From an uncultured Bacteroidales bacterium (GTDB lineage: Bacteria; Bacteroidota; Bacteroidia; Bacteroidales; UBA932): 64,000 bases of DNA. Positions 1 through 64,000 of this stretch are shown one piece after another. The number at the start of each line of letters is the position of its first letter. Within the stretch, counting starts at the first letter, position 1. Below the pieces are notes generated by a model that did not search any database, was not told the origin of the DNA, and was given only the letters and a program-made list of their open reading frames with translations. The translations under genes and the position numbers were made by a program. The stretch is taken from positions 1 to 64,000 of the forward strand of contig CASFGK010000008.1 in NCBI GenBank assembly GCA_949294195.1, given 5' to 3'.

Positions 1-2
1 CG

Positions 3-43
3 CCCGTGGCTTCGTGAACGGGAGGGGCCCACCGTCTGGTGGG
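3..43. other. GC-rich double hairpin of unknown nature
   Basis: Two short inverted repeats stand side by side in a GC-rich patch: CCCGT/ACGGG (3-7 and 18-22) and CCCACC/GGTGGG (28-33 and 38-43). No reading frame here is convincing. It could be the edge of a structured RNA or of a repeat that continues left of the window. Nothing recognisable lies between 44 and 91. Confidence 0.3.
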
Positions 44-91
44 AGGGATTCAGTTTTCCGGTGTCATCCCGACAATATGGTTCTATCAAAT

Positions 92-142
92 AAAAAAAAG
101 AGAGTGACTCCAATGCCTTATGGCTTTTGGGTCACCCTCTTT
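92..142 (-). terminator. Rho-independent terminator of frdAB
   Basis: On the minus strand an 11-of-12 bp stem (131-142 pairing with 97-108) with further pairing toward the loop is followed by an eight-T run (99-92). It lies about 20 nt after the frdB stop codon, so it ends the frdA-frdB transcript. Confidence 0.8.
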
Positions 143-161
143 CTATATTAAAAGCGATAAA

Positions 162-941
162 CTAGTCCTGGAACTTGGCCTTCAGGAACTCCCTGTTTAG
201 ACGTGCTATATGTGATATAGTCACATGCTTAGGGCATTCCATTTCACAGGCCCTGGTGTTGGTGCAGGCACCGAAACCGAGCTCGTCCATTTTCGCAATC
301 ATCGCCTTTGCCCTCTTCGCAGCTTCAACCCTGCCCTGAGGGAGAAGTGCAAGCGAACTTACACGTGCAGCAACGAAAAGCATTGCAGAACCGTTCTTGC
401 AAGTAGCTACACAAGCACCGCAACCGATACATGCAGCTCCGTCCATACTCTCTTCCGCTATTTCATGGGAAATAGGAATTACATTTCCGTCCGGTACACC
501 ACCTGTATTGACTGAAACGAATCCTCCGGCCTGCTGAATCTTGTCAAAAGCCTGACGGTCTACGACAAGGTCCTTGATTACAGGGAAGACGTTACTTCTC
601 CACGGCTCAATTGTAATAGTGTCACCATCCTTGAATTTGCGCATATGGAGCTGGCATGTAGTGACCTCATCGTCAGGTCCGTGCGCCCTTCCGTTGATAT
701 ACAGTGAGCATGCACCGCAAATACCCTCACGGCAGTCATGGTCGAAAGAAACAGGGCCGCTGCTCTGGCAACCTCTCTCCACAGCTACCGGATCCATCCC
801 TTCATGTATAAGCTGCTCGTTAAGAATGTCGAGCATCTCAAGAAAGGAGCTGTCAGGAGATATATTCTTGACCTTATAGGTCTCAAAATGTCCTTTTGTC
901 TTGGCGTTTTTCTGGCGCCATACTTTCAAAGTTAAATCCAT
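162..941 (-). CDS. frdB: Fumarate reductase / succinate dehydrogenase iron-sulfur subunit
   Basis: This 259-residue subunit carries electrons between the flavoprotein and the quinone site of a respiratory complex II on the cytoplasmic face of the inner membrane. The N-terminal ferredoxin domain has the 2Fe-2S cysteines C70, C75, C78 and C96. The C-terminal domain has C171, C174, C177, C181 and C226, C232, C236, fitting the 4Fe-4S and 3Fe-4S clusters. It follows frdA with a 5-nt gap and ends at a strong terminator. In an anaerobic Bacteroidales background fumarate reduction is the likelier direction, but sequence alone does not separate FrdB from SdhB. Confidence 0.95.
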
Positions 942-946
942 TTCAA

Positions 947-2893
947 TTAGTCTTTATAGTTTCTGGTAGCTATCTTGATATTCTCGTATACAAGAGGCTC
1001 CTTGTGAAGCTCAGGCTCAACATTATCACCCTTGTATTCCCATGCACCGACATACATGAAGTGCTCGTCATCACGCTTGGTCTCACCGTCCTCGGTCTGC
1101 ATTTCCTCACGGAAATGTCCTCCGCATGACTCGCGGCGATGAAGTGCGTCACGTGCCATAAGTTCACCTATCTCAAGGAAATCTGCAAGCCTCAGAGCCT
1201 TTTCAAGCTCCTGGTTGAAATTCTCCTTGTCTCCGGCTACATATACATCTGACCAGAATTCCTTACGGAGGTCTTTAATAAGCTCTATTGCTTTCTTGAG
1301 ACCTGCCTCATTACGGGCCATTCCCACATACTCCCACATGATATGGCCGAGTTTCTTGTGGATCTCGTCTACGGTATGCTTTCCCTTGATGGAAAGAAGC
1401 TTGTCTATTTTCGTCCTGACAGCCTTTTCAGCCTCGGCAAATTCAGGGGCACTGGTGTCAGTCTTAGGATTCTTGAACTGGGTGGCAAGATAATCACCGA
1501 TTGTGTACGGAAGGATGAAATATCCGTCAGCAAGTCCCTGCATGAGAGCTGAAGCACCGAGACGGTTACCGCCATGATCGCTGAAGTTGGCCTCACCTAT
1601 AGCATAAAGTCCCGGAATCGTAGTCTGAAGATTATAGTCGACCCAAAGTCCACCCATAGTATAATGAATGGCAGGATATATCATCATAGGCTCCTTGTAA
1701 GGATCCGTATCAGTAATCTTCTGATACATCTGGAAAAGGTTTCCGTATCTTTCACGTATCTTCTCTACACCAAGTCTTTCAATGGCTGTAGAGAAATCAA
1801 GGAATACGGCAAGACCTGTTTCATTTACTCCGAAACCTGCATCACATCTTTCCTTGGCAGCACGTGAAGCAACGTCACGTGGAACAAGATTTCCGAATGC
1901 AGGGTAACGGCGCTCAAGATAATAGTCCCTGTCCTCTTCAGGAATCTGTGAAGGTTTTACTTGTTTCTTGCGAAGCCTTTCTACATCCTCTTTCTTCTTA
2001 GGTACCCATATACGTCCGTCGTTTCTCAAAGACTCCGACATAAGGGTAAGCTTTGACTGCTGGTCACCATGTACAGGAATACAAGTAGGATGAATCTGTG
2101 CAAAGCATGGATTTGCAAAATAAGCCCCTTTCTTGTAACACTGCCATGCGGCCGAACCGTTACTGTTCATGGCGTTGGTGGAAAGGAAATATGTATTTCC
2201 GTATCCTCCGGTTGCAAGAACAACTGCATGTGCACCGAATCTCTCAATTTCACCTGTTACAAGATTCCTTGCTATGATACCTTTGGCTTCACCGTTGATA
2301 AGGACTACGTCAAGCATCTCATGACGTGGATAGCTCTTTACAGTTCCAAGTGCTATCTGACGGTTCATTGCAGCATAGGCTCCGAGAAGAAGCTGCTGTC
2401 CGGTCTGGCCTCTGGCATAGAAAGTACGGCTTACCTGAGCACCGCCGAAAGACCTGTTTGCGAGAAGTCCGCCATACTCCCTTGCAAAAGGAACGCCCTG
2501 AGCGACACACTGGTCGATGATGTTATTGCTCACTTCGGCAAGTCTGTAGACATTGGCCTCGCGGCTGCGGTAGTCTCCACCCTTGATGGTCTCATAGAAA
2601 AGACGATAGACAGAGTCATTGTCATTCTGGTAATTCTTTGCTGCGTTGATACCTCCCTGAGCGGCGATTGAATGTGCACGGCGAGGTGAATCGCTTATAC
2701 AGAAGACTTTTACATTATAACCGAGCTGACCCAGTGTAGCAGCTGCAGATGCTCCTCCAAGTCCGGTTCCGACGACAATGATTTCGAGTTTCCTCTTGTT
2801 GCCCGGATTGACAACACGGATCTGAGATTTATGCTTTGTCCATTTCTCAGACAAAGGACCCTCAGGAATCTTAGAAATTAATTTTTCGGCCAT
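947..2893 (-). CDS. frdA: Fumarate reductase / succinate dehydrogenase flavoprotein subunit
   Basis: The protein of about 648 residues is the catalytic FAD subunit that interconverts fumarate and succinate. A dinucleotide-binding GTGLGG motif lies near residue 42, followed by the [13 protein letters not shown] segment that carries the FAD-linking histidine. The C-terminal capping and helical domains are complete. I chose the ATG giving MAEKLISK because the ten codons upstream look non-coding. frdB follows directly. The membrane cytochrome b subunit that normally precedes frdA in Bacteroidetes is not present upstream; a hydrolase gene lies there instead. Confidence 0.95.
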
Positions 2894-2985
2894 TTTATGA
2901 TGTTTAATGAAATTTCTGCGCAAGTTTAGTGATTTTTAAGCAAATGAGCAATTAAATCAGCTCTCTATTAAGCAAAAAATCTACT

Positions 2986-4269
2986 TTACCGTATAAAATT
3001 TTTTAACTCTTCTTCGTATATCTTCAAGAATGTAGGAGACATACGAAGGTAAGAGATGAGAAATTGTTCCCTGCTTATATTTCCTGACAGATATTTTCTG
3101 TACAAAGGAAGGAAAAGTTCCCTTATCCTGCGGTCAGACGAGATGCTGCAGGAAAGAAGCGAACACTTTTCTTCTCCGGACGGGAAAACAGAAGAAATGT
3201 CCATATAATTCTTACCGTTACTCAATTCAAATCTGAATACATGACTGTATTTTATAGAAAGCGCAAGGTCGCACATCAGGCTGTTTGCCGACATGCATGA
3301 AGATTTCATGTATCCAGGCAAAATTTCACTCTCAGACACAGGGACAGGTATGGCTGTCCCGCACACCGGATACCCGAGAACAGCCCACATTACTGAATGT
3401 AAAGGATCCTCCCCTTCCCTTACACCCTGGACTACAACCGATGCCGAAGTGCTCCTGCGTGGAATGAAATCCTGCTCCGGTATGATACCTGAACAAAAGC
3501 CAAGCTCTTTCATTTCAGCGTAATCCCTGTTGTAATCCGCTCCTGTAAATTCATTTCTGTATGAACGTGAAAGACTGTCGAATATGAAGTCTGGAGTGAA
3601 TCCTTTCCCTTTGTTCCACGTTTCATCAAATATTGAAGATGCTGTCATATAACGCTCGTATCCCAGTCTGTCTTCACTCCTTCCTGAAAATGAAAAGTTG
3701 GTAAACACTATATATCCGTCCGGAGCCGTTCCCACGTCATTTGCATCGTATTTTACATAAGAGAAATTCCCTGCTTCATATATTGCGGCACCTCCGTAAG
3801 CGTCTATCGCGCCGAAAGTGGCCTGCACCCCAATGGGACGGCTGAGTGTATCAAGGAAACACTCGAAGTCAGAAAGATCCTTGCATATTCCCAAAGCCTT
3901 GTAAATCAATATTCCTTCTCTGTCCATCAATGAAGATGGAACATCATCGTCGTTAAGGTTGTATGAAGCGGTATTCATAAGGGCAAAGCCGGCAGTATTT
4001 ACACCTATCCATACTTCCCGGTCAGAATCGGAGGCACCCGGAGCTATACTGCCTGAAGAATTGACAAGACCGGTAAAACTGTAGACTGCACCTTTGAAAT
4101 GCTCAAGCCTGTTGTCAAGCATATCGGTATCCCTGTGTTTCCAAAGCAAGGGACGTCCGTCGGCAGTAGCCTTACCTGAAATAACGGCAGCAGTACATCC
4201 GTAAGACTGTACCGTACCGGCAAAAAGGAACAGCAATAAGGATATTGATATGAAATGAATATGCTTCAT
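2986..4269 (-). CDS. Secreted Ntn-hydrolase, C45/C69-like (acyltransferase or amidohydrolase family)
   Basis: The 427-residue protein starts with a clear signal peptide (hydrophobic residues 6-20) ending just before Cys25. That cysteine begins the segment GCTAAVISGKATADGRP, and a WKHRD motif follows. This is the arrangement of N-terminal-nucleophile hydrolases related to isopenicillin-N acyltransferase and C69 dipeptidases, in which the exposed N-terminal Cys is the nucleophile. The substrate (amide, acylated amino acid or dipeptide) cannot be told. A lipoprotein reading of Cys25 is possible, but the preceding residues do not form a good lipobox. It lies between ruvB and frdA on the same strand and is probably unrelated to either in function. 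Confidence 0.75.
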   Translation of the reverse strand: MKHIHFISISLLLFLFAGTVQSYGCTAAVISGKATADGRPLLWKHRDTDMLDNRLEHFKGAVYSFTGLVNSSGSIAPGASDSDREVWIGVNTAGFALMNTASYNLNDDDVPSSLMDREGILIYKALGICKDLSDFECFLDTLSRPIGVQATFGAIDAYGGAAIYEAGNFSYVKYDANDVGTAPDGYIVFTNFSFSGRSEDRLGYERYMTASSIFDETWNKGKGFTPDFIFDSLSRSYRNEFTGADYNRDYAEMKELGFCSGIIPEQDFIPRRSTSASVVVQGVREGEDPLHSVMWAVLGYPVCGTAIPVPVSESEILPGYMKSSCMSANSLMCDLALSIKYSHVFRFELSNGKNYMDISSVFPSGEEKCSLLSCSISSDRRIRELFLPLYRKYLSGNISREQFLISYLRMSPTFLKIYEEELKNFIR

Positions 4270-4277
4270 AAAAGGAA

Positions 4278-5303
4278 TCAGAAAAGAAGGTTTTCATCAG
4301 AAACACCTCTGTCGTATCCAAGATGTCTGTAAGCAAGTTCAGTGGCTTCCCTGCCACGAGGAGTCCTCACAATAAAGCCCTCTTTTATCAGGAAAGGTTC
4401 ATATACCTCTTCAAGCGTCCCCTGATCCTCGCCGACTGCCGTGGCTATTGTACCGGCCCCTACCGGCCCTCCGTTGAATTTTGTAATTATAGTACGGAGA
4501 ATCTTGTTGTCGACGGAATCGAGTCCCCTCTTGTCTATATTAAGAGCGTCAAGGGCGTATTTGGCTATTTTCAGATCTATCCTTCCGCTTCCCATAACCT
4601 GGGCGAAATCCCTTACTCTCCTGAGAAGAGAATTGGCTATACGCGGCGTACCGCGGCTTCTCAGAGCTATCTCACAGGCTGCATCTCCGTCTATTCCTAT
4701 ATTAAGGATGGATGCACTTCTTCTTACTATATGCTCAAGGTCCGAAGTGTCATAATATTCAAGAGCGCATGTTATGCCGAACCTGGCCCTGAGAGGAGAA
4801 GTAAGCAGTCCGCTTCTTGTAGTGGCCCCGACGAGAGTAAAAGGATTGAGTGATATCCTGACAGACCGGGCTCCCGGGCCCTTGTCTATCATTATGTCTA
4901 TTACAAAATCCTCCATGGCGGAGTAAAGGTACTCTTCAACGACAGGGGAAAGTCTGTGTATTTCGTCAATGAAAAGGACATCGCCTTCGTCAAGGGAAGT
5001 AAGAAGACCGGCAAGGTCTCCCGGCTTGTCAAGTATAGGACCGGAGGTGACTTTCATTCCCACTCCGAGTTCATTTGCTATTATGTGCGCCAATGTTGTC
5101 TTTCCAAGACCAGGAGGTCCGTGGAAGAGGACATGATCAAGGGACTCCCCTCTCATCTTTGCCGCTTTTACAAATACCTTCAGGTTTGATATTATCTTGT
5201 TCTGACCAGTGAATTCTTTGAGATCCTGCGGCCTTATTATTCCGTCTAATTCTTTATCTTTGCCGTCGCTGATATCGTGAGGATCGAAACTTCCGTTCAT
5301 CAT
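4278..5303 (-). CDS. ruvB: Holliday junction branch migration helicase RuvB
   Basis: RuvB is the hexameric AAA+ motor that drives branch migration of Holliday junctions with RuvA during recombination repair. The protein has the Walker A motif GPPGLGKTT, Walker B/DEIHRL, sensor segment GATTRSGLL and the C-terminal winged-helix domain, and its length (about 341 residues) is normal. The first in-frame ATG at 5303 is preferred over an upstream TTG. A -7-like TATATTTG lies 20-27 nt upstream of it on the minus strand. ruvA and ruvC are not adjacent. It is divergent from mfd across an AT-rich gap. Confidence 0.95.
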
Positions 5304-5560
5304 TTTCAATCAAAATTATATACAAATATAGATTTATTTTTAGATACTGTTGATGATTATAGCTTTGTGGAAATGTTGAAAAGTTTTATAATTTTTTTTA
5401 TTTCAATGATTTGAATATTTATGATATTGTTGATAAGTGCGGATAGGCATATTTGAAAAAATATAACAAATAAATTTTGATATGACTTTTTCTCCTGTAT
5501 ATACATTTTCAATATTCGGGGCAAAAATAGTTCTTAAAAAGTTTCAACAGTGTTTTCAAC
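5304..5560. other. AT-rich divergent intergenic region with DnaA-box-like cluster
   Basis: This gap separates minus-strand ruvB from plus-strand mfd. It holds several 9-mers close to the DnaA box TTATCCACA. TGTTGATGA lies at 5348, TGTGGAAAT at 5366, TGTTGAAAA at 5374 and TGTTGATAA at 5428. TTTTCAACA lies at 5553 and 5564, with a variant at 5541, and TGTTGATAA recurs at 5589 inside mfd. Very AT-rich stretches (5380-5430 and 5455-5495) lie between the box groups. Coding strand switches outward on both sides. This resembles oriC, but no dnaA gene is in view and the boxes have one or two mismatches to the E. coli consensus. Confidence 0.4.
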
Positions 5561-8500
5561 ATGTTTTCAACAGAAAAAAGACATCAGATGTTGATAAGTA
5601 AGAAATCATGCGAAGAACTGTCTTCACGACTGTCCGGATCAGGTGATATTTATTGCAGCGGACTGTTCCTGTCCGCAAGATGGTTCGTCCTTTCTTCGGT
5701 TGCAAGGAGAGGACTGCATATTGTTGTCCTTCCTACACGGGAAGCGGCGGAATATTGTGTATCGGATCTTTATACACTTATAGAAGGAGACAGGGTGTTT
5801 TTTCTTCCTGCATCGGGGAAAAGTCTTGAAAGAAGTAACTATAAGTCTACTGTAAGTGTGCAGCGTACTTCTTCTTTGAGTGAAATATCCGGTTACAGTG
5901 GTGAAGAACTTCTGTTGGTGGTAACTTATCCTTCTGCTCTTGAGGAGAAAATACCTGTCGGAGAGAACATATCCGGTTCCTTTCTTCATCTTGAAACAGG
6001 TATGGAGATAAGTCACGACTCTATAAAAGAAGACCTTCTTCAAAAGAACTTCGAAAGGGTGGATTTCGTGTCGTCACCGGGTCAGTTTGCAGTGAGGGGA
6101 GGCATCATTGATATATTTTCATACTCATTCAACAATCCCTACAGGATATCCTTTTTCGGAAACGAGATAGAAAAGATAAACGTATTCGACTGTAATACAC
6201 AGCTTTCGAAAGAACTTGTACAGAGTGTTGACATATACCCGGACCTTGTATTAGGGACAAACGGGGATTCTGAAGGAGAATACCTTTCGGATCTTTTGCC
6301 TGAAAATTCAGTCATATGGCTCGATTCGTCGGATTCGTATAGTAACGAGTCATTCTATAGAGGATTTTCAGGATTCAGGAAAGTCTTCCTTGAAGTGCCT
6401 CTTTCCGTAAGGGATGCAGATACTGTCAGATTCAATATCTCTCCACAGCCTTCATTCAACAAGAATTTCGACCTTCTCACAGAAGATATAAGGAAAAGGA
6501 TGGAGTCCGGCTACAAGGTATATATATTCGGTGAAAAAGAATCGCAGCTTGAGAGGCTCAGGTCCATATTTTCCGGAAATGACGTCATTCTTCCTAAATT
6601 CTGTCCAGGAAAGAACATACATAACGGGTTTGTAGACAATGATGACAGGATATGCTGTTACTCTGATCATGAGATATTCGACAGATACCACAGGGTGGTG
6701 ATAAGAAGGACTGTGGAGAAGAGCGAACAGCTCACTATCAATGACCTTACATCGTTCAATATAGGTGATTATGTAGTCCATATAGATCATGGAGTAGGCA
6801 TATTCGGAGGACTTGTCCGCATGCGAGATGACAAAGGCAGGGTGCATGAGGTGGTAAAGATAACCTATAAGGACAATGATGTAGTTTTCGTATCTGTCCA
6901 TTCTCTCCATAAAATATCAAGATACAGGTCAAAAGAAGGCGAACCTCCTAAAATCAACAAGTTGGGTTCAAAGACATGGCAAAACCTTAAAAACAGCACC
7001 AAAGCCAAGGTGAAGGATATAGCCAAAGATCTTATACAACTGTATGCCAAGCGCAAGAGTGCCAAAGGGTTTGCTTTTTCTCCTGATACTTATATGCAGC
7101 AGGAACTTGAATCATCCTTCATGTATGAGGATACTCCTGATCAGGAGAAGGCTGTAAAGGCTGTAAAGTCCGATATGGAAGACGATTGCCCTATGGACAG
7201 GCTTGTATGCGGTGATGTGGGCTTCGGAAAGACCGAAGTGGCGATAAGGGCGGCATTCAAGGCTGTGGCCGACAGCAAGCAGGTGGCCGTACTTGTACCT
7301 ACTACTATACTTTCATTGCAGCATTACAATACATTCAAAAGCCGTCTCAAGGATTTCCCTTGCAGTATAGATTTTGTAAGCCGCCTGAGAACAGCGAAAG
7401 AGATATCCGACATACAGACCAGACTGAAGAAAGGTACTCTTGATATAGTAATAGGTACACACAAGCTATTGGGCAAAGGGTTTGAGTTCAAGGATCTGGG
7501 ACTTCTTATCATAGACGAGGAACAGAAGTTCGGAGTGACAGCAAAAGAGAAACTCCGCCAGATGAAACTTTCCGTGGATACTCTGACACTTACCGCTACT
7601 CCTATACCTAGGACTCTGCAGTTCTCCCTGCTCGGTGCAAGGGATCTTTCCATTATAAACACTCCGCCGCCAAACAGGATTCCTGTCCAGACTGAGATAA
7701 TGCTTTTCGATACGGATGAGATAAGGAATATAATCAACTACGAACTTGACAGGGGAGGACAGGTGTTCTTTGTACACAACAGAGTTGAAGAGCTTCAGTC
7801 CATATATGACATACTCCACAGGATAGTACCTGATATGCGTATATGTGTGGCTCACGGCCAAATGGAATCGAAGGTACTTGAGAACAAGATACTTGAATTC
7901 ATGTCAGGAGACTATGACATGCTTCTTTGCACTACTATCATAGAAAACGGGCTGGATGTTCCTAATGCCAATACCATAATCATCAACCAGGCACAGAACA
8001 TAGGTCTTAGCGATCTTCATCAGTTGAGGGGGCGTGTAGGAAGATCAAACAGAAAAGCATTCTGCTACCTTATAGTTCCTCCTCTTGTTTCAATAACCGA
8101 CGACGCAAAACGGAGACTGAAAGCAATAGAGGCCTTTTCAGACCTTGGAAGCGGATTCAATATAGCCATGCAGGACCTTGACATAAGGGGAGCGGGAAAT
8201 CTGCTTGGGTCCGAACAGAGCGGATTCATATCCGACATGGGACTTGAAACTTATCAGAAAATACTTGCTGAAGCTATGGAAGAGCTTGGTGTGGAGTCAG
8301 GTATCGGATCCGCTGATAACCTGAGTACCAATATAGTTCCTGACTGTACGATAGAGACAGACCAACTTGCTCTGATACCTGATTCGTATATAAATGTAAC
8401 TTCCGAGAAGATAAGGATATACAAGGAACTCGATTCCATAAGGGATGAACATGTGCTTGAAACCATGAAATCAAGGCTCGCAGACAGATTCGGAAAGATT

Positions 8501-8800
8501 CCTGAAGAACTAGAAAGGCTTTTCAATATAGTTAAGATAAGAAACCTTGCCGGAAATCTCGGATTCGAGAAAGTGATAATAAAAAACGGAGTGATGATAT
8601 CTTTCTTCATATCGAATCCGATGTCACAATACTACCGTTCAAGAAAATTTGCCGGTATAATAGAACGTATAAATGAAAACAGCAGTATATTTGAACTCAA
8701 ACAGACTGACGACAAACTCAGGATATTTGTCAGGAATGTCCCTGATTTGAAAAAAGCATATTCTCTGTTGAGCAGACTGAAGGAAAATCAAAATATGTAG
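5561..8800 (+). CDS. mfd: Transcription-repair coupling factor Mfd
   Basis: Mfd removes RNA polymerase stalled at DNA lesions and recruits UvrA for strand-specific excision repair. The 1079-residue protein has the UvrB-like N-terminal part and the RNA polymerase interaction domain near residue 401 (GDYVVHIDHGVGIFGG). The superfamily 2 translocase follows, with Walker A GDVGFGKTE near residue 551 and box II DEEQ near residue 651. The TRG motif region (LRGRVGRS) and C-terminal TRCF domain follow. The ATG at 5561 lies within a run of TTTTCAACA repeats; an ATG at 5588 is an alternative start. coaX begins 4 nt after its stop codon. Confidence 0.97.
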   Translation: MFSTEKRHQMLISKKSCEELSSRLSGSGDIYCSGLFLSARWFVLSSVARRGLHIVVLPTREAAEYCVSDLYTLIEGDRVFFLPASGKSLERSNYKSTVSVQRTSSLSEISGYSGEELLLVVTYPSALEEKIPVGENISGSFLHLETGMEISHDSIKEDLLQKNFERVDFVSSPGQFAVRGGIIDIFSYSFNNPYRISFFGNEIEKINVFDCNTQLSKELVQSVDIYPDLVLGTNGDSEGEYLSDLLPENSVIWLDSSDSYSNESFYRGFSGFRKVFLEVPLSVRDADTVRFNISPQPSFNKNFDLLTEDIRKRMESGYKVYIFGEKESQLERLRSIFSGNDVILPKFCPGKNIHNGFVDNDDRICCYSDHEIFDRYHRVVIRRTVEKSEQLTINDLTSFNIGDYVVHIDHGVGIFGGLVRMRDDKGRVHEVVKITYKDNDVVFVSVHSLHKISRYRSKEGEPPKINKLGSKTWQNLKNSTKAKVKDIAKDLIQLYAKRKSAKGFAFSPDTYMQQELESSFMYEDTPDQEKAVKAVKSDMEDDCPMDRLVCGDVGFGKTEVAIRAAFKAVADSKQVAVLVPTTILSLQHYNTFKSRLKDFPCSIDFVSRLRTAKEISDIQTRLKKGTLDIVIGTHKLLGKGFEFKDLGLLIIDEEQKFGVTAKEKLRQMKLSVDTLTLTATPIPRTLQFSLLGARDLSIINTPPPNRIPVQTEIMLFDTDEIRNIINYELDRGGQVFFVHNRVEELQSIYDILHRIVPDMRICVAHGQMESKVLENKILEFMSGDYDMLLCTTIIENGLDVPNANTIIINQAQNIGLSDLHQLRGRVGRSNRKAFCYLIVPPLVSITDDAKRRLKAIEAFSDLGSGFNIAMQDLDIRGAGNLLGSEQSGFISDMGLETYQKILAEAMEELGVESGIGSADNLSTNIVPDCTIETDQLALIPDSYINVTSEKIRIYKELDSIRDEHVLETMKSRLADRFGKIPEELERLFNIVKIRNLAGNLGFEKVIIKNGVMISFFISNPMSQYYRSRKFAGIIERINENSSIFELKQTDDKLRIFVRNVPDLKKAYSLLSRLKENQNM

Positions 8801-8804
8801 AGTC

Positions 8805-9530
8805 ATGCCGAATCTTGTCATAGATATAGGAAATACAGCACTGAAGGCAGCATGGTCGGACGGTACCACTTTGGGAAAGACATACAGATACCAGGGGGAA
8901 AGAATCACCGAGTTCATATCAGGACTTATAGAAAAGGAAAGTCCTGAAGTGATGGTGATATCTACAGTCAGGGAGATACCTGCCGGAACCGTCCGTTATT
9001 TCAGCGGGAAGTGCGTAAGACTTGTCCTTATGGACAGGACACGTACTGAAGAAGCTGTTTCAAGGGGACTTATGCCGTATCTTGCTCCGGACAGGGTTGC
9101 TTCCATAATAGCTTCAAGATACCTGTTCAAAGGGAAAGGGTGTACTCTGTTTGATATGGGTACTGTAATGACTGTGGATTTCATAGAACCGGACGGAAGA
9201 TATTCCGGAGGAAATGTTTCTCTCGGATGCAGAACGAGATTCAAGGCTGTCAACAGATATTCCAGATCAGTTCCTCTTTTCGATACTCCTGAGTCTGTCC
9301 AGGATAAAGGGACATCTCTCCAGACATCTGTAGAATCAGGTGTAATTACTGGAATGTTGTTTGAAATTCAAGGATATATAGACAAATTCAGAGAAAATAT
9401 AGTTGTTTTTACCGGTGGAGATGCAATTTATTTTGCAAAAAGAATGAAAAACTCCATCTTTGTAGTTTGTAACTTAGTATTGATGGGATTAGCTTTGATA
9501 GCTGATGAATATGTTAAGAATATCCGTTAA
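8805..9530 (+). CDS. coaX: Type III pantothenate kinase
   Basis: CoaX phosphorylates pantothenate in the first step of coenzyme A synthesis. The 241-residue protein has the ASKHA-fold phosphate motifs: LVIDIGNT at the N terminus, DMGTVMTVD in the middle and TGGD near residue 205. Type III enzymes are not inhibited by CoA and are the usual form in Bacteroidetes. It starts 4 nt after mfd and overlaps the next gene by 26 nt. This supports one transcript from mfd through the envelope genes. Confidence 0.9.
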   Translation: MPNLVIDIGNTALKAAWSDGTTLGKTYRYQGERITEFISGLIEKESPEVMVISTVREIPAGTVRYFSGKCVRLVLMDRTRTEEAVSRGLMPYLAPDRVASIIASRYLFKGKGCTLFDMGTVMTVDFIEPDGRYSGGNVSLGCRTRFKAVNRYSRSVPLFDTPESVQDKGTSLQTSVESGVITGMLFEIQGYIDKFRENIVVFTGGDAIYFAKRMKNSIFVVCNLVLMGLALIADEYVKNIR

Positions 9531-10812
9531 GGCATTTTTGCTGTGTCTTTTGATTATACTGCCGTTTTCAATGTATGCTCAGGACGGGGCGTACGGAGCA
9601 TATACACCATATTCCATTTTCGGTATAGGTGAACTCAGAAAGGAAGGGACGGCATTCAACAGCAGTATGGGAGGAGTAGGAATAGCGACAAGGAACAAGA
9701 GATTCATAAACTATCTGAATCCTGCATCTGTCACTGCACGGGATACTCTTTCTTTTATGGCTGACATAGGTTTATCCCAGAAAAATACGGTTTTCAGGCA
9801 GGGTGAAATGAAATCGGGAAACAATACATTCAACATGTATGATTTCATAATAAGTTTCCCTATTTACAGATCGTCCGCTTTTATGATAGGAGTGACGCCT
9901 TTCAGTGATCTGGGATACAGTTTCACTACAAGGGTGACTGATCCTGACATAATAGGAAACACAAACCTCATATCATACAACGCCTATGGTAATGGAAGTG
10001 TATACCAGCTGTTTGCCGGAGGTGCAGCTACTTTCTGGAAAAGACTGTCTTTAGGAGCCGAAGTCATATATTACTTCGGTACCTTGGATAAAGTATACAG
10101 CCAGAGTTTTACTGATGCTTCATACAATAGTGCACAGGGAGTCAGCAACCTTCTCATAAGGTCAACGACAGCCAAGCTGGGACTTCAGTACGAACAGAGA
10201 ATAGGTGAGGATATGTCAATGGTTTTCGGAGCCACTTACAGGTTCCGCTCGGGTATAAGGGGAAGTTCCGAAAATTACGAGACATTGGGTTCCGTGTCTG
10301 ATACTTTGCACTACAGTTATTCCGACAATTCGGGAGTAAGCATAGCGGATGAGCTGGGAGTAGGGGTTTCGTTCAGGAAGGGAGACAAATGGAGTCTGGA
10401 ACTTAACTACCTGAGGGCCGGATGGGACAAGTCAGGCATGGACAGGACTGCCGGATTTTCCGTAGAATCCGATGTCATGTTCTCTACCGCTGCTACAAAT
10501 TCTTTCCGTGCAGGATTTGAAATAGTTCCCAACAGGAATGATATAAGATACTACAGAAAAAGAATGTCATACAGGGTAGGAGTATATTATGAGGAGGAAT
10601 ATTACAGGCTTGACGGCAACAAGGTGAGTTCGACTGGTGTGACTTTTGGAGTGACGCTCCCTATCCCGAGACTTTACAACGGCATAACAATAGGAGTGGA
10701 TATAGGACAGAAGGGTTCGTTGAAGCATAACATGATACGCGAGCGCTACGCAATGTTCGTCGTAGGTTTCAACCTTCATGACATATGGTTCAGAAAAACA
10801 CAGTATGAATAA
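9505..10812 (+). CDS. Outer membrane beta-barrel protein of the coaX-lptC cluster
   Basis: The 435-residue protein starts with a signal peptide (hydrophobic residues 8-22, cleavage likely after MYAQ). It continues with alternating hydrophobic/aromatic strands and Gly-rich turns typical of an outer membrane barrel, such as FVVGFNLHDIWF near the end. No named enzyme motif is visible. The same neighbourhood (coaX, barrel, TPR protein, lptC, PpiD) is common in Bacteroidales, which suggests a role in envelope assembly, but the exact function is unknown. It overlaps the coaX 3' end, so the two are probably translationally coupled. Confidence 0.75.
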   Translation: MNMLRISVKAFLLCLLIILPFSMYAQDGAYGAYTPYSIFGIGELRKEGTAFNSSMGGVGIATRNKRFINYLNPASVTARDTLSFMADIGLSQKNTVFRQGEMKSGNNTFNMYDFIISFPIYRSSAFMIGVTPFSDLGYSFTTRVTDPDIIGNTNLISYNAYGNGSVYQLFAGGAATFWKRLSLGAEVIYYFGTLDKVYSQSFTDASYNSAQGVSNLLIRSTTAKLGLQYEQRIGEDMSMVFGATYRFRSGIRGSSENYETLGSVSDTLHYSYSDNSGVSIADELGVGVSFRKGDKWSLELNYLRAGWDKSGMDRTAGFSVESDVMFSTAATNSFRAGFEIVPNRNDIRYYRKRMSYRVGVYYEEEYYRLDGNKVSSTGVTFGVTLPIPRLYNGITIGVDIGQKGSLKHNMIRERYAMFVVGFNLHDIWFRKTQYE

Positions 10813-10830
10813 CATTAATTCGAAAATAAT

Positions 10831-12144
10831 ATGAAAAAATTAACTCTATTGTTTTTGACAGCTGTGATGATGACTATCAGCAGCGTCTCACTCTTTGGTC
10901 AGGGAAAGTTTGGTGCAGACAGTGCGGAATGTATCAAATACCTTTCTTATTACAAGGAGTACTACAAACAGAAAAACTACGATGATGCACTCCCTAACTG
11001 GAGAAAGGCATTCAAACTCTGTCCTCCTACCGCAAGCCAGAATATGCTACTTGACGGTACTGTTCTGGTAAGAAGGCTTATTTCACAGAACAAGAACAAC
11101 GCAGTCTATAAGTCTGCCCTTGTGGATACCCTTTTGAACATCCATGACATCAGAGCTGAATATTATCCTAAATATACAGTTACCGCTTTGAACAATAAGG
11201 GTCTTGACATGATCAATTACATGCAGGACGATCCAAAGGCAGTATATGACGGTCTTAAGGAGATTATATCTTCAAATAAGGAGAAGGCAAGACCGCAGTT
11301 CTTCCTTTTCCTGTTCAATGCCGCATGCAGCCTTTATGACAGCGGTGTACTTTCTTCGGACGAAGTGCTTACGGATTTCGGAGTGGCCATGTCTTATATG
11401 GACAAGATGCCTGAAAGCGAGGATAACGAAAGGATAAAGACAGATATAGAGAATCTTCTGGCTACAAGTAATGTTGCAAGCTGTGAAAATCTTATAGCTC
11501 TGTTCCAGCCTCGTTTCGATGCTACTCCTGATGATCTCGCACTTGTCTCCAATATTGTGCGACTTCTCGGATCTACTGAAGGATGTACTGACAACGACCT
11601 CTTCTTCAATGCTGCCAACAAGATGCACGAGCTTGATCCTTCATCTTCTTCAGCTTACTTCCTTTACAAGCTTTATGCAGGCAAGAGCGATGTTGAAAAT
11701 GCTGTAAAATATATGGAAGAAGCTATAAATGCAGAGGATACGGATGCAGCACAGGATGCACAGTACAATTTCGAGCTTGCTACTTTCTGCTACAAGAACA
11801 GTTCGAATGCAAAGGCTTTTGAATGCGCGATGAAGGCAGCAGAGCTTGATGCATCTCTTTCTGGAAAAAGCTACATGCTTATCGGTACTATCTGGGGATC
11901 ACAGGTATGCCCTGGAAACGAAATTGAAAAGAGAGCTCCTTATTGGGTGGCTGTAGACTATCTTGTAAAGGCAAAGAATGCCGATCCTTCACTTGCAGAG
12001 GAAGCCAACAAGCTTATATCACAGTACAGCCAGTACTATCCTCAGACAGCAGAGGCATTCATGTACAACTACAATAAGGGCGATTCATATACTGTATCAT
12101 GCGGCGGTATGAGAGCTGTCACTACAGTAAGGACCCAGGACTAG
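10831..12144 (+). CDS. Secreted TPR-repeat protein
   Basis: The 437-residue protein has a signal peptide (hydrophobic residues 4-22, SLFGQ cleavage region). Helical repeats follow, beginning with the TPR-like stretch YLSYYKEYYKQKNYDDALPNW; a second clear repeat region lies near residues 270-340. TPR proteins scaffold protein-protein contacts, so this one probably works in the periplasm. It sits between an outer membrane barrel gene and lptC in one operon. Specific partners cannot be told from sequence. Confidence 0.75.
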   Translation: MKKLTLLFLTAVMMTISSVSLFGQGKFGADSAECIKYLSYYKEYYKQKNYDDALPNWRKAFKLCPPTASQNMLLDGTVLVRRLISQNKNNAVYKSALVDTLLNIHDIRAEYYPKYTVTALNNKGLDMINYMQDDPKAVYDGLKEIISSNKEKARPQFFLFLFNAACSLYDSGVLSSDEVLTDFGVAMSYMDKMPESEDNERIKTDIENLLATSNVASCENLIALFQPRFDATPDDLALVSNIVRLLGSTEGCTDNDLFFNAANKMHELDPSSSSAYFLYKLYAGKSDVENAVKYMEEAINAEDTDAAQDAQYNFELATFCYKNSSNAKAFECAMKAAELDASLSGKSYMLIGTIWGSQVCPGNEIEKRAPYWVAVDYLVKAKNADPSLAEEANKLISQYSQYYPQTAEAFMYNYNKGDSYTVSCGGMRAVTTVRTQD

Positions 12145-12148
12145 TTAA

Positions 12149-12778
12149 TTGAATAGAATCCTACATATTCTCAAGATGATTGCAACCGCTTCGGCGGTTG
12201 CTTTCGTCGTTTATTCTTGTAAGGGTAAAATCAGGCAGGCGGATGATGTGGATCTGGGTTCCACTCCTGTGCAGACAGTCCGGAATATGTTTGTAGTACA
12301 GTCCGAGAACAGCCTGCTGCAGATGAGAATGGAAGCAGATCTGATGGAGAGATACGAGAATGACTCGGTTTCCTATGAGCTTTTCCCGGAAGGCTTTGCC
12401 GTATATGGCTATAATGAAGAGGGTCTTCTGGAAACGGAAATAACTTCTGACAACGCCAGACATGAAAAATTCGAAAAGGACGGTTCGGAAACATGGGCTG
12501 CTTTCGGTAATGTGGTGGTGAAAAACGTGATCAATCACGAGAGGATGGAAACTGACACGCTTTACTGGGACAGGAAGAACGAGAGGATATATACAGACTG
12601 TTATGTGAAGATGTTTTCACCTGACGGTTTCATGCAAGGTTACGGAATGGAATCTGACCAGAGGGCCAGAAACTCTACAATATTCAACCCTTTTTACAGT
12701 TATGGCATAGTAATCCAGGACAGTACCAAGGTTTCAGTCGATTCTGCCAATTTTATAGGACCGTTTCCAGAAAAATAG
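12149..12778 (+). CDS. lptC: LPS export periplasmic protein LptC
   Basis: LptC is the bitopic inner membrane protein that passes lipopolysaccharide from LptB2FG to LptA. The protein has an N-terminal hydrophobic segment ending in VVYSCKG. A beta-jellyroll region follows, with the family features AVYGYNEEG, WAAFGNVVVKN and ETDTLYWDRK. The length of 209 residues is normal. The annotated start is a TTG 4 nt after the preceding stop; an ATG at 12179 is an alternative and keeps most of the membrane segment. The VVYSC segment resembles a lipobox, as often seen in Bacteroidetes LptC. Confidence 0.85.
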   Translation: MNRILHILKMIATASAVAFVVYSCKGKIRQADDVDLGSTPVQTVRNMFVVQSENSLLQMRMEADLMERYENDSVSYELFPEGFAVYGYNEEGLLETEITSDNARHEKFEKDGSETWAAFGNVVVKNVINHERMETDTLYWDRKNERIYTDCYVKMFSPDGFMQGYGMESDQRARNSTIFNPFYSYGIVIQDSTKVSVDSANFIGPFPEK

Positions 12779-12853
12779 TGAAGAATTGAAGGAAAATTGC
12801 TATCTTCGCAGCCCGCAATAAAATAACTGATAATAATTTAAAAATACAATAAA

Positions 12854-14947
12854 ATGGCGGTACTTGAAAAAATACGCGTAAAGCTCGGTGTATTCATAAC
12901 AGTGGTCATTGCTCTGGCCCTGCTGTCATTCATAATTGACCCGAGCACCCTCCAGTCGGTTTCATCCACGATGTCTTCTAAGTACGATGTAGGTGAAATC
13001 AACGGCAAGAAAGTTTCATATAACGAGTTCCAGAAAGATGTGGAGTATTACACTTCCATCAATGAAATGATGACAGGATCATCAGTAAGCACTGAACAGC
13101 AGCAGATTGCTATCAGAAATCAGGCATGGCAGGAGCTCGTCAACAAGTTCCTTTTCCTGAAGAATGCCAAAGCTGCGGGAATATCAGTAAGTGATGCAGA
13201 AATGCTTGCCCTTACTACAGGCGACATGGTATCACCTATGATTTCGCAGAATCCGGCCTTTATGGATGAATCCGGAAACTTCTCAAAGAGCATGTTCGTA
13301 GAGTTCGTACAGCAGACTGATTCAGATCCAAGCGGATCACTCAGGTCTTACTGGAACTTCCTGCAGAATACTATCTATACACAGCAGTATTATGCCAAAT
13401 ACGGCTCGCTTTTTACCCAGAGCGACTATACCAATCCTCTGATGCTCGCAAGGGAAATAGAAGATAACAACAATACTACTGACGTAGAGTTCGTAATGGT
13501 TCCTTTCGGATTCGAGACAGATTCTACCATAGTGGTTTCTGACAGCGAAATCAAGGCATACTATGACTCACACAAGAAGTTCTACAGGCAGCCTGCGAGC
13601 AGGGACATCGAGTATGCGATTGTGGAAGTGAAGCCGTCAGACGAGGATATAGCTGCAACAAACAAGCTTGTCACTGACGTATATGACGAATTTGCATCTA
13701 CTGACAACATGAAGAATTTCCTTCTCAAGAATTCAGACAGGCCTCTTTCGGCTTACTATTACAAGAGGGGAGAGCTGAATACCATTTCTTCAGAGATCAA
13801 CGATTTCGTATTCAATGACGGAAAGGGTGCATCCAAAGTGTTTACCAAGAACAATACTTTCTATGTAGCCAGAGTTATGGATACCAAGATGATACCTGAT
13901 TCAGTTTATGTAAGGCATATCCTTCTTCAGGGTGATCAGGAATCTCTGTCGGACAGTCTTGTAAACGTACTCAAGAGCGGCAAGGAAAGTTTTTCAAATG
14001 TAGCCGCCCTTTATTCCGCTGACCAGAATACCGCTGCACCTGAAAGGGGAGATATCGGATGGATGACCCAGACATATATGATTCCTGGCTTCGAGAGTGT
14101 GATGACAGCAAAGCTCAATACTATATTTACTCTTGATACACAGTACGGAAAGCATATAGTAGAGGTAACCAGAAGGACAGCTCCTATAGAGAAGAAGCAG
14201 GTGGCAATCCTTGAAAGGGAGACTCTTGCAAGCAAGGAGACATTCAATGACTATTACTCAAAGGCAAATGCAATAGCTACCAAATCAGAAGGCAAATACG
14301 AGAATTTCAAGAAAGCTGTAGAAGAAGAGGGTCTCTATGCTCATCCTGTAAACAGAATGCTTGAAAGCGCTGACAGACTCGGAGCTGTTGACGGCACAAA
14401 GGAAGTTACAAGGTGGGCTTTCGAACAGAAGAAACCTGGCAAAGTATCCAATATAATAACAGTAAACAACAACTATTTTGTAGTTGCTGCCGTTACAGGA
14501 GTACATAAGGAAGGATATGCAAAAGTTTCCGATGTTGCCGCAGGAATAAGATCCGTACTTTATGCTGAAAAGCGTGGAGAGAAAGTAGCTGCCGAGGTTG
14601 CAGATAAAATCAAGGGGCTCGGCACAATGGAAGCCATAGCTTCCGCTCTTGAGACTACAGTAAGCACCAAGGAGGGAATCACGTTCGCTTCCATGACTTC
14701 ACAGGGGCTTGACCCTAAATTCATAGGTGCTGTCTCCGTGGCAGAGCCTGGGAAGATATCGGCTCCTCTTGCAGGAAATATAGGGGTATATGTCTATAAA
14801 GTAACGGCTCATGATACAGGGGCATTCTTTACTGAGGATGATGCCAGAACTCGTGACACACAGATGGCGCAGTACAACGCCCAGATGCTTGTTCCTGTAA
14901 TGATGCAGGATGCGGATGTCGTTGATAACCGTGCAAGATTCTATTAA
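12854..14947 (+). CDS. PpiD/SurA-type membrane-anchored peptidyl-prolyl isomerase
   Basis: This is a periplasmic foldase that helps outer membrane proteins fold. One membrane helix (about residues 11-30, VFITVVIALALLSFII) anchors 697 residues of SurA_N-like helices. A parvulin domain lies around residues 348-440 (VYVRHILLQ, GDIGWMTQ, GKHIVEV). A second, weaker parvulin-like region follows. It is the last gene of the mfd-coaX-lptC series and is closed by a strong terminator. A TATCTTCG box at 12801 could be a -7 element giving it a promoter of its own. Confidence 0.85.
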   Translation: MAVLEKIRVKLGVFITVVIALALLSFIIDPSTLQSVSSTMSSKYDVGEINGKKVSYNEFQKDVEYYTSINEMMTGSSVSTEQQQIAIRNQAWQELVNKFLFLKNAKAAGISVSDAEMLALTTGDMVSPMISQNPAFMDESGNFSKSMFVEFVQQTDSDPSGSLRSYWNFLQNTIYTQQYYAKYGSLFTQSDYTNPLMLAREIEDNNNTTDVEFVMVPFGFETDSTIVVSDSEIKAYYDSHKKFYRQPASRDIEYAIVEVKPSDEDIAATNKLVTDVYDEFASTDNMKNFLLKNSDRPLSAYYYKRGELNTISSEINDFVFNDGKGASKVFTKNNTFYVARVMDTKMIPDSVYVRHILLQGDQESLSDSLVNVLKSGKESFSNVAALYSADQNTAAPERGDIGWMTQTYMIPGFESVMTAKLNTIFTLDTQYGKHIVEVTRRTAPIEKKQVAILERETLASKETFNDYYSKANAIATKSEGKYENFKKAVEEEGLYAHPVNRMLESADRLGAVDGTKEVTRWAFEQKKPGKVSNIITVNNNYFVVAAVTGVHKEGYAKVSDVAAGIRSVLYAEKRGEKVAAEVADKIKGLGTMEAIASALETTVSTKEGITFASMTSQGLDPKFIGAVSVAEPGKISAPLAGNIGVYVYKVTAHDTGAFFTEDDARTRDTQMAQYNAQMLVPVMMQDADVVDNRARFY

Positions 14948-14963
14948 CAGACAGAAATGGATG

Positions 14964-15004
14964 ATATCAAAAAAGCAGCGGAATTTCCGCTGCTTTTTTG
15001 ATAT
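14964..15004. terminator. Perfect 41-nt palindromic bidirectional terminator
   Basis: Arms of 20 nt (14964-14983 and 14985-15004) are exact reverse complements around one base. A GC core AGCAGCGGAA is flanked by A6 on the left and T6 on the right. It lies between the convergent ppiD-like gene and ychF, so it can terminate both. Confidence 0.9.
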
Positions 15005-15076
15005 TTAAATAAGCTGCAAGCCGATAGCAGTGCCGGAACTGGTTCAGGAAATGCCTGTGGCGCAGCGTAATATAAA

Positions 15077-16180
15077 TCAGACATTGAAGAGGAAATGCAT
15101 GATATCTCCGTCCTGGACGACATAGTCCTTGCCTTCGATTCCAAGCTTTCCTGCCGCTCTGCAGGCAGCTTCGGACTTGAGCTGGATAAAGTCTTCATAC
15201 TTGATGACTTCTGCCCGTATAAAGCCTTTTTCGAAGTCTGTATGGATTACTCCTGCAGCCTTTGGGGCTTTATCTCCCTTGTTGATTGTCCATGCACGGC
15301 ATTCGTCAGCACCCGCAGTGAAGAATGTCTGCAGATTGAGAAGTGAATACGCACTCTGTATAAGCCTTACGACACCGGATTCTTCAAGACCCATTTCCCC
15401 GAGGAACATCTGCCGTTCTTCATAGCTTTCAAGTTCAGCTATGTCGGACTCTATTTTTGCGGCAATGACAAGTATTTCAGCATCTTCATCCCTGACAGCC
15501 TGGCGGACCATGTCTACATATCCGTTCCCGTCTTTTGCTGATGCCTCATCGACATTGCAGACATACATGACGGGTTTGTTTGTCAGAAGGAAAAGCTCCT
15601 TTGCAAGCTGCTGTTCTTCAGGAGAGTCGAATTTCACTGTCCTGCATGACTTGCCTTCCAGAAGCGCATCCCTGTATCTTGAGAGTATTTCACACAGCTT
15701 TTTTGCGCTCTTGTCTCCACCTGCCTGAGCCTGTTTCTGAACCTTTGCAAGCCTGTTTTCGACAGTTTCAAGATCTTTCATCTGAAGCTCCATGTCTATG
15801 ACTTCCTTGTCTCTTACAGGGTCTACACTTCCGTCTACATGCACAATGTTCGGATCATCAAAACATCTGAGCACGTGGAGGATCGCATCTGTTTCACGAA
15901 TATTTGCAAGAAACTGGTTTCCAAGTCCTTCTCCCTTGCTGGCTCCTTTTACAAGACCTGCGATATCCACAATTTCCACAGTAGCCGGTACTACCCTTTT
16001 CGGATGGCAGAGCTGTTCCAGCACTTCAAGCCTTTTGTCCGGAACTATCGTGGATCCGATATTTGGCTCTATGGTACAGAACGGAAAATTCGCACTCTGT
16101 GCCTTTCCTGAACTTATACAGTTGAACAATGTGGATTTCCCGACATTGGGGAGTCCTACTATTCCGCATTTCAATGACAT
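15077..16180 (-). CDS. ychF: Redox-regulated ATPase YchF (Obg-family)
   Basis: YchF is a ribosome-associated P-loop ATPase of the Obg family, linked to stress and translation control. The protein of about 367 residues starts MSLKCGIVGLPNVGKST (G1), has NVDE in place of the GTPase NKxD motif, as in ATP-preferring members, and ends with a TGS domain (VIKYEDFIQLKSEAA, DGDIMHFLFNV). The ATG at 16180 matches family starts; an upstream TTG is less likely. A TATCTTTG -7 box at 16210-16203 fits its promoter. It is convergent with the ppiD-like gene. Confidence 0.95.
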   Translation of the reverse strand: MSLKCGIVGLPNVGKSTLFNCISSGKAQSANFPFCTIEPNIGSTIVPDKRLEVLEQLCHPKRVVPATVEIVDIAGLVKGASKGEGLGNQFLANIRETDAILHVLRCFDDPNIVHVDGSVDPVRDKEVIDMELQMKDLETVENRLAKVQKQAQAGGDKSAKKLCEILSRYRDALLEGKSCRTVKFDSPEEQQLAKELFLLTNKPVMYVCNVDEASAKDGNGYVDMVRQAVRDEDAEILVIAAKIESDIAELESYEERQMFLGEMGLEESGVVRLIQSAYSLLNLQTFFTAGADECRAWTINKGDKAPKAAGVIHTDFEKGFIRAEVIKYEDFIQLKSEAACRAAGKLGIEGKDYVVQDGDIMHFLFNV

Positions 16181-16338
16181 AACCAATCATTTTAAAATCA
16201 GCTTGCAAAGATAGCACAAATAGTACAAAGTGGAGAATTTTCTGAATTTTAATCTTTTTTACGTTTCTTCAGGCTTTTTTTTCATTTTGTTCAGTCCGGT
16301 TTTCCGTTACATGTCCATATTCGGGAAAAATTTTAATT

Positions 16339-17325
16339 ATGCTGTCTTTATTTTTCATAAGTATTCTTTTCTGTCCGTATTTCTGTCAGGAAAAGACAGT
16401 GGAACCGGCGTACACTGACATAAGCTTTTCTGTAATGTTCTGGAATCTCGAGAATTTTTTCGACTGGAAAGACTCCGGCCTATCAGATTCTGACCGGGAA
16501 TTTTCCTCTTCGGGGGACAGAAGATGGACAAAATCCAGATTCTACACAAAGTGCAATGCTGTGGCCAAAGCAATAATGTGGATAGGAGACAGATACGGCA
16601 GGATGCCGGATATAATAGGTTTGGCAGAGGTAGAAAACAGTTTTGTGGTCAGATCTCTTGTCGGTTCTACAGGACTCAGGAAATACGGGTATGAGGCGGT
16701 GCATTACGAGTCGGCGGATCCGAGAGGTATAGACGTAGCGCTGATATACAGGACAGACAGATTCCGATGTACAGGCTCGCGTCCGCACAAGATATATGGG
16801 AAAGACGGGAAGATTCTGCAAACCAGGGATATACTTGAAGTGCAACTTGAAGGTTCGGAAAAAGGGATACCGGGTCTTGTCGTGCTGGTCAACCACCATC
16901 CGTCAAAATACGGCGGAGAAAAGGTGTCGGTGACCGGAAGGATGTCCGCCATGATGACACTTGCCACACTGTCAGACTCTCTGCGGAATGCCGGATATGT
17001 GAATATAGTGGCGATAGGGGATTTCAACGATACTCCGGACAGTCGGGCGGCATCATGTCTGGAAGGGATTCTTCTTGACAAGTCAGGCGGACTTTTCAAG
17101 TCAGGAAAAGGGACCGTCAGATATAAGGGGAAATGGGAGATGATAGACCTGATGTTCGTTTCTGCCGCCTTGGACAGCTGCTCTCATATGGATATCTGCC
17201 ATATTCCGTTCCTGCTTGAAGAAGACACTTCCGCACCTGGCAAAAAGCCCTTCAGGACATATTCCGGTCCAAGATATAACGGGGGAGCAAGCGACCATCT
17301 GCCGGTTATAGGGATATTCTACTGA
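16339..17325 (+). CDS. Secreted endonuclease/exonuclease/phosphatase family protein
   Basis: The 328-residue protein has a short signal peptide (residues 1-17, cut near FCQE). The metal-dependent EEP fold follows: VMFWNLENFFDW, GLAEVEN, VNHHPSKYGG, IGDFNDTPDS and the final ASDHLPV motif. These contain the family's catalytic Asn, Glu, Asp and His residues. Members cleave phosphodiesters in nucleic acids, phospholipids or sugar phosphates; export suggests an extracytoplasmic substrate. It is divergent from ychF across 158 nt in which I see no clear promoter. Confidence 0.85.
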   Translation: MLSLFFISILFCPYFCQEKTVEPAYTDISFSVMFWNLENFFDWKDSGLSDSDREFSSSGDRRWTKSRFYTKCNAVAKAIMWIGDRYGRMPDIIGLAEVENSFVVRSLVGSTGLRKYGYEAVHYESADPRGIDVALIYRTDRFRCTGSRPHKIYGKDGKILQTRDILEVQLEGSEKGIPGLVVLVNHHPSKYGGEKVSVTGRMSAMMTLATLSDSLRNAGYVNIVAIGDFNDTPDSRAASCLEGILLDKSGGLFKSGKGTVRYKGKWEMIDLMFVSAALDSCSHMDICHIPFLLEEDTSAPGKKPFRTYSGPRYNGGASDHLPVIGIFY

Positions 17326-17358
17326 CATAAGAAAACTGCATATTATGACAGGCTACCC

Positions 17359-17389
17359 ATTGCGGGTAAAAATAAACTGATTAACTTTG
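17359..17389 (+). promoter_or_regulatory. Bacteroidetes-type -33/-7 promoter of galK
   Basis: ATTG (17359-17362), a 19-nt spacer and TAACTTTG (17382-17389) match the Bacteroidetes housekeeping promoter. The -33 box lies inside the small inverted repeat TACCC/GGGTA (17354-17368), which could be a repressor site. The leader to the galK ATG is about 45 nt. Confidence 0.6.
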
Positions 17390-17441
17390 AAAGATATATG
17401 GATGGAATTATGAATTAACAACAGTAATAAACACTAAAGCA

Positions 17442-18584
17442 ATGCAAACAAAAATTTCTGAAAAATTCACTACTCTATTCGGATGTACCGGAGAGTTTTT
17501 CGCTTCTGCCGGAAGAATCAATCTTATAGGAGAACATACCGACTACAATGGAGGCTTTGTATTTCCCGGTGCTGTAGACAAGGGAATAATGGCTGAAATC
17601 AAACTGAACGGAACAGGTAAAGTATGCGCCTATTCTCTTGATCTTGACGAATATGTAGAATTCGGACTGAACGAAGAGGATGCTCCTGGACAGAGCTGGT
17701 CAAGATATATTTTCGGAGTATGCCGTGAAATAATCAAGAGAGGAGGTGAAATTTCAGGTTTCAATACTGTTTTTGCAGGAGACGTTCCACTTGGAGCAGG
17801 CATGTCATCGTCAGCTGCACTTGAAAGTACATTTGCATTTGCGCTGAATTATCTCTTCAACCTCGGTATAGACAAGTTCGAGCTTGCACGCATAGGACAG
17901 GCGACAGAGCACAATTACATAGGCGTAAAATGCGGAATCATGGACCAGTTCGCTTCTGTATTCGGAAAGGCCGGACAGCTTATGAGACTGGACTGCAAGA
18001 CAATGGAATACAAGTACTATCCTTTCCATCCGGAGGGATACAAGCTGGTACTTCTCGATTCGGTAGTGAAGCATGAACTGGCTTCATCAGCATATAACAA
18101 GAGAAGGGAATCATGCGAGAGGGCGGCAGCGGCAATCAAGGCAAGGCATCCTGAAGTCGAATTCCTGAGAGATGCCAACAGGGAATGGCTTGACGAAGTC
18201 AAGGAAACCATTTCTGAAGAGGATTACATGAGGGCGGAATATGTGATAGATGAAGTTGCACGTGTGCTTGATGTCTGCGATGCACTTGAAAGGGACGATT
18301 ACGAGACTGTGGGCGAGAAGATGTATGAAACCCATTACGGAATGAGCAGACTTTACGAGGTAAGCTGCGAGGAACTCGATTTCCTGAACAACATAGCGAG
18401 GGAATGCGGAGTTACCGGCTCAAGAGTTATGGGAGGCGGTTTCGGCGGATGTACAATCAACCTTGTTAAAGACGGGCTATATGAGCCGTTCATAGCCAAG
18501 GCAAAAGTTGCTTTCAAAGAAAGGTTCGGTTATGAACCGAAGGTTTATGATGTAGTCATTAGCGACGGGGCACGGAAATTGTAA
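17442..18584 (+). CDS. galK: Galactokinase
   Basis: GalK phosphorylates alpha-D-galactose with ATP in the Leloir pathway. All GHMP kinase motifs are present in the 380 residues: the N-terminal galactokinase signature GRINLIGEHTDYNGG, the phosphate loop PLGAGMSSSAALE and the C-terminal GGGFGGCTINLV. It has its own promoter and terminator, so it is monocistronic. galM lies 6 kb downstream on the same strand rather than adjacent. Confidence 0.97.
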   Translation: MQTKISEKFTTLFGCTGEFFASAGRINLIGEHTDYNGGFVFPGAVDKGIMAEIKLNGTGKVCAYSLDLDEYVEFGLNEEDAPGQSWSRYIFGVCREIIKRGGEISGFNTVFAGDVPLGAGMSSSAALESTFAFALNYLFNLGIDKFELARIGQATEHNYIGVKCGIMDQFASVFGKAGQLMRLDCKTMEYKYYPFHPEGYKLVLLDSVVKHELASSAYNKRRESCERAAAAIKARHPEVEFLRDANREWLDEVKETISEEDYMRAEYVIDEVARVLDVCDALERDDYETVGEKMYETHYGMSRLYEVSCEELDFLNNIARECGVTGSRVMGGGFGGCTINLVKDGLYEPFIAKAKVAFKERFGYEPKVYDVVISDGARKL

Positions 18585-18625
18585 AGTGGAACGCGCTATT
18601 TTTCACTACACACTATTTTTCAAGC

Positions 18626-18659
18626 CGTGTCAGATTCCTGGAGTCTGACACGTTTTTTT
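18626..18659. terminator. Terminator between galK and the CpXC gene
   Basis: Arms CGTGTCAGA (18626-18634) and TCTGACACG (18644-18652) are followed by seven Ts, ending galK transcription. The minus-strand CpXC gene ends next to it. Confidence 0.85.
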
Positions 18660-19317
18660 ATCCTAAATACCCTGACAGCCATTCAGAATCTATCTTTTCA
18701 AAACCTTCTCCCGGTTTTATCTGCGGGTTCCGCTGCAGGATTCCGCTGCAGTCTTCGTAAACGTTGAAACCTATTTCATAGTTTTTCATCTGTCCTTCTT
18801 CCGGATACAGGAATATTATGGATTTCATATCTCCGCTGTCATTGAGGCGGAAGAAATGAAACGGAGTCTCCAGGATCTTTTTCGCTTTTTCTTCCGGCGA
18901 CTTTGATACCAACTCCATTTTAAGTACGTACTTGCACATTTCAATCACAACATCATCCAGACAGTTGTCAAATATGATTATTTTCTCTATGAGAGATCCC
19001 GTATCCGTCACCCTGCGCAACGTATAGTTGCCTATAGCTTTCGTATGCAGTGTGATGGAATGCATTTGTGTCTCGGACACATTCTCATCCTTAAGGAGCC
19101 ATATCATCAGTTTTCTGTCAGGGTCATGATAGAGTGTGTCGTATTTTGCAAGATTTGCCTGCCCGCAGGAAGGGCATTTCCATATGAACAGGGATCCGTC
19201 CTTTACTTTTTCCTTCAGGGAAGGATCTTCCGATGTGTTGATGCTCTTGTAGATTTTCAGTCCGGTGCGGTTTCCGCAGCAGCTGCAGGTAGCTATGCTT
19301 TCAGATATGATAGACAT
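18658..19317 (-). CDS. CpXC-domain protein
   Basis: The protein of about 219 residues begins with a zinc-finger-like N-terminal part carrying paired cysteines: ATCSCCGNRT and, about 35 residues later, WKCPSCGQAN. This is the arrangement of the CpXC family, whose function is unknown. The rest is soluble with no membrane segment. I chose the ATG at 19317 because upstream codons run into the promoter region, where a TATCTTTG box lies at 19350-19343. Divergent from the YeiH exporter. Confidence 0.8.
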   Translation of the reverse strand: MSIISESIATCSCCGNRTGLKIYKSINTSEDPSLKEKVKDGSLFIWKCPSCGQANLAKYDTLYHDPDRKLMIWLLKDENVSETQMHSITLHTKAIGNYTLRRVTDTGSLIEKIIIFDNCLDDVVIEMCKYVLKMELVSKSPEEKAKKILETPFHFFRLNDSGDMKSIIFLYPEEGQMKNYEIGFNVYEDCSGILQRNPQIKPGEGFEKIDSEWLSGYLG

Positions 19318-19376
19318 TTTCCGATGTATATTTTTCCGGGTGCAAAGATAGTGAAAAACCTGTGATAATCCGGTAG

Positions 19377-19407
19377 TTTGGAATTTTTCCAAAATAACTT
19401 AACTTTG
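19377..19407 (+). promoter_or_regulatory. -33/-7 promoter of the YeiH exporter gene
   Basis: TTTG (19377-19380), exactly 19 nt, then TAACTTTG (19400-19407): a full match to the Bacteroidetes promoter. Transcription should start near 19412-19414, just before a seven-codon upstream reading frame (19416-19439). Confidence 0.75.
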
Positions 19408-19415
19408 CAGCTTTT

Positions 19416-19439
19416 ATGAAAAACTGCTACATAAAATGA
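19416..19439 (+). other. Seven-codon upstream reading frame overlapping the exporter start
   Basis: ATG at 19416 encodes MKNCYIK and stops at TGA 19437-19439, overlapping the next ATG (19436) as ATGA. It is the first ATG after the predicted transcription start. Such a layout allows translational coupling. It may also be chance, given its short length. Confidence 0.3.
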
Positions 19440-20674
19440 AACAAATGTTAAGACAATTCGCTTCCGAAGACTGGATCATAGTCTTTGCAGGAGCGGTGAT
19501 TCTTGCCCTGGCATGTATTTTCCCGGATGTCATGCCGGAAATGCCCAAGTCGCTGGCTACAGGGGCGGACTGGCTTTCTGCAGGATATATGTTCCTTTTC
19601 GTGCTGGTTCTCACCTATGTCACTTCGGCAGTCATGGGAAGGCCTCTGAAATGGATTTTCCCTTCACTTCTGGTGATTTTCTCCCTTACACTTGCCGCCC
19701 AGCTTATAGCTTCCATACCTGCAGTAAAGGAACTGGGGTTCGAATCCGTATTTTTCGCTGTCATTCTCGGCTTGGTTATCAGCAATCTGTTCAGAGTTCC
19801 GGAATGGCTCAAATCTGCCGTACAGAGCGAGTTCTACATTAAAATAGGAATAATTTGCCTCGGTTCGACAATCCTTTTCGGTGAAGTGATGAAATCTGGA
19901 GCCTACGGACTGGCACAGTCCCTTATCGTGGTGTTTACCGTATGGTATTTCGCTTTCTGGTTCGGCAGAAAAATGAATATAGATCCGGAAATGGGAACAA
20001 TGGTATCCAGTGCGGTTTCCATCTGCGGAGTATCGGCTGCAATAGCCACCTGCGGAGTGATAAAGGGAGACAACAGGAAACTTTCATATGTCATATCCCT
20101 TGTGCTTATCATAGCCATTCCCATGATGTATATTCTGCCGTGGCTTGCCGGACTGATGGGCCTCAGCGAGGAAGTTGCAGGAGCATGGCTCGGAGGTACG
20201 ATTGATACTACAGGTGCCGTAGCGGCTTCAGGCACTCTGGTAGGAGAGACGGCAGCCAAGACGGCTGTGATAGTGAAATCCTCTCAGAATGTACTTCTTG
20301 GAGTAGCCGCTTTCGTCATCTCGCTCATGTGGTCCTACCAGGGTAAGAATCATGCGGAAAAACCAACACTCGGTGTGATTTGGGACAGGTTCCCGAAGTT
20401 TGTCGTAGGTTTTATCCTGGCTTCTCTGGTGTTCAGTTTCGCCATGGATACGGAAACGGCAAAAACAGTCGGTGCAGTGACAAAAGGATTCCAGAACACG
20501 CTTTTCAGTGTGGCTTTTGTCTGTATAGGCCTTGAGACAAGGTTCAATGAAATATTCAGCAGGGAAAACCGTACTCCGCTGAAAGTCTTCCTTGTTGCGC
20601 AGGCATTCAATATTGTAGTGACTCTTGTCATTGCCTGGATTATATTCGGTCTTGTAAAGCCGATGCTCGGCTGA
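19436..20674 (+). CDS. YeiH/UPF0324-family putative sulfate or sulfur-compound exporter
   Basis: The 412-residue inner membrane protein has about ten hydrophobic helices. Conserved family signatures include IGIICLGSTILFGEVMKSG, VSICGVSAAIATCGVI and GGTIDTTGAVAASGTLVGE. Family members are annotated as putative sulfate exporters; direct biochemical support is thin. It is transcribed alone from a strong promoter. The neighbouring genes do not indicate the substrate. Confidence 0.85.
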   Translation: MKQMLRQFASEDWIIVFAGAVILALACIFPDVMPEMPKSLATGADWLSAGYMFLFVLVLTYVTSAVMGRPLKWIFPSLLVIFSLTLAAQLIASIPAVKELGFESVFFAVILGLVISNLFRVPEWLKSAVQSEFYIKIGIICLGSTILFGEVMKSGAYGLAQSLIVVFTVWYFAFWFGRKMNIDPEMGTMVSSAVSICGVSAAIATCGVIKGDNRKLSYVISLVLIIAIPMMYILPWLAGLMGLSEEVAGAWLGGTIDTTGAVAASGTLVGETAAKTAVIVKSSQNVLLGVAAFVISLMWSYQGKNHAEKPTLGVIWDRFPKFVVGFILASLVFSFAMDTETAKTVGAVTKGFQNTLFSVAFVCIGLETRFNEIFSRENRTPLKVFLVAQAFNIVVTLVIAWIIFGLVKPMLG

Positions 20675-20701
20675 CAGGAATATCCGACAGACGGAGTTTT
20701 G

Positions 20702-20732
20702 ATAAGCCTGTGCACTATTGTGGCAGGCTTAT
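20702..20732. terminator. Hairpin between convergent YeiH and protease/barrel genes
   Basis: ATAAGCCTG (20702-20710) and CAGGCTTAT (20724-20732) pair, with extra CAC/GTG pairing inside. The T-run is weak. It overlaps the last codons of the minus-strand gene. Confidence 0.45.
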
Positions 20733-23705
20733 ATTGAATACGGGGCCTATGTAATGACGTCCTGCGCTGTATCCTGACGCATTCAGCTGTCCGAAAGACC
20801 GGCCTCCGTTGTACGAATAGGTCAGACCTATGCTTATAGGTGTGCCTATCCAGAAAAAACATCCGAATTCAACGGCAGCGGATACTCCTGCGGAATAAAG
20901 GCTGCCTCCAGGAAATACCGTTAAATCAAAATGCGGAGTTATGACTGCGCGTTTTACATAAAATGCGGACGACAGGCTGAAGTCGCCGAGGTATACGGGC
21001 ATTGCATATTCTGCCGTGAACTTGCAGCTTGCATTGAATCCTGCCATATAGGATGAAAGCCTGTCATTCCGGCTGAGTCCGCGAGGCAATGTATTGACTA
21101 TACTTGATGAAAACAGGGAAGTCCTGTCTGTCTGCCACTGGCCCGTAGCGGTGAGCCTGAAACCGTGTGTGGAAAAGAAGCCGGGCAGATAACCATAGAC
21201 ATAGCCGTATGCCACCGGAGAAAAATACTCTGACAGTCCGATGTACCCTGAAATTCCTCCTTCCACTCCGATTCCAAGATCCGGATATATTTCCGAAACG
21301 GCGGTTCCCAGCATGGTATATGCACGGACGGACGCAGTCATGGTCTGGTACAGTTTTCCTATATACGAATCATTGCTTGCGCTCCATGCAATCTGCGGAA
21401 CCACTCCCCGGTACCATCCTCCGGACGAGAAATTGAACGGTATATAGGCCGAAACCCTTCCCCGTACGGAAGGGATGCTGAAAGCATATGATTTCAGTGA
21501 GACCAGGTATTTCTGCATGTCAACCATCTCCATTGACAGGAAATAATTCCTTGCGGCTCTGTCATTGATATCGACAGAGGCTTCTATTACCGGATAGAGC
21601 CCGGAATAAGTGAATTTGGCGTGTCCCGAATGCCTCCAGAAATTCCTGTCATACGGATCCTTGTGCGCCGAGTATCCGAAACTTGCCGTAAATGTGCCGA
21701 GGTTGTTCTGCATTACAGCGGCAACACCGGGAGAAGCAATTTCGTAGAAATGGTCGTAGCTGAGGTTCTTTATGTTGTCATAGCTGAAATATACCGGAGC
21801 CCATGAATGTATGTTGAAAAGATGCGGGAACTTGCGGTAACGTTCCGGAGCGGAGAATCTGACGGCGACGGCAGAGTCAGCACAGTCAATGCAGGCATTT
21901 TCTGAAATTCTTCTTTCCTGTAGGGAAAGCTTTTCCGCCACCTTGTAGACATATCTTTCACTGAAATCCTCCAGGCTGTACTGGAGCGAATCCGCATCAG
22001 TGGTGCTGAGTATGGCTCCGTCATGGCAGAGAACAGAATGGTACAGTCTTTTCCCGTCGGTACTGAACTGGAAGTCCTTTGCTCCGTACGGAGTGGAAGT
22101 GGCCCTGTATGTTTCTCCTGTCTCAGGACGGAAAACGTACAGTTCGTTTACTCCGGTACGGTCACTTGTGAATGCGACATGCCCGCCCGCGCGGCGAAGG
22201 CCGGATATCTTTACCGGACCCGGTTCCAGAACTGATACCAGAGGTGTGGCAGTCATGTCTTTATGCAGTACACAGTAATAAAGTCCTGTGCCGTTTTCGG
22301 ATATTCCTGATACGAAGATTCTGTCTCCCACCCATACGGACTCTGTTATCTGCAATGAATCCGGAGCGGCTATAAAGGTCCTGACATTGCCTTCAAAGTC
22401 AAGTACGGCTATTCTGCTGCCCCCCTCCACCATGTATTCCGTAGCGGCGACAAGACCGAGACTGTCTGAAACGCTTGGGTTGAAAAGCCTGCCTTCACGG
22501 GTAAGTGTCCTTTTCCTGCCTTTGTCCGTATCGAAGTACCTTATCCTCGAGTTTGTCTTGTGACCCCATCTTGCGTCAGGGACTGATTCGCTCCAGTACA
22601 GCCTGCCGGTACTGTCCGAGTATTCCAGCTTGCTTGTCTGTGTGGCGAAGGCTCCCAGACGCTTTTCTTTCCCGGAATAGCTGTACAGCATGAGAGACCG
22701 GCTTCTGTCCATGCCGCTGCGCAGTGTATATATTCCTTCAGGAGAGGCTGCCGACCCTTCATACAGGGTGTACCTCCGTATCTTTTTGCCGGGAACAGGT
22801 TCCGAGGTCATGAACGGGACCCTTTCAGCCTTGTCCGCGGCCCACATTCCGGCATAGAAGTCCATTACTTCCCGGAATGTATTCTTCAGGTTTTTCCCGC
22901 TTGTCTGTCGGGTGACAGTATTTGCGTAAAAAAGGTCGTATGGCCTCCTGGCCGGGTAGTGCAGGTATCTTGCAGTGTATTCACAGTCGTCATACAGATA
23001 TCTTACTCCGCTTATGAACAGATATCCGAGAGAATATTCGTTGGGAGTATAGTACCTGTATGAACCGTATTTCCACTGTTTTGAACTGCGGATATCCCCG
23101 TTGTCGGCGGCTATCATGTACCAGTTCAGCAGGTCGGCAGTCCTTCCCCTTCCTGAAGAGGACAGGGCGGTTTCCGCGACAACCGCATCACCTTCTAGAA
23201 GCCATTTGCTGGGATACAGTCCCGCTATTGCACCGGTCCACATCTGTCCGAAAATCCAGTTGAAAGGCTTGAATACGCGGCTCATTCCCTGCTGCATCTG
23301 GGCGATATGCCTGGATTCGTGTATGGCGAGATTCTTTTCCCAGGTCATCGGTTCCGGAGAATATGCCGGCGGCGTCGTGTACAGCTCCACGCGCCTTGGG
23401 GCCCAGACTACCGTTCCGTTTGAGTTTACATTGTATGCATGCAGGATTACAGGCATTTTCCTTCGCATGAATTCTCCTGGTACATATCCCGCTGTACGGG
23501 CAACGGCCATTCTATACCTTTCCAGATTTTCACCGTACACATGTGCCAGAGAATCAAGTCCTTCCGGATATATTATACTGTAGTTTCCAGTCTGTACCAT
23601 GTACCATCTGAGCGAGCCCTGGTCATCTCCCGTAGTATAGAACTGGGCTTTTGCCCAAAGGGAAGAGACTGTAAGGAATATGACTGTAAGGATGACTTTC
23701 TTCAT
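20715..23705 (-). CDS. Exported metalloprotease-like, beta-propeller and outer membrane barrel protein
   Basis: This 996-residue protein has a signal peptide (residues 1-20, cut near AKAQ). Next comes a gluzincin-like zinc peptidase region with HESRH at 129-133 and a likely third ligand E171 in WLLEGDAVVAE. The middle (about 300-580) holds repeated YW/TD-type blades like TolB propellers, for example GIYTLRSGMDRSRS and HVAFTSDRTGVNELYVF. From about residue 640 aromatic beta strands run to the C terminus, which fits an outer membrane barrel. Catalysis is inferred only from the motif. It has its own promoter and is divergent from a thioredoxin-fold lipoprotein. Confidence 0.65.
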   Translation of the reverse strand: MKKVILTVIFLTVSSLWAKAQFYTTGDDQGSLRWYMVQTGNYSIIYPEGLDSLAHVYGENLERYRMAVARTAGYVPGEFMRRKMPVILHAYNVNSNGTVVWAPRRVELYTTPPAYSPEPMTWEKNLAIHESRHIAQMQQGMSRVFKPFNWIFGQMWTGAIAGLYPSKWLLEGDAVVAETALSSSGRGRTADLLNWYMIAADNGDIRSSKQWKYGSYRYYTPNEYSLGYLFISGVRYLYDDCEYTARYLHYPARRPYDLFYANTVTRQTSGKNLKNTFREVMDFYAGMWAADKAERVPFMTSEPVPGKKIRRYTLYEGSAASPEGIYTLRSGMDRSRSLMLYSYSGKEKRLGAFATQTSKLEYSDSTGRLYWSESVPDARWGHKTNSRIRYFDTDKGRKRTLTREGRLFNPSVSDSLGLVAATEYMVEGGSRIAVLDFEGNVRTFIAAPDSLQITESVWVGDRIFVSGISENGTGLYYCVLHKDMTATPLVSVLEPGPVKISGLRRAGGHVAFTSDRTGVNELYVFRPETGETYRATSTPYGAKDFQFSTDGKRLYHSVLCHDGAILSTTDADSLQYSLEDFSERYVYKVAEKLSLQERRISENACIDCADSAVAVRFSAPERYRKFPHLFNIHSWAPVYFSYDNIKNLSYDHFYEIASPGVAAVMQNNLGTFTASFGYSAHKDPYDRNFWRHSGHAKFTYSGLYPVIEASVDINDRAARNYFLSMEMVDMQKYLVSLKSYAFSIPSVRGRVSAYIPFNFSSGGWYRGVVPQIAWSASNDSYIGKLYQTMTASVRAYTMLGTAVSEIYPDLGIGVEGGISGYIGLSEYFSPVAYGYVYGYLPGFFSTHGFRLTATGQWQTDRTSLFSSSIVNTLPRGLSRNDRLSSYMAGFNASCKFTAEYAMPVYLGDFSLSSAFYVKRAVITPHFDLTVFPGGSLYSAGVSAAVEFGCFFWIGTPISIGLTYSYNGGRSFGQLNASGYSAGRHYIGPVFNISLPQ

Positions 23706-23730
23706 GTACGTGATAAGGATATTCTGGCGG

Positions 23731-23762
23731 CAAATCTAATTATTTTTATAATTTTGCCCAAA
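23731..23762 (-). promoter_or_regulatory. -33/-7 promoter of the protease/barrel gene
   Basis: On the minus strand TTTG (23762-23759), 20 nt, TAGATTTG (23738-23731) is a full match. The start codon is 25 nt on. A plus-strand TAATTTTG (23749-23756) overlaps it and may serve the divergent lipoprotein gene. Confidence 0.65.
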
Positions 23763-23795
23763 CCAGTAAAATACAATATGGTAAAACCCGATTTC

Positions 23796-24764
23796 ATGAA
23801 ACTCTGCCGTCTGTTGCTGCTCCCGGTATGTGCTGTATCCGTGCTTTTCACCGGCTGCCGGGAATCACATTCCGGAAAATATGCCTCACATCCGTTTCCG
23901 GTGCCTGAAATACCGGCGATGGTCTCATCCGGAGCTGATGCCCTGGAATATCTGGTACTGAACTACTGGAGTGTTTTTACGGACACAACGGCTCTGTATC
24001 CGTGTGATTCGTCTCTGGTCAACGGAGTGATTGAAGATGATGTGGAACAGGCTCTTGCCAACTGGATTTCACTTGCCGGCAGAGTGGACGGCAGAACTGC
24101 CGCAAAGGGAATGTCGGCACTGTTTGACGGCATCTCTGCCTGTGAATACAAGGATACTTCTTCGACAGTGTTTGAAATCATGGCGGAGCTGGTGGAGAAA
24201 TATCTGTATGACCCCAATTCTCCTGTGCGCAATGAGGATCTGTATCAGGTTTTCGCTACCGGAATGGCAGGAAGTCCCTGGCTTTCTCCTGAGGAAAGGG
24301 CTGTTTATGAGTATGATGCGGAGATGTGTTCACTAAATGCTACGGGAACACCTGCTGCCGATTTTGTCTTCAGTGACAAATACGGAAGGAAAAGGACACT
24401 CTACGGTATCAAGGCAGACTACACTCTTCTGTTTTTCAGTAATCCCGGATGCGAGGCATGCAAGTATATAATCGGAGAGATGTGCTCTGACCCTGTTCTT
24501 GAATCTCTTGTTTCTTCCGGAAAAGTGGCGGTAGCCAATATCTATATTGATGAAGATCTCCAGTCGTGGTACGGCTACCAGGGTTTCTACCCTGAGGAGT
24601 GGTACAACGGATATGACCCTGATTTCATCATCCGTACGGATTTTCTGTACAATGTCCGGGCTATACCTTCCCTCTATCTTCTTGACAGGGACAAGAAAGT
24701 ACTTCTGAAGGATGCTCCGGATGCGGCGGTCTTTTCGTATCTGCATCAGATATCAGGGAAATGA
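23796..24764 (+). CDS. Thioredoxin-fold lipoprotein (DUF5106-like)
   Basis: The protein of about 322 residues has a lipoprotein signal with lipobox VLFTGC (Cys21), so it should be tethered in the periplasm or outer membrane. The C-terminal half is a thioredoxin-like domain with CEAC as the active-site CxxC (segment FFSNPGCEACKYIIGEM) and a cis-Pro-type region RAIPSLYLLD. The N-terminal helical half resembles the Bacteroidetes DUF5106 group. A thiol oxidoreductase role in the periplasm is likely but the partner is unknown. An ATG at 23778 is an alternative start. Confidence 0.7.
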   Translation: MKLCRLLLLPVCAVSVLFTGCRESHSGKYASHPFPVPEIPAMVSSGADALEYLVLNYWSVFTDTTALYPCDSSLVNGVIEDDVEQALANWISLAGRVDGRTAAKGMSALFDGISACEYKDTSSTVFEIMAELVEKYLYDPNSPVRNEDLYQVFATGMAGSPWLSPEERAVYEYDAEMCSLNATGTPAADFVFSDKYGRKRTLYGIKADYTLLFFSNPGCEACKYIIGEMCSDPVLESLVSSGKVAVANIYIDEDLQSWYGYQGFYPEEWYNGYDPDFIIRTDFLYNVRAIPSLYLLDRDKKVLLKDAPDAAVFSYLHQISGK

Positions 24765-24850
24765 CTATATTTGCCTTCGGCATTTATACGGCTGCGCCAC
24801 AATATATTTACTATCCGTTTCAAAGCAATCAACATTAATTTCTGATAACC

Positions 24851-25900
24851 ATGAACATAGAAAAGGAAATCTGGGGCACTGCCCCTGGCGGAAAGGAAAT
24901 CTGCCGCTATACACTCAGGAACAGTAAGGGAGCGTATGTACAGCTTTCAAGTGTAGGTGCCGGAATTACGGCAGTCGCAGTTCCTGACAGGGATGGAAAG
25001 CTGGATGACGTTCTTCTTGGATACAAGGATCCTTTGAGCTATTTCAATGACGGGCCTTGTGCCGGAAAAGTACCCGGGAGATATGCAAACAGGATTGCCA
25101 AAGGCCGTTTTTCACTGGACGGGAAGGAATATACTCTTCCGGTAAACAACGGTCCGAACCACCTGCACGGCGGGCCGTGGGGATTCCAGAACCAGGTTTG
25201 GGACAGCAGAATCCATGAGAATGGCGTAGAATTCATGTATTATTCTGAAGACGGGGAGATGGGTTATCCCGGTGCTCTCAAGGCCGTAGCCCGCTACGAA
25301 TGGAGTGAAGGGAACGAGTTGAGGCTGACTCTGACGGCTGAGACAGATGCGCCTACCGTGGTGAACCTTACCAACCATGCATATTTCAATCTCAACGGGG
25401 AAGGAAGCGGCAGTGTCCTAGGACATGAACTCAGGCTGAATGCCTCCGAGTATCTGCCTACTGACGATACTCTCATTCCTGTGGGGGAGAGCGAGCCGGT
25501 AGCGGGAACACCGATGGATTTCGTTGTAGCCAAACCTCTCGGCCGGGATATCAGGGAAGATTTTCCTGCGCTGAAATACGGCAAAGGGTATGACAACTGC
25601 TGGGTTATAGACGGAGCTGAGCCTGGACAGCTTCAGACAGCGGCGGAACTGTATGCTCCTGAGAGCGGGCGTGTACTGGAAGTTATCACTACACAGCCCG
25701 GAGTACAGGTATATACCGGAAACTGGCTTGCAGGGTGTCCGGAAGGCAAGTGCGGACGCAGTTACAACGATTATGACGGAGTGGCTATCGAGTGCCAGCA
25801 CTTCCCGGATTCCCCTAATCATCCGGACTATCCGTCTTCAGTGCTGCGGCCTGGAGAGACATTTGAAGAAGCGGTAATCTTCGCTTTTAAAGTAAGATAG
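24851..25900 (+). CDS. galM: Aldose 1-epimerase
   Basis: Mutarotase interconverts the alpha and beta anomers of hexoses such as galactose. The 349-residue protein has the catalytic-site segments NHLHGGPWGFQ, VVNLTNHAYFNLNG and the C-terminal QVYTGNW and GVAIECQHFPDSPNHP. No signal peptide is visible, so it is probably cytoplasmic and supplies galactokinase. It is transcribed alone and shares a terminator with convergent thyA. Confidence 0.95.
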   Translation: MNIEKEIWGTAPGGKEICRYTLRNSKGAYVQLSSVGAGITAVAVPDRDGKLDDVLLGYKDPLSYFNDGPCAGKVPGRYANRIAKGRFSLDGKEYTLPVNNGPNHLHGGPWGFQNQVWDSRIHENGVEFMYYSEDGEMGYPGALKAVARYEWSEGNELRLTLTAETDAPTVVNLTNHAYFNLNGEGSGSVLGHELRLNASEYLPTDDTLIPVGESEPVAGTPMDFVVAKPLGRDIREDFPALKYGKGYDNCWVIDGAEPGQLQTAAELYAPESGRVLEVITTQPGVQVYTGNWLAGCPEGKCGRSYNDYDGVAIECQHFPDSPNHPDYPSSVLRPGETFEEAVIFAFKVR

Positions 25901-25902
25901 AA

Positions 25903-25940
25903 ATGAAAAAAGCGGTCTTCAAAATGACCGCTTTTTTCAT
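25903..25940. terminator. Bidirectional terminator between galM and thyA
   Basis: 15-nt arms (25903-25917 and 25926-25940) pair perfectly, with A6 before and T6 after the GCGGTC core. It overlaps the thyA stop codon and serves both convergent genes. Confidence 0.9.
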
Positions 25941-26731
25941 ACGGCTACAGGAGCCTTGATTGCAGGCCACGGGTCATACCCTTCCAGAGTGAAATCTTCG
26001 TATTTGAAGTCGAATATGCTTTTCACATCCGGATTGATCTTCATTACGGGCAGGGGCCTAGGCTCGCGTGAAAGCTGCAGCGCCACCTGGTCGAAATGGT
26101 TTTTGTATATATGGGTATCACCGGTGGTATGTATGAATTCTCCGGGCTTCAGTCCGCACACCTGTGCTACCATCATGGTCAGCATGGCGTATGAGGCTAT
26201 ATTGAACGGTACTCCGAGGAAAACGTCAGCACTGCGCTGGTATAGCTGGCAGGAAAGTTTTCCTTCGGCGACATAAAACTGGAACATCGTGTGGCATGGC
26301 GGAAGGGCCATCCTGTCCACTTCGGCGACATTCCATGCAGATACTATGAGCCTGCGGCTGTCGGGATTTTTCCTGATGGCCGCAATGACATTTGAAAGCT
26401 GGTCGATGGTATGGCCGTCAGGGGCAGGCCAGCTTCTCCACTGATGGCCGTAAACTGGGCCCAGATCGCCGTTTTCATCAGCCCATTCGTCCCAGATGGA
26501 TACTCCGTGGTCTTTCAGATATCTGATGTTGGTATCTCCTGCTATGAACCACAGAAGCTCGTAGATAATGGATTTGAGATGCACTTTCTTGGTGGTGAGA
26601 AGAGGGAATCCCTCACTCAGATCAAAGCGCATCTGGTATCCGAACACACTCTGGGTACCTACTCCTGTACGGTCGTGCTTCATCACTCCGTGTCCGCGTA
26701 TGTGACGAAGAAGGTCAAGGTACTGCTTCAT
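25937..26731 (-). CDS. thyA: Thymidylate synthase ThyA
   Basis: ThyA makes dTMP from dUMP using methylene-tetrahydrofolate as carbon donor and reductant. The 264-residue length is canonical. The catalytic cysteine lies in [12 protein letters not shown], preceded by DRMALPP, and the dUMP-binding segments [17 protein letters not shown] and HIYKNH are intact. It follows mrp with a 3-nt gap. folA, often adjacent, is 16 kb away. Confidence 0.97.
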
Positions 26732-26734
26732 GGC

Positions 26735-27802
26735 CTATTTCCCGTTTACTTCTTCGGCAAGCCGGGAGGCGAGCGCCATAAACGCTGTTCCGTCAGGACG
26801 GTTTGAAAGGGCGGCAGGCTCTCCGCTGTCTCCGCTTTCGCGTATGCTCTGGACGATAGGAATCTGTCCGAGAAGCGGGATGCCGTATTTTCCAGCCATT
26901 TCTATACCGCCGTTTTTCCCGAAGATATAGTATTTGTTTTCAGGAAGTTCTTCCGGTGTGAACCAGGCCATGTTCTCGACAAGTCCGAAGATAGGCTTCC
27001 TTATGCTGTCGTTTCGGAACATGTTCACCCCTTTCTCTACGTCTGCCAATGCCACCGCTTGCGGTGTGGTCACTATCACCGCTCCGCTCATAGGGATATC
27101 GTGAACAAGGCTGATATGTATGTCTCCTGTTCCCGGAGGCATGTCGATGAGCAGGAAGTCAAGCTCCCCCCAGCGTACTTGCAGAATCATCTGCTTGAGA
27201 GCATTGCACGCCATCGGTCCTCTCCAGATAAGAGCCTGTTCGGGCTTTGCGAAATAGCCTATGGACATCCATTTGACACCGTATTTTTCCAGAGGCATGA
27301 TCACTTCCTTTTCACCTTCCCGGAATGCCTCGGGCATATCATTTTCCGTTCCTGTCATCTTTGGCACGGACGGTCCGTAGACATCAGCATCTGCCAGTCC
27401 TACCTTGTAGCCGGCACGGGCCAGGGCGATGGCCAGATTGACGGCGACTGTTGATTTGCCCACTCCTCCTTTGCCGGAAGCCACGCCTATGATGTGTCTT
27501 ACATGCTCCAGTTCTTCAGTCCCGAGGTTGAGTCCGACAGGTTTTTTTGAAGTGTCTTCTTTGACTACTGTCCTGACTTCCACCTGTGTCCCTGCAGGGG
27601 CATGGCGGATTACGGCAGCCTTTGTACTTCCTATAAGATATTCTGCCAGAGGGTCACGGTGTTTGGGGAAAGCGAGGGTGACAGTGACAGTGTCACCCTC
27701 GATACCGACTTTCTCCACCATGCCCAGCTCCACGATGTTCCTGTCACCCTTTCCTGGATGCTGTACATCATAGAGCATTTTCATTATTTCATTCGGTTTC
27801 AT
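26735..27802 (-). CDS. mrp: Mrp/ApbC-type Fe-S cluster carrier ATPase
   Basis: Mrp proteins bind and transfer Fe-S clusters in the cytoplasm. The 355-residue protein has an N-terminal MIP18/DUF59-like domain and then the deviant Walker A GKGGVGKSTVAVNLA. LADADVYGPSVPKM and the LIDMPPGTGD motif follow. The CxxC cluster-binding pair seen in many Mrp/Nbp35 proteins is not evident here. It is in one operon with thyA. Confidence 0.9.
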   Translation of the reverse strand: MKPNEIMKMLYDVQHPGKGDRNIVELGMVEKVGIEGDTVTVTLAFPKHRDPLAEYLIGSTKAAVIRHAPAGTQVEVRTVVKEDTSKKPVGLNLGTEELEHVRHIIGVASGKGGVGKSTVAVNLAIALARAGYKVGLADADVYGPSVPKMTGTENDMPEAFREGEKEVIMPLEKYGVKWMSIGYFAKPEQALIWRGPMACNALKQMILQVRWGELDFLLIDMPPGTGDIHISLVHDIPMSGAVIVTTPQAVALADVEKGVNMFRNDSIRKPIFGLVENMAWFTPEELPENKYYIFGKNGGIEMAGKYGIPLLGQIPIVQSIRESGDSGEPAALSNRPDGTAFMALASRLAEEVNGK

Positions 27803-27855
27803 TATGTTGTATTTTACAGTTCCAATTCATTCAGCTCTGAAGCCATACTGCCCTT

Positions 27856-30024
27856 TTATTTCACTATGGTCATTTCGTCAAGCAGGTAGCCCGCTCCGCC
27901 GAATTTGTCCACAATGAAAAGCACATACCTGATGTCTACATTGATACATCTCTGCAGGTCAGGCTCGAACATGATGTCGCTGCTCATTGATTCCCAGTTG
28001 CCGTCGAAAGCCAGTCCTATCAGCTCCCCGTCCGCATTGAGGACAGGGCTTCCCGAGTTTCCTCCGGTGATATCGTTGTTGGAAAGGAAAGCCACAGGCA
28101 TATTGCCCTGAGCGTCCGCGTACTGACCGAAATCCTTGTTTTTCCATAGCTCCTTCAGCTTTTCCGGTACAACGAATTCCCAGTTGTCCGGATCTTCTTT
28201 CTCCATCACTCCGTCAAGGGTTGTGCAGTACTTGTAGATGACAGCATCTTTAGGCGAATATCCTTTTACATGTCCGTAAGTCAGCCTCATCGTGAAGTTT
28301 GCGTCAGGGTATGAAGGCTGATCCTTTTTCCATTCCAGCTGACCTGCGGTAAATGCCTTGCGTCCGGCATAGAGCAGGGAATCGCTGTATGAGATTTCGG
28401 GAAGTACACTGATGATGACATCGGAGTACGCCTTGGCAAGAGCAAGAGCAGGGTCTTCGAATATCCCTGAAGGTTCCGCCGACTTCAGAGCGGCAGAAAG
28501 TTTCTCTGCCGAGGAGAAGACACTGTGATCAAAAAGGGAGTCCACATAAGAGTCGATGTCCATTGTCCCGAAGTCCGGAGCCAGACCTTTGAGATAATAT
28601 GCAGGATCAGTATTGTTCCTGTAGAATTCCAGCATTGCCTTGGCCTCTTTGATATCGGTGTTAACGGAATAGTCCTTGTATTGCGGTTCGAGTGTCTTGA
28701 AGGCATCCTGAAACGCAGCAAGGGTATCCTTGTCTCCTGCAGCGTCTATTGCGGTTTTGGCTGCATTACTGAAGGCTGTAGCGAAACTGGCAAGCTCGAT
28801 TCTGTATACAGACTCCAAGGTAGTTGTATAGATCCTGTTTGCCTGTCTTCCTGCCTCTACTCCTTGACGTATGGTTTCCAGTGCATTGCCGTATTTTTCC
28901 TGGCGTTTCCTGTTTTCATTCACCCATTCGGTGAAGTCTGCTTCTTCCTGTTCGGCCCGGCCTGTAATATTGAGTTTTGCAAAAGCCTGCTTCATTCCTA
29001 TCCATTTTTTCCAGCCGTTGGAAGAGCCTGCATATTTGCTGGCATACTGGATTTTCACTTTAGGGTCGGCAAGCATGTCTTCCATCATGATGTCCTGACG
29101 GACAGTACGGGCTGCGATCGCGATATCCTGTTTTTCCAGAAGGTTTTTCAGCTCGGGAGAAGTGAAGAACCGGTTTGTCCTTCCAGGATATCCCATGATC
29201 ATGGTATAGTCTCCTTCCTGCACTCCTTTCAGAGAGATGGAAAGATGCCTTTTCGGAGTATAAGGTACGTTGTCAGGAGAGTAGTCCGCAGGATTGTTGT
29301 CCTTGTCTGCATATACGCGGAACATGGAGAAGTCACCGGTATGGCGAGGCCACATCCAGTTGTCGGTGTCTGCACCGAATTTACCGATCGAGGAAGGCGG
29401 AGCACCGACGAAACGGATGTCGCGGAATGTCCTGTAGACAATCATATAGCGGACATTGTCGTTGTAGAATGAAGTGAAAACGACAGTGCAGTGCGGGTAG
29501 TCGCCTTCGGCCTGCTTCCTGAGCTCCTGCTCCTTTTCGGAGACGGCTTTCCTTACGATGCCTTCGATATTTTCGCTGTCCTTGTGTTTTTTCCGTGCGT
29601 CCTTTTCGACTTTTTGCATTATCGCGGTAACATCTGTCATGTTTTCCAGAAACTTTACCGTAAGTCCTTCGCACGGAAGCTCTTCACTTCTGTTCATGGC
29701 CCAGTAGCCGTCGGTAAGATAGTCATGCTCTACAGAACTGAGCTGCTGGATGCTTGCATATCCGCAGTGGTGGTTTGTCACCAGAAGGCCTTCGCCGGAT
29801 ATGATTTCCCCCGTACATCCGCCTCCGAACTGAACGATTGCATCCTTGAGTGAAGAGTGGTTGATACTGTAGATCTGGTCTGCATCCAGACGGCAGCCCT
29901 CTTCCTGCATTATACTGATATTCATTTTTTCCAGGAGAGGGAGCATCCACATTCCCTCGTCCGCTTTCAGCCCTGCAGAAGAAAAGATGGCGAGGGCTGC
30001 TACTGCGCAAAGCAACTTTTTCAT
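27856..30024 (-). CDS. S46-family dipeptidyl-peptidase, DPP7-like
   Basis: This periplasmic exopeptidase releases dipeptides from oligopeptides, an energy and amino acid route in Bacteroidales. The 722-residue protein starts with a signal peptide (residues 1-21, cut after LKA). The triad segments are VTNHHCGYAS (His), DTDNWMWPRHTGDFS (Asp) and GGNSGSPVLN (Ser). The S1 position after the serine reads AFDGNWE, with Gly where DPP11 enzymes have Arg. This points to DPP7-type preference for hydrophobic P1 residues. I chose the ATG at 30024 because it starts the signal peptide. Confidence 0.9.
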   Translation of the reverse strand: MKKLLCAVAALAIFSSAGLKADEGMWMLPLLEKMNISIMQEEGCRLDADQIYSINHSSLKDAIVQFGGGCTGEIISGEGLLVTNHHCGYASIQQLSSVEHDYLTDGYWAMNRSEELPCEGLTVKFLENMTDVTAIMQKVEKDARKKHKDSENIEGIVRKAVSEKEQELRKQAEGDYPHCTVVFTSFYNDNVRYMIVYRTFRDIRFVGAPPSSIGKFGADTDNWMWPRHTGDFSMFRVYADKDNNPADYSPDNVPYTPKRHLSISLKGVQEGDYTMIMGYPGRTNRFFTSPELKNLLEKQDIAIAARTVRQDIMMEDMLADPKVKIQYASKYAGSSNGWKKWIGMKQAFAKLNITGRAEQEEADFTEWVNENRKRQEKYGNALETIRQGVEAGRQANRIYTTTLESVYRIELASFATAFSNAAKTAIDAAGDKDTLAAFQDAFKTLEPQYKDYSVNTDIKEAKAMLEFYRNNTDPAYYLKGLAPDFGTMDIDSYVDSLFDHSVFSSAEKLSAALKSAEPSGIFEDPALALAKAYSDVIISVLPEISYSDSLLYAGRKAFTAGQLEWKKDQPSYPDANFTMRLTYGHVKGYSPKDAVIYKYCTTLDGVMEKEDPDNWEFVVPEKLKELWKNKDFGQYADAQGNMPVAFLSNNDITGGNSGSPVLNADGELIGLAFDGNWESMSSDIMFEPDLQRCINVDIRYVLFIVDKFGGAGYLLDEMTIVK

Positions 30025-30056
30025 TACGAGTATTGTGTTAAAGTTTTGATTGTATT

Positions 30057-30803
30057 TCAGATGAGCTTCTTGATCAGGTTGTTCACCTTTTTGTTCAGAC
30101 AGTGCCGGTGCCAGTAACGTTTCCTTCCTGCATTGTGTTCGGCATATTTCAGTGACCTGTGGTTCCTGGCGCAGAAAGGTGGCGGAAAAAGATAGTCTGG
30201 AGCGATGCCGCATTCTCTCATGCAATACGGGTGGAGTATCTGGTCACGGTGGGCATACCGGATGAAAAGCTTCCACCACAGATCGTCGAACCTTATTATT
30301 TCCGGTGCGTTGTGACGGCGGAAAATGACATTGTTTTCATTCATTCCGAAATGCTTCGGAAATCTGTGCCGCTTCAGGAAAAACAGCGCTCCGAGCAGTC
30401 TTGACCTTGATTCTATTCCAGAGTCAAGACTCTCTTTGATTTCATCATAAGCGCAGTCCCGCGCCCAGTGTCTGATACCTGAATACAGAATCCCTGCATT
30501 GATCTTTTCCCGTATGATTTCGTAGAAACAGTCACCGGCTATCGAGACATTCCCGTCCATCCATACGCTGTATGAGTACTCCGGCAGCAGTATATGAGGA
30601 TTGATTTTCGGGTATCTGGACAATACGGCAAAGTCTTTGCTCCGGAAATCCAGTTCGCGTATTTGCCAGATACCTTTCCTTTCGGAAGTCTTTTCCCCTT
30701 TTCCGACAAAGCATACATAGTCGCACTCCGGGTCCGTAAAGACAGGATCCGTCAGTTCGTCATAGTTCCCCAGTATGCATGTGTAGATTACAGTATCGGG
30801 CAT
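30057..30803 (-). CDS. DUF616-family glycosyltransferase-like protein
   Basis: The protein of about 248 residues opens with VIYTCILGNYDELTDP and continues with a DxDxS-like segment YSVWMDGNVSI, both typical of DUF616 proteins related to glycosyltransferases. No signal peptide or membrane helix is visible, so it probably acts in the cytoplasm on surface-glycan precursors. The ATG at 30803 is chosen because upstream codons are atypical. It lies between an S46 peptidase and rnhB, about 4 kb from the main glycosyltransferase cluster. Confidence 0.75.
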   Translation of the reverse strand: MPDTVIYTCILGNYDELTDPVFTDPECDYVCFVGKGEKTSERKGIWQIRELDFRSKDFAVLSRYPKINPHILLPEYSYSVWMDGNVSIAGDCFYEIIREKINAGILYSGIRHWARDCAYDEIKESLDSGIESRSRLLGALFFLKRHRFPKHFGMNENNVIFRRHNAPEIIRFDDLWWKLFIRYAHRDQILHPYCMRECGIAPDYLFPPPFCARNHRSLKYAEHNAGRKRYWHRHCLNKKVNNLIKKLI

Positions 30804-30854
30804 TGTCTTGATTTGAAACGGAATGCAAACATACACATAAATTCCGACACTTCA

Positions 30855-31466
30855 TCAGAACAGCGACGGCTCCAGTTCTTTCACATGGAAACTTTTCCTG
30901 TGGTATGGAGTATAGCCGCAGGTCCTTATGGCTTCTATGTGTTCTCTGGTGGGATATCCCATATTCCTGTCCCATCCGTACTGAGGATACTCCGCAGCGA
31001 GTTTTCTCATGTATTCGTCTCTGTAGGTCTTGGCCAGGACAGAAGCTGCCGCTATCGGAGCGTATATGCCGTCTCCCTTTACTATGCACCGGTATGGAAT
31101 GTCGTGTATGGGTTTGAACCTGTTTCCGTCCACCAGGAGGGATTCCGGAAGAGGGGAGAGTCTCATTACGGCACGCCACATCCCGGCGATTGAGGCATTG
31201 AGTATGTTCATTGAATCGATTTCCCCGGCGCTGACAGCTTCTACGGCATAAGCCACTGCTTCCCGTTCTATGACAGGTCTCAGAATATCCCTGGCCTTTT
31301 CTGTCATTTTCTTGGAATCGTCAAGAAGCGGATGATGGAAGTCTTTCGGCAGAATGACAGCGGCGGCAAATACCGGACCGGCAAGCGGTCCTCTGCCGGC
31401 TTCATCGCATCCGGCTTCAATGAGACTGCCATCAAGAAAGTTCAGGAGATGTTTCTTTTCACGCAT
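30855..31466 (-). CDS. rnhB: Ribonuclease HII
   Basis: RNase HII cuts RNA in RNA-DNA hybrids and removes misincorporated ribonucleotides. The 203-residue protein has the signature EAGCDEAGRGPLAGPV with the first catalytic Asp-Glu pair. LLDDSKKM, the Asp in LLVDGNRF and the conserved AAASVLAKTYRD segment follow. The ATG at 31466 lies only 5 nt after a TACCTTTG -7-like box (31479-31472), so the messenger may be nearly leaderless. Confidence 0.95.
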   Translation of the reverse strand: MREKKHLLNFLDGSLIEAGCDEAGRGPLAGPVFAAAVILPKDFHHPLLDDSKKMTEKARDILRPVIEREAVAYAVEAVSAGEIDSMNILNASIAGMWRAVMRLSPLPESLLVDGNRFKPIHDIPYRCIVKGDGIYAPIAAASVLAKTYRDEYMRKLAAEYPQYGWDRNMGYPTREHIEAIRTCGYTPYHRKSFHVKELEPSLF

Positions 31467-31486
31467 GGACACAAAGGTAGGAAAAA

Positions 31487-31888
31487 TTACTCCTGTTTTT
31501 CCTTTTTGAGCATGGAGATGATTTCGTCTTTGGTCTTTACAAGGTCTTCCAGAAGAGCTATCCGGTTTTCCATTGAACGGATAGTCTGCTCCATTTCCCG
31601 GCTGGTGCGTTCCTTTTCCTCTTTCTCGTTAAGATATTTCACGCGCATTTCGTCCAGTGTCTTGTCTTCGCTTTCATGAGGGACATATCCCAGAACCAGT
31701 TCTGCCGGTGTCTTGTCCAGAATGGAGGCAATCCGCAGGAGATAATCGTTCAGCAGTGCTGTCTCTCCGGATTCGATGCGTCTGTAGGCGTTGCGGGAGA
31801 TGCCCATTTTTTCGGCCATTTTCTGCTGTGTCAGGCCGAGACTCTTCCGTGCTGCAGTGATGTTTTTCTTGACGGAGCTGTTATCCAT
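31487..31888 (-). CDS. XRE-family regulator with C-terminal coiled coil
   Basis: The 133-residue protein has an XRE helix-turn-helix at residues 7-65 (LGLTQQKMAEKMGISRNAYRRIE is the two-helix DNA-binding part). A Glu/Lys-rich coiled coil spans about residues 85-133 and probably mediates dimerisation. The intergenic region upstream holds several TGACAAT palindromes, including one over the likely -33 box. This suggests autoregulation and control of the divergent small gene. The regulated process is unknown. Confidence 0.85.
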   Translation of the reverse strand: MDNSSVKKNITAARKSLGLTQQKMAEKMGISRNAYRRIESGETALLNDYLLRIASILDKTPAELVLGYVPHESEDKTLDEMRVKYLNEKEEKERTSREMEQTIRSMENRIALLEDLVKTKDEIISMLKKEKQE

Positions 31889-31911
31889 TCCTTAAAGTGA
31901 TATAACTGACA

Positions 31912-32050
31912 CAAAAGTATCATATATAACCTCATCGGAATGACAATAATTGATTGTCAATGACAATCGGAAAATGTCAAAAACAGAAAAAACCGTAAAA
32001 AAGAGAAAAAATCCTGGACATTTCGCCACAAAATGACAACAATTCTTTGT
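31912..32050. promoter_or_regulatory. Palindromic operator cluster between XRE gene and small ORF
   Basis: TGACAAT-AATTG-ATTGTCA (31941-31959) is a perfect inverted repeat. TGACAAT recurs at 31961-31967, TGTCA at 31975, and a degenerate copy TGACAAC-AATTC-TTTGTC lies at 32034-32050. A minus-strand -7 box TACTTTTG lies at 31919-31912, so the main palindrome overlaps the expected -33 site of the XRE gene. Confidence 0.6.
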
Positions 32051-32093
32051 CTTTTCAGGGTACAAGCCCAGATTTGCGGGAAAATACAGTACT

Positions 32094-32321
32094 ATGGAAA
32101 AGGAAAAATTCGAAATGTTCGCGGCCCTGCTTGAAAATGAAAAGGTGCACATGTTCTCCGGCGTGACATTCTCCGTAATGTGCGGATGGGTAGGTGCCGG
32201 CATACGGGAAATGGACGCTTTCCTGAAATCCGAATTCGGATACGGCGGAGATGAAATACTGGAAGCCTACAGGCGGAGTACCTCTTCCCGTTTACGGGAG
32301 AAATATGGGATAGAGCTGTGA
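32094..32321 (+). CDS. Small conserved-looking hypothetical protein
   Basis: This 75-residue acidic/basic protein has no signal peptide or membrane helix. Its sequence (SVMCGWVGAGIREMDAFLKS, then GYGGDEILEAYRR) suggests a small helical protein. Codon use matches its neighbours (AGG, GAA, TCC). It is divergent from the XRE regulator and shares its operator-rich upstream region, which suggests co-regulation. I do not recognise a family. Confidence 0.6.
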   Translation: MEKEKFEMFAALLENEKVHMFSGVTFSVMCGWVGAGIREMDAFLKSEFGYGGDEILEAYRRSTSSRLREKYGIEL

Positions 32322-32327
32322 CGCTCT

Positions 32328-32359
32328 ATTGTTTTTAAGGTTTAAATTTATTAGATTTG
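32328..32359 (+). promoter_or_regulatory. -33/-7 promoter of the EF-G paralogue
   Basis: ATTG (32328-32331), 20 nt, TAGATTTG (32352-32359). This gives a leader of about 55 nt before the ATG at 32423. Confidence 0.5.
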
Positions 32360-32422
32360 CTCCGATGCCGACTTAATGAAAGTATCGGAAGACCAATAAT
32401 TAATAACAAAAAAGAAAAGCAA

Positions 32423-34576
32423 ATGAAAGCTTATTCAACCAACAACATCCGTAATGTGGTTCTGCTTGGTAGCACCAAGTCAGGTAAAACCACATTATCT
32501 GAAGCTATGCTCTACGAGGGCAAGGTGATTGAGAGGAGAGGGTCGGTGGAGGCTGGGAACACCGTATCTGACAATACTGAAATCGAGCAGATGAACCAGC
32601 GCTCGATCTACTCTACTCCTCTCTACGCCGAATTCATGGATACGAAGTTCAATATCATAGATACTCCGGGTGCAGATGATTTCATCGGGGGTGCGGTATC
32701 CGCTTTCAAGGTCTGCGATACCGGAGTTCTCGTCATCAACGCGCAGCAGGGTGTAGAGGTAGGAACGGAAATATTCGCCCGCTATGCCCGCCAGTATGAT
32801 ATTCCGCTGATTGTGGCAGTCAACCAGCTGGACAGCGAAAAGGCTTCTTGGGAGAATACTCTCGAGTCAATGAAAGAGGCATTCGGCAAGCAGCCGGTCC
32901 TTATCCAGTATCCGGTGAACCCGGGACCGTCATTTGACGGGTTCATCGATGTTCTTAAAATGAAATATTACCATTTCAAGGATGACAACGGGACCCGTGA
33001 GGACCTTGAAATCCCTGAACAGTACAAGGACGAGGCAGAGGAGTTGAGGGCGGCCCTTATCGAAAGGGCGGCAGAATATGACGATACTCTTATGGAGAAG
33101 TTCTTCGAGGCAGGAGTTCTGACGGAAGACGAAATCCGCAAGGGTATCGGAATCGGCTGCAGGGCAGGAGAAGTTCTTCCTGTGTTCTGCCTTTCAGCCA
33201 GAAAGGATATAGGTGTCAAGAGGCTTATGGAGTTCACTATCAGGACAGCCTCATCACCTGCAGACAGGAAGGCAAAGACAAAGGATGGAAAGGAAATAGA
33301 GTGCAAGCAGGACGCCCCTACAACACTCTTCATATATAAGACAGCGGTAGAACAGCATCTGGGAGAAGTGGCCTACTTCAAGGTGATGTCAGGAGAGCTG
33401 ACCGAGGGCCAGGACCTTGAGAATCCTGAAACAGGCGACAAGGAAAGAATCAGTACGATATATGCCGTGGCCGGCAGGAAGAAGGAGAAAGTGACAGACC
33501 TGTTTGCCGGAGATATAGGATGTACGGTGAAACTCCGTGCCGCCAAGACAAACGCGACTCTTTCACAGCCGGGTACTGATATCGCCTACGAGCATATCAA
33601 GTTCCCTGCTTCCAAGTTCCGTACGGCAGTCAAGGCCAAGGAGCAGAAAGACGAGGAAAAGATGAGCGAGGCTCTTGCCAGGATTTCCGCCGAGGACCCG
33701 ACTATCATCGTGGAATATTCCAAGGAGCTCAAGCAGACTATCCTCAAAGGTCAGGGAGAGCAGCATATCAATATCGTCAGATGGAGACTCAAGAACGAAA
33801 ACAAAATCGAAATCGATCTTTTCCCTCCGAGGATTTCATACAGAGAGACCATCACCAAGGTGGCTGCTGCAAGCTACCGGCACAAGAAACAGTCCGGAGG
33901 AGCCGGCCAGTTCGGCGAGGTGCACCTGCTCATCTGTCCTATCGTAGAAGGAGTTGAAGCTACCAACAGATTCAAGATCGACGGCAAGGACATGGTTCTT
34001 AATGTAAAGAGCAAGGAATCCTTTGATCTTGAGTGGGGCGGCAAGCTTGAGTTTTACAACTGTATTGTCGGAGGAGCCATTGACGCACGATTCATGCCTG
34101 CCATACTGAAAGGTATAATGGACAAGATGAGCGAGGGTCCCCTTACAGGTTCGCTGGCCCGCGATATCAGGGTCTATGTATATGACGGCAAGATGCATCC
34201 TGTGGATTCCAACGAAATTTCTTTCGTTCTTGCTGCCCGAAATGCCTTCAAGGAAGCCTTCCGTAATGCCGGACCGAAGATCATGGAGCCTATATACAAC
34301 GTCGAGGTACTGACGCCGTCCGAATACATGGGTGCCTGCATGTCGGACCTGCAGAACCGCCGTGCCCTTATTGAAGGAATGGGCAGTGACAAGGGATTCG
34401 AGGTTATTAAGGCGAGGGTTCCGCTTGCAGAACTGTACAAGTACTCCACATCCCTGAGCTCCCTGACTTCGGGAAGTGCGACATTTACCATGGAGTTTGC
34501 CGACTATCAGGCAGTTCCTTCCGATGTTCAGGACAAGCTTCTCAAGGCTTACATGGAGCAGGAAAAGGAAGAGTAA
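32423..34576 (+). CDS. EF-G paralogue lacking the catalytic histidine (EF-G2 type)
   Basis: The 717-residue protein has all EF-G domains. G1 is GSTKSGKTT (16-24), G3 is DTPGADDF (80-87) and G4 is NQLD. In canonical EF-G the G3 motif is DTPGHVDF; here the catalytic His is Ala84, and the switch I RGIT motif is also changed (region MNQRSIYS). Such a protein should bind GTP but hydrolyse it poorly. Bacteroides EF-G2 is known to lack GTPase activity and to support translation during carbon limitation; this looks like the same type. The ATG at 32423 is chosen on homology. It is monocistronic with a terminator after it. Confidence 0.9.
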   Translation: MKAYSTNNIRNVVLLGSTKSGKTTLSEAMLYEGKVIERRGSVEAGNTVSDNTEIEQMNQRSIYSTPLYAEFMDTKFNIIDTPGADDFIGGAVSAFKVCDTGVLVINAQQGVEVGTEIFARYARQYDIPLIVAVNQLDSEKASWENTLESMKEAFGKQPVLIQYPVNPGPSFDGFIDVLKMKYYHFKDDNGTREDLEIPEQYKDEAEELRAALIERAAEYDDTLMEKFFEAGVLTEDEIRKGIGIGCRAGEVLPVFCLSARKDIGVKRLMEFTIRTASSPADRKAKTKDGKEIECKQDAPTTLFIYKTAVEQHLGEVAYFKVMSGELTEGQDLENPETGDKERISTIYAVAGRKKEKVTDLFAGDIGCTVKLRAAKTNATLSQPGTDIAYEHIKFPASKFRTAVKAKEQKDEEKMSEALARISAEDPTIIVEYSKELKQTILKGQGEQHINIVRWRLKNENKIEIDLFPPRISYRETITKVAAASYRHKKQSGGAGQFGEVHLLICPIVEGVEATNRFKIDGKDMVLNVKSKESFDLEWGGKLEFYNCIVGGAIDARFMPAILKGIMDKMSEGPLTGSLARDIRVYVYDGKMHPVDSNEISFVLAARNAFKEAFRNAGPKIMEPIYNVEVLTPSEYMGACMSDLQNRRALIEGMGSDKGFEVIKARVPLAELYKYSTSLSSLTSGSATFTMEFADYQAVPSDVQDKLLKAYMEQEKEE

Positions 34577-34601
34577 CCGTTGCCGGTGAAAAGTGATTTT
34601 G

Positions 34602-34632
34602 GGAGCGGGGCAGCTTTATGCGGCCCCGCTCC
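34602..34632. terminator. Terminator after the EF-G paralogue
   Basis: 10-nt arms GGAGCGGGGC (34602-34611) and GCCCCGCTCC (34623-34632) form a strong stem between two convergent genes, followed by a T-rich stretch. Confidence 0.75.
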
Positions 34633-34642
34633 TGTTGATTAT

Positions 34643-35503
34643 TTATCTGCGGCGGGAAAGTCTTATCCTCTTCCCGAATACAGTAAGATATTTTATCCGG
34701 TCTTCTCCGATACGCGTTATGGACAGCAGCCATGTAAGTACAGGCTGGACCTTTTTTATGAAAACCAGATGAAGTGAGCGATACCGGCTTGTGCTGACTG
34801 TTCTGACTTTGTATGAGCAGGCGCCCGGAATCATGGACAGTATCCTTTCATATACATGCGCCATGGAACCTTGCGAGGTTGTGTGCTGTCTGGTGCTGAA
34901 CATTTCTGCTGAAACTTTGTCCGACAGGAGAAATCCGTACATATCTGCTCTTGCCATGAACATGGTTCCTGCGCAGAAGTATTCCCCCATATTTTCCAGA
35001 CCGAGTCTTCCGATTTCATCCTGCAGTTTGGAAAGATCTTCAGCGAGGCTGTTGGATGTTTTCTTGTAAAGCCACCGGCTGCATACCAGACCCAGCTTCG
35101 GATCCGTTTCGAAATAACCCAGCAGTCTTCTGAAATGCGCTTTGCTTGACAGAAGCGAATCCACCAGCTCATTTCTCCATTGGAATCCGTTCAGTTTGAT
35201 CCCGTTTATTTTGCAGCTCCTGTCCCTCCTGTTTTTGGTATGCAGTTTCATCACCAGATCATAGTCATCAAGATTAACCGATTTGATGACTTTTATGAAA
35301 GGCCATACATCATATCCTCTGTTTTCTACAGATACGTAATGGACATTTGCTCCAAGTGTCTGGAATTGGTTTTCAATGCCGGCGTCATGGTTGTATTCCG
35401 TAACATAAAGATCCCAGTCGCATCCGGAAATGTTGGCCAGTTTTGAAACGAAATAGCCTGTTTGGTTATAATAGAAAATGTGTAAATGGACAAGCAGTTT
35501 CAT
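34643..35503 (-). CDS. RgpF-like glycosyltransferase (rhamnan synthesis F family)
   Basis: The 286-residue cytoplasmic protein begins MKLLVHLHIFYYNQTGYF and carries the family segments VENRGYDVWPFIKV, YDLVMKLHTKNRR and KLGLVCSRWLYK. RgpF-family proteins extend rhamnose-containing or related surface polysaccharides. It opens a stretch rich in glycosyltransferases and is divergent from the Stealth gene, with a palindrome-rich gap between them. Donor and acceptor sugars are unknown. Confidence 0.85.
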   Translation of the reverse strand: MKLLVHLHIFYYNQTGYFVSKLANISGCDWDLYVTEYNHDAGIENQFQTLGANVHYVSVENRGYDVWPFIKVIKSVNLDDYDLVMKLHTKNRRDRSCKINGIKLNGFQWRNELVDSLLSSKAHFRRLLGYFETDPKLGLVCSRWLYKKTSNSLAEDLSKLQDEIGRLGLENMGEYFCAGTMFMARADMYGFLLSDKVSAEMFSTRQHTTSQGSMAHVYERILSMIPGACSYKVRTVSTSRYRSLHLVFIKKVQPVLTWLLSITRIGEDRIKYLTVFGKRIRLSRRR

Positions 35504-35590
35504 TCTCCGCGCAATTAATCATCATAAAGATAGTACGAACATGCCTAATATGCAAATCAGCAGCCTTATACGTGTATGGGACCGGGCATT

Positions 35591-35635
35591 TGTCATGGCA
35601 TGACACCCGATATTCGGGAAAAAGGCTTAACTTTG
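35591..35635 (+). promoter_or_regulatory. Twin palindromes and -7 box upstream of the Stealth gene
   Basis: TGTCATG-G-CATGACA (35591-35605) is directly followed by CCCGA-TAT-TCGGG (35606-35618). TAACTTTG (35628-35635) fits a -7 box, but there is no TTTG at the usual distance; the palindromes occupy that place. This suggests activator or repressor binding. Confidence 0.5.
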
Positions 35636-35669
35636 CTTTCTGTAAAACTCAGAATCCGGAGAAACTTGC

Positions 35670-36671
35670 ATGACAGATATGGATATTGATTTTGTAATCA
35701 CCTGGGTGGATATGAACGACCCGGCGTGGCAGGAGGAGTTCAGGAAATATTCCGGCAATCGGGAGAATACGAAGAACGGAGTATCCGAAGCCCGTTTCAG
35801 GGATTACGGTTTCCTGAAATACTGGTTCCGGGGAGTGGAGAAGTTCGCTCCCTGGGTGAGGAGGATTCACTTCGTGTCCAGCGGGCAGAAGCCGGACTGG
35901 CTTGATGAAGGCAACCCGAAGATCCACCTGGTGAAACACGGTGATTATATCCCGGAGCAGTTCCTGCCTACATACAATTCCGTAGTGATAGAACGTTACA
36001 TGCACAGGATTCCCGGCCTTGCAGAGCATTTCGTCTATTTCAATGACGATTTCTATATCATCAATTCTATCGGGACAGAGCGTTTTTTCCGAAACGGCCT
36101 GCCTTGCGACATAGCAGCATTCCTTTATAATCCCGGCTGGTCGCAGTGGTACAAGAGAATAAAAAACAATCTGAAAATCATCAACGCCCATTTTGACAAG
36201 AAAGAGGTCATGTCCCGTTTTCATGACAAGTGGTTCGACAAGAGCTACGGTTCCAGGGCCAGGTGGAACTATTTGCTGAAACCGTACGGAAAGTTCATCA
36301 CCCTGCGCACACCGCACAATGCCCAGCCTTATCTGAAAACAACCTTTGAGGAAGTCTGGTCGGCAGCCGGGAAAGAACTTACCGAAACATCTGGCAACAG
36401 ATTCCGGGCATTGAATGACTATACTCCCGAGCTTTTCCGTACCTGGCAGATATGCAGGGGGAATTTCGAGCCGTACAATACCTACATGGACACCAGAATG
36501 TTTCCTTTGATGATCCGGCCGAAACAGGCTGTAAAGGCCATCAGGGAACAGTCTTATTCTCTGGTATGTCTGAACGACAATGTGCATATAAGGAATTATG
36601 CCCGGGTGATGGCGGATATCAGGGACGCTTTTGAATATATCCTTCCGGAAAAATCCGGTTTTGAACGCTAG
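35670..36671 (+). CDS. Stealth-family capsule sugar-phosphate transferase
   Basis: Stealth proteins transfer sugar-1-phosphates to build phosphodiester-linked capsular or exopolysaccharides. The 333-residue protein has conserved region 1 (DIDFVITWVDMNDPAW, residues 5-20). Conserved region 2 holds FRDYGFLKYWFRGVE, IHFVSSGQKPDW and the acidic HFVYFNDDFYI. Regions 3 and 4 follow (RWNYLLKPYGK, CLNDN). No membrane helix is visible. It is the first gene of a three-gene plus-strand run with the next two transferases. Confidence 0.9.
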   Translation: MTDMDIDFVITWVDMNDPAWQEEFRKYSGNRENTKNGVSEARFRDYGFLKYWFRGVEKFAPWVRRIHFVSSGQKPDWLDEGNPKIHLVKHGDYIPEQFLPTYNSVVIERYMHRIPGLAEHFVYFNDDFYIINSIGTERFFRNGLPCDIAAFLYNPGWSQWYKRIKNNLKIINAHFDKKEVMSRFHDKWFDKSYGSRARWNYLLKPYGKFITLRTPHNAQPYLKTTFEEVWSAAGKELTETSGNRFRALNDYTPELFRTWQICRGNFEPYNTYMDTRMFPLMIRPKQAVKAIREQSYSLVCLNDNVHIRNYARVMADIRDAFEYILPEKSGFER

Positions 36672-36685
36672 TTCCGCATACGGCT

Positions 36686-37558
36686 ATGAATAAAGTCCTG
36701 GCAGAAATAATCGCGGGTATGATCCCGTATAAGATGGAGCGTAACAGGTGGCGCGGGATATTGCGCTACGGTGTGTTCAATGCCATCAGGCTGAGGTGCC
36801 GGATGAAGCATGACCATACACTGCCCCGCTACTATCTGGCTGTATGTGCCATAGCCAAGAATGAAGGTCCGTATTTCCGGGAGTGGATTGAATGGCACCG
36901 TTCAAAAGGCGTGGAAAAATTCTACATATACGACAATGAAAGCACTGACGGAACGGAAAGGATACTTGCCCCGTATATTGAATCCGGTCTTGTGGACTAT
37001 ACATGGTTTCCGGGCAGTAAAAGGCAGCTGGCTGCTTATGACGACTGTTTCGACAGGCACAGGCTTGAAGCCAGATGGATTGCTGTAATTGATCTTGACG
37101 AATTCATTGTGCCGGTAAAGGACAGGTCCATTCCTGATTTCCTGCGCAGGATGGAAAAGTTTTCGTCCGTCGAGATCAACTGGCTTGTATACGGAAGCGG
37201 CGGAGCGAAGACACGGGAACCGGGAAGAGTGATGGAGAGGTTCCGCAGGCATTCCGCATATGACCATGAACTGAATACCCATGTCAAGAGTATTGTCGAT
37301 CCGAGACGTGTATGTACGATGGTAGGATGTCATGAAGCTGCCAGGATTTCCGGACGAGCAGCCGATTCGCACGGAATGCCGTTGAGGAAAGGTTTTCATG
37401 ACCGCAAGCCCCAACAGGATGTAATCCGCATCAACCATTATGCTGTGAAGTCATACGAGGAATTTCTGGCCAAGAGAGCCCGTGGCAGGGCCCGGGTGAC
37501 AAGCCTGCGCGACATGAGCTATTTCGGACAATATGACCTGAACGATATTGAAGACTGA
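36686..37558 (+). CDS. GT92/DUF23-like glycosyltransferase
   Basis: The 290-residue protein carries a GT-A-type core. Its segments are YYLAVCAIAKNEGPYFREWI, KFYIYDNESTDGT and the metal-binding triad in WIAVIDLDEFIVP. HAVKSYEEF-like residues (HYAVKSYEEF) near the C terminus are also typical of family 92 and related clans. A cytoplasmic transferase adding a hexose to a surface glycan is likely. It follows the Stealth gene by 14 nt and abuts the DUF5672 gene. Confidence 0.85.
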   Translation: MNKVLAEIIAGMIPYKMERNRWRGILRYGVFNAIRLRCRMKHDHTLPRYYLAVCAIAKNEGPYFREWIEWHRSKGVEKFYIYDNESTDGTERILAPYIESGLVDYTWFPGSKRQLAAYDDCFDRHRLEARWIAVIDLDEFIVPVKDRSIPDFLRRMEKFSSVEINWLVYGSGGAKTREPGRVMERFRRHSAYDHELNTHVKSIVDPRRVCTMVGCHEAARISGRAADSHGMPLRKGFHDRKPQQDVIRINHYAVKSYEEFLAKRARGRARVTSLRDMSYFGQYDLNDIED

Positions 37559-37559
37559 T

Positions 37560-38342
37560 ATGAGTGCTTCCGGAACATTGGTGAAAGTGATTGTCCCTGT
37601 ATATAGGGAAACATTGGAGCCGCTTGAGCGGATTTCCCTGGAGCGGAACAGGCGGATTCTCGGGGAGTATCCTTTTGTATTCATACATCCTGAGAGTCTG
37701 GATGCCGGCAGCCTGGTGTCGGAGTTTCCGGGATGTGGCGAGGAGGCATTCGATGATTCTTTTTTCGGCAGTATAGCCGGGTATAACCGGCTTATGATGT
37801 CATCCGGTTTTTACCGTCGTTTTTCAGATGCCGAGTACATTCTGATTTGTCAGCTTGACGCTTTCGTTTTCCGTGATGAGCTGGCAGAGTGGTGTCATAA
37901 AGGTTATGATTACATAGGTGCCCCGTGGCCGGTCCCGCGTCTGTTCCGTCTTCCTCTGTTCAAGCAGTGGCGCAAGCGGTTCCATAACAGGATGCGTACG
38001 GAAAAGGATTTCAAGGTGGGGAACGGCGGTTTTTCTCTCCGTAAGGTATCAAGTCACCTGCGGGCTACGGAACGGCTGCAGGATGAAATAGCTTCCCATC
38101 TTGCCAGACAAAGGTATTTTTCCAATGAAGACCTGTTTTTTGCGCTTGAAGTCAACAAATACGGAATGGATTTTACCTATCCGGACTATAAGGAAGCGCT
38201 TCAGTTCAGCTTTGACAAATACCCCGCCCTCTGCTACAGGGACAACAGACACCGTCTTCCTTTCGGTTGCCATGCATGGTACAAGGACAAGATGAAGGAT
38301 TTCTGGTTTCCTATCATCTGGCCTCTTCTATCTTCTTCCTGA
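37560..38342 (+). CDS. DUF5672-family glycosyltransferase-like protein
   Basis: The 260-residue protein has the DUF5672 features: VIVPVYRETLEPLERISL near the N terminus, then FFGSIAGYNRLMMS, AEYILICQLDAFVF and the DYIGAPWP motif. It ends with NGGFSLRK and an EDLFFA segment. These are typical of transferases acting on surface polysaccharides. The ATG follows the upstream stop codon by one base. Its 3' end overlaps the convergent transferase gene by 29 nt. Confidence 0.8.
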   Translation: MSASGTLVKVIVPVYRETLEPLERISLERNRRILGEYPFVFIHPESLDAGSLVSEFPGCGEEAFDDSFFGSIAGYNRLMMSSGFYRRFSDAEYILICQLDAFVFRDELAEWCHKGYDYIGAPWPVPRLFRLPLFKQWRKRFHNRMRTEKDFKVGNGGFSLRKVSSHLRATERLQDEIASHLARQRYFSNEDLFFALEVNKYGMDFTYPDYKEALQFSFDKYPALCYRDNRHRLPFGCHAWYKDKMKDFWFPIIWPLLSSS

Positions 38343-39099
38343 TATCGGGATAATGCTCAAGTATCCTTTCAAGTGCCTTCCGGTTACGGTCTTCTCCTGA
38401 TTCGATATTTATCTTTTTCAGAGACAGTTTTGAAGGTTTTCCTATTTCCCGCACATGACGCTGCCCGTTGGGAAGCGGGACAATGTAGGTGCCGCGGGAT
38501 ACTGCCGCCGCCCAGAACCAAATATCGTCGTTGGTCGGTGCCAGAGACAGGAAAAGTTCCGGATCCAGCATGGTTTCATCCAATGAGTGAGGAGGATACA
38601 GGACCCCGCCTACTCCTGTCTGCATGGCGAGGTGGCTGAAATGCAGCTTTTTGAAGATAAAATCGTACCATTTGTATTTCCTCCATTTACTGTAAGGGGC
38701 TTCTGGCTTCACTTTTCTCACACGGTGGGCGATGATTGCATCCGGCAGTCTTTTGTGAAGGCGGACCAGATTCCTGAGCATGTTCTTCGGATAGCGGATG
38801 TCGTCATCTATGGTTACGATGATGTCGTCCGGGAAATCATTTATGGCCGGAATCAGCTTTTTGTATGAACGGATTTCAGAGGGTACGAACCTGACTTCAA
38901 AGATCGGGCTTTCAGTCTTGAGCTGTTCAAGCTCCGCAGGCAGGCTCTTGCCGGAGAATTTGTGCGTATCCAGATACAGTACTATCCGGTCAGGCAAAAG
39001 ACTGCCTTTCAGGACAGAACGTATTGCTTCTGCCGCATATGGGACTGCTGCCGGAAATGTGGTCAGCGAAACGATGATTTTATTTTTTTGTCCGTTCAT
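38314..39099 (-). CDS. Glycosyltransferase, downstream copy of a tandem pair
   Basis: The 261-residue protein belongs to a GT2-like group: IIVSLTTFPAAVPYAAEA at the start, IVTIDDDIRYP as the DxD-type metal site and TGVGGVLYPPHSL plus LAPTNDDIWFWA as acceptor-site motifs. It is clearly paralogous to the gene that follows on the map (39096-39908), with the same motifs in the same order. They overlap by 4 nt (ATGA), so they arose by tandem duplication and are translated together. Confidence 0.85.
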   Translation of the reverse strand: MNGQKNKIIVSLTTFPAAVPYAAEAIRSVLKGSLLPDRIVLYLDTHKFSGKSLPAELEQLKTESPIFEVRFVPSEIRSYKKLIPAINDFPDDIIVTIDDDIRYPKNMLRNLVRLHKRLPDAIIAHRVRKVKPEAPYSKWRKYKWYDFIFKKLHFSHLAMQTGVGGVLYPPHSLDETMLDPELFLSLAPTNDDIWFWAAAVSRGTYIVPLPNGQRHVREIGKPSKLSLKKINIESGEDRNRKALERILEHYPDIRKKIEEAR

Positions 39100-39908
39100 T
39101 TTGACTGGATATGATAACTTGTTGCTTTTCCGATTTCCGGATAGTTTTCAATAACAGCCTGCAGTGCGGCTGCGTTTCTGTCTTCTCCTGACTTGAAATT
39201 GTATGTCTTCAGAGACAGCTCCCTAGGCTTTCCGAGACCTTTAGGCTTGTTGTGCCCGAACGGAACAGGTATGACAGGTGTCCCTTTGGCAACGGCCGCC
39301 GCCCAGAACCAGATATCGTCAGTAGTGGGAGCCAGCCTTGTGAAAATCCTTTCGTCAAGCATTTCCGTTTTCAGGGAATGCGGAGGATACAGCACACCTC
39401 CGACACCTGTCTGCAGATTCAGGAAACCGGAATGTATTTTTCTGAAGACGAAGTCGTACCACCTGTATTTTTTCCATGTTCTGTAAGGCTTTCCCGGCCT
39501 TATCCGTTTGGCCCGGTGCGCAAGTATTGCGTCAGGGTAGTCCTTGTGAAGGTTCAGCAGATCCCGCAGCATGTCCCGGTGGTAGACGATGTCATCGTCC
39601 ACAGTCACGATGACAGCATCCGGAAAATCTTTCAGTGCGGGCACAAGTTTCTTGTATGACCTTATTTCAGCCGGATCGAACCGGACTTCAAAAGAAGGAT
39701 ACCGTCTTTTGAAGGCTTCAAGCTCCTCCGGCAGTACTTCACCGGGAAACTTTTGCGTATCAAGGTAAAGTACCACTTTGTCAGGAATGACAGAACCTTC
39801 CAGAACCGACCGGATGGACCGGATGGCATATGGAATGGCTGCAGGGAAAGAGGTCAGAGAAACAATGACGGTCTCTTTGGAAGCGTTAGAATTGTTGTCC
39901 TGTGGCAT
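39096..39908 (-). CDS. Glycosyltransferase, upstream copy of a tandem pair
   Basis: This 270-residue paralogue shares VIVSLTSFPAAIPYAIRS, VIVTVDDDIVYHRDM, TGVGGVLYPPHSL and LAPTTDDIWFWAA with the downstream copy. The DDD metal site is intact in both, so both are probably active, perhaps with different acceptors. It is first in a two-gene minus-strand unit. A TATTTTTG -7-like box lies at 39955-39948, without a clear -33 box. Confidence 0.85.
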   Translation of the reverse strand: MPQDNNSNASKETVIVSLTSFPAAIPYAIRSIRSVLEGSVIPDKVVLYLDTQKFPGEVLPEELEAFKRRYPSFEVRFDPAEIRSYKKLVPALKDFPDAVIVTVDDDIVYHRDMLRDLLNLHKDYPDAILAHRAKRIRPGKPYRTWKKYRWYDFVFRKIHSGFLNLQTGVGGVLYPPHSLKTEMLDERIFTRLAPTTDDIWFWAAAVAKGTPVIPVPFGHNKPKGLGKPRELSLKTYNFKSGEDRNAAALQAVIENYPEIGKATSYHIQSK

Positions 39909-40009
39909 CTGATTGTTCTTTAAGAACTACTTGTTGTCATTTTGGAACAAAAATAGGCAAAATTTTTCATATCGTAAGAAAACATATATATTTACGGAAA
40001 AGATGACGA

Positions 40010-40888
40010 ATGACGACAAATATAAAATACAGTCTGCTGGTAAGTTTCCTCACTGCAGCAGCGCATCTTCCGATGAAATGCCTGTATGTTATCAGCGATA
40101 TGGCATATCCTTTCATATACTATCTGATACGGTACCGCCGCAGGACTGTGAGACACAATCTGGAGCTGGTGTTCGGAACAGATGATCCGGCGAGGATTGT
40201 CAGGATGGAAAAGAAATTCTATCACCACCTTTGCGACTGCATAGCCGAAACGGTGAAGCTGCTTCATATTTCCGATGAGGAAATCGACAGGAGAGTGGAA
40301 GTGACCAACGGGGAATATATCGACAGCATCATACGGTCCGGGCATTCCGTAATACTGTTCCTCGGCCACTATGGGAACTGGGAGTGGGTACAGGCGATTA
40401 TCCACCATTTCAGAGAGCCTCTTGTCGGCGGGCAGATCTACAGGCCTCTGCATGATAAGGTTATGGACAAAGTGATGCTTAAAATCCGTTCGAGGTTCGG
40501 TCTTGAGTGCATCCACCAGGACAAGGCTGTGCGCAGGCTCATCAGCATGGAAAGATCAGGGCGGAAATTCGTTATAGGCTTCATTTCAGACCAGCGTCCT
40601 TCAAGTTCCGTACTGCACCATTGGACTGATTTTCTGGGGCAGGACACTCCGTATGTGGTAGGAGGGGAGACTATCGGGAATCATGTCGGAGCAAGGTTTG
40701 TCTATCTGGATGTCGAAAAGCTGTCCAGAGGACATTACAGGCTGACTTTTCTACCTGTAGTCCCGGATCCGGCTGATGACGGACCGGATCCATATACCAG
40801 AGAATTCATGAAAATGCTTGAAAAGACCATTTACCGTGACCCTGTATATTGGCTTTGGTCGCACAAGCGGTGGAAACGCCACAGATAG
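40010..40888 (+). CDS. Lipid A / lysophospholipid acyltransferase (LpxL/HtrB family)
   Basis: The 292-residue inner membrane protein adds secondary acyl chains to lipid A or a related lipid. It has an N-terminal hydrophobic helix and the catalytic HX4E-type motif in FLGHYGNWEW near residue 120. The later SDQRPS and GARFVYLDVEKL segments match the family. Its position beside surface-glycan genes fits a role in lipopolysaccharide. It is convergent with the porin gene with a 6-nt gap. Confidence 0.9.
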   Translation: MTTNIKYSLLVSFLTAAAHLPMKCLYVISDMAYPFIYYLIRYRRRTVRHNLELVFGTDDPARIVRMEKKFYHHLCDCIAETVKLLHISDEEIDRRVEVTNGEYIDSIIRSGHSVILFLGHYGNWEWVQAIIHHFREPLVGGQIYRPLHDKVMDKVMLKIRSRFGLECIHQDKAVRRLISMERSGRKFVIGFISDQRPSSSVLHHWTDFLGQDTPYVVGGETIGNHVGARFVYLDVEKLSRGHYRLTFLPVVPDPADDGPDPYTREFMKMLEKTIYRDPVYWLWSHKRWKRHR

Positions 40889-40894
40889 AAACTG

Positions 40895-42166
40895 TTACAG
40901 TCCGAGTTCTACCTGAAACCGTATCGCCCATTTGTCGTATCCGGCTGATGAAGGTATTTTATCCATATAATTATAGGATACGTCCATCTGGACTTTCAGG
41001 CTGTGTCCGATTATGTATCTGGTAATACCGAGTGTACTCTGGTTCCATTTCCTGTATCCTTCCATGTTCATGATTTCCCTGTCCGGAAACATGGTGGAGT
41101 TCCTGAGTGCCACTTCCCATTTTCTGTCAAAGAGATAGCTGGCCTGCAGGTTAAGTCCTGAGCCGGTGTAGATGTGCTGCCCGTCAGACAGAAGCGCGGA
41201 TTGTGGGGTATATCTGCCAAGATAATCCGCCGCAAATGCGAAGCCTCTGTATTTCAGTACCAGGTCTGCATAATATGATGCGATATCCCGGGTCTCTCCG
41301 TCGCTCATGGCAGCTCCTTTCCATCCCTGGATGCGCTGTGCCTTGTTGTTGAATGTATATCCCAGCCCTATCATAAGTTTGGGCGTTTCCTCCCAGTCCA
41401 GGTCACTTTCGATGTATTCTCCTTTTCCGTGCAGCCTTCCCATCGGATAAAGTTCAAGTCTTCCTGTATATGCAAACCCTGCGACAGAAGAAGAGTTCCA
41501 GTTTCTTCCTTCTCCGAGAGTGACTGAAGCCTTGGCTGCAATGGCGAATGAATCGTAATCCCCGTAGTAGTACTCTCCGAAAAATCCCATGTCACGGTCT
41601 CCTCCGAACTCGCTGTTCACAATGCTTCTGTCAACGAACTGGAGTGCACTTGAGGAGTTGACCCTTGCCCTGTTGGCTTTGACTTTTGTCTGTCCGAATC
41701 CGATGTTCCATGACGGATTCGGCATAAAGTAGACTATGGCATCCCTGATGAGATTCATGTTCCCGTTCGGGATCATCTCCGTGTCATAGCTGGAGAACCC
41801 GAGCTGGATGGAGTAGATGAACTTTGGCGAGAAGATATATCCGTCAAATCTGAGCCGTAGCCTTTTTATCTGCGCTTCGGCTTCTGTGAGACTGAAATTC
41901 CTGTCAAACGACAGTCCTGCCATATTCTGCATCCTGAAGCGGAAAGTCATTTCATAACTCTTGTTCCCCGGTCGGAACGTTATCCCTTTGCCGACTTCTA
42001 TGTTCGGCAGATTCCGGAGTGTATGCAGGATGTCTTCAGTGTTGTCCAGAGAATCTGCAATGAAAGACTCTATCCTGTCCAGTCTGGTGGCGGCAGGCTT
42101 CTCCTGCGCTGATGCAGAGACATAAAGGAAAAGAACCGCAAACATCAGGGTGAGATATTTCTTCAT
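40895..42166 (-). CDS. Phosphate-selective-type porin (OprO/OprP family)
   Basis: The 423-residue outer membrane protein has a signal peptide (residues 1-20, cut at ASAQ). A barrel follows with family features GITFRPGNKSYEMTFRFRMQ, FDGYIFSPKFIYSIQLG and GQTKVKANRARVNSSSALQF. The C-terminal strand IRFQVELGL ends like a typical barrel. OprP-type names suggest phosphate uptake, but in Bacteroidetes the substrate is usually untested. A GAACTTTG -7-like box lies at 42204-42197. Confidence 0.85.
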   Translation of the reverse strand: MKKYLTLMFAVLFLYVSASAQEKPAATRLDRIESFIADSLDNTEDILHTLRNLPNIEVGKGITFRPGNKSYEMTFRFRMQNMAGLSFDRNFSLTEAEAQIKRLRLRFDGYIFSPKFIYSIQLGFSSYDTEMIPNGNMNLIRDAIVYFMPNPSWNIGFGQTKVKANRARVNSSSALQFVDRSIVNSEFGGDRDMGFFGEYYYGDYDSFAIAAKASVTLGEGRNWNSSSVAGFAYTGRLELYPMGRLHGKGEYIESDLDWEETPKLMIGLGYTFNNKAQRIQGWKGAAMSDGETRDIASYYADLVLKYRGFAFAADYLGRYTPQSALLSDGQHIYTGSGLNLQASYLFDRKWEVALRNSTMFPDREIMNMEGYRKWNQSTLGITRYIIGHSLKVQMDVSYNYMDKIPSSAGYDKWAIRFQVELGL

Positions 42167-42245
42167 TGGTAGTGGGATTATTTCGGATTCAGGTTACAAA
42201 GTTCTGAAGATATTGTGAAGAGAATCTGAAAAAAAAGTAAAATTT

Positions 42246-42743
42246 TTATAAAATCCTTTCATATACGGAGAACTCGTACCTGTATCCTGATTCAGGGTCG
42301 GCGGCTGTTTCTGACGAGGATATCTTTTTCCATGTTTCCGGAGAGATTTCGGGAAAAAAGGCATCGGCATCCGAGATAGATGTATGGACATGGGTAATGT
42401 ACAGCCTGTCAGCAACATCCATAGCCTGTCTGTATATTTCCCCTCCACCGATTATGAAGCATGGTTTTCCGTATGAGCCGGCAATCGACAGGGCCTCTTC
42501 CAGAGAGGATGCTGTTATTGTCCCTTCAGGGAAGCCCTTGCCGGAGCTGCGGGTTATCACGATGTTTGTCCGGCCGGGAAGCGGCTTGCCTATGGACTGG
42601 AATGTCTTCCTGCCCATTATTACGGTACTTCCGGTGGTTACCCTCCTGAAATATTTCAGGTCTTCCGATATGTGCCAGGGTATTGTCCCCCGTCTGCCGA
42701 TGGCGCAGTTGTCCGAAACGGCTGCTATTATGTTTTTTTCCAT
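42246..42743 (-). CDS. folA: Dihydrofolate reductase
   Basis: FolA regenerates tetrahydrofolate with NADPH, which sustains ThyA. The 165-residue protein has the family blocks IIAAVSDNCAIGRRGTIPWHIS, with the proton-relay residue in WHISEDL. VIMGRKTFQSIGKPLPGRTNIV and FIIGGGEIYRQAM follow. The ATG at 42743 lies 4 nt after the -7 box of its promoter, so its messenger probably has almost no leader. It is downstream of yifB by 16 nt, and the promoter begins inside the yifB end. Confidence 0.95.
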   Translation of the reverse strand: MEKNIIAAVSDNCAIGRRGTIPWHISEDLKYFRRVTTGSTVIMGRKTFQSIGKPLPGRTNIVITRSSGKGFPEGTITASSLEEALSIAGSYGKPCFIIGGGEIYRQAMDVADRLYITHVHTSISDADAFFPEISPETWKKISSSETAADPESGYRYEFSVYERIL

Positions 42744-42747
42744 GCGA

Positions 42748-42778
42748 CAAAGATAATGATTATAAAATAACTCCCAAG
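42748..42778 (-). promoter_or_regulatory. -33/-7 promoter of folA, abutting the start codon
   Basis: Minus strand CTTG (42778-42775), 19 nt, TATCTTTG (42755-42748). The ATG (42743) begins 4 nt after the -7 box, which puts the expected start site at or next to it. Confidence 0.55.
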
Positions 42779-44346
42779 TCTTTCCGGTCAAGCAGGCGAT
42801 AGCGGGTAGCCTCTGTAAGATGCTGTATGAGTATGTTTTCCGATCCGTCCAGATCCGCAATGGTGCGTGCAAGTTTCAGTATCCTGTGGTATGCCCTTGC
42901 GGAAAGGCCGAGTGTGTCTACTGTCTTTTCCATGAACTTCCTGCAATTTTCAGGAATACGGCAGTATTCTGCCGTCATCTTCCCGTTCATCTCCGCATTT
43001 GTGAAGATTCCCGTATGCTTCAGCCTCTCTTTCTGTATTTCCCTGGCCCTACAAACCCTCTCGGCCACCTTACTGCTGGGCTCGGCCGCCGAAACTTTTA
43101 TGAGTTTACCTGTTTCAACCGGATTTATCCACAGATGAATGTCTATCCTGTCCATTACAGGACCGGACAGTCTTGACAGATAGGCGGTTCTTCTGGCAAC
43201 AGAGCAGGAGCACCTGTCTCCGTCTCCGTAATAACCGCATGGACATGGATTCGTAGCGGCGACAAGCATGAATGAAGCCGGAAAGCTTATCTTGGTCCTG
43301 AGTCTTGATATGGTGACCCGCCTGTCTTCGAGCGGTCCGCGTAGCATTTCCAGTATCCTTTTCGGCATTTCGCAGAATTCGTCAAGAAAAAGGACCCCGT
43401 TATGTGCGAGGGATATTTCTCCGGGAATGATGCTGTCGGATCCGCCGCCGATGAGCGAGGCTGCCGATATATTGTGGTATGGGGATCTGAACGGACGTTG
43501 TCTGACAATCCGGTTCCCGGAACGGTACTTCCCTGCGACGGAATATATCTTGCTGGTCTGGAGAGACTCTTCCGTGCTCATGGGCGGCAGTATTCCTGCC
43601 ATTGCCCTGGCAAGTGTGCTTTTCCCTGCTCCCGGAGGCCCGATCATCATGACATTGTGTCCTCCCGCAGCTGCTATCTCAAGCCCTCTTTTTGCCCCTT
43701 CCTGTCCGTAAATACTTGAAAAATCAGGTATTTCACCGGACAGAAGCTGCTCCTGTCTTACATCACTTCCTTCCGGAGTGCACACCGGAACGGTCTTGCC
43801 GGAAGGGATATCCCGAATTTCCATCCCGCTGCAGTCCTCATTCCCTTCCATAATGGAAATGACATCGGAAAATGTCCTTACCCCGAAAACCCTGGCCAGT
43901 CCATAGCCGAGTGTCTCGCATGCTGATTCATACGGCAGGATGCATCCTTCGAATCCTCTGTCCCTGGCCATTTCCGTGATGGGCAGAGCTCCCGGGACGG
44001 GCCGGACAGAGCCGTCCAGTCCCAATTCTCCCATTACAATATATTTCCCCAGTCCTGGAAGTTCTTTCTGTCCGGATGCGGCCACTATCCCCAATGCTAT
44101 CGGAAGGTCGTATCCGCTGCCTTTCTTGTGCAGGTCTGCCGGGGCCAGGTTTATTACGATTTTCTTTCCGGGAATCCTGAATCCAAGAGTCTGCAATGCA
44201 GTCACTGTTCTCAGAAGACTCTCTTTTACCGCAACGTCTGCAAGTCCGACAAGGTGTATCCCTATTCCTGAAGTGATATCCACTTCTACTGTTACCGGTA
44301 CAGCATCTATCCCGATGCATCTGGCGCTGAAAATATTGATTAGCAT
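42760..44346 (-). CDS. YifB/ComM-family Mg-chelatase-like AAA ATPase
   Basis: ComM/YifB proteins are AAA+ motors; ComM of Vibrio helps branch migration during natural transformation. The 528-residue protein has an N-terminal ChlI-like domain (INLAPADLHKKGSGYDLPIA), then Walker A GPPGAGKSTLARA, box VLFLDEFCEM and the C-terminal helical domain SARAYHRILKLARTIADLDG. A four-Cys cluster (CPCGYYGDGDRCSCS) is usual for the family. The ATG at 44346 matches family starts. Divergent from mlaE. Confidence 0.92.
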   Translation of the reverse strand: MLINIFSARCIGIDAVPVTVEVDITSGIGIHLVGLADVAVKESLLRTVTALQTLGFRIPGKKIVINLAPADLHKKGSGYDLPIALGIVAASGQKELPGLGKYIVMGELGLDGSVRPVPGALPITEMARDRGFEGCILPYESACETLGYGLARVFGVRTFSDVISIMEGNEDCSGMEIRDIPSGKTVPVCTPEGSDVRQEQLLSGEIPDFSSIYGQEGAKRGLEIAAAGGHNVMMIGPPGAGKSTLARAMAGILPPMSTEESLQTSKIYSVAGKYRSGNRIVRQRPFRSPYHNISAASLIGGGSDSIIPGEISLAHNGVLFLDEFCEMPKRILEMLRGPLEDRRVTISRLRTKISFPASFMLVAATNPCPCGYYGDGDRCSCSVARRTAYLSRLSGPVMDRIDIHLWINPVETGKLIKVSAAEPSSKVAERVCRAREIQKERLKHTGIFTNAEMNGKMTAEYCRIPENCRKFMEKTVDTLGLSARAYHRILKLARTIADLDGSENILIQHLTEATRYRLLDRKDLGVIL

Positions 44347-44465
44347 GTCCGAAAAAATTTTCGGCGAATATTGGTGCTGAAAAGAGAAAAAACATAAAGA
44401 AACGGAAAAAGGTGGCGAACTACTGGAAGATTTTCTAATTTTGTATACTTTGATCATCTATCGGA

Positions 44466-45212
44466 ATGATAAGGGAATTCATAGAATCAGTGGGACAGTA
44501 CTGCCTTTTCCTGAAAATGGTTTTCAGGAAACCGGAGAAATGGAAAATATTCTGGCAGCAGTTTCTTGTCGAGTCAGAAAAGCTGATTCTGTCTTCTGTC
44601 CTGCTGGTCTGTGTCATTTCCACGTTCATAGGAGGGGTTCTTGTCATACAGATAGCATCCAATATAGAAAATCCTTTTATTGACAGGATGAATGTCGGAT
44701 ACATGCTCAGGGAGATCCTCATACTGGAGTTCTGTTCTACCATTGTCGCTCTTATCCTTGCAGGCAAGATGGGGTCGAACATCTCGTCCGAGATAGGCAG
44801 TATGAGGATTACCGACCAGATTGATGCGATGGATATGATGGGTGTGAATTCAGCCGGCTTCCTGGCCCTTCCGAAAATAATATCCGCTACTCTTCTGAGT
44901 CCTCTTCTGATGCTTCTGAGTCTGGCGTTCGGGATACTCGGAGGGTGGATAGTGGTGTATCTGACAGGGATAATCGGGCCTCACCAGTATATCGAGGGCA
45001 TGAAATACTGCTATAACGGATTCTATGTCATCTACAGCGGATTCAAAATGTCCCTGTTCTGTTTCCTCATTTCCTCGATAGCATCTTTCCGTGGATATTA
45101 TGCAAAAGGAGGCTCGTTGGGAGTGGGGTCGGCAAGCACCAAGGCGATAGTCACGATAAGCATACTTATTCTCCTTTTCGATCTGATTGTCACCCAGCTC
45201 ATGCTTTATTGA
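44466..45212 (+). CDS. mlaE: MlaE-type ABC transporter permease
   Basis: MlaE is the inner membrane permease of lipid-transport systems that keep outer membrane asymmetry. The 248-residue protein has about five membrane helices and the family motifs EFCSTIVALILAGKMGSNISSE, RITDQIDAMDMMGV and KPKxxA-like LALPKIISATLLSPLL. The ATP-binding partner follows 22 nt later. No MCE-domain (MlaD) gene is adjacent, which is unusual for the set. Confidence 0.92.
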   Translation: MIREFIESVGQYCLFLKMVFRKPEKWKIFWQQFLVESEKLILSSVLLVCVISTFIGGVLVIQIASNIENPFIDRMNVGYMLREILILEFCSTIVALILAGKMGSNISSEIGSMRITDQIDAMDMMGVNSAGFLALPKIISATLLSPLLMLLSLAFGILGGWIVVYLTGIIGPHQYIEGMKYCYNGFYVIYSGFKMSLFCFLISSIASFRGYYAKGGSLGVGSASTKAIVTISILILLFDLIVTQLMLY

Positions 45213-45234
45213 CTCTCCATAAAGTCCGTACGCT

Positions 45235-45957
45235 ATGATAAAGGTAGAGCATTTATACAAGAGTTTCGGCCAGGTGTCTGTACTTGAAGATGTCTCCATA
45301 GAGTATTCTCCGGGCAAGTGCAACATGGTAATCGGAGCCAGCGGTAGCGGGAAGACCGTTCTCCTGAAGACTCTTATCGGTCTTTATGAGCCGGATTCCG
45401 GAGATATATGGTTCGGAGACGAGAATCTTTCTTCCATGTCGTATGACCAGAAAAAGAAACTCCGCCAGAGGATAGGGATGCTTTTCCAGGCAAGTGCCCT
45501 GTTTGATTTTGCAAATGTGCTGGAAAACATAATGTTCCCGATGAATTTCTGTACGGACTGGAGCAAGAAGGAAAAGATAGAGAGGGCAAGATTCTGTCTG
45601 GACAGGGTGAATGTAAAGGGGGCCGACGGCAAATATCCGAACGAGTTGAGCGGTGGAATGCAGAAACGTGTCGGCATAGCGAGGGCGATAGCACTCAATC
45701 CTGATTTTCTGTTCTGTGACGAACCGAATTCCGGTCTGGATCCGTATACGTCATCGCTTATTGACGAACTGATTTCGGAATTGACAAAAGAGTACAATAT
45801 GACTACGGTTATCAATACTCATGACATGCACTCGATAATGTCAATAGGGGACAATATAGGATTTATCTGCGGAGGAAAACTCCTGTGGCAGGGACCCAGG
45901 GAAAGCATAATGGATGCCCAGTGTCCGCAGCTGCGGAATTTCCTCAGACTGCACTGA
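45235..45957 (+). CDS. mlaF: MlaF-type ABC transporter ATP-binding protein
   Basis: This 240-residue ATPase drives the MlaE permease. It has Walker A IGASGSGKTVLLKTLIG, Q-loop region FQASALFDFANVLENI, signature ELSGGMQKRVGIARAIA and Walker B LFCDEPNSGLDP. The MlaF-type ALFD sequence after the Q-loop supports lipid transport rather than another ABC class. It forms an operon with mlaE and is convergent with the barrel gene at 45979. Confidence 0.92.
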   Translation: MIKVEHLYKSFGQVSVLEDVSIEYSPGKCNMVIGASGSGKTVLLKTLIGLYEPDSGDIWFGDENLSSMSYDQKKKLRQRIGMLFQASALFDFANVLENIMFPMNFCTDWSKKEKIERARFCLDRVNVKGADGKYPNELSGGMQKRVGIARAIALNPDFLFCDEPNSGLDPYTSSLIDELISELTKEYNMTTVINTHDMHSIMSIGDNIGFICGGKLLWQGPRESIMDAQCPQLRNFLRLH

Positions 45958-45978
45958 TAATCATCTTTCCGGATATTG

Positions 45979-47268
45979 TCAGAGTCTGAATCTGAAGCCG
46001 ACTTCGAATCCGAGCATGAGCGGCTGCTCTGTCCTAATGCTTTTCGGGGCGTTGCTGTTCCGGAAATAATACCTGAGACTCGGGTCTATATATATTCCAA
46101 CGTAGTCACCGAGCATGAATTCCACACCTAGGCCGATGTTTGCGGAAAGCTGCAGGGAGCCTGTCTTTCCTGTATAAGAGAGATGTGGCAAGCCTGCATT
46201 GTCAGCAGTGTATTTATTTGATATGCAACAGTCTACAGCTCCTCCAGCATAAGCGTAAAGATCTATGAAATTCTTATTTACAATGCTGTAATAGAAGTTG
46301 ATAGGGATTCCTATATAGTGCTGTGAATTTCTGATATCCTCGTATCTGGTCCTTTCTGCCGGAATTTTGCCGGCATTTGTAAAGGTGCCGTCAAAGGTTC
46401 TGGTGAGGTATGTATAGTTGAGACCGATACTCATGGACCATTTTGGCGTGAAGCCCATCCGGACGCCTGCTCCGGCAGAAACCGGTATGCCATATCTGCT
46501 GTTGCCCTCACTGTCTTCTGTTATACCAGTTGTCACGGTGCTTCCCGGTGCCATTATTGAAGCTTCACGCAACCGCTGGGAGTTGGTGTTGCTGACAGCG
46601 TTTCCGTTGATTGTGAGTGATGTCCTGATTCTATGGGATTTGTCTTCACTGTCGTCTCCGAAGATATCGTACATGCCTGCATCATTTTCTTCTGCGTACG
46701 ATTGCGTTTCCGGGACTCCGGGAACCTTTGTTCCCGTGGTCTGCCGGCCGGCTGCCCGTCCATTATTGTCGGATATGCCGGTATCCGGAGTATCCTGTGT
46801 CCTGTCCGCCTGTCCTGTATCCACTGTATCCGTTAAATATTCCTGTGCGGCAGATTCTGCAACTGTAATGTCTGACGGTATCCTGGCGGCAATATCGTCC
46901 CGGCCTGCTTCGGACAGGGGGGCTGCCTGTGCTGTCATTGTTCTGCCGGAAACGGCTGGGAAAGAATCATCTGAAGCGGGTTCAGCTACAGCCACAATAC
47001 CTTTCTGCATTTCTTCAGGAGTATTGTCTCCTTTCTCATACAGACCGCTGAAAATCACAGTGGCGGCCAGGGCGGCTGCAGCAGCCAGACCTATGCCGGA
47101 ATTCCTGATCCATACCGGTACGCGCAGGTGCTGCCGGAGACCGGAAGGAGCGGAAGATGCATTCAGCCGTGTCCGGATGCCGTCCCATACCTGTTCGGGA
47201 ACTTCTTCCCGGCCGCTTTCAAGGACGGATTTGATTTTCAGGTCGAATATTTCGTCTTCTTTAAACAT
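45979..47268 (-). CDS. Putative anti-sigma-like protein with membrane helix and outer membrane barrel domain
   Basis: The 429-residue protein starts with a cytoplasmic-looking segment (EIFDLKIKSVLESG, VPEQVWDGIRTRLN) and a single membrane helix at about residues 56-76. A low-complexity Ala/Thr/Asp linker (about 80-230) and a C-terminal PorT-like beta barrel from about 245 follow, ending in FEVGFRFRL. It overlaps the ECF sigma factor gene by 8 nt, so they are translationally coupled. This fits a cognate anti-sigma factor that also carries a barrel domain. Direct regulation is inferred, not shown. Confidence 0.7.
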   Translation of the reverse strand: MFKEDEIFDLKIKSVLESGREEVPEQVWDGIRTRLNASSAPSGLRQHLRVPVWIRNSGIGLAAAAALAATVIFSGLYEKGDNTPEEMQKGIVAVAEPASDDSFPAVSGRTMTAQAAPLSEAGRDDIAARIPSDITVAESAAQEYLTDTVDTGQADRTQDTPDTGISDNNGRAAGRQTTGTKVPGVPETQSYAEENDAGMYDIFGDDSEDKSHRIRTSLTINGNAVSNTNSQRLREASIMAPGSTVTTGITEDSEGNSRYGIPVSAGAGVRMGFTPKWSMSIGLNYTYLTRTFDGTFTNAGKIPAERTRYEDIRNSQHYIGIPINFYYSIVNKNFIDLYAYAGGAVDCCISNKYTADNAGLPHLSYTGKTGSLQLSANIGLGVEFMLGDYVGIYIDPSLRYYFRNSNAPKSIRTEQPLMLGFEVGFRFRL

Positions 47269-47803
47269 TACCCTGTTCTTTAATTTTACTTTGCAGCCAC
47301 ACTCTTGCCCTGCTGAGCTGCGTCCTGGACGTGGTCTCTGTAATATTGAGCATTTCCGCTATTTCCTTGTGCGAGTATCCTTCGACTACATACATGTTGA
47401 ACACGGTGCGGAATCCCGGAGGCAGTGCAGTGATGAGCTTCATCAGCTCCTTGTACCCGATGTTTTCCATCTGGGAAGCGATGTCTGTACTGAGTCCGCG
47501 GGCATTTTCCAGCTCGTCACTCATTTTCAGTGCATCTTTTTTCCTGAGGTACATGAGTGCAGTGTTTACAAAGATCTTTCTTGCCCATCCCTCGAAAGAC
47601 CCGTTTCCCTTGTAGCTGCCAAGCTTGGAAAACAGGGTTATGAATCCCTCCTGAAGGATGTCCTGCGCGACTGAACGGTCACCTACATACCGGATGCAGA
47701 CAGGGAACATGCGGGACGCCAGCTGGTCATAAACGGCCCTCTGTGCAGCCCTGTCGCCCTTTATGCACAAATCAATCAATTTCTGCTCTGAGGATCCGGT
47801 CAC
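47261..47803 (-). CDS. ECF-type RNA polymerase sigma factor
   Basis: The sigma factor has region 2 (QDILQEGFITLFSKLGSYKG, with WARKIFVNTALMYLRKK) and region 4 (LPPGFRTVFNMYVVEGYSHKEIAEML). These give about 180 residues, the usual ECF length. The start is uncertain: no ATG exists near the N terminus, so I chose the GTG at 47803, and a TTG slightly upstream is possible. A TATGTTTG -7-like box lies at 47910-47903. Its stop overlaps the start of the membrane-anchored barrel gene, the likely regulator of its activity. Confidence 0.85.
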   Translation of the reverse strand: MTGSSEQKLIDLCIKGDRAAQRAVYDQLASRMFPVCIRYVGDRSVAQDILQEGFITLFSKLGSYKGNGSFEGWARKIFVNTALMYLRKKDALKMSDELENARGLSTDIASQMENIGYKELMKLITALPPGFRTVFNMYVVEGYSHKEIAEMLNITETTSRTQLSRARVWLQSKIKEQGNV

Positions 47804-48003
47804 GGTACTGTCTTTCCAATCAATTTCGCAAAACTCAATCAACCATGCGATTCCATAGATGCAGCAAGGAAAAGAAATGTTGCATCTGTCGCATTGTTTT
47901 GCCAAACATAAATAAAAAATCAGACATATAGAAGCTTCTTTACGGAAATGTACTATTTTTGCAGGATGTGCTTCCGGACAAATCCAAATGGAATTACCCG
48001 GAA

Positions 48004-49743
48004 ATGAACTTGTTGACAATGAAAGAACCGAGATTTGCCTTTACCGTGGCAGTTGTCCTTTCCTGTGTGTTGCTTGCCGTTCCGGCGCTGTCGCTTTCCG
48101 GACAGACGGAGGACAAGAGTTTTTATGAAAACCAGGTGATATCTGCTGTGGAGAAATATGATGCCCAGGATTTTTCAGGAGCATCTGATATACTGGAAAA
48201 AGTGATAGCCGGAGATCCATCCAATGATGCAGCTCATTATTATATGGGTCTTGCCGCCTTTTGCCTTAAGGATTTTGCCCGGGCCGAGTCCGAACTGAAG
48301 GCAGCCGTTCAGCTTGACTCTGCAAATTTCTGGTACAGATACCGGCTGGCTCTGGTCTATTCGGCTACGGACAGGAAGGAACTCACGATTGCCATGTATG
48401 AGGACCTTCTTGATGACTTTCCAAGGAAAAGTGATCTGTATTATAGTCTTATTGAATTGTATCTTTCCGACAACCAGTCGGACAAAGCCCTTGAAACGCT
48501 TTCCCAGATAGAAGCTGTATCCGGAAAGAATGAAGCGACAGCAATGACGCGCTTCCAGCTCCTTTCAAGACTCGGCAAGCAGGAAGAGGCTTATGCCAGT
48601 CTGGAGGAGTTCAATAAGGAATATTCTTCGCCTCAGGTGCTTACAGTCCTGGGCGATCAACAGATGTCCATGTACAGGGATTCTGCTGCCCTTGCATTTT
48701 ATGACGAGGCTCTGGATATTTCTCCGGGATATGCTCCGGCAGTTCTCGGGAAAGCCGAAGTGTTCCGGGTGACCAGACAGTATGACAGTTATTTTGCGGT
48801 GATTGGCAAATTCCTCTCCGATGACGCCATTCCTGCCGCAGGGAAATGCGACTACCTTAACGCAATAATGCAGCGGTCGGATCCGATGTTCCTGAAATCA
48901 TTCCTGCCGAGGGTTGATACCATGATTGTAAATACCGTGGCAGCGCATCCGAAGGACAGCACAGTCCTTCTTACGGCAGGAATCTACTTTTTCGGCACTG
49001 ACAGGGAGGAAACTGCTCTGGAATATCTGAAGGACAACATGGATATATATCCGGAAAGCGTCGCGGCCGCAGCCAACTATATGGAGGTGCTCATGTATTC
49101 GAAAGACTGGGACAGGCTGGCGGCCGAGTCGGAAGCCGCATATTCGAAGTTCCCTCATGAGACGGCATTCCTTGAACTGTCAAGCATGGCCCATTACAAC
49201 AAAGGCGAATACGGCAAAGTCCTGGACAACTGCAGGACAATCCTGTCTGCTGCAGACGGGGACACGCTGAAAATGCTTACCGCATATTCTACAATGGGCG
49301 ATATGTACCATCAGCTCGATGAAAATTCAAAAGCCTACAAGGCTTATGACAAGGCTTTGGAAATCAGCGGCACCTATGCTCCGGTCCTGAACAACTATGC
49401 CTTTTATCTGAGTATGGAGGGGAAAAAGCTCAAGAAGGCAGCCGCGATGAGCAGGATAACCATTGAACAGGAGCCTGACAATCCTACATATCTGGACACT
49501 TATGCATGGATACTGTATCTTCTGGACAAACCGGAAGAGGCAAAGCCCTATTTCAAGCATGCCATGCTGTATGGGGGGAAGGACAGTGTGGTGATTCTCG
49601 ACCATTACGCAGAGGTGCTTTATGCATTGAAGGAATACGACCTGGCGATGGTCTACTGGAATCAGGCCATTCTCAAGAACAACAACGAAATCCCTGACCT
49701 TGAACAAAGGGTGAAGGAAAGGAAAAAGGCTATCGGCAAATGA
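48004..49743 (+). CDS. Secreted TPR-repeat protein
   Basis: The protein of about 579 residues has a signal peptide (FAFTVAVVLSCVLLAVPALS, cut near LSGQ). At least eight TPR motifs follow, for example AAHYYMGLAAFCLKDFARAES and MGDMYHQLDENSKAYKAYDKALE. It is probably a periplasmic or outer membrane scaffold. The ATG at 48004 is chosen; 48019 is an alternative. TATTTTTG (47954-47961) fits a -7 box. The next gene overlaps it by 4 nt (ATGA), so the two are translated together. Confidence 0.85.
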   Translation: MNLLTMKEPRFAFTVAVVLSCVLLAVPALSLSGQTEDKSFYENQVISAVEKYDAQDFSGASDILEKVIAGDPSNDAAHYYMGLAAFCLKDFARAESELKAAVQLDSANFWYRYRLALVYSATDRKELTIAMYEDLLDDFPRKSDLYYSLIELYLSDNQSDKALETLSQIEAVSGKNEATAMTRFQLLSRLGKQEEAYASLEEFNKEYSSPQVLTVLGDQQMSMYRDSAALAFYDEALDISPGYAPAVLGKAEVFRVTRQYDSYFAVIGKFLSDDAIPAAGKCDYLNAIMQRSDPMFLKSFLPRVDTMIVNTVAAHPKDSTVLLTAGIYFFGTDREETALEYLKDNMDIYPESVAAAANYMEVLMYSKDWDRLAAESEAAYSKFPHETAFLELSSMAHYNKGEYGKVLDNCRTILSAADGDTLKMLTAYSTMGDMYHQLDENSKAYKAYDKALEISGTYAPVLNNYAFYLSMEGKKLKKAAAMSRITIEQEPDNPTYLDTYAWILYLLDKPEEAKPYFKHAMLYGGKDSVVILDHYAEVLYALKEYDLAMVYWNQAILKNNNEIPDLEQRVKERKKAIGK

Positions 49744-50933
49744 TGGGCAGATGTATATTATTCATAGCCGCTTTTCTTGCGGTCCTGTCTTTTTCTCCGG
49801 TCTGTGCCGATGCTCAGGACATAAAGGAGCATGAGGCAAGGAAAGCCAGACTCGAGAAGGATATAGAACTTATAGACAGGCAGCTTTCGGAGAATGAGTC
49901 CCGCAGCCGGAGCATGCTTTCCAGCCTTACGCTTATCAGGACGCAGATAGCCAGCAGGAAATCGCTGATATCCGAGAGCAACAGGCTTATCAGGACATAT
50001 TCGGATGAAATATACCTTTCCCAGTTGAGGATAAACCGGCTGGATGCCAGGATAGATACCCTGACTGTACATTACGGAAGGCTCGTCAGGAGCGCATACA
50101 AGAACAGGGATGCCAAAGTATGGTACATGTACATTCTGGCCAGTGACAATCTCGGACAGGCATTCCGCCGGTACATCTATTTCAAGAACCTTTCCGCTGA
50201 AATGAAAAGGCAGGCTGATGAAATCAGGCTTGCGAGAGAAGAACTTCAGAGACGCAAGTCGGAGCTTCAGGAAATGAAAGCGGATGCGGAAAAGGTGAAG
50301 AAACAGAGACAGACCGAGCTGGCTTCTCTCCAGAAAGAGGAGGCCAGATCTGAAAACATGGTGGCGCAGCTCAACAGGAACAGGAAAAAATACGAAAGAG
50401 AACTTGCATCGAAGAGAAAGGAAGTGAATGCCCTTAACCGGGAAATCGAAAGGCTTATCAGGGAGTCTATGAAGTCAGGGGAGAAGGGGAAAGAGCCTCC
50501 GGCTGAAGTTGACTACGCTCTTGATGCGGAGTTTTCCGCAAACAAGGGTAAGCTTCCGTGGCCGGTCGAGGGGGTTGTCGTAGACAAGTTCGGACAGCAC
50601 TATCATCCTGTCTTCAAAGGTGTAAAGCTCCCGTTCAACAACGGTGTATCCATAGCTGTAGCCAAAAGTGCCAAGGTGAAAGCCATATTCGACGGTGTAG
50701 TCAGGCAGATAGTTGTCATGCCCGGATACAACCAATGTGTCCTGATACAGCACGGGAACTGGTTCTCTTTTTACTGCAAGCTTCAGAATTCGACTGTAAA
50801 GGCAGGAGACAAGGTGAAGACAGGGCAGGTCATAGGAACAGTGGATACTATCAATGGTGATACCCAGCTGCATTTCCAGATATGGCAGAAACAGACTCCT
50901 CAGAATCCCGAATTGTGGCTCAGGAAAAGATAA
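49740..50933 (+). CDS. EnvC-like murein hydrolase activator (coiled coil plus degenerate LytM)
   Basis: The 397-residue secreted protein has a signal peptide (cut near CADAQ), a long coiled coil (about residues 25-245) and a C-terminal M23/LytM domain (about 265-397). The zinc ligands are mostly replaced: the HxxxD position reads NNGVSIAV and the YxHL position reads YCKL, while QLHFQIW keeps one His. That is the EnvC type, which activates amidases at the septum rather than cutting peptidoglycan. It is coupled to the TPR gene upstream. Confidence 0.85.
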   Translation: MMGRCILFIAAFLAVLSFSPVCADAQDIKEHEARKARLEKDIELIDRQLSENESRSRSMLSSLTLIRTQIASRKSLISESNRLIRTYSDEIYLSQLRINRLDARIDTLTVHYGRLVRSAYKNRDAKVWYMYILASDNLGQAFRRYIYFKNLSAEMKRQADEIRLAREELQRRKSELQEMKADAEKVKKQRQTELASLQKEEARSENMVAQLNRNRKKYERELASKRKEVNALNREIERLIRESMKSGEKGKEPPAEVDYALDAEFSANKGKLPWPVEGVVVDKFGQHYHPVFKGVKLPFNNGVSIAVAKSAKVKAIFDGVVRQIVVMPGYNQCVLIQHGNWFSFYCKLQNSTVKAGDKVKTGQVIGTVDTINGDTQLHFQIWQKQTPQNPELWLRKR

Positions 50934-51002
50934 CGGGGTTTGTTCTGGACTGACAGGTCCGGGATGTCCGTAAGGAAAACGAATAAGATTCTGCAGAAAG
51001 CT

Positions 51003-52472
51003 ATGAAAAAGACGAAAATCAACAAGACTGTATTTCTTACAGGAGCGACCGGACATATGGGATGGGCCGGCTTCCAGGAACTCTATAAAAGGAAAGCCCG
51101 CTTCAACATAACCCTTCTTGCCCGTCCGAGCAAGAAGAACCGGAAACTGCTCGCGCCTTATGAAAATGATCCTTCCGTAAAGATAGTATGGGGGGACCTT
51201 ATGAATTACAGTGATGTGCTTGAGGGAGTCACCGGTGCCGACTATGTGCTTCATGTAGGAGGAATGGTGTCTCCTCAGGCGGATTATTATCCGGAAAAGA
51301 CTCTGGAAGTCAATGTCAGGTCGGCGGAAAATGTGGTACAGGCGATATTGTCACAGCCTGACAGGGACAGAATCAGGGCCGTTTACATAGGATCTGTCGC
51401 TCAGTGCGGGGACAGGCGTCTTCCGGTACACTGGGGAAGGACCGGAGATCCTGTATACGCAAGCGAATTCGACAAATATTCCGTATCAAAGTGTATAGGT
51501 GAAAAGATATTCGCGGATTCAGGTCTCAAATGGTGGGTTTCTCTCCGCCAGTCAGGTATCCTTTATCCGGCCATTGTCAAGAATATAGACCCTATAATGT
51601 TCCATGTCCCGATCGGAGGAGTACTGGAATGGTCTACAATAGAGGATTCCGGCCGTGTGCTTGCCAATGTCTGCGAGAGCGGCGTCCCGGACGAGTTCTG
51701 GAACAGATTCTACAACATAGGCAGCGGAGAGCAGTACCGTCTTACGAATTACGAATTCGAGCACAGACTCCTGAGTGCGCTCGGAATGGATATGGAAAAG
51801 GTTTTCGAGCCGCAGTGGTTCGCTACCAGGAATTTCCATGGCATGTGGTATCTGGATTCGGATGTACTTGAGGATTATCTGCATTTCAGGGGGAATGTCC
51901 CGGTGGATGATTATTTCAGAAGCCTTGTGTCCAGGCTGCCATGGTTCTATTCCCTTGCACGCTTTGTCCCGTCTTCTGTTGTCAGAAGATTCATGAAGCC
52001 GCTTACTGAAGTCAGGGATCTCGGCTCTCAGTATTGGGTGAAGTATGACCCGGAAAGGATGAAGGCTTTTTATGGGTCAATGGAAGAGTATCTTGACATC
52101 AGGACATGGGACCGGATTCGTCCCGGCAGTCCGGAGAAGAACATACGGCGCGCAGAAGAAAAGAAGGAAATACTCCGTCTCAATCATGGCTATGATACTT
52201 CCCGGTCTGTATATACGCTTACAGAAAAGGAAGTTGAAGCGGCTGCTGCATTCCGTGGAGGCCGTTTTATTGGTCCGGCAGAAAAGCTTGGGCAGAGGGG
52301 AGCCCTTTTCGAGTGGGAGTGTGAACACGGCCACAGATTCGCCGCCACTCTTGAATATGTGCTGCTTGGGGGCGGATGGTGCAGCTCTTGCGATATGAAT
52401 GATGTGAGGTCGCATGTGACCCCGAAAAACAGATTTATCTGGCAGGTATTGTCCGGACAGTACCTGGAATGA
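51003..52472 (+). CDS. Extended SDR (NAD-dependent epimerase/dehydratase) with C-terminal Cys/His motif
   Basis: The protein of about 489 residues starts with the Rossmann motif FLTGATGHMGWAG. The catalytic region is YSVSKCIGEK (YxxxK), placing it among extended short-chain dehydrogenases related to nucleotide-sugar epimerases. Residues after about 360 are extra to the family. Near 440-463 they hold CEHGH and WCSSC, a likely small zinc-binding fold. The ATG at 51003 is preferred; 50964 is an alternative. Its 3' end overlaps the convergent nrdG by 38 nt. Substrate unknown. Confidence 0.8.
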   Translation: MKKTKINKTVFLTGATGHMGWAGFQELYKRKARFNITLLARPSKKNRKLLAPYENDPSVKIVWGDLMNYSDVLEGVTGADYVLHVGGMVSPQADYYPEKTLEVNVRSAENVVQAILSQPDRDRIRAVYIGSVAQCGDRRLPVHWGRTGDPVYASEFDKYSVSKCIGEKIFADSGLKWWVSLRQSGILYPAIVKNIDPIMFHVPIGGVLEWSTIEDSGRVLANVCESGVPDEFWNRFYNIGSGEQYRLTNYEFEHRLLSALGMDMEKVFEPQWFATRNFHGMWYLDSDVLEDYLHFRGNVPVDDYFRSLVSRLPWFYSLARFVPSSVVRRFMKPLTEVRDLGSQYWVKYDPERMKAFYGSMEEYLDIRTWDRIRPGSPEKNIRRAEEKKEILRLNHGYDTSRSVYTLTEKEVEAAAAFRGGRFIGPAEKLGQRGALFEWECEHGHRFAATLEYVLLGGGWCSSCDMNDVRSHVTPKNRFIWQVLSGQYLE

Positions 52473-52938
52473 TATCCTCTTCTTTTCCGTGGAGATAAAT
52501 TATCCTCTGGTTGGAACTGCCTCTGAAAAGCAGTTCCGTATCCCTTTTTTCCAGAATGAAAGGACCGTCTACCAGGACATCAATGTATGGAAGTATCATG
52601 GAAAGTTTCTTGTCTGCAAGGATTTCTTCGTAGGTGAATCCTGTATAGCACCATATGGTCTTGGATGTCCGTTCTTTTATCTTTCGGGCCAGTTCGGTGA
52701 AAGCTTCCACCTGATAGAGCGGGTCTCCTCCGGTGAATGTCACATTGCTGAATTCATCATCTTCAATCAGTTCCAGAAGTTTGTCGACATCCATCTCCTT
52801 ACCGCCGTTCATATCCCATGACTGAGGGTTGTGACATCCGGGACAGCGGTGCAGACATCCTGCACAGTATATTGAAGTACGGAGACCAGGGCCGTCGGCC
52901 ATGGTCTCCTCTATGATATCCAGTACTCTGATATTCAT
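52435..52938 (-). CDS. nrdG: Anaerobic ribonucleotide reductase activating protein (radical SAM)
   Basis: NrdG uses S-adenosylmethionine and a 4Fe-4S cluster to form the glycyl radical on NrdD. The 167-residue protein has the radical SAM CxxxCxxC in GCLHRCPGCHN and the GGDPLY motif in FTGGDPLYQVE. It lies 68 nt downstream of nrdD on the same strand, as expected. The ATG at 52938 matches family starts. The gene end overlaps the convergent SDR gene. Confidence 0.95.
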   Translation of the reverse strand: MNIRVLDIIEETMADGPGLRTSIYCAGCLHRCPGCHNPQSWDMNGGKEMDVDKLLELIEDDEFSNVTFTGGDPLYQVEAFTELARKIKERTSKTIWCYTGFTYEEILADKKLSMILPYIDVLVDGPFILEKRDTELLFRGSSNQRIIYLHGKEEDIIPGTVRTIPAR

Positions 52939-53006
52939 TTTCCAGATTATGTTTATGAGGTGGCGTGAAGCTGTTTTCCTGCAAACAGATACTAAACGGC
53001 GTACTG

Positions 53007-55214
53007 CTATTTGTGGACGACGCGGTCCTTGAGCTCTGCCAGTTTGGCACTGTTCCATCTTTCGGTAGTTCCGACCAGGTAGCCTGTGATGCGCTGCAGT
53101 CTGTCGATATGGTGTCCGTGGCAGTGAGGACATTCCTCAAGGTCGGCATCGGCATTCTCGAATCCGCAGTCCATGCAACGGTTCCTGTTGTGGTTTACTG
53201 AGCCGTATCCGATATTGTACTTGTCCATCAGGTCTACTATGGCCATGATTGCTTCCGGATTGTGGGTCGCGTCTCCGTCTATTTCCACGTAGAAGATATG
53301 GCCTCCTCTGGTCAGGTCATGATATGGGGCTTCGACTTCCGCCTTGTGCTTTGGCGTGCAGTGGTAGTATACAGGGACGTGGTTGGAGTTCGTGTAATAT
53401 TCCTTGTCTGTCACTCCTTTTATTATGCCGAACTTCTTCCTGTCCATCTTGGTGAAGCGTCCTGCAAGTCCTTCTGCCGGTGTGGCGAGTACGCTGAAGT
53501 TGTGCTGGTATTTCTCCGAGAACTCGTTTGCCTTGTCTCTGAAATATGTTATGATTCTGAGGCCGAGCTGCTGGGCTTCCTCTGATTCTCCATGATGCTT
53601 GCCGGTAAGTGCTATAAGGGCTTCGGCCAGTCCGATGAATCCGATTCCGAGGGTTCCCTGGTTGATTACCGGCTCTATGGTGTCGTCCTCTTTAAGGTTT
53701 TCGCTTCCGAGCCATAGGGCACCCATCAGCAGAGGGAACTGCTTTTTGAGGGCGGTTTTCTGGAAGTTGTATCTCTCACATAGCTGCTTTGCAGTGATGT
53801 TGAGGGCCCAGTCAAGCTTGTTGAAGAATTTCTGTATCCTGTCGTTCCTGTCAGGCTCGTCCATGCATTCTATGGCGAGTCTTACAATGTTTATAGTAGT
53901 GAATGACAGGTTGCCCCTGGCAATGGAGGTCTTTGGTCCGAACCTGTTCTCGAATACCCTTGTACGGCATCCCATTGTGGCTACCTCGTAGTTGTATCTT
54001 TCAGGATCATCGGCTCTCCAGAGCTCGTGCCGGTTGAATGTGGCATCCAGATTCAGGAAATTAGGGAAAAACCTGCGTGCTGATACCTTGCAGGCAAACC
54101 TGTACAGGTCATAATTCCTGTCTTCCGGCAGATAGCTGGCACCGCGTTTCTTTTTCCATATCTGGATAGGGAAGATGGCTGTAGAGCCGTTTCCTACTCC
54201 TTCATATGTGGTGTTCAGGATTTCCCTTATGACGCAACGACCTTCGGCAGAAGTGTCCGTACCGTAGTTGATGGAACTGAAGACGACCTGATTTCCCCCG
54301 CGGGAATGGATGGAATTCATATTATGGACGAATGCTTCCATAGACTGGTGTACACGGCTTACGGTCATGTTTATTGCATGCTGTATCACCCGTTCCTCGC
54401 CTTGCATTCCTACCAGATCGCGCTTGATGTAGTCGTCAAGTTCCATGTTGTACAGATGGCTGTAGTCCTTTCCGTCAAGCTCTCCGATTTTTTCGAGCTC
54501 CTCCTGGAAGCTTTTGCGGACAAAAGGGGCCATATAGAAGTCAAAAGCGGGAATCGCCTGTCCTCCATGCATTTCGTTCTGGACTGTCTCCATGGAGATG
54601 CATCCGAGGATACTTGCAGTCTCTATCCTTTTGGCTGGGCGGGACTCGCCATGCCCTGCAAAGAATCCGTTTTTGAGAATCTTGTCCAACGGATGCTGCA
54701 CGCATGTAAGGCTTTTGGTAGGGTAGTAGTCCTTGTCGTGTATGTGGATGTAGCCGTTCTGGACCGCTTCCTTCACTTCTTCCGAGAGAAGACATTCGTC
54801 AACAAAAGACTTGGTGGACTCGGAAGCGAACTTCATCATCATTCCCGCAGGTGTGTCCGCATTCATGTTGGCGTTCTCTCTGGTTACATCAGTTGCCTGG
54901 GCCTCAATGATTTCCTTGAAAATCTCGCGGGACTTGGCCTTTCTTGCAAGATTTCTCTGGTTGCGGTAAGCGATGTATTTCTTCGCCACCTCCTTGCGCG
55001 GACTTTTCATGAGCTCCATTTCCACCACATCCTGGATATCCTCCACGCTCATTTCATCCTTGTCGATTCTGGAGATTGTGGCGGCGATTTCCGCTGCCAG
55101 AACGATGTCTTCACCCTGCTCGGTGACATCCATAGCCTTGAGGACTGCATCAACGATTTTCCTCTTGTCGAAATCGACGATACGTCCGTCCCTTTTGATT
55201 ACATGCTTTACCAT
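53007..55214 (-). CDS. nrdD: Anaerobic ribonucleoside-triphosphate reductase
   Basis: NrdD reduces ribonucleoside triphosphates to deoxy forms without oxygen. The 735-residue protein has an N-terminal ATP-cone (VIKRDGRIVDFDKRKIVDAV) for allosteric control. The catalytic barrel and the C-terminal zinc cysteines CMDCGFENADADLEECPHC come next. The glycyl-radical segment RITGYLVGT follows. An ATG at 55259 is an alternative start giving 750 residues. A TATATTTG box (55355-55348) probably serves as -7. With nrdG it forms the anaerobic dNTP pathway. Confidence 0.96.
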   Translation of the reverse strand: MVKHVIKRDGRIVDFDKRKIVDAVLKAMDVTEQGEDIVLAAEIAATISRIDKDEMSVEDIQDVVEMELMKSPRKEVAKKYIAYRNQRNLARKAKSREIFKEIIEAQATDVTRENANMNADTPAGMMMKFASESTKSFVDECLLSEEVKEAVQNGYIHIHDKDYYPTKSLTCVQHPLDKILKNGFFAGHGESRPAKRIETASILGCISMETVQNEMHGGQAIPAFDFYMAPFVRKSFQEELEKIGELDGKDYSHLYNMELDDYIKRDLVGMQGEERVIQHAINMTVSRVHQSMEAFVHNMNSIHSRGGNQVVFSSINYGTDTSAEGRCVIREILNTTYEGVGNGSTAIFPIQIWKKKRGASYLPEDRNYDLYRFACKVSARRFFPNFLNLDATFNRHELWRADDPERYNYEVATMGCRTRVFENRFGPKTSIARGNLSFTTINIVRLAIECMDEPDRNDRIQKFFNKLDWALNITAKQLCERYNFQKTALKKQFPLLMGALWLGSENLKEDDTIEPVINQGTLGIGFIGLAEALIALTGKHHGESEEAQQLGLRIITYFRDKANEFSEKYQHNFSVLATPAEGLAGRFTKMDRKKFGIIKGVTDKEYYTNSNHVPVYYHCTPKHKAEVEAPYHDLTRGGHIFYVEIDGDATHNPEAIMAIVDLMDKYNIGYGSVNHNRNRCMDCGFENADADLEECPHCHGHHIDRLQRITGYLVGTTERWNSAKLAELKDRVVHK

Positions 55215-55259
55215 AAGTGCCGTGTTGTTAACGTCATCCCAGGACAGCGCCGCTGCCAT

Positions 55260-55513
55260 GCCGTCCTCTGATGTCGGAAGTTATGTATTGATGATTGTTT
55301 TCCAGCCTGGAAGCGGAGTGCAATGCTTCCGTGTCCTTTCCGGATGACAAATATAATCCAATTATCCGTACGGTGGCGGGATTCCAGCTGAAAAAGTTAT
55401 TAACAATTAAAGAAAACCCTTGTTAATATAATGATTAACAAGGGTTTATAAATATTCTAAATTAGAAAAATTCAAAATCCGCTAACAATGTTGTTATTTT
55501 TGCCCGCGGGTTT
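55260..55513. other. Intergenic region upstream of nrdD with terminator
   Basis: It holds the nrdD leader with a small hairpin (GGAAGC/GCTTCC around 55313-55330) and the TATATTTG box, then an AT-rich part ending at the transferase gene. I find no NrdR-box that I can call with confidence. Confidence 0.5.
55414..55447 (-). terminator. Terminator of the phosphopantetheinyl transferase gene
   Basis: Perfect 14-nt arms AAACCCTTGTTAAT and ATTAACAAGGGTTT (55414-55427 and 55434-55447), with a T-rich tail when read leftward. It is about 65 nt after the stop of the minus-strand transferase gene. Confidence 0.7.
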
Positions 55514-56149
55514 TCAACCTACTACCCATACCAGGACATGCCGGTCGAATACCATATACCCGAGCTCGAATTCTTCCTCGTGTCCGTCCTTATGCGTGAA
55601 TGTAGCTTCCAGCTCTCCCTCACCTCTGGGATTGAAGTCCTCGATCTCGATCTGCTCGGCAAAATCGACCCGGTTCTGTGACATCCTTTTGAAGATGGCT
55701 TCCTTTGCGCACCAGTATATTGCAAGCTGCTCGTTTTTCTTGCTGCTGTCCAGGTCTTCCTTCTCGTCTTCAGAGAGGGCTTTCTTTTCAACGGCGGAAA
55801 AATCCCTGTCCAGCGATTCCATATCTATTCCTAGCTCCTCGTCGTCATTGATTATGATGGCAACGTATTTTTCCGTGTGGGTGATGCTTATGTTGGTTAT
55901 GCAGTTTTCAAGGAACGGCTTGCCGTTGTCATGGTGTCCGAGATAGACTTTATCCTCGAAAACTTCGTTCAGCAATGCCCTTACGGCGAGCTTCTGCTTG
56001 CGCAGGGATTCGCTTCTTATAAAGGAGATTTCCTCCAGCTCGTCATTCGGCGTGCTGGACAGCTCCTTGAGCTGCTCTTCGGTTTCGGTTATATGCCAAA
56101 CTGCGATTTCAGCCTTGTTTTCAAGTGTTTTGCGTAAATACAGTCCCAT
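55514..56149 (-). CDS. 4'-phosphopantetheinyl transferase superfamily protein
   Basis: The enzyme moves the phosphopantetheine arm from CoA to carrier proteins. The 211-residue, Sfp-type protein has the metal motif GIDMESLDRDFSAVEKKAL (ligand Asp in GIDME) and the WCAKEAIFK motif with catalytic Lys/Glu. Carrier targets may be acyl carrier protein or a secondary-metabolite synthase; none is nearby. Leader and promoter lie in the gap to the right, where a TATATTTG box is at 56429-56422. Confidence 0.9.
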   Translation of the reverse strand: MGLYLRKTLENKAEIAVWHITETEEQLKELSSTPNDELEEISFIRSESLRKQKLAVRALLNEVFEDKVYLGHHDNGKPFLENCITNISITHTEKYVAIIINDDEELGIDMESLDRDFSAVEKKALSEDEKEDLDSSKKNEQLAIYWCAKEAIFKRMSQNRVDFAEQIEIEDFNPRGEGELEATFTHKDGHEEEFELGYMVFDRHVLVWVVG

Positions 56150-56572
56150 GGTCTATATTCTGTTCTTTTTATCATGCAATGTGGAGCCGTTGTCATGAAT
56201 CTATACTGCCGGAAGTGCCTATATACGACAAACCCGTGCGTGCATTGTACGCACACACAGAATATTTCCCTGCGGAAAAGCCGCAGGCCGCTTCGCTCAG
56301 GATTATGAGGATGCTTTCCGACAGAGGATCGTCAGACAATGTGTCTGCCGCGCCGGTGTGACATGTCATTATATGACTGGGAGGTTCCACTTCAGTTATA
56401 AGTTCTTATGAATTCAGCGTGCAAATATACGAAACAGTTTTGATTTCCAAGCAAACAAATTACGGATATGTGATTAATTGTAATGTTTTTATATCTTTGC
56501 ATTACCTTTGGCCTGTATATTGATGGCAGAAGGCGCGTTTTGAAAAGAGGATTAACTAAAACACTTGATATT
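56150..56572. other. 423-nt gap with overlapping small ORFs and divergent promoters
   Basis: Two opposed open frames overlap here: plus 56179-56361 (60 codons, ending DRGSSDNVSAAPV) and minus 56193-56369 (ATG at 56369, MTCHTGAADTL). Codon use does not separate them. The minus TATATTTG box (56429-56422) would give a leader of about 270 nt if it serves the transferase gene. The plus TATCTTTG (56492-56499), with a weak TGTG 19 nt upstream, serves mdh. A hairpin GTGCGTG/CACGCAC-like repeat lies near 56236-56256. Confidence 0.4.
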
Positions 56573-57568
56573 ATGGAATTTTTGACTAATGAAAAACTGA
56601 CGATTGTCGGTGCTGCCGGCATGATCGGTTCAAACATGGCACAGACAGCCATGATGCTGAAACTTACTCCGAATCTTTGCCTGTATGATCCGTACGGACC
56701 TGGCCTTGAGGGAGTTGCAGAGGAGATGTATCACTGCGCATTCGACGGTGCCAATATCACTTATACGACAGATATAAAGGAAGCCCTTACGGGAGCTTCT
56801 TACGTGGTTTCTTCCGGCGGCGCTCCGCGTAAACAAGGAATGACCCGCGAGGACCTGCTTAAAGGCAACTGCGAAATTGCAGAAGGCCTCGGAAAGAATA
56901 TCAAGGAGTTCTGTCCGGATGTAAAACACGTTGTCATCATCTTCAACCCGGCCGACCTTACAGGACTTGTAACTCTGCTTCATTCAGGTCTCAAGCCTTC
57001 TCAGGTCACTACTCTTGCCGCTCTTGATTCCACAAGACTCCAGAGCGCCCTCGCAAAAGAGTTCGGTGTTCAGCAGTGCAAAGTGACAGGATGTCATACC
57101 TATGGCGGACACGGTGAGCAGATGGCGGTATTCGCATCAAAGGTAAGCATTGACGGAAAGCCGTTCTCAGAGCTTCTCGGAACCAAGCTTGCCCATGACA
57201 GATGGGAAGAAATCAAAGGCAACGTAATCCAGGGAGGAAAGCACATTATCGAGCTTCGCGGACGTTCTTCATTCCAGAGTCCGGCATACGTTTCAATCGA
57301 AATGATAGCAGCGGCTATGGGCGGCAGGAAATTCGAGTGGCCTGCAGGATGCTATGTCAATACTGAGAAATACCACAACGTAATGATGGCCATGCCTACC
57401 ACTATTGATGCTACCGGGGTTCATTATACAGACGTTACAGGAACCCCTGAGGAAATGGCGGCTCTCGAAGCATCATACGAGCACCTCTGCAAGATGCGTG
57501 ACGAGATTATAGAACTGGGTATCATCCCTGCTGTTGCAGACTGGAAGACTGTAAACCCTAATCTTTAG
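56573..57568 (+). CDS. mdh: Malate dehydrogenase
   Basis: The enzyme interconverts malate and oxaloacetate with NAD(H), feeding malate to fumarase and then to the FrdAB pair seen at the other end of the window. The 331-residue protein has the Rossmann motif IVGAAGMIGSNMAQ, substrate-binding APRKQGMTR and the catalytic TGCHTYGGHGEQM region with its His. Substrate specificity residues resemble malate rather than lactate dehydrogenases. It is monocistronic with a good terminator. Confidence 0.92.
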   Translation: MEFLTNEKLTIVGAAGMIGSNMAQTAMMLKLTPNLCLYDPYGPGLEGVAEEMYHCAFDGANITYTTDIKEALTGASYVVSSGGAPRKQGMTREDLLKGNCEIAEGLGKNIKEFCPDVKHVVIIFNPADLTGLVTLLHSGLKPSQVTTLAALDSTRLQSALAKEFGVQQCKVTGCHTYGGHGEQMAVFASKVSIDGKPFSELLGTKLAHDRWEEIKGNVIQGGKHIIELRGRSSFQSPAYVSIEMIAAAMGGRKFEWPAGCYVNTEKYHNVMMAMPTTIDATGVHYTDVTGTPEEMAALEASYEHLCKMRDEIIELGIIPAVADWKTVNPNL

Positions 57569-57614
57569 CAGCCGGCCGGACAGCATTGCCGGTACCAGAC
57601 GCAGCATGACAGAA

Positions 57615-57656
57615 CAGACGCTCCGGAGATTCCCCCGGAGCGTCTGTCTCTTTTTC
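57615..57656 (+). terminator. Terminator of mdh
   Basis: 12-nt arms CAGACGCTCCGG (57615-57626) and CCGGAGCGTCTG (57635-57646) followed by TCTCTTTTTCT. The minus-strand thiL-like gene ends 18 nt further on. Confidence 0.85.
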
Positions 57657-57673
57657 TACCGGGCCCGGGTCCC

Positions 57674-58675
57674 CTACCAGCCCTGGGCTTTAAGCGGGAA
57701 CTCTACCCCTTCCGGAGTGACGAGCACGGCACCGGCTTCCGGTCTGGCAAGGTGGCCGATAATATCGAATGTCTGGAAGTCATGCCTGAATTTGTCGTGC
57801 CTGCCTATCGGGACAGTAAAAAGCAGCCTGTAGTCGTCTCCTCCGTTAAGTGCGGCAGATATGGGGTCTATGTTCATTTCCTTGCCCAGTTCGAACATTT
57901 TCCCCGGGAAAGGAATCTTGTCCACATATATCTTGGCTCCCAGTCCGGAGTCTCTTGAAAGTCTTTTTACGGCATCGGAAAGGCCTCGCGTCACGAAGTA
58001 TCCGTATGAAGGTATTATTTCATCTTCTTCCATCTGTGATACGGTGTCCGGATTTATCTCTGGTTTCAGGTATGCGCCTACAAGATGTCTGTACTCGGAC
58101 AGGTCCGGCTGGGCAGAGTCGTCTTTTGTCTTTTCGAAGCGCCGTTTCTCACGCTCAAGAACCTGCATGCCCATGAATGCCGCTCCCAGGTTGTCCGAAA
58201 TGCATATCAGGTCCATGCTTTTGGCTTCCGGTCTGCGTTTTGCCGTCAGCATGGCCAGTTCTCCGGCTGCGGAAACGGCTATGCACAATCCGTTCCTGGA
58301 CGGAATCAGATCGAGTGACAGGTCCTGATATCCATGCTCTCTGGCCGCTGCAACTACTCCGCTCCACAGTTCCTTTACCTGTCTGAAATCAAGCTTTGCC
58401 GATACTCCAAGCGTTACGGACAGAGTCTTCGGGTGCGCCATCAAAGCATAGATTTCCCCAGTGGCGCAGATGACGCTTTTATACCCCAGATGCTTGAGAG
58501 GAAAATACGTAAGGTCGAAATCCGTGCCTTCGAGCAGGACTTTGGATATGTTTACAGGATAGCTTTTCCCTGAAGTGCCGAATCTGCACACTCCGGACGG
58601 CTTGTAGCCTGTCCCTTCAAAAAGTCTTCCGACAGCATTCTCGCGTCCGATTTCTGAAAAATTCTCTTCTGCCAT
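57674..58675 (-). CDS. ThiL-like (thiamine-monophosphate kinase family) protein with degenerate active site
   Basis: The 333-residue protein aligns with ThiL over its whole length: FDLTYFPLKHLGYKS, CISDNLGAAFMGMQVLERE, ALNGGDDYRLLFTVP and the C-terminal FPLKAQGW. However, the GDDAA motif that binds Mg-ATP is replaced, the VTTDLL Asp is lost (ISKVLL), and DISDGL reads VTRGLSDA. It is therefore unlikely to phosphorylate thiamine phosphate. The fold and ADP-side motifs are kept, so it is not a random pseudogene. A TATCTTTG box lies at 58729-58722. Confidence 0.7.
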   Translation of the reverse strand: MAEENFSEIGRENAVGRLFEGTGYKPSGVCRFGTSGKSYPVNISKVLLEGTDFDLTYFPLKHLGYKSVICATGEIYALMAHPKTLSVTLGVSAKLDFRQVKELWSGVVAAAREHGYQDLSLDLIPSRNGLCIAVSAAGELAMLTAKRRPEAKSMDLICISDNLGAAFMGMQVLEREKRRFEKTKDDSAQPDLSEYRHLVGAYLKPEINPDTVSQMEEDEIIPSYGYFVTRGLSDAVKRLSRDSGLGAKIYVDKIPFPGKMFELGKEMNIDPISAALNGGDDYRLLFTVPIGRHDKFRHDFQTFDIIGHLARPEAGAVLVTPEGVEFPLKAQGW

Positions 58676-58735
58676 AATCTCTCTGTTCCCGGCTTGTATA
58701 CAACCGGATATTAACAATTTTCAAAGATAGTAAAA

Positions 58736-58767
58736 TTTGTTTTCACATTATTTTATTTATAATTTTG
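58736..58767 (+). promoter_or_regulatory. -33/-7 promoter of the DUF4492-cydAB operon
   Basis: TTTG (58736-58739), 20 nt, TAATTTTG (58760-58767). It sits a few bases from the divergent -7 box of the thiL-like gene, so the two promoters share this AT-rich gap. Confidence 0.65.
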
Positions 58768-58806
58768 AAAGATTTTATATCAGGCTCCCGAAAACGCTGA
58801 GGCAGG

Positions 58807-59040
58807 ATGTCGGGAAAAAGGAAGAACATATTGGTTTCCATATGGAGATTCTATGTGGACGGATTCAGGAACATGACCTGGGGCCGTCCGTTGTGGGGTC
58901 TCATAATATTGAAAATAATCATTCTTTTTGCCGTCTTGCGGGTGTTTTTCTTCCAGCCTGTCCTTTCGGGCAAGTCGGACCGTGAGAAAAGCGAATTTGT
59001 CGGAGCCAGACTGACAGAGCACCTTATAGATAATGACTAA
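58807..59040 (+). CDS. DUF4492-domain small membrane protein
   Basis: The 77-residue protein has one membrane helix (about residues 30-50, PLWGLIILKIIILFAVLRVFF). The family is known to precede cydA in Bacteroidetes. It probably helps assembly or stability of cytochrome bd, like other small Cyd subunits, though that is inference. It leads the operon and is followed by cydA after 14 nt. Confidence 0.88.
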   Translation: MSGKRKNILVSIWRFYVDGFRNMTWGRPLWGLIILKIIILFAVLRVFFFQPVLSGKSDREKSEFVGARLTEHLIDND

Positions 59041-59054
59041 ACAGAACTGCTTGT

Positions 59055-60557
59055 ATGGTAGAAAATGCACTGATTGACTGGTCAAGGGCCCAGTTCGCCC
59101 TTACGGCATGCTATCACTGGATATTCGTTCCGCTTACGTTGGGGCTGTCCGTCATCATGGCTGTCATGGAAAGTATCTACGTGGCCACGAAAGACGAATT
59201 CTGGAAAAGGACATCCAAATTCTGGATGAAGCTTTTTGCCGTCAATTTCGCTGTAGGTATCGCTACGGGAATCATTCTTGAGTTTGAGTTCGGTACCAAC
59301 TGGAGCAACTATTCCTGGTTCGTCGGTGACATATTCGGCGCACCTTTGGCGATTGAGGGGATTCTGGCTTTCTTCATGGAAGCGACTTTCTTCGCGGTGA
59401 TGTTCTTCGGATGGGACAAGGTCAGCAGGAAATTCCATCTTGCATCTACCTGGCTGACGTGTCTGGGCGCATCGGTCTCCGCTTTGTGGATACTTGTCGC
59501 CAATTCATGGATGCAGCATCCTGTCGGTATGGAATTCAATCCGGATACTGTCCGTAATGAAATGACGGATTTCTGGGCTGTAGCTCTCAATCCGGTTGCT
59601 GTCAGCAAGTTCTTCCATTCTGTCCTGAGCGGCTGGATGACAGGAGCCGTTTTTGTCATAGGAGTGAGCTGCTGGTATCTTATGAAGAAAAGGGAAGTGA
59701 AATTTGCGAAAGCCAGCATAAGGGTGGCCGCTATTGTCGGAATAACCGGCACTCTGGCCGTCATGTTTTCCGGAGACAGTTCCGCTGTCCATGTAGCCAA
59801 ATACCAGCCCATGAAGCTTGCGGCGGCAGAGGGCCTTGAAAACGGAGGAGAAAAAGCTCCGTTCTCGATTGTTCCGGGTGTTGAGATTCCGGGCATGCTT
59901 TCAATTCTTGCGACACATGACATCAACGGATTTGTTCCGGGCATAAATGATCTTCTTGAAGGATATACCGATCCGGAAGGCAATACGGTTCTTTCTGCAG
60001 AAGAGAAAATGGCACGGGGAGAGGCGGCTCTTGAAGCATTCAGGTCTTACCGTGAAAACAGGGATACGGATCCTCAGGCCGCAGCCGGGGCCCGGAAGGT
60101 ACTTGAAGAAAATGTCGATTATTTCGGATACGGATACATACAGGACAGGGAGGATCTTGTCCCTTCTGTAGGAATGGTGTATTGGCCTTTCAGGATAATG
60201 GTGGGGCTGGGATGCTTCCTGCTGCTTGTGATGGCAGTGGTTCTGTGGGCTGAATGGAAAGGCAGGATAGAGACACTCGCATGGCTTCATCGGGTGGCAT
60301 TGTTTTCCATTCCACTGGTGTATATAGCCGGACAGGCCGGATGGATCGTAGCGGAAGTCGGAAGGCAGCCGTGGGCCATACAGGACCTTCTTCCTGTCAA
60401 TGCCGCCATTTCCAGTCTGAGCGTCGGGTCAGTAAGGACTACATTTTTCGTCTTTGTGGCAGTATTCACTCTGTTTCTGGTTATTGAACTTCGCATTCTG
60501 TTCAGGGCCATAAGGAAGGGACCGGCGGTCGAAGAGCCGGAAGTATCGGAAAAATAA
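59055..60557 (+). CDS. cydA: Cytochrome bd ubiquinol oxidase subunit I
   Basis: CydA carries hemes b558, b595 and d and oxidises quinol with reduction of oxygen to water. The 500-residue protein has about nine membrane helices. Known heme ligands fit the His in TACYHWIFVPLTLG, the His in MKLAAAEGLE-adjacent segments and Met in the GRQPWAI region. It shows the Q-loop between helices 6 and 7 (GVEIPGMLSILATHDINGFVP). It works with cydB and DUF4492 and gives this anaerobe a high-affinity oxygen sink. Confidence 0.95.
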   Translation: MVENALIDWSRAQFALTACYHWIFVPLTLGLSVIMAVMESIYVATKDEFWKRTSKFWMKLFAVNFAVGIATGIILEFEFGTNWSNYSWFVGDIFGAPLAIEGILAFFMEATFFAVMFFGWDKVSRKFHLASTWLTCLGASVSALWILVANSWMQHPVGMEFNPDTVRNEMTDFWAVALNPVAVSKFFHSVLSGWMTGAVFVIGVSCWYLMKKREVKFAKASIRVAAIVGITGTLAVMFSGDSSAVHVAKYQPMKLAAAEGLENGGEKAPFSIVPGVEIPGMLSILATHDINGFVPGINDLLEGYTDPEGNTVLSAEEKMARGEAALEAFRSYRENRDTDPQAAAGARKVLEENVDYFGYGYIQDREDLVPSVGMVYWPFRIMVGLGCFLLLVMAVVLWAEWKGRIETLAWLHRVALFSIPLVYIAGQAGWIVAEVGRQPWAIQDLLPVNAAISSLSVGSVRTTFFVFVAVFTLFLVIELRILFRAIRKGPAVEEPEVSEK

Positions 60558-60572
60558 AAACAGGAGGCGGTT

Positions 60573-61718
60573 ATGTTTGAATATGGATTTATGCAGCAAT
60601 ACTGGTGGTTCATCGTTTCACTTCTGGGTGGATTGCTTGTATTTCTTCTGTTTGTGCAGGGTGGAAACGCATTGATATTTTCGGTCGGAAGGAGAGAGAA
60701 TGAAAGGGCCCTTATAGTCAATTCCACCGGTCGCAAGTGGGAGCTGACCTTTACTACGCTGGTAACATTCGGCGGGGCGTTCTTCGCATCGTTTCCGCTT
60801 TTCTACAGTACGAGTTTCGGCGGGGCCTATTGGCTCTGGGTGCTGATTCTCGTCAGTTTCGTATTCCAGGCGGTATCTTACGAATTCCAGACCAAGGCCG
60901 GCAACCTTCTCGGACGCAACACGTTCCGTGTCTTTCTGGTAATCAACGGATTCATGGGGCCTTTCCTTATCGGGACGGCCGTAGCTACGTTTTTTACAGG
61001 TTCCGATTTCATCATAGACAAGAACGCCGTCGGGGATTCACTTGCCCCGGTTATAAGTACATGGGGAAACGGATGGCACGGACTTGAAGCATTCGGCAAT
61101 ATATGGAATATCTGTCTCGGACTGGCGGTGTTTTTTCTGGCTCTTGTTCTCGGATCTCTGTATATAATAAACAATATTGATGACGAGAATATCGTTCTGA
61201 AACTGCGTCTTAGACTGTGGATGAGCGCTTTCTGTTTCCTTATCCTTTTCGTCGCCTTTGTCCTGCATATCTGCGTGGTGCCGGGTTTTGCCGTGGACGG
61301 GAACGGAACAGTCTTTATGGAAAAATCCAAGTATCTGCACAATTTCCTGCAGATGCCGGTTGTCCTGACCATTTTCCTTGCCGGTGTCGTGCTGGTACTT
61401 TATGGAATAGTGAAGACGCTGGCATCCAGGAAATACCGCAAGGGCATATGGTTTACGGGACCAGGCGTCGTGCTTGCTGTCCTCAGCCTGTTGCTTGTTG
61501 CCGGATACAACGGTACGGCGTATTACCCTTCTACGGCCGATTTGCAGAGTTCACTTACAATCGCCAACAGCTGTTCGAGCCGGTTTACGCTCAAGACCAT
61601 GACAATAGTATCGTTTATAATCCCGTTTGTCCTTGCCTATATTGCGTATGCATGGAGGGCCATGGACCGCAAGCCGCTGACAACGGATGAGCTGGAAAAC
61701 ACGACAGACAAATATTAG
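60573..61718 (+). CDS. cydB: Cytochrome bd ubiquinol oxidase subunit II
   Basis: CydB is the second large membrane subunit of cytochrome bd. The 381-residue protein has about eight membrane helices and family segments WFIVSLLGGLLVFLLFVQGG, NGFMGPFLIG and TWGNGWHGLEAF. It follows cydA with a 15-nt gap. A full AGGAGG sequence lies 8 nt before its ATG; strong Shine-Dalgarno motifs are rare in Bacteroidetes, so it stands out. Confidence 0.95.
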   Translation: MFEYGFMQQYWWFIVSLLGGLLVFLLFVQGGNALIFSVGRRENERALIVNSTGRKWELTFTTLVTFGGAFFASFPLFYSTSFGGAYWLWVLILVSFVFQAVSYEFQTKAGNLLGRNTFRVFLVINGFMGPFLIGTAVATFFTGSDFIIDKNAVGDSLAPVISTWGNGWHGLEAFGNIWNICLGLAVFFLALVLGSLYIINNIDDENIVLKLRLRLWMSAFCFLILFVAFVLHICVVPGFAVDGNGTVFMEKSKYLHNFLQMPVVLTIFLAGVVLVLYGIVKTLASRKYRKGIWFTGPGVVLAVLSLLLVAGYNGTAYYPSTADLQSSLTIANSCSSRFTLKTMTIVSFIIPFVLAYIAYAWRAMDRKPLTTDELENTTDKY

Positions 61719-61738
61719 ACTTGATAAAATATTGGGAA

Positions 61739-62581
61739 ATGAAAAAGATCGCTTTATTTTTACTGGCAGCCCTGTCAATTCTTCCACAGGCAGTATCCGC
61801 CAGGAAAGTTGCAGAGCCTGCAACTCTTGATGTAATATCGTTCAACATCAGAATGGGAGAGGGCAAGGACGGGACCAATTCATGGCAGTTCAGGTGTCCT
61901 GCAACAATCCTTATGCTCCGAGACAAGCAGCCTGATATTTTCGGTCTTCAGGAAGCATATGATTACCAGGTGCAGTTCATTGAGGAGAACATGCCTGATT
62001 ACAAGAGCATCGGTGTCGGACGCGAAGACGGAAGACATGAGGGGGAGCATATGTCCATTTTCTATAACAAGAAGACGATATCTCTTCTGAAATGGGGTAC
62101 TTTCTGGCTTTCCGAGACTCCGGAGGAGCCTTCCATGGGATGGGATGCAGCCTGCTTCAGGACAGCTACATGGGCTCTTATGAAAGACAAGCGGTCTGGA
62201 CAAAGGTTCTATTATGTCAATACGCATCTGGACCATGTGGGCAAGGAAGCCCAGAAAAACGGTCTGGCCCTGATAGTGGAAAGAATCAGGGAGATCAATC
62301 CTGACCATCTTCCGATGGTGCTGACCGGCGATTTCAATGTCGAGCCGGACGATTCCGTTCTCGATGATTTGGACAATATGATGAAAAGCGCAAGGAAATC
62401 AGCCGAACGGACGGATAACCTGAATTCTTACAACGGATGGGGTAAAAGCAGTTCAGTCATAGACTACATTTACTATTCGGGATTCTCATCCTGCCCAAAA
62501 TTCGAGACGGTTCAGAAGAAATATGCCGATTTCCCGTTTATTTCCGATCACTATCCGGTCATGGCGACCTTGATTTTCTGA
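61739..62581 (+). CDS. Secreted endonuclease/exonuclease/phosphatase family protein
   Basis: The 280-residue protein has a signal peptide (cut near AVSA) and the EEP motifs ISFNIRMGEG, IFGLQEAYDYQ, VNTHLDHVG, LTGDFNVEPDD and the terminal ISDHYPV. Catalytic residues Asn, Glu, Asp and His are all in place. It follows cydB by 20 nt and is probably in the same transcript, but a link to respiration is not evident. It differs from the paralogue at 16339 in length and detail. Confidence 0.88.
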   Translation: MKKIALFLLAALSILPQAVSARKVAEPATLDVISFNIRMGEGKDGTNSWQFRCPATILMLRDKQPDIFGLQEAYDYQVQFIEENMPDYKSIGVGREDGRHEGEHMSIFYNKKTISLLKWGTFWLSETPEEPSMGWDAACFRTATWALMKDKRSGQRFYYVNTHLDHVGKEAQKNGLALIVERIREINPDHLPMVLTGDFNVEPDDSVLDDLDNMMKSARKSAERTDNLNSYNGWGKSSSVIDYIYYSGFSSCPKFETVQKKYADFPFISDHYPVMATLIF

Positions 62582-62621
62582 TCTATTATTATACAGACGA
62601 CTTGACAAACAGATACCGGAT

Positions 62622-64000
62622 ATGTCCAGATCAGGAAACAGAAAGAAAATACTTTTGGCAATACTTGCCGGACTGGTCCTCGGTTTTACGCTGATGGTGG
62701 TGCTCAATTCGTTTTATGTGAAGAGCTCTTCAAATGAAGCGTGCATGTCATGCCACTATCATCCGGAATCCGATGCAAGCTGGAAACAGTCAGTACATTA
62801 TAACAACGGCAGCGGGGTCAAGACCGACTGCGCGGACTGCCATCTTCCACCGGAAGGGACTGCAGGGCATTTCATCGCCAAGGCAAAGACAGGAATGAAA
62901 GACGTCTGGTCGTATATCACCAAGGACAAGGAAGAGATAGACTGGGACAGCAAGGGACAGCTGGAGTATGCTGTAAACATAGTATACAACGAGTCATGTA
63001 CAGAATGTCATGTGAACCTTTTTCCGGAGGGCATCACGGACGACGGGGTGACTGCGCATCTTTATTATGAAGACAATGTAGAGAAACTTGACCTTCAGTG
63101 CATCAGCTGTCATCTCGATGCCGGGCACTACAATCCGAACTACCAGCATACCCGGATGACAGGCCTGCCCGGGCCTGTAAGCACGGAAGTATATTCGGAA
63201 GCTGCGGAAGTGACCGTTTTCGGGGACTATACTGAAACGGTCCCGGGAACATCGGCTTCAATCAGAATGATAGCTGTTCCGGGCGGGACATTTATCATGG
63301 GAAGTCCGGAAAACGAACCGTTCCGAAGAAGTGACGAATCTCCTCAGCGCCAGGTCACCGTATCTTCGTTTTTCATGGGAGAGACAGAGGTGACATGGGA
63401 CCAGTTCTGGGCATTTTACGGAGAGACTATGTCCGAAGGCCGGATTCCGCCTGAGGTAGTGTACGCCAACAATTCCAGGGAAGATATCGATGCTGTCAGC
63501 GGACCTACTCCTCCGTTCGGGTATCCGGACCAGGGCTGGGGAATGGCTGACAGACCTGTGATAACTCTGACTCACTATTGTGCGGAAACATTCTGCCAGT
63601 GGCTGTCCATGAAGACAGGGAAAAAGTACCGTCTGCCTACCGAGGCGGAGTGGGAATATGCCGCCCGCGGAGGGACATCTACACCTTATTTCTTCGAAGG
63701 CAGCCCGAGGAAGTATACGAACCGCGGCCTGTGGCGCGGAATATTCGGTGCTGACACATCTGTCATAAACAGTTATGCTGTATACGCGGACAACAGCAGA
63801 AGCAGGACCAAGGAGCCGTCTGAAGTGAAGGCCAATCCGTTCGGTTTGAAGAACATGCTGGGCAATGTAATGGAGTACTGTTCTGACTGGTATGCGGAGG
63901 ATGCCTATTCCAGGCTTCAGGACGGAGCCGTGAATCCTAAAGGGCCCGCTACGGGGACGGAACATGTGGTAAGGGGCGGTTTCTACAACGACGATGCCGC
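62622..64000 (+). CDS. NapC/NirT-type tetraheme cytochrome fused to a SUMF1 domain (3' end beyond window)
   Basis: The frame is open from ATG 62622 to the window end (459 codons). A membrane helix (residues 11-29) anchors a tetraheme module with CMSCH (41-45), CADCH (70-74), CTECH (126-130) and CISCH (160-164). The order and spacing match NrfH/NapC quinol dehydrogenases. From about residue 213 a SUMF1/FGE-like domain begins: IAVPGGTFIMGSPENE, GETEVTWDQFWAF, RLPTEAEWEYAARGG, GNVMEYCSDWY and VVRGGFYND. The cytochrome would draw electrons from the quinol pool. The SUMF1 domain would then act in the periplasm. It lies 40 nt after the EEP gene and may share the cydAB transcript. Confidence 0.85.
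   Translation, partial: MSRSGNRKKILLAILAGLVLGFTLMVVLNSFYVKSSSNEACMSCHYHPESDASWKQSVHYNNGSGVKTDCADCHLPPEGTAGHFIAKAKTGMKDVWSYITKDKEEIDWDSKGQLEYAVNIVYNESCTECHVNLFPEGITDDGVTAHLYYEDNVEKLDLQCISCHLDAGHYNPNYQHTRMTGLPGPVSTEVYSEAAEVTVFGDYTETVPGTSASIRMIAVPGGTFIMGSPENEPFRRSDESPQRQVTVSSFFMGETEVTWDQFWAFYGETMSEGRIPPEVVYANNSREDIDAVSGPTPPFGYPDQGWGMADRPVITLTHYCAETFCQWLSMKTGKKYRLPTEAEWEYAARGGTSTPYFFEGSPRKYTNRGLWRGIFGADTSVINSYAVYADNSRSRTKEPSEVKANPFGLKNMLGNVMEYCSDWYAEDAYSRLQDGAVNPKGPATGTEHVVRGGFYNDDA

Follow-up and report, generated by a model that had tools for sequence, protein, structure and literature searches.

A tetraheme–SUMF1 fusion of Bacteroidales and its constant Gfo/Idh/MocA neighbour: a possible menaquinone-linked electron conduit

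INTRODUCTION

What does a membrane-anchored tetraheme cytochrome do when a SUMF1 domain is attached to it, and with which partner would it exchange electrons? The question is raised by the last gene of the window, the whole 64 000-nt stretch of DNA analysed here, which corresponds to positions 1–64000 of contig C8 in a 2.16-Mb genome that is 88.57% complete. A sequence-only reading of the window had proposed that the gene encodes a redox-linked SUMF1-type domain that is fed, or sensed, by the quinone pool next to cytochrome bd, with a scaffold role as the main alternative. Here, we examine the fusion gene (FUS) together with three genes downstream of it that encode a Gfo/Idh/MocA protein (GFO), a TIM-barrel sugar epimerase-like protein (APE), and a ResB-CcsA fusion (CcsBA).

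RESULTS

Anatomy and authenticity of the fusion

FUS is read as a single ATG frame that starts at position 62622 and is open to the window edge; the parent contig supplies the remainder, with the stop codon at 64152–64154 (Table 1). The full-length protein contains in one frame all elements reported by the sequence-only reading, namely a membrane anchor, four CxxCH sites, and the SUMF1 motifs. In particular, the N-terminal part, with its single helix and four CxxCH sites, belongs to the NapC/NirT-NrfH family (PF03264, Cytochrom_NNT, 93.5 bits, cut-off 24.1), and the C-terminal part matches PF03781 (FGE-sulfatase, 144.2 bits, cut-off 23.3). FUS is the sole PF03781 match and the sole PF03264 match found in the 88.57% complete genome. 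A structure model, built without heme, has a mean pLDDT of 78.1 and is weak at residues 271–277, 288–305, and 478–490.

Table 1. Positions of FUS, its domains and motifs, and the neighbouring genes (window coordinates, except where contig coordinates are indicated)
Feature	Position	Strand	Basis
cydA and cydB	59055..61718	+	Pfam; local neighbours
Exo/endonuclease/phosphatase-family gene, 40 bp before FUS	61721..62581	+	Pfam; local neighbour
FUS, fusion gene, 510 aa	62622..64000, ends contig 64154	+	ORF reading, parent contig
N-terminal membrane helix, residues 7–34	62640..62723	+	predicted model; hydrophobic sequence
NapC/NrfH-family tetraheme domain PF03264, residues 7–173	62640..63140	+	Pfam
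Heme 1 motif CxxCHxH, C41–H47 (CxxCH, residues 41–45); His47 at NrfH ligand Met position	62742..62762	+	alignment
Heme 2 motif CxxCH, C70–H74	62829..62843	+	alignment
Lys87 and Asp94, aligned with NrfH Lys82 and Asp89 (menaquinol site)	62880..62903	+	alignment
Heme 3 motif CxxCH, C126–H130	62997..63011	+	alignment
Heme 4 motif CxxCH, C160–H164	63099..63113	+	alignment
SUMF1/FGE-fold domain PF03781, residues 216–472	63267..64000, on to 64037	+	Pfam, Foldseek
GFO, Gfo/Idh/MocA protein, Tat-like and lipobox-like signal, 450 aa	contig 64195–65547	+	ORF, Pfam
APE, TIM-barrel sugar epimerase-like protein, 303 aa	contig 65555–66466	+	ORF, Pfam
CcsBA, ResB-CcsA fusion, 575 aa	contig 66444–68171	+	ORF, Pfam

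The fusion of the two domains is genuine: a single open reading frame spans >85% of FUS in all 93 loci examined, ruling out the frameshift or assembly join that the sequence-only reading had allowed for. The 93 loci comprise the window locus, 12 loci from a search for relatives, and the best 80 of 297 relatives from a contig scan; some possibly represent the same genome in two collections, and a 90% identity filter leaves 64 sequences. A seemingly split form of FUS in genome G660 was rejected, as both pieces stop at contig edges.

With a fusion model (E ≤ 1e-60), FUS is recovered from 51 of the 393 genomes sampled from the order; in one of them (G795) the match is a fragment at the beginning of a contig. 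Among the holders with names are Phocaeicola abscessus, Alistipes sp. dk3624, and several Cryptobacteroides MAGs. In a sample of 395 genomes of the phylum, the fusion is present in 3, and the SUMF1 part alone is present in 29, in open frames of 317–427 aa. In a tree of SUMF1 domains, the fusions form one clade (29 rows, support 100/99) and the stand-alone proteins another (27 rows, 96/99), and the two clades are joined, to the exclusion of 17 other SUMF1 rows, at only 89/58. Since the fusions form one clade, FUS looks like the product of one fusion event, in a tree whose root is not fixed.

GFO is the constant neighbour of FUS

In the window genome, GFO starts 40 bp downstream of FUS, and CcsBA overlaps APE. 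Among the 66 of the 93 loci that extend at least 4.5 kb downstream (the other 27 are too short and were left out of this count), GFO and APE are each present in 66, and CcsBA is present in 51 by ORF search and in 52 by tblastn. Over all loci, GFO is seen in 92 of 93, the single miss having 11 bases left. In 17 deeper-branching loci, GFO adjoins FUS in 15 (of the other two, L172 breaks off at a contig edge and L177 shows no GFO in the stretch read), an APE-like gene is present in 7 (once on the other strand), and CcsBA is present in none; a second Gfo/Idh gene comes after GFO in four of these loci (L175, L178, L183, L184). Because GFO is kept in the deeper loci, where APE is found in 7/17 and CcsBA in 0/17, FUS and GFO constitute the constant core, APE and CcsBA characterize the nearer clade, and neither of the latter is essential to the gene set. 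CcsBA was rejected as a fixed member on the same counts (52/66 nearer versus 0/17 deeper loci). The search for the two-domain architecture and its neighbours that the sequence-only reading had recommended thus found 51 of 393 genomes of the order and one constant neighbour, GFO.

The cytochrome bd neighbourhood noticed by the sequence-only reading is real at this locus but is not general: of the 65 loci that extend 4 kb or more upstream of FUS, 7 have cydA, cydB, and the phosphatase-family gene on that side, and cytochrome bd was therefore rejected as a functional link to FUS. CcsBA combines ResB and CcsA domains in one protein, the composition of a System II cytochrome c synthase (PF05140, 44.6 bits; PF01578, 90.8 bits) and scores 88.8 bits against the CcsB equivalog TIGR03144, below its cut-off of 187.6. 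The genome has a second PF01578 (CcsA-type) gene at G000:C7:12913-13512, within a 727-aa frame, so the CcsBA of the FUS row is not the only one.

GFO also co-occurs with FUS at the level of genomes. In the order sample, GFO (E ≤ 1e-90) is present in 51 of 51 FUS genomes and in 1 of 342 others (Fisher p 1.2e-63, a value uncorrected for relatedness and operon linkage, both of which inflate it). GFO copies outnumber FUS copies in 14 of the 51 FUS genomes, with at least 24 extra copies in all (up to four candidates scored per genome; G660 counted as having two FUS), and in G517 and G617 the extra copy adjoins FUS itself. To view the surroundings, 20 stretches were fetched, most around extra GFO copies and one (L235) from G588, the sole genome of the 342 that lacks the fusion yet has a close GFO, and ten neighbours were scanned. 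Several extra copies sit in glycan-type loci. Specifically, the neighbours include TIM barrels (L221, L236), a sulfatase (L222), an alpha-L-fucosidase (L230), an FGGY kinase (L223), and a DUF1080-like gene recognized by BLAST only (L229), together with neighbours of other kinds, namely a peptidase (L217), an OmpA protein (L226), and a family-less protein (L228). One extra copy has a nine-CxxCH protein and a GMC oxidoreductase as neighbours (L219:5002-9233), which makes this locus another candidate for heme-linked sugar oxidation.

SUMF1 pairs with GFO in the absence of hemes

Loci were obtained for 27 of the 29 stand-alone SUMF1 relatives outside the order, with 1.5-kb flanks in the first pass. 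A GFO relative is located directly downstream, on the same strand, in 22 of the 27; in the other five, GFO is divergent in one and is absent within 1.5 kb in four. Wider stretches of L146, L147, L149, and L156 have no close GFO, and in these cases GFO is found elsewhere in the genome. In a control with other SUMF1 loci of the order (flanks of up to 1.5 kb), a GFO relative is present in 0/17. In a tree with 12 other Gfo/Idh proteins of the same stretches, some of which are long-branched, the linked GFOs cluster together with support of 100/100. Each of the 32 genomes of the phylum sample that give a SUMF1 hit also has GFO (E ≤ 1e-60), and 32 of the 64 genomes with GFO have no SUMF1 hit at the threshold used; phylum-wide, SUMF1 accompanies GFO more strictly than GFO accompanies SUMF1. 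We conclude that the SUMF1 domain belongs with GFO and that the heme-free pairing is the older one.

In 18 stand-alone loci inspected over ~9 kb on each side, GMC and Gluconate_2-dh3-type genes are present in 5 and ApbE-type flavin transferase genes in 5 (L147, L150, L151, L159, L160); these assignments come from Pfam runs on examples and, for the remainder, from BLAST clusters, with three of the ApbE genes checked by Pfam. The ApbE-type gene directly follows GFO in L151, L159, and L160, and no flavinylation target was matched nearby in any of the five. In another locus, a Tll0287-like protein with one CxxCH (L162:8507-9250) is encoded directly upstream of a stand-alone SUMF1–GFO–APE-like set.

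The heme domain retains the Lys/Asp pair of NrfH but not the heme-1 methionine

Nine NrfH-like proteins of the order, each followed by an ORF with four CxxCH that is NrfA-like by motifs alone, served as the comparison for the 64 fusions. FUS resembles NrfH in having one N-terminal helix, four CxxCH hemes (invariant in 64/64), and equivalents of Lys82 and Asp89; it differs in falling below the TIGR03153 equivalog cut-off (68.9 versus 134.2 bits), in the heme-1 ligand position, in additional histidines, and in the fused SUMF1 domain. In particular, heme 1 reads CxxCHxH in 64/64 fusions, with His at the position occupied by Met in 9/9 NrfH-like proteins, and His146 and His176 are invariant in the fusions and not shared by the nine. 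The Lys82 position has Lys in 64/64 fusions and in 9/9 NrfH-like proteins, and the Asp89 position has Asp in 63/64 fusions and His in 9/9 NrfH-like proteins, upholding the NapC/NrfH-family character that had been assigned to FUS.

In NrfH, Met49 and Asp89 are essential for menaquinol oxidation (PMC10654088, excerpt), and Lys82 and Asp89 are conserved (PMC4683180, excerpt). The kept Lys/Asp pair speaks for a quinone site in FUS, with the Asp being weak evidence, because the order's own NrfH-like proteins lack it; the lost heme-1 Met speaks against ordinary quinol oxidation. The His at heme 1 may perhaps yield a lower-potential heme suited to reducing menaquinone. The extra histidines of FUS could, we assume, replace the ligand that NrfA supplies in NrfHA. 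NrfA itself was rejected as a partner, the genome (88.57% complete) having no PF02335 match.

Two other kinds of multiheme protein were encountered. Loci L210–L215 encode multiheme proteins of 332–574 aa that seemingly have several membrane segments; their similarity to PF03264 is mainly to its first half, and they look like a separate family in the order. In addition, a relative of the same order encodes a protein with 34 CxxCH (L207:484-3021).

The SUMF1 domain lacks the catalytic cysteines of FGE

Foldseek places FGE and PvdO at the top for the SUMF1 domain of FUS (E 9.0e-17 for human FGE), and the SUMF1 motifs of FUS align with those of FGE. In human FGE, the catalytic residues are Cys336 and Cys341. 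A Cys in the corresponding loop is present in 0 of 63 parsable fusions (one of the 64 could not be parsed), 41 of the 63 have an acidic pair at this position, and the loop has a Cys in 1 of 19 parsable stand-alone SUMF1 proteins. The search for catalytic cysteines that had been suggested therefore speaks against the formylglycine-type redox enzyme of the sequence-only reading: FUS, judged from its sequence, is not a formylglycine-type enzyme, and its SUMF1 domain is associated instead with a Gfo/Idh/MocA dehydrogenase. That the domain is tied to the quinone pool is plausible.

Three cysteines, C325, C420, and C501, do not vary among 93 sequences. Judging from their positions, C325 and C501 presumably correspond to the structural disulfide of FGE; C420 (63879–63881), also invariant in 93/93, is the lone Cys of the GNVMEYCSDWY motif.

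PvdO, listed by NCBIfam as a dihydropyoverdine dehydrogenase, has the fold in common with the SUMF1 domain, and FUS scores 83.1 bits against the PvdO equivalog NF051459, with a cut-off of 500. The top NCBIfam score of FUS is to GldK (TIGR03525, 105.1 bits), below the equivalog cut-off of 350. GldK/PorK and GldJ are SUMF1-like lipoproteins of Bacteroidota, from which FUS differs by its membrane tetraheme part; the T9SS ring contains GldK-like SUMF1 proteins as components.

Relatives and export-type signals of GFO and APE

GFO scores above the cut-offs for the Gfo/Idh/MocA families (PF01408, 47 bits; PF22725, 42.6 bits; PF02894, 26.5 bits). By sequence, it has weak matches to inositol dehydrogenases, a glucuronide-3-dehydrogenase, and sugar 3-ketoreductases; by fold (model pLDDT 88.5), it is close to inositol dehydrogenases, aldose-aldose oxidoreductase, glucose-fructose oxidoreductase, GH109, and NAD-dependent glycosidases. 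A Tat-like Arg and Phe and the lipobox-position Cys are invariant in 48/48 aligned GFOs; by pattern, SR[RK]xF is found in 54 of 88 GFOs and a lipobox in 85 of 88. For APE, the corresponding counts are 45 of 75 (RRxF) and 69 of 75 (lipobox). Tat export of GFO would fit an enzyme that is already folded and carries its NAD when it leaves the cytoplasm.

The best solved relative of APE is a putative sugar isomerase (3kws, 411.8 bits), followed by the 3-keto-D-glucoside 4-epimerase YcjR (6wn6, 82.3 bits, E 3.5e-22). YcjR belongs to a cytosolic gene set and thus differs from APE, which bears an export-type signal and has 3kws as its closest solved relative. On this similarity, APE is a putative 3-keto-glycoside epimerase of YcjR type.

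Exported Gfo/Idh dehydrogenases are the starting enzymes of 3-ketoglycoside pathways in gut bacteria, and BT2158 is a periplasmic glycoside 3-dehydrogenase (PMC11300592, excerpt); the DUF1080 protein BT2157 is a hydrolase of 3-ketotrehalose, and a similar activity has been proposed for others (PMC9007349, excerpt). The excerpts of these two papers name no SUMF1 or tetraheme partner for such pathways. The known periplasmic pathways, BT2158/BT2157 in Bacteroides and LacABC with DUF1080 in Caulobacter and some Bacteroidota, resemble the FUS gene set in having an exported Gfo/Idh, and the likeness extends to the 3-keto-disaccharide hydrolase genes (PF06439) of three of the 17 deeper fusion loci (L144, L180, L181) and to the GMC and Gluconate_2-dh3-type genes of the stand-alone loci (5/18). 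They differ in that GFO, with 17.2 bits against the BT_2158 glycoside 3-dehydrogenase model NF058561 (equivalog cut-off 750), is not a member of that family, and in that the constant partner here is a Gfo/Idh protein, the Lac enzyme being of GMC type.

DISCUSSION

FUS sits beside an enzyme that, from its signals and relatives, would be an exported sugar-oxidizing enzyme, so FUS probably carries electrons between periplasmic sugar chemistry and the respiratory pool. Specifically, we propose that FUS is an electron conduit that links exported Gfo/Idh dehydrogenases of the 3-keto-glycoside type to menaquinone, its SUMF1 domain serving as the docking site; we give this reading an even chance. GFO would bind NAD(H), presumably before Tat export, would be lipid-anchored, and would dock onto the cysteine-free SUMF1 fold of a membrane-anchored tetraheme protein whose partner is GFO rather than NrfA. 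In the periplasm it would oxidize a glycoside at a ring hydroxyl, giving a 3-keto-type intermediate, which APE, in the nearer clade, would then epimerize. Electrons would be exchanged between GFO and the four hemes and, beyond these, with menaquinone, most likely flowing from sugar to quinone, and CcsBA, where present in the row, would attach the hemes. In genomes with several GFO copies, one FUS may serve all of them. In its broadest form, the proposal makes FUS a respiratory hub that draws electrons through its SUMF1 adaptor from several Tat-exported Gfo/Idh enzymes, some in other glycan loci, into menaquinone; we put this form forward tentatively and consider it somewhat unlikely.

The weak point of the conduit reading is its chemistry. 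A two-electron hydride carrier would have to be coupled to one-electron hemes, and a search for a flavin or other two-to-one electron converter found none in FUS or GFO, with [ST]GA[ST] present in 2/64 FUS and 12/48 GFO sequences. A covalent flavin made by ApbE was rejected as the converter, the flavinylation motif being unconserved in FUS and GFO and a stricter pattern being unmatched in the ApbE loci. Further points count against the conduit: the stand-alone SUMF1–GFO pairs have no attached hemes, half of the GFO genomes of the phylum sample have no SUMF1 hit, the Met reported to be essential is lost, GFO scores far below the BT_2158 cut-off, and L177 is without GFO in the stretch read. Moreover, Gfo/Idh enzymes such as glucose-fructose oxidoreductase and the NAD-dependent glycosidases turn NAD(H) over within the enzyme and work without an electron partner, and the resemblance of GFO to them in fold counts against the need for one.

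The last point underlies the main rival, in which GFO is redox-neutral and recycles NAD(H) in its active site, the SUMF1 domain holds GFO at the inner membrane, and the hemes serve another periplasmic acceptor or donor. The fold neighbours of GFO, the heme-free SUMF1–GFO pairs, and the best NCBIfam score of FUS, to GldK, whose relatives have a structural role in the T9SS ring, all favour such an anchor or scaffold. Yet most GFOs and APEs have lipobox-like signals of their own, which seems to leave no need for a tetraheme anchor, and none of the 64 fusions lacks Lys87 or any of the four hemes; we regard this main rival as rather unlikely. Electrons could also flow the other way, with menaquinol reducing, via FUS, a keto sugar in the periplasm or some other substrate that SUMF1 or GFO binds, as in a respiratory reductase of an anaerobe. 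Known NapC/NrfH proteins oxidize quinol (PMC12285233, excerpt), and the Lys82 and Asp89 equivalents are kept; however, the Met essential for menaquinol oxidation in NrfH (PMC10654088, excerpt) is His in every fusion, and related gene sets elsewhere serve catabolic glycoside oxidation (PMC9007349, excerpt), which makes the reverse direction improbable.

Two further readings fare worse. That the SUMF1 domain is itself a redox enzyme of FGE, PvdO, or EgtB type, fed or sensed through the hemes, agrees with its fold matches, with the dehydrogenase annotation of PvdO, and with the three invariant cysteines, but the FGE loop is devoid of Cys in 63/63 parsable fusions, the PvdO score is far below its cut-off, and the domain travels with GFO, so that we hold this reading to be quite improbable. 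Least probable, to a degree that we would call slight, is coincidence, with FUS having an unrelated respiratory function and GFO being merely co-transcribed. A direct interaction of FUS and GFO is hypothetical, and the entire gene set is missing from many genomes closely related to these; against coincidence stand the linkage of GFO in 66/66 nearer and 15/17 deeper loci, the order-wide co-occurrence, the heme-free SUMF1–GFO pairing, and the extra GFO copies in 14 FUS genomes compared with one copy in 342 others.

The component families of the conduit reading are known; their combination, the heme-1 change, and the Gfo/Idh partner were not found described in the open-licence literature. Specifically, no paper on SUMF1 with NapC and cytochrome c, on SUMF1/MocA/tetraheme in Bacteroidetes, or on an FGE-sulfatase–cytochrome/NrfH fusion is among the open-licence matches listed. 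The terms MocA, GFO, SUMF1, and NapC are absent from the main texts of two flavinylation papers, and a term search of PMC8238504 gave no match.

The conserved FUS–GFO pair would tie a sugar dehydrogenase to a quinone-type tetraheme cytochrome and would so make the fate of the reducing equivalents of exported Gfo/Idh enzymes testable. If the conduit reading is true, one group of cysteine-free SUMF1 proteins would acquire a concrete role. If the hub form is also true, anaerobic Bacteroidales would couple glycan breakdown directly to respiration in the periplasm, and the SUMF1 domain would gain a new function, as a docking module for electron transfer.
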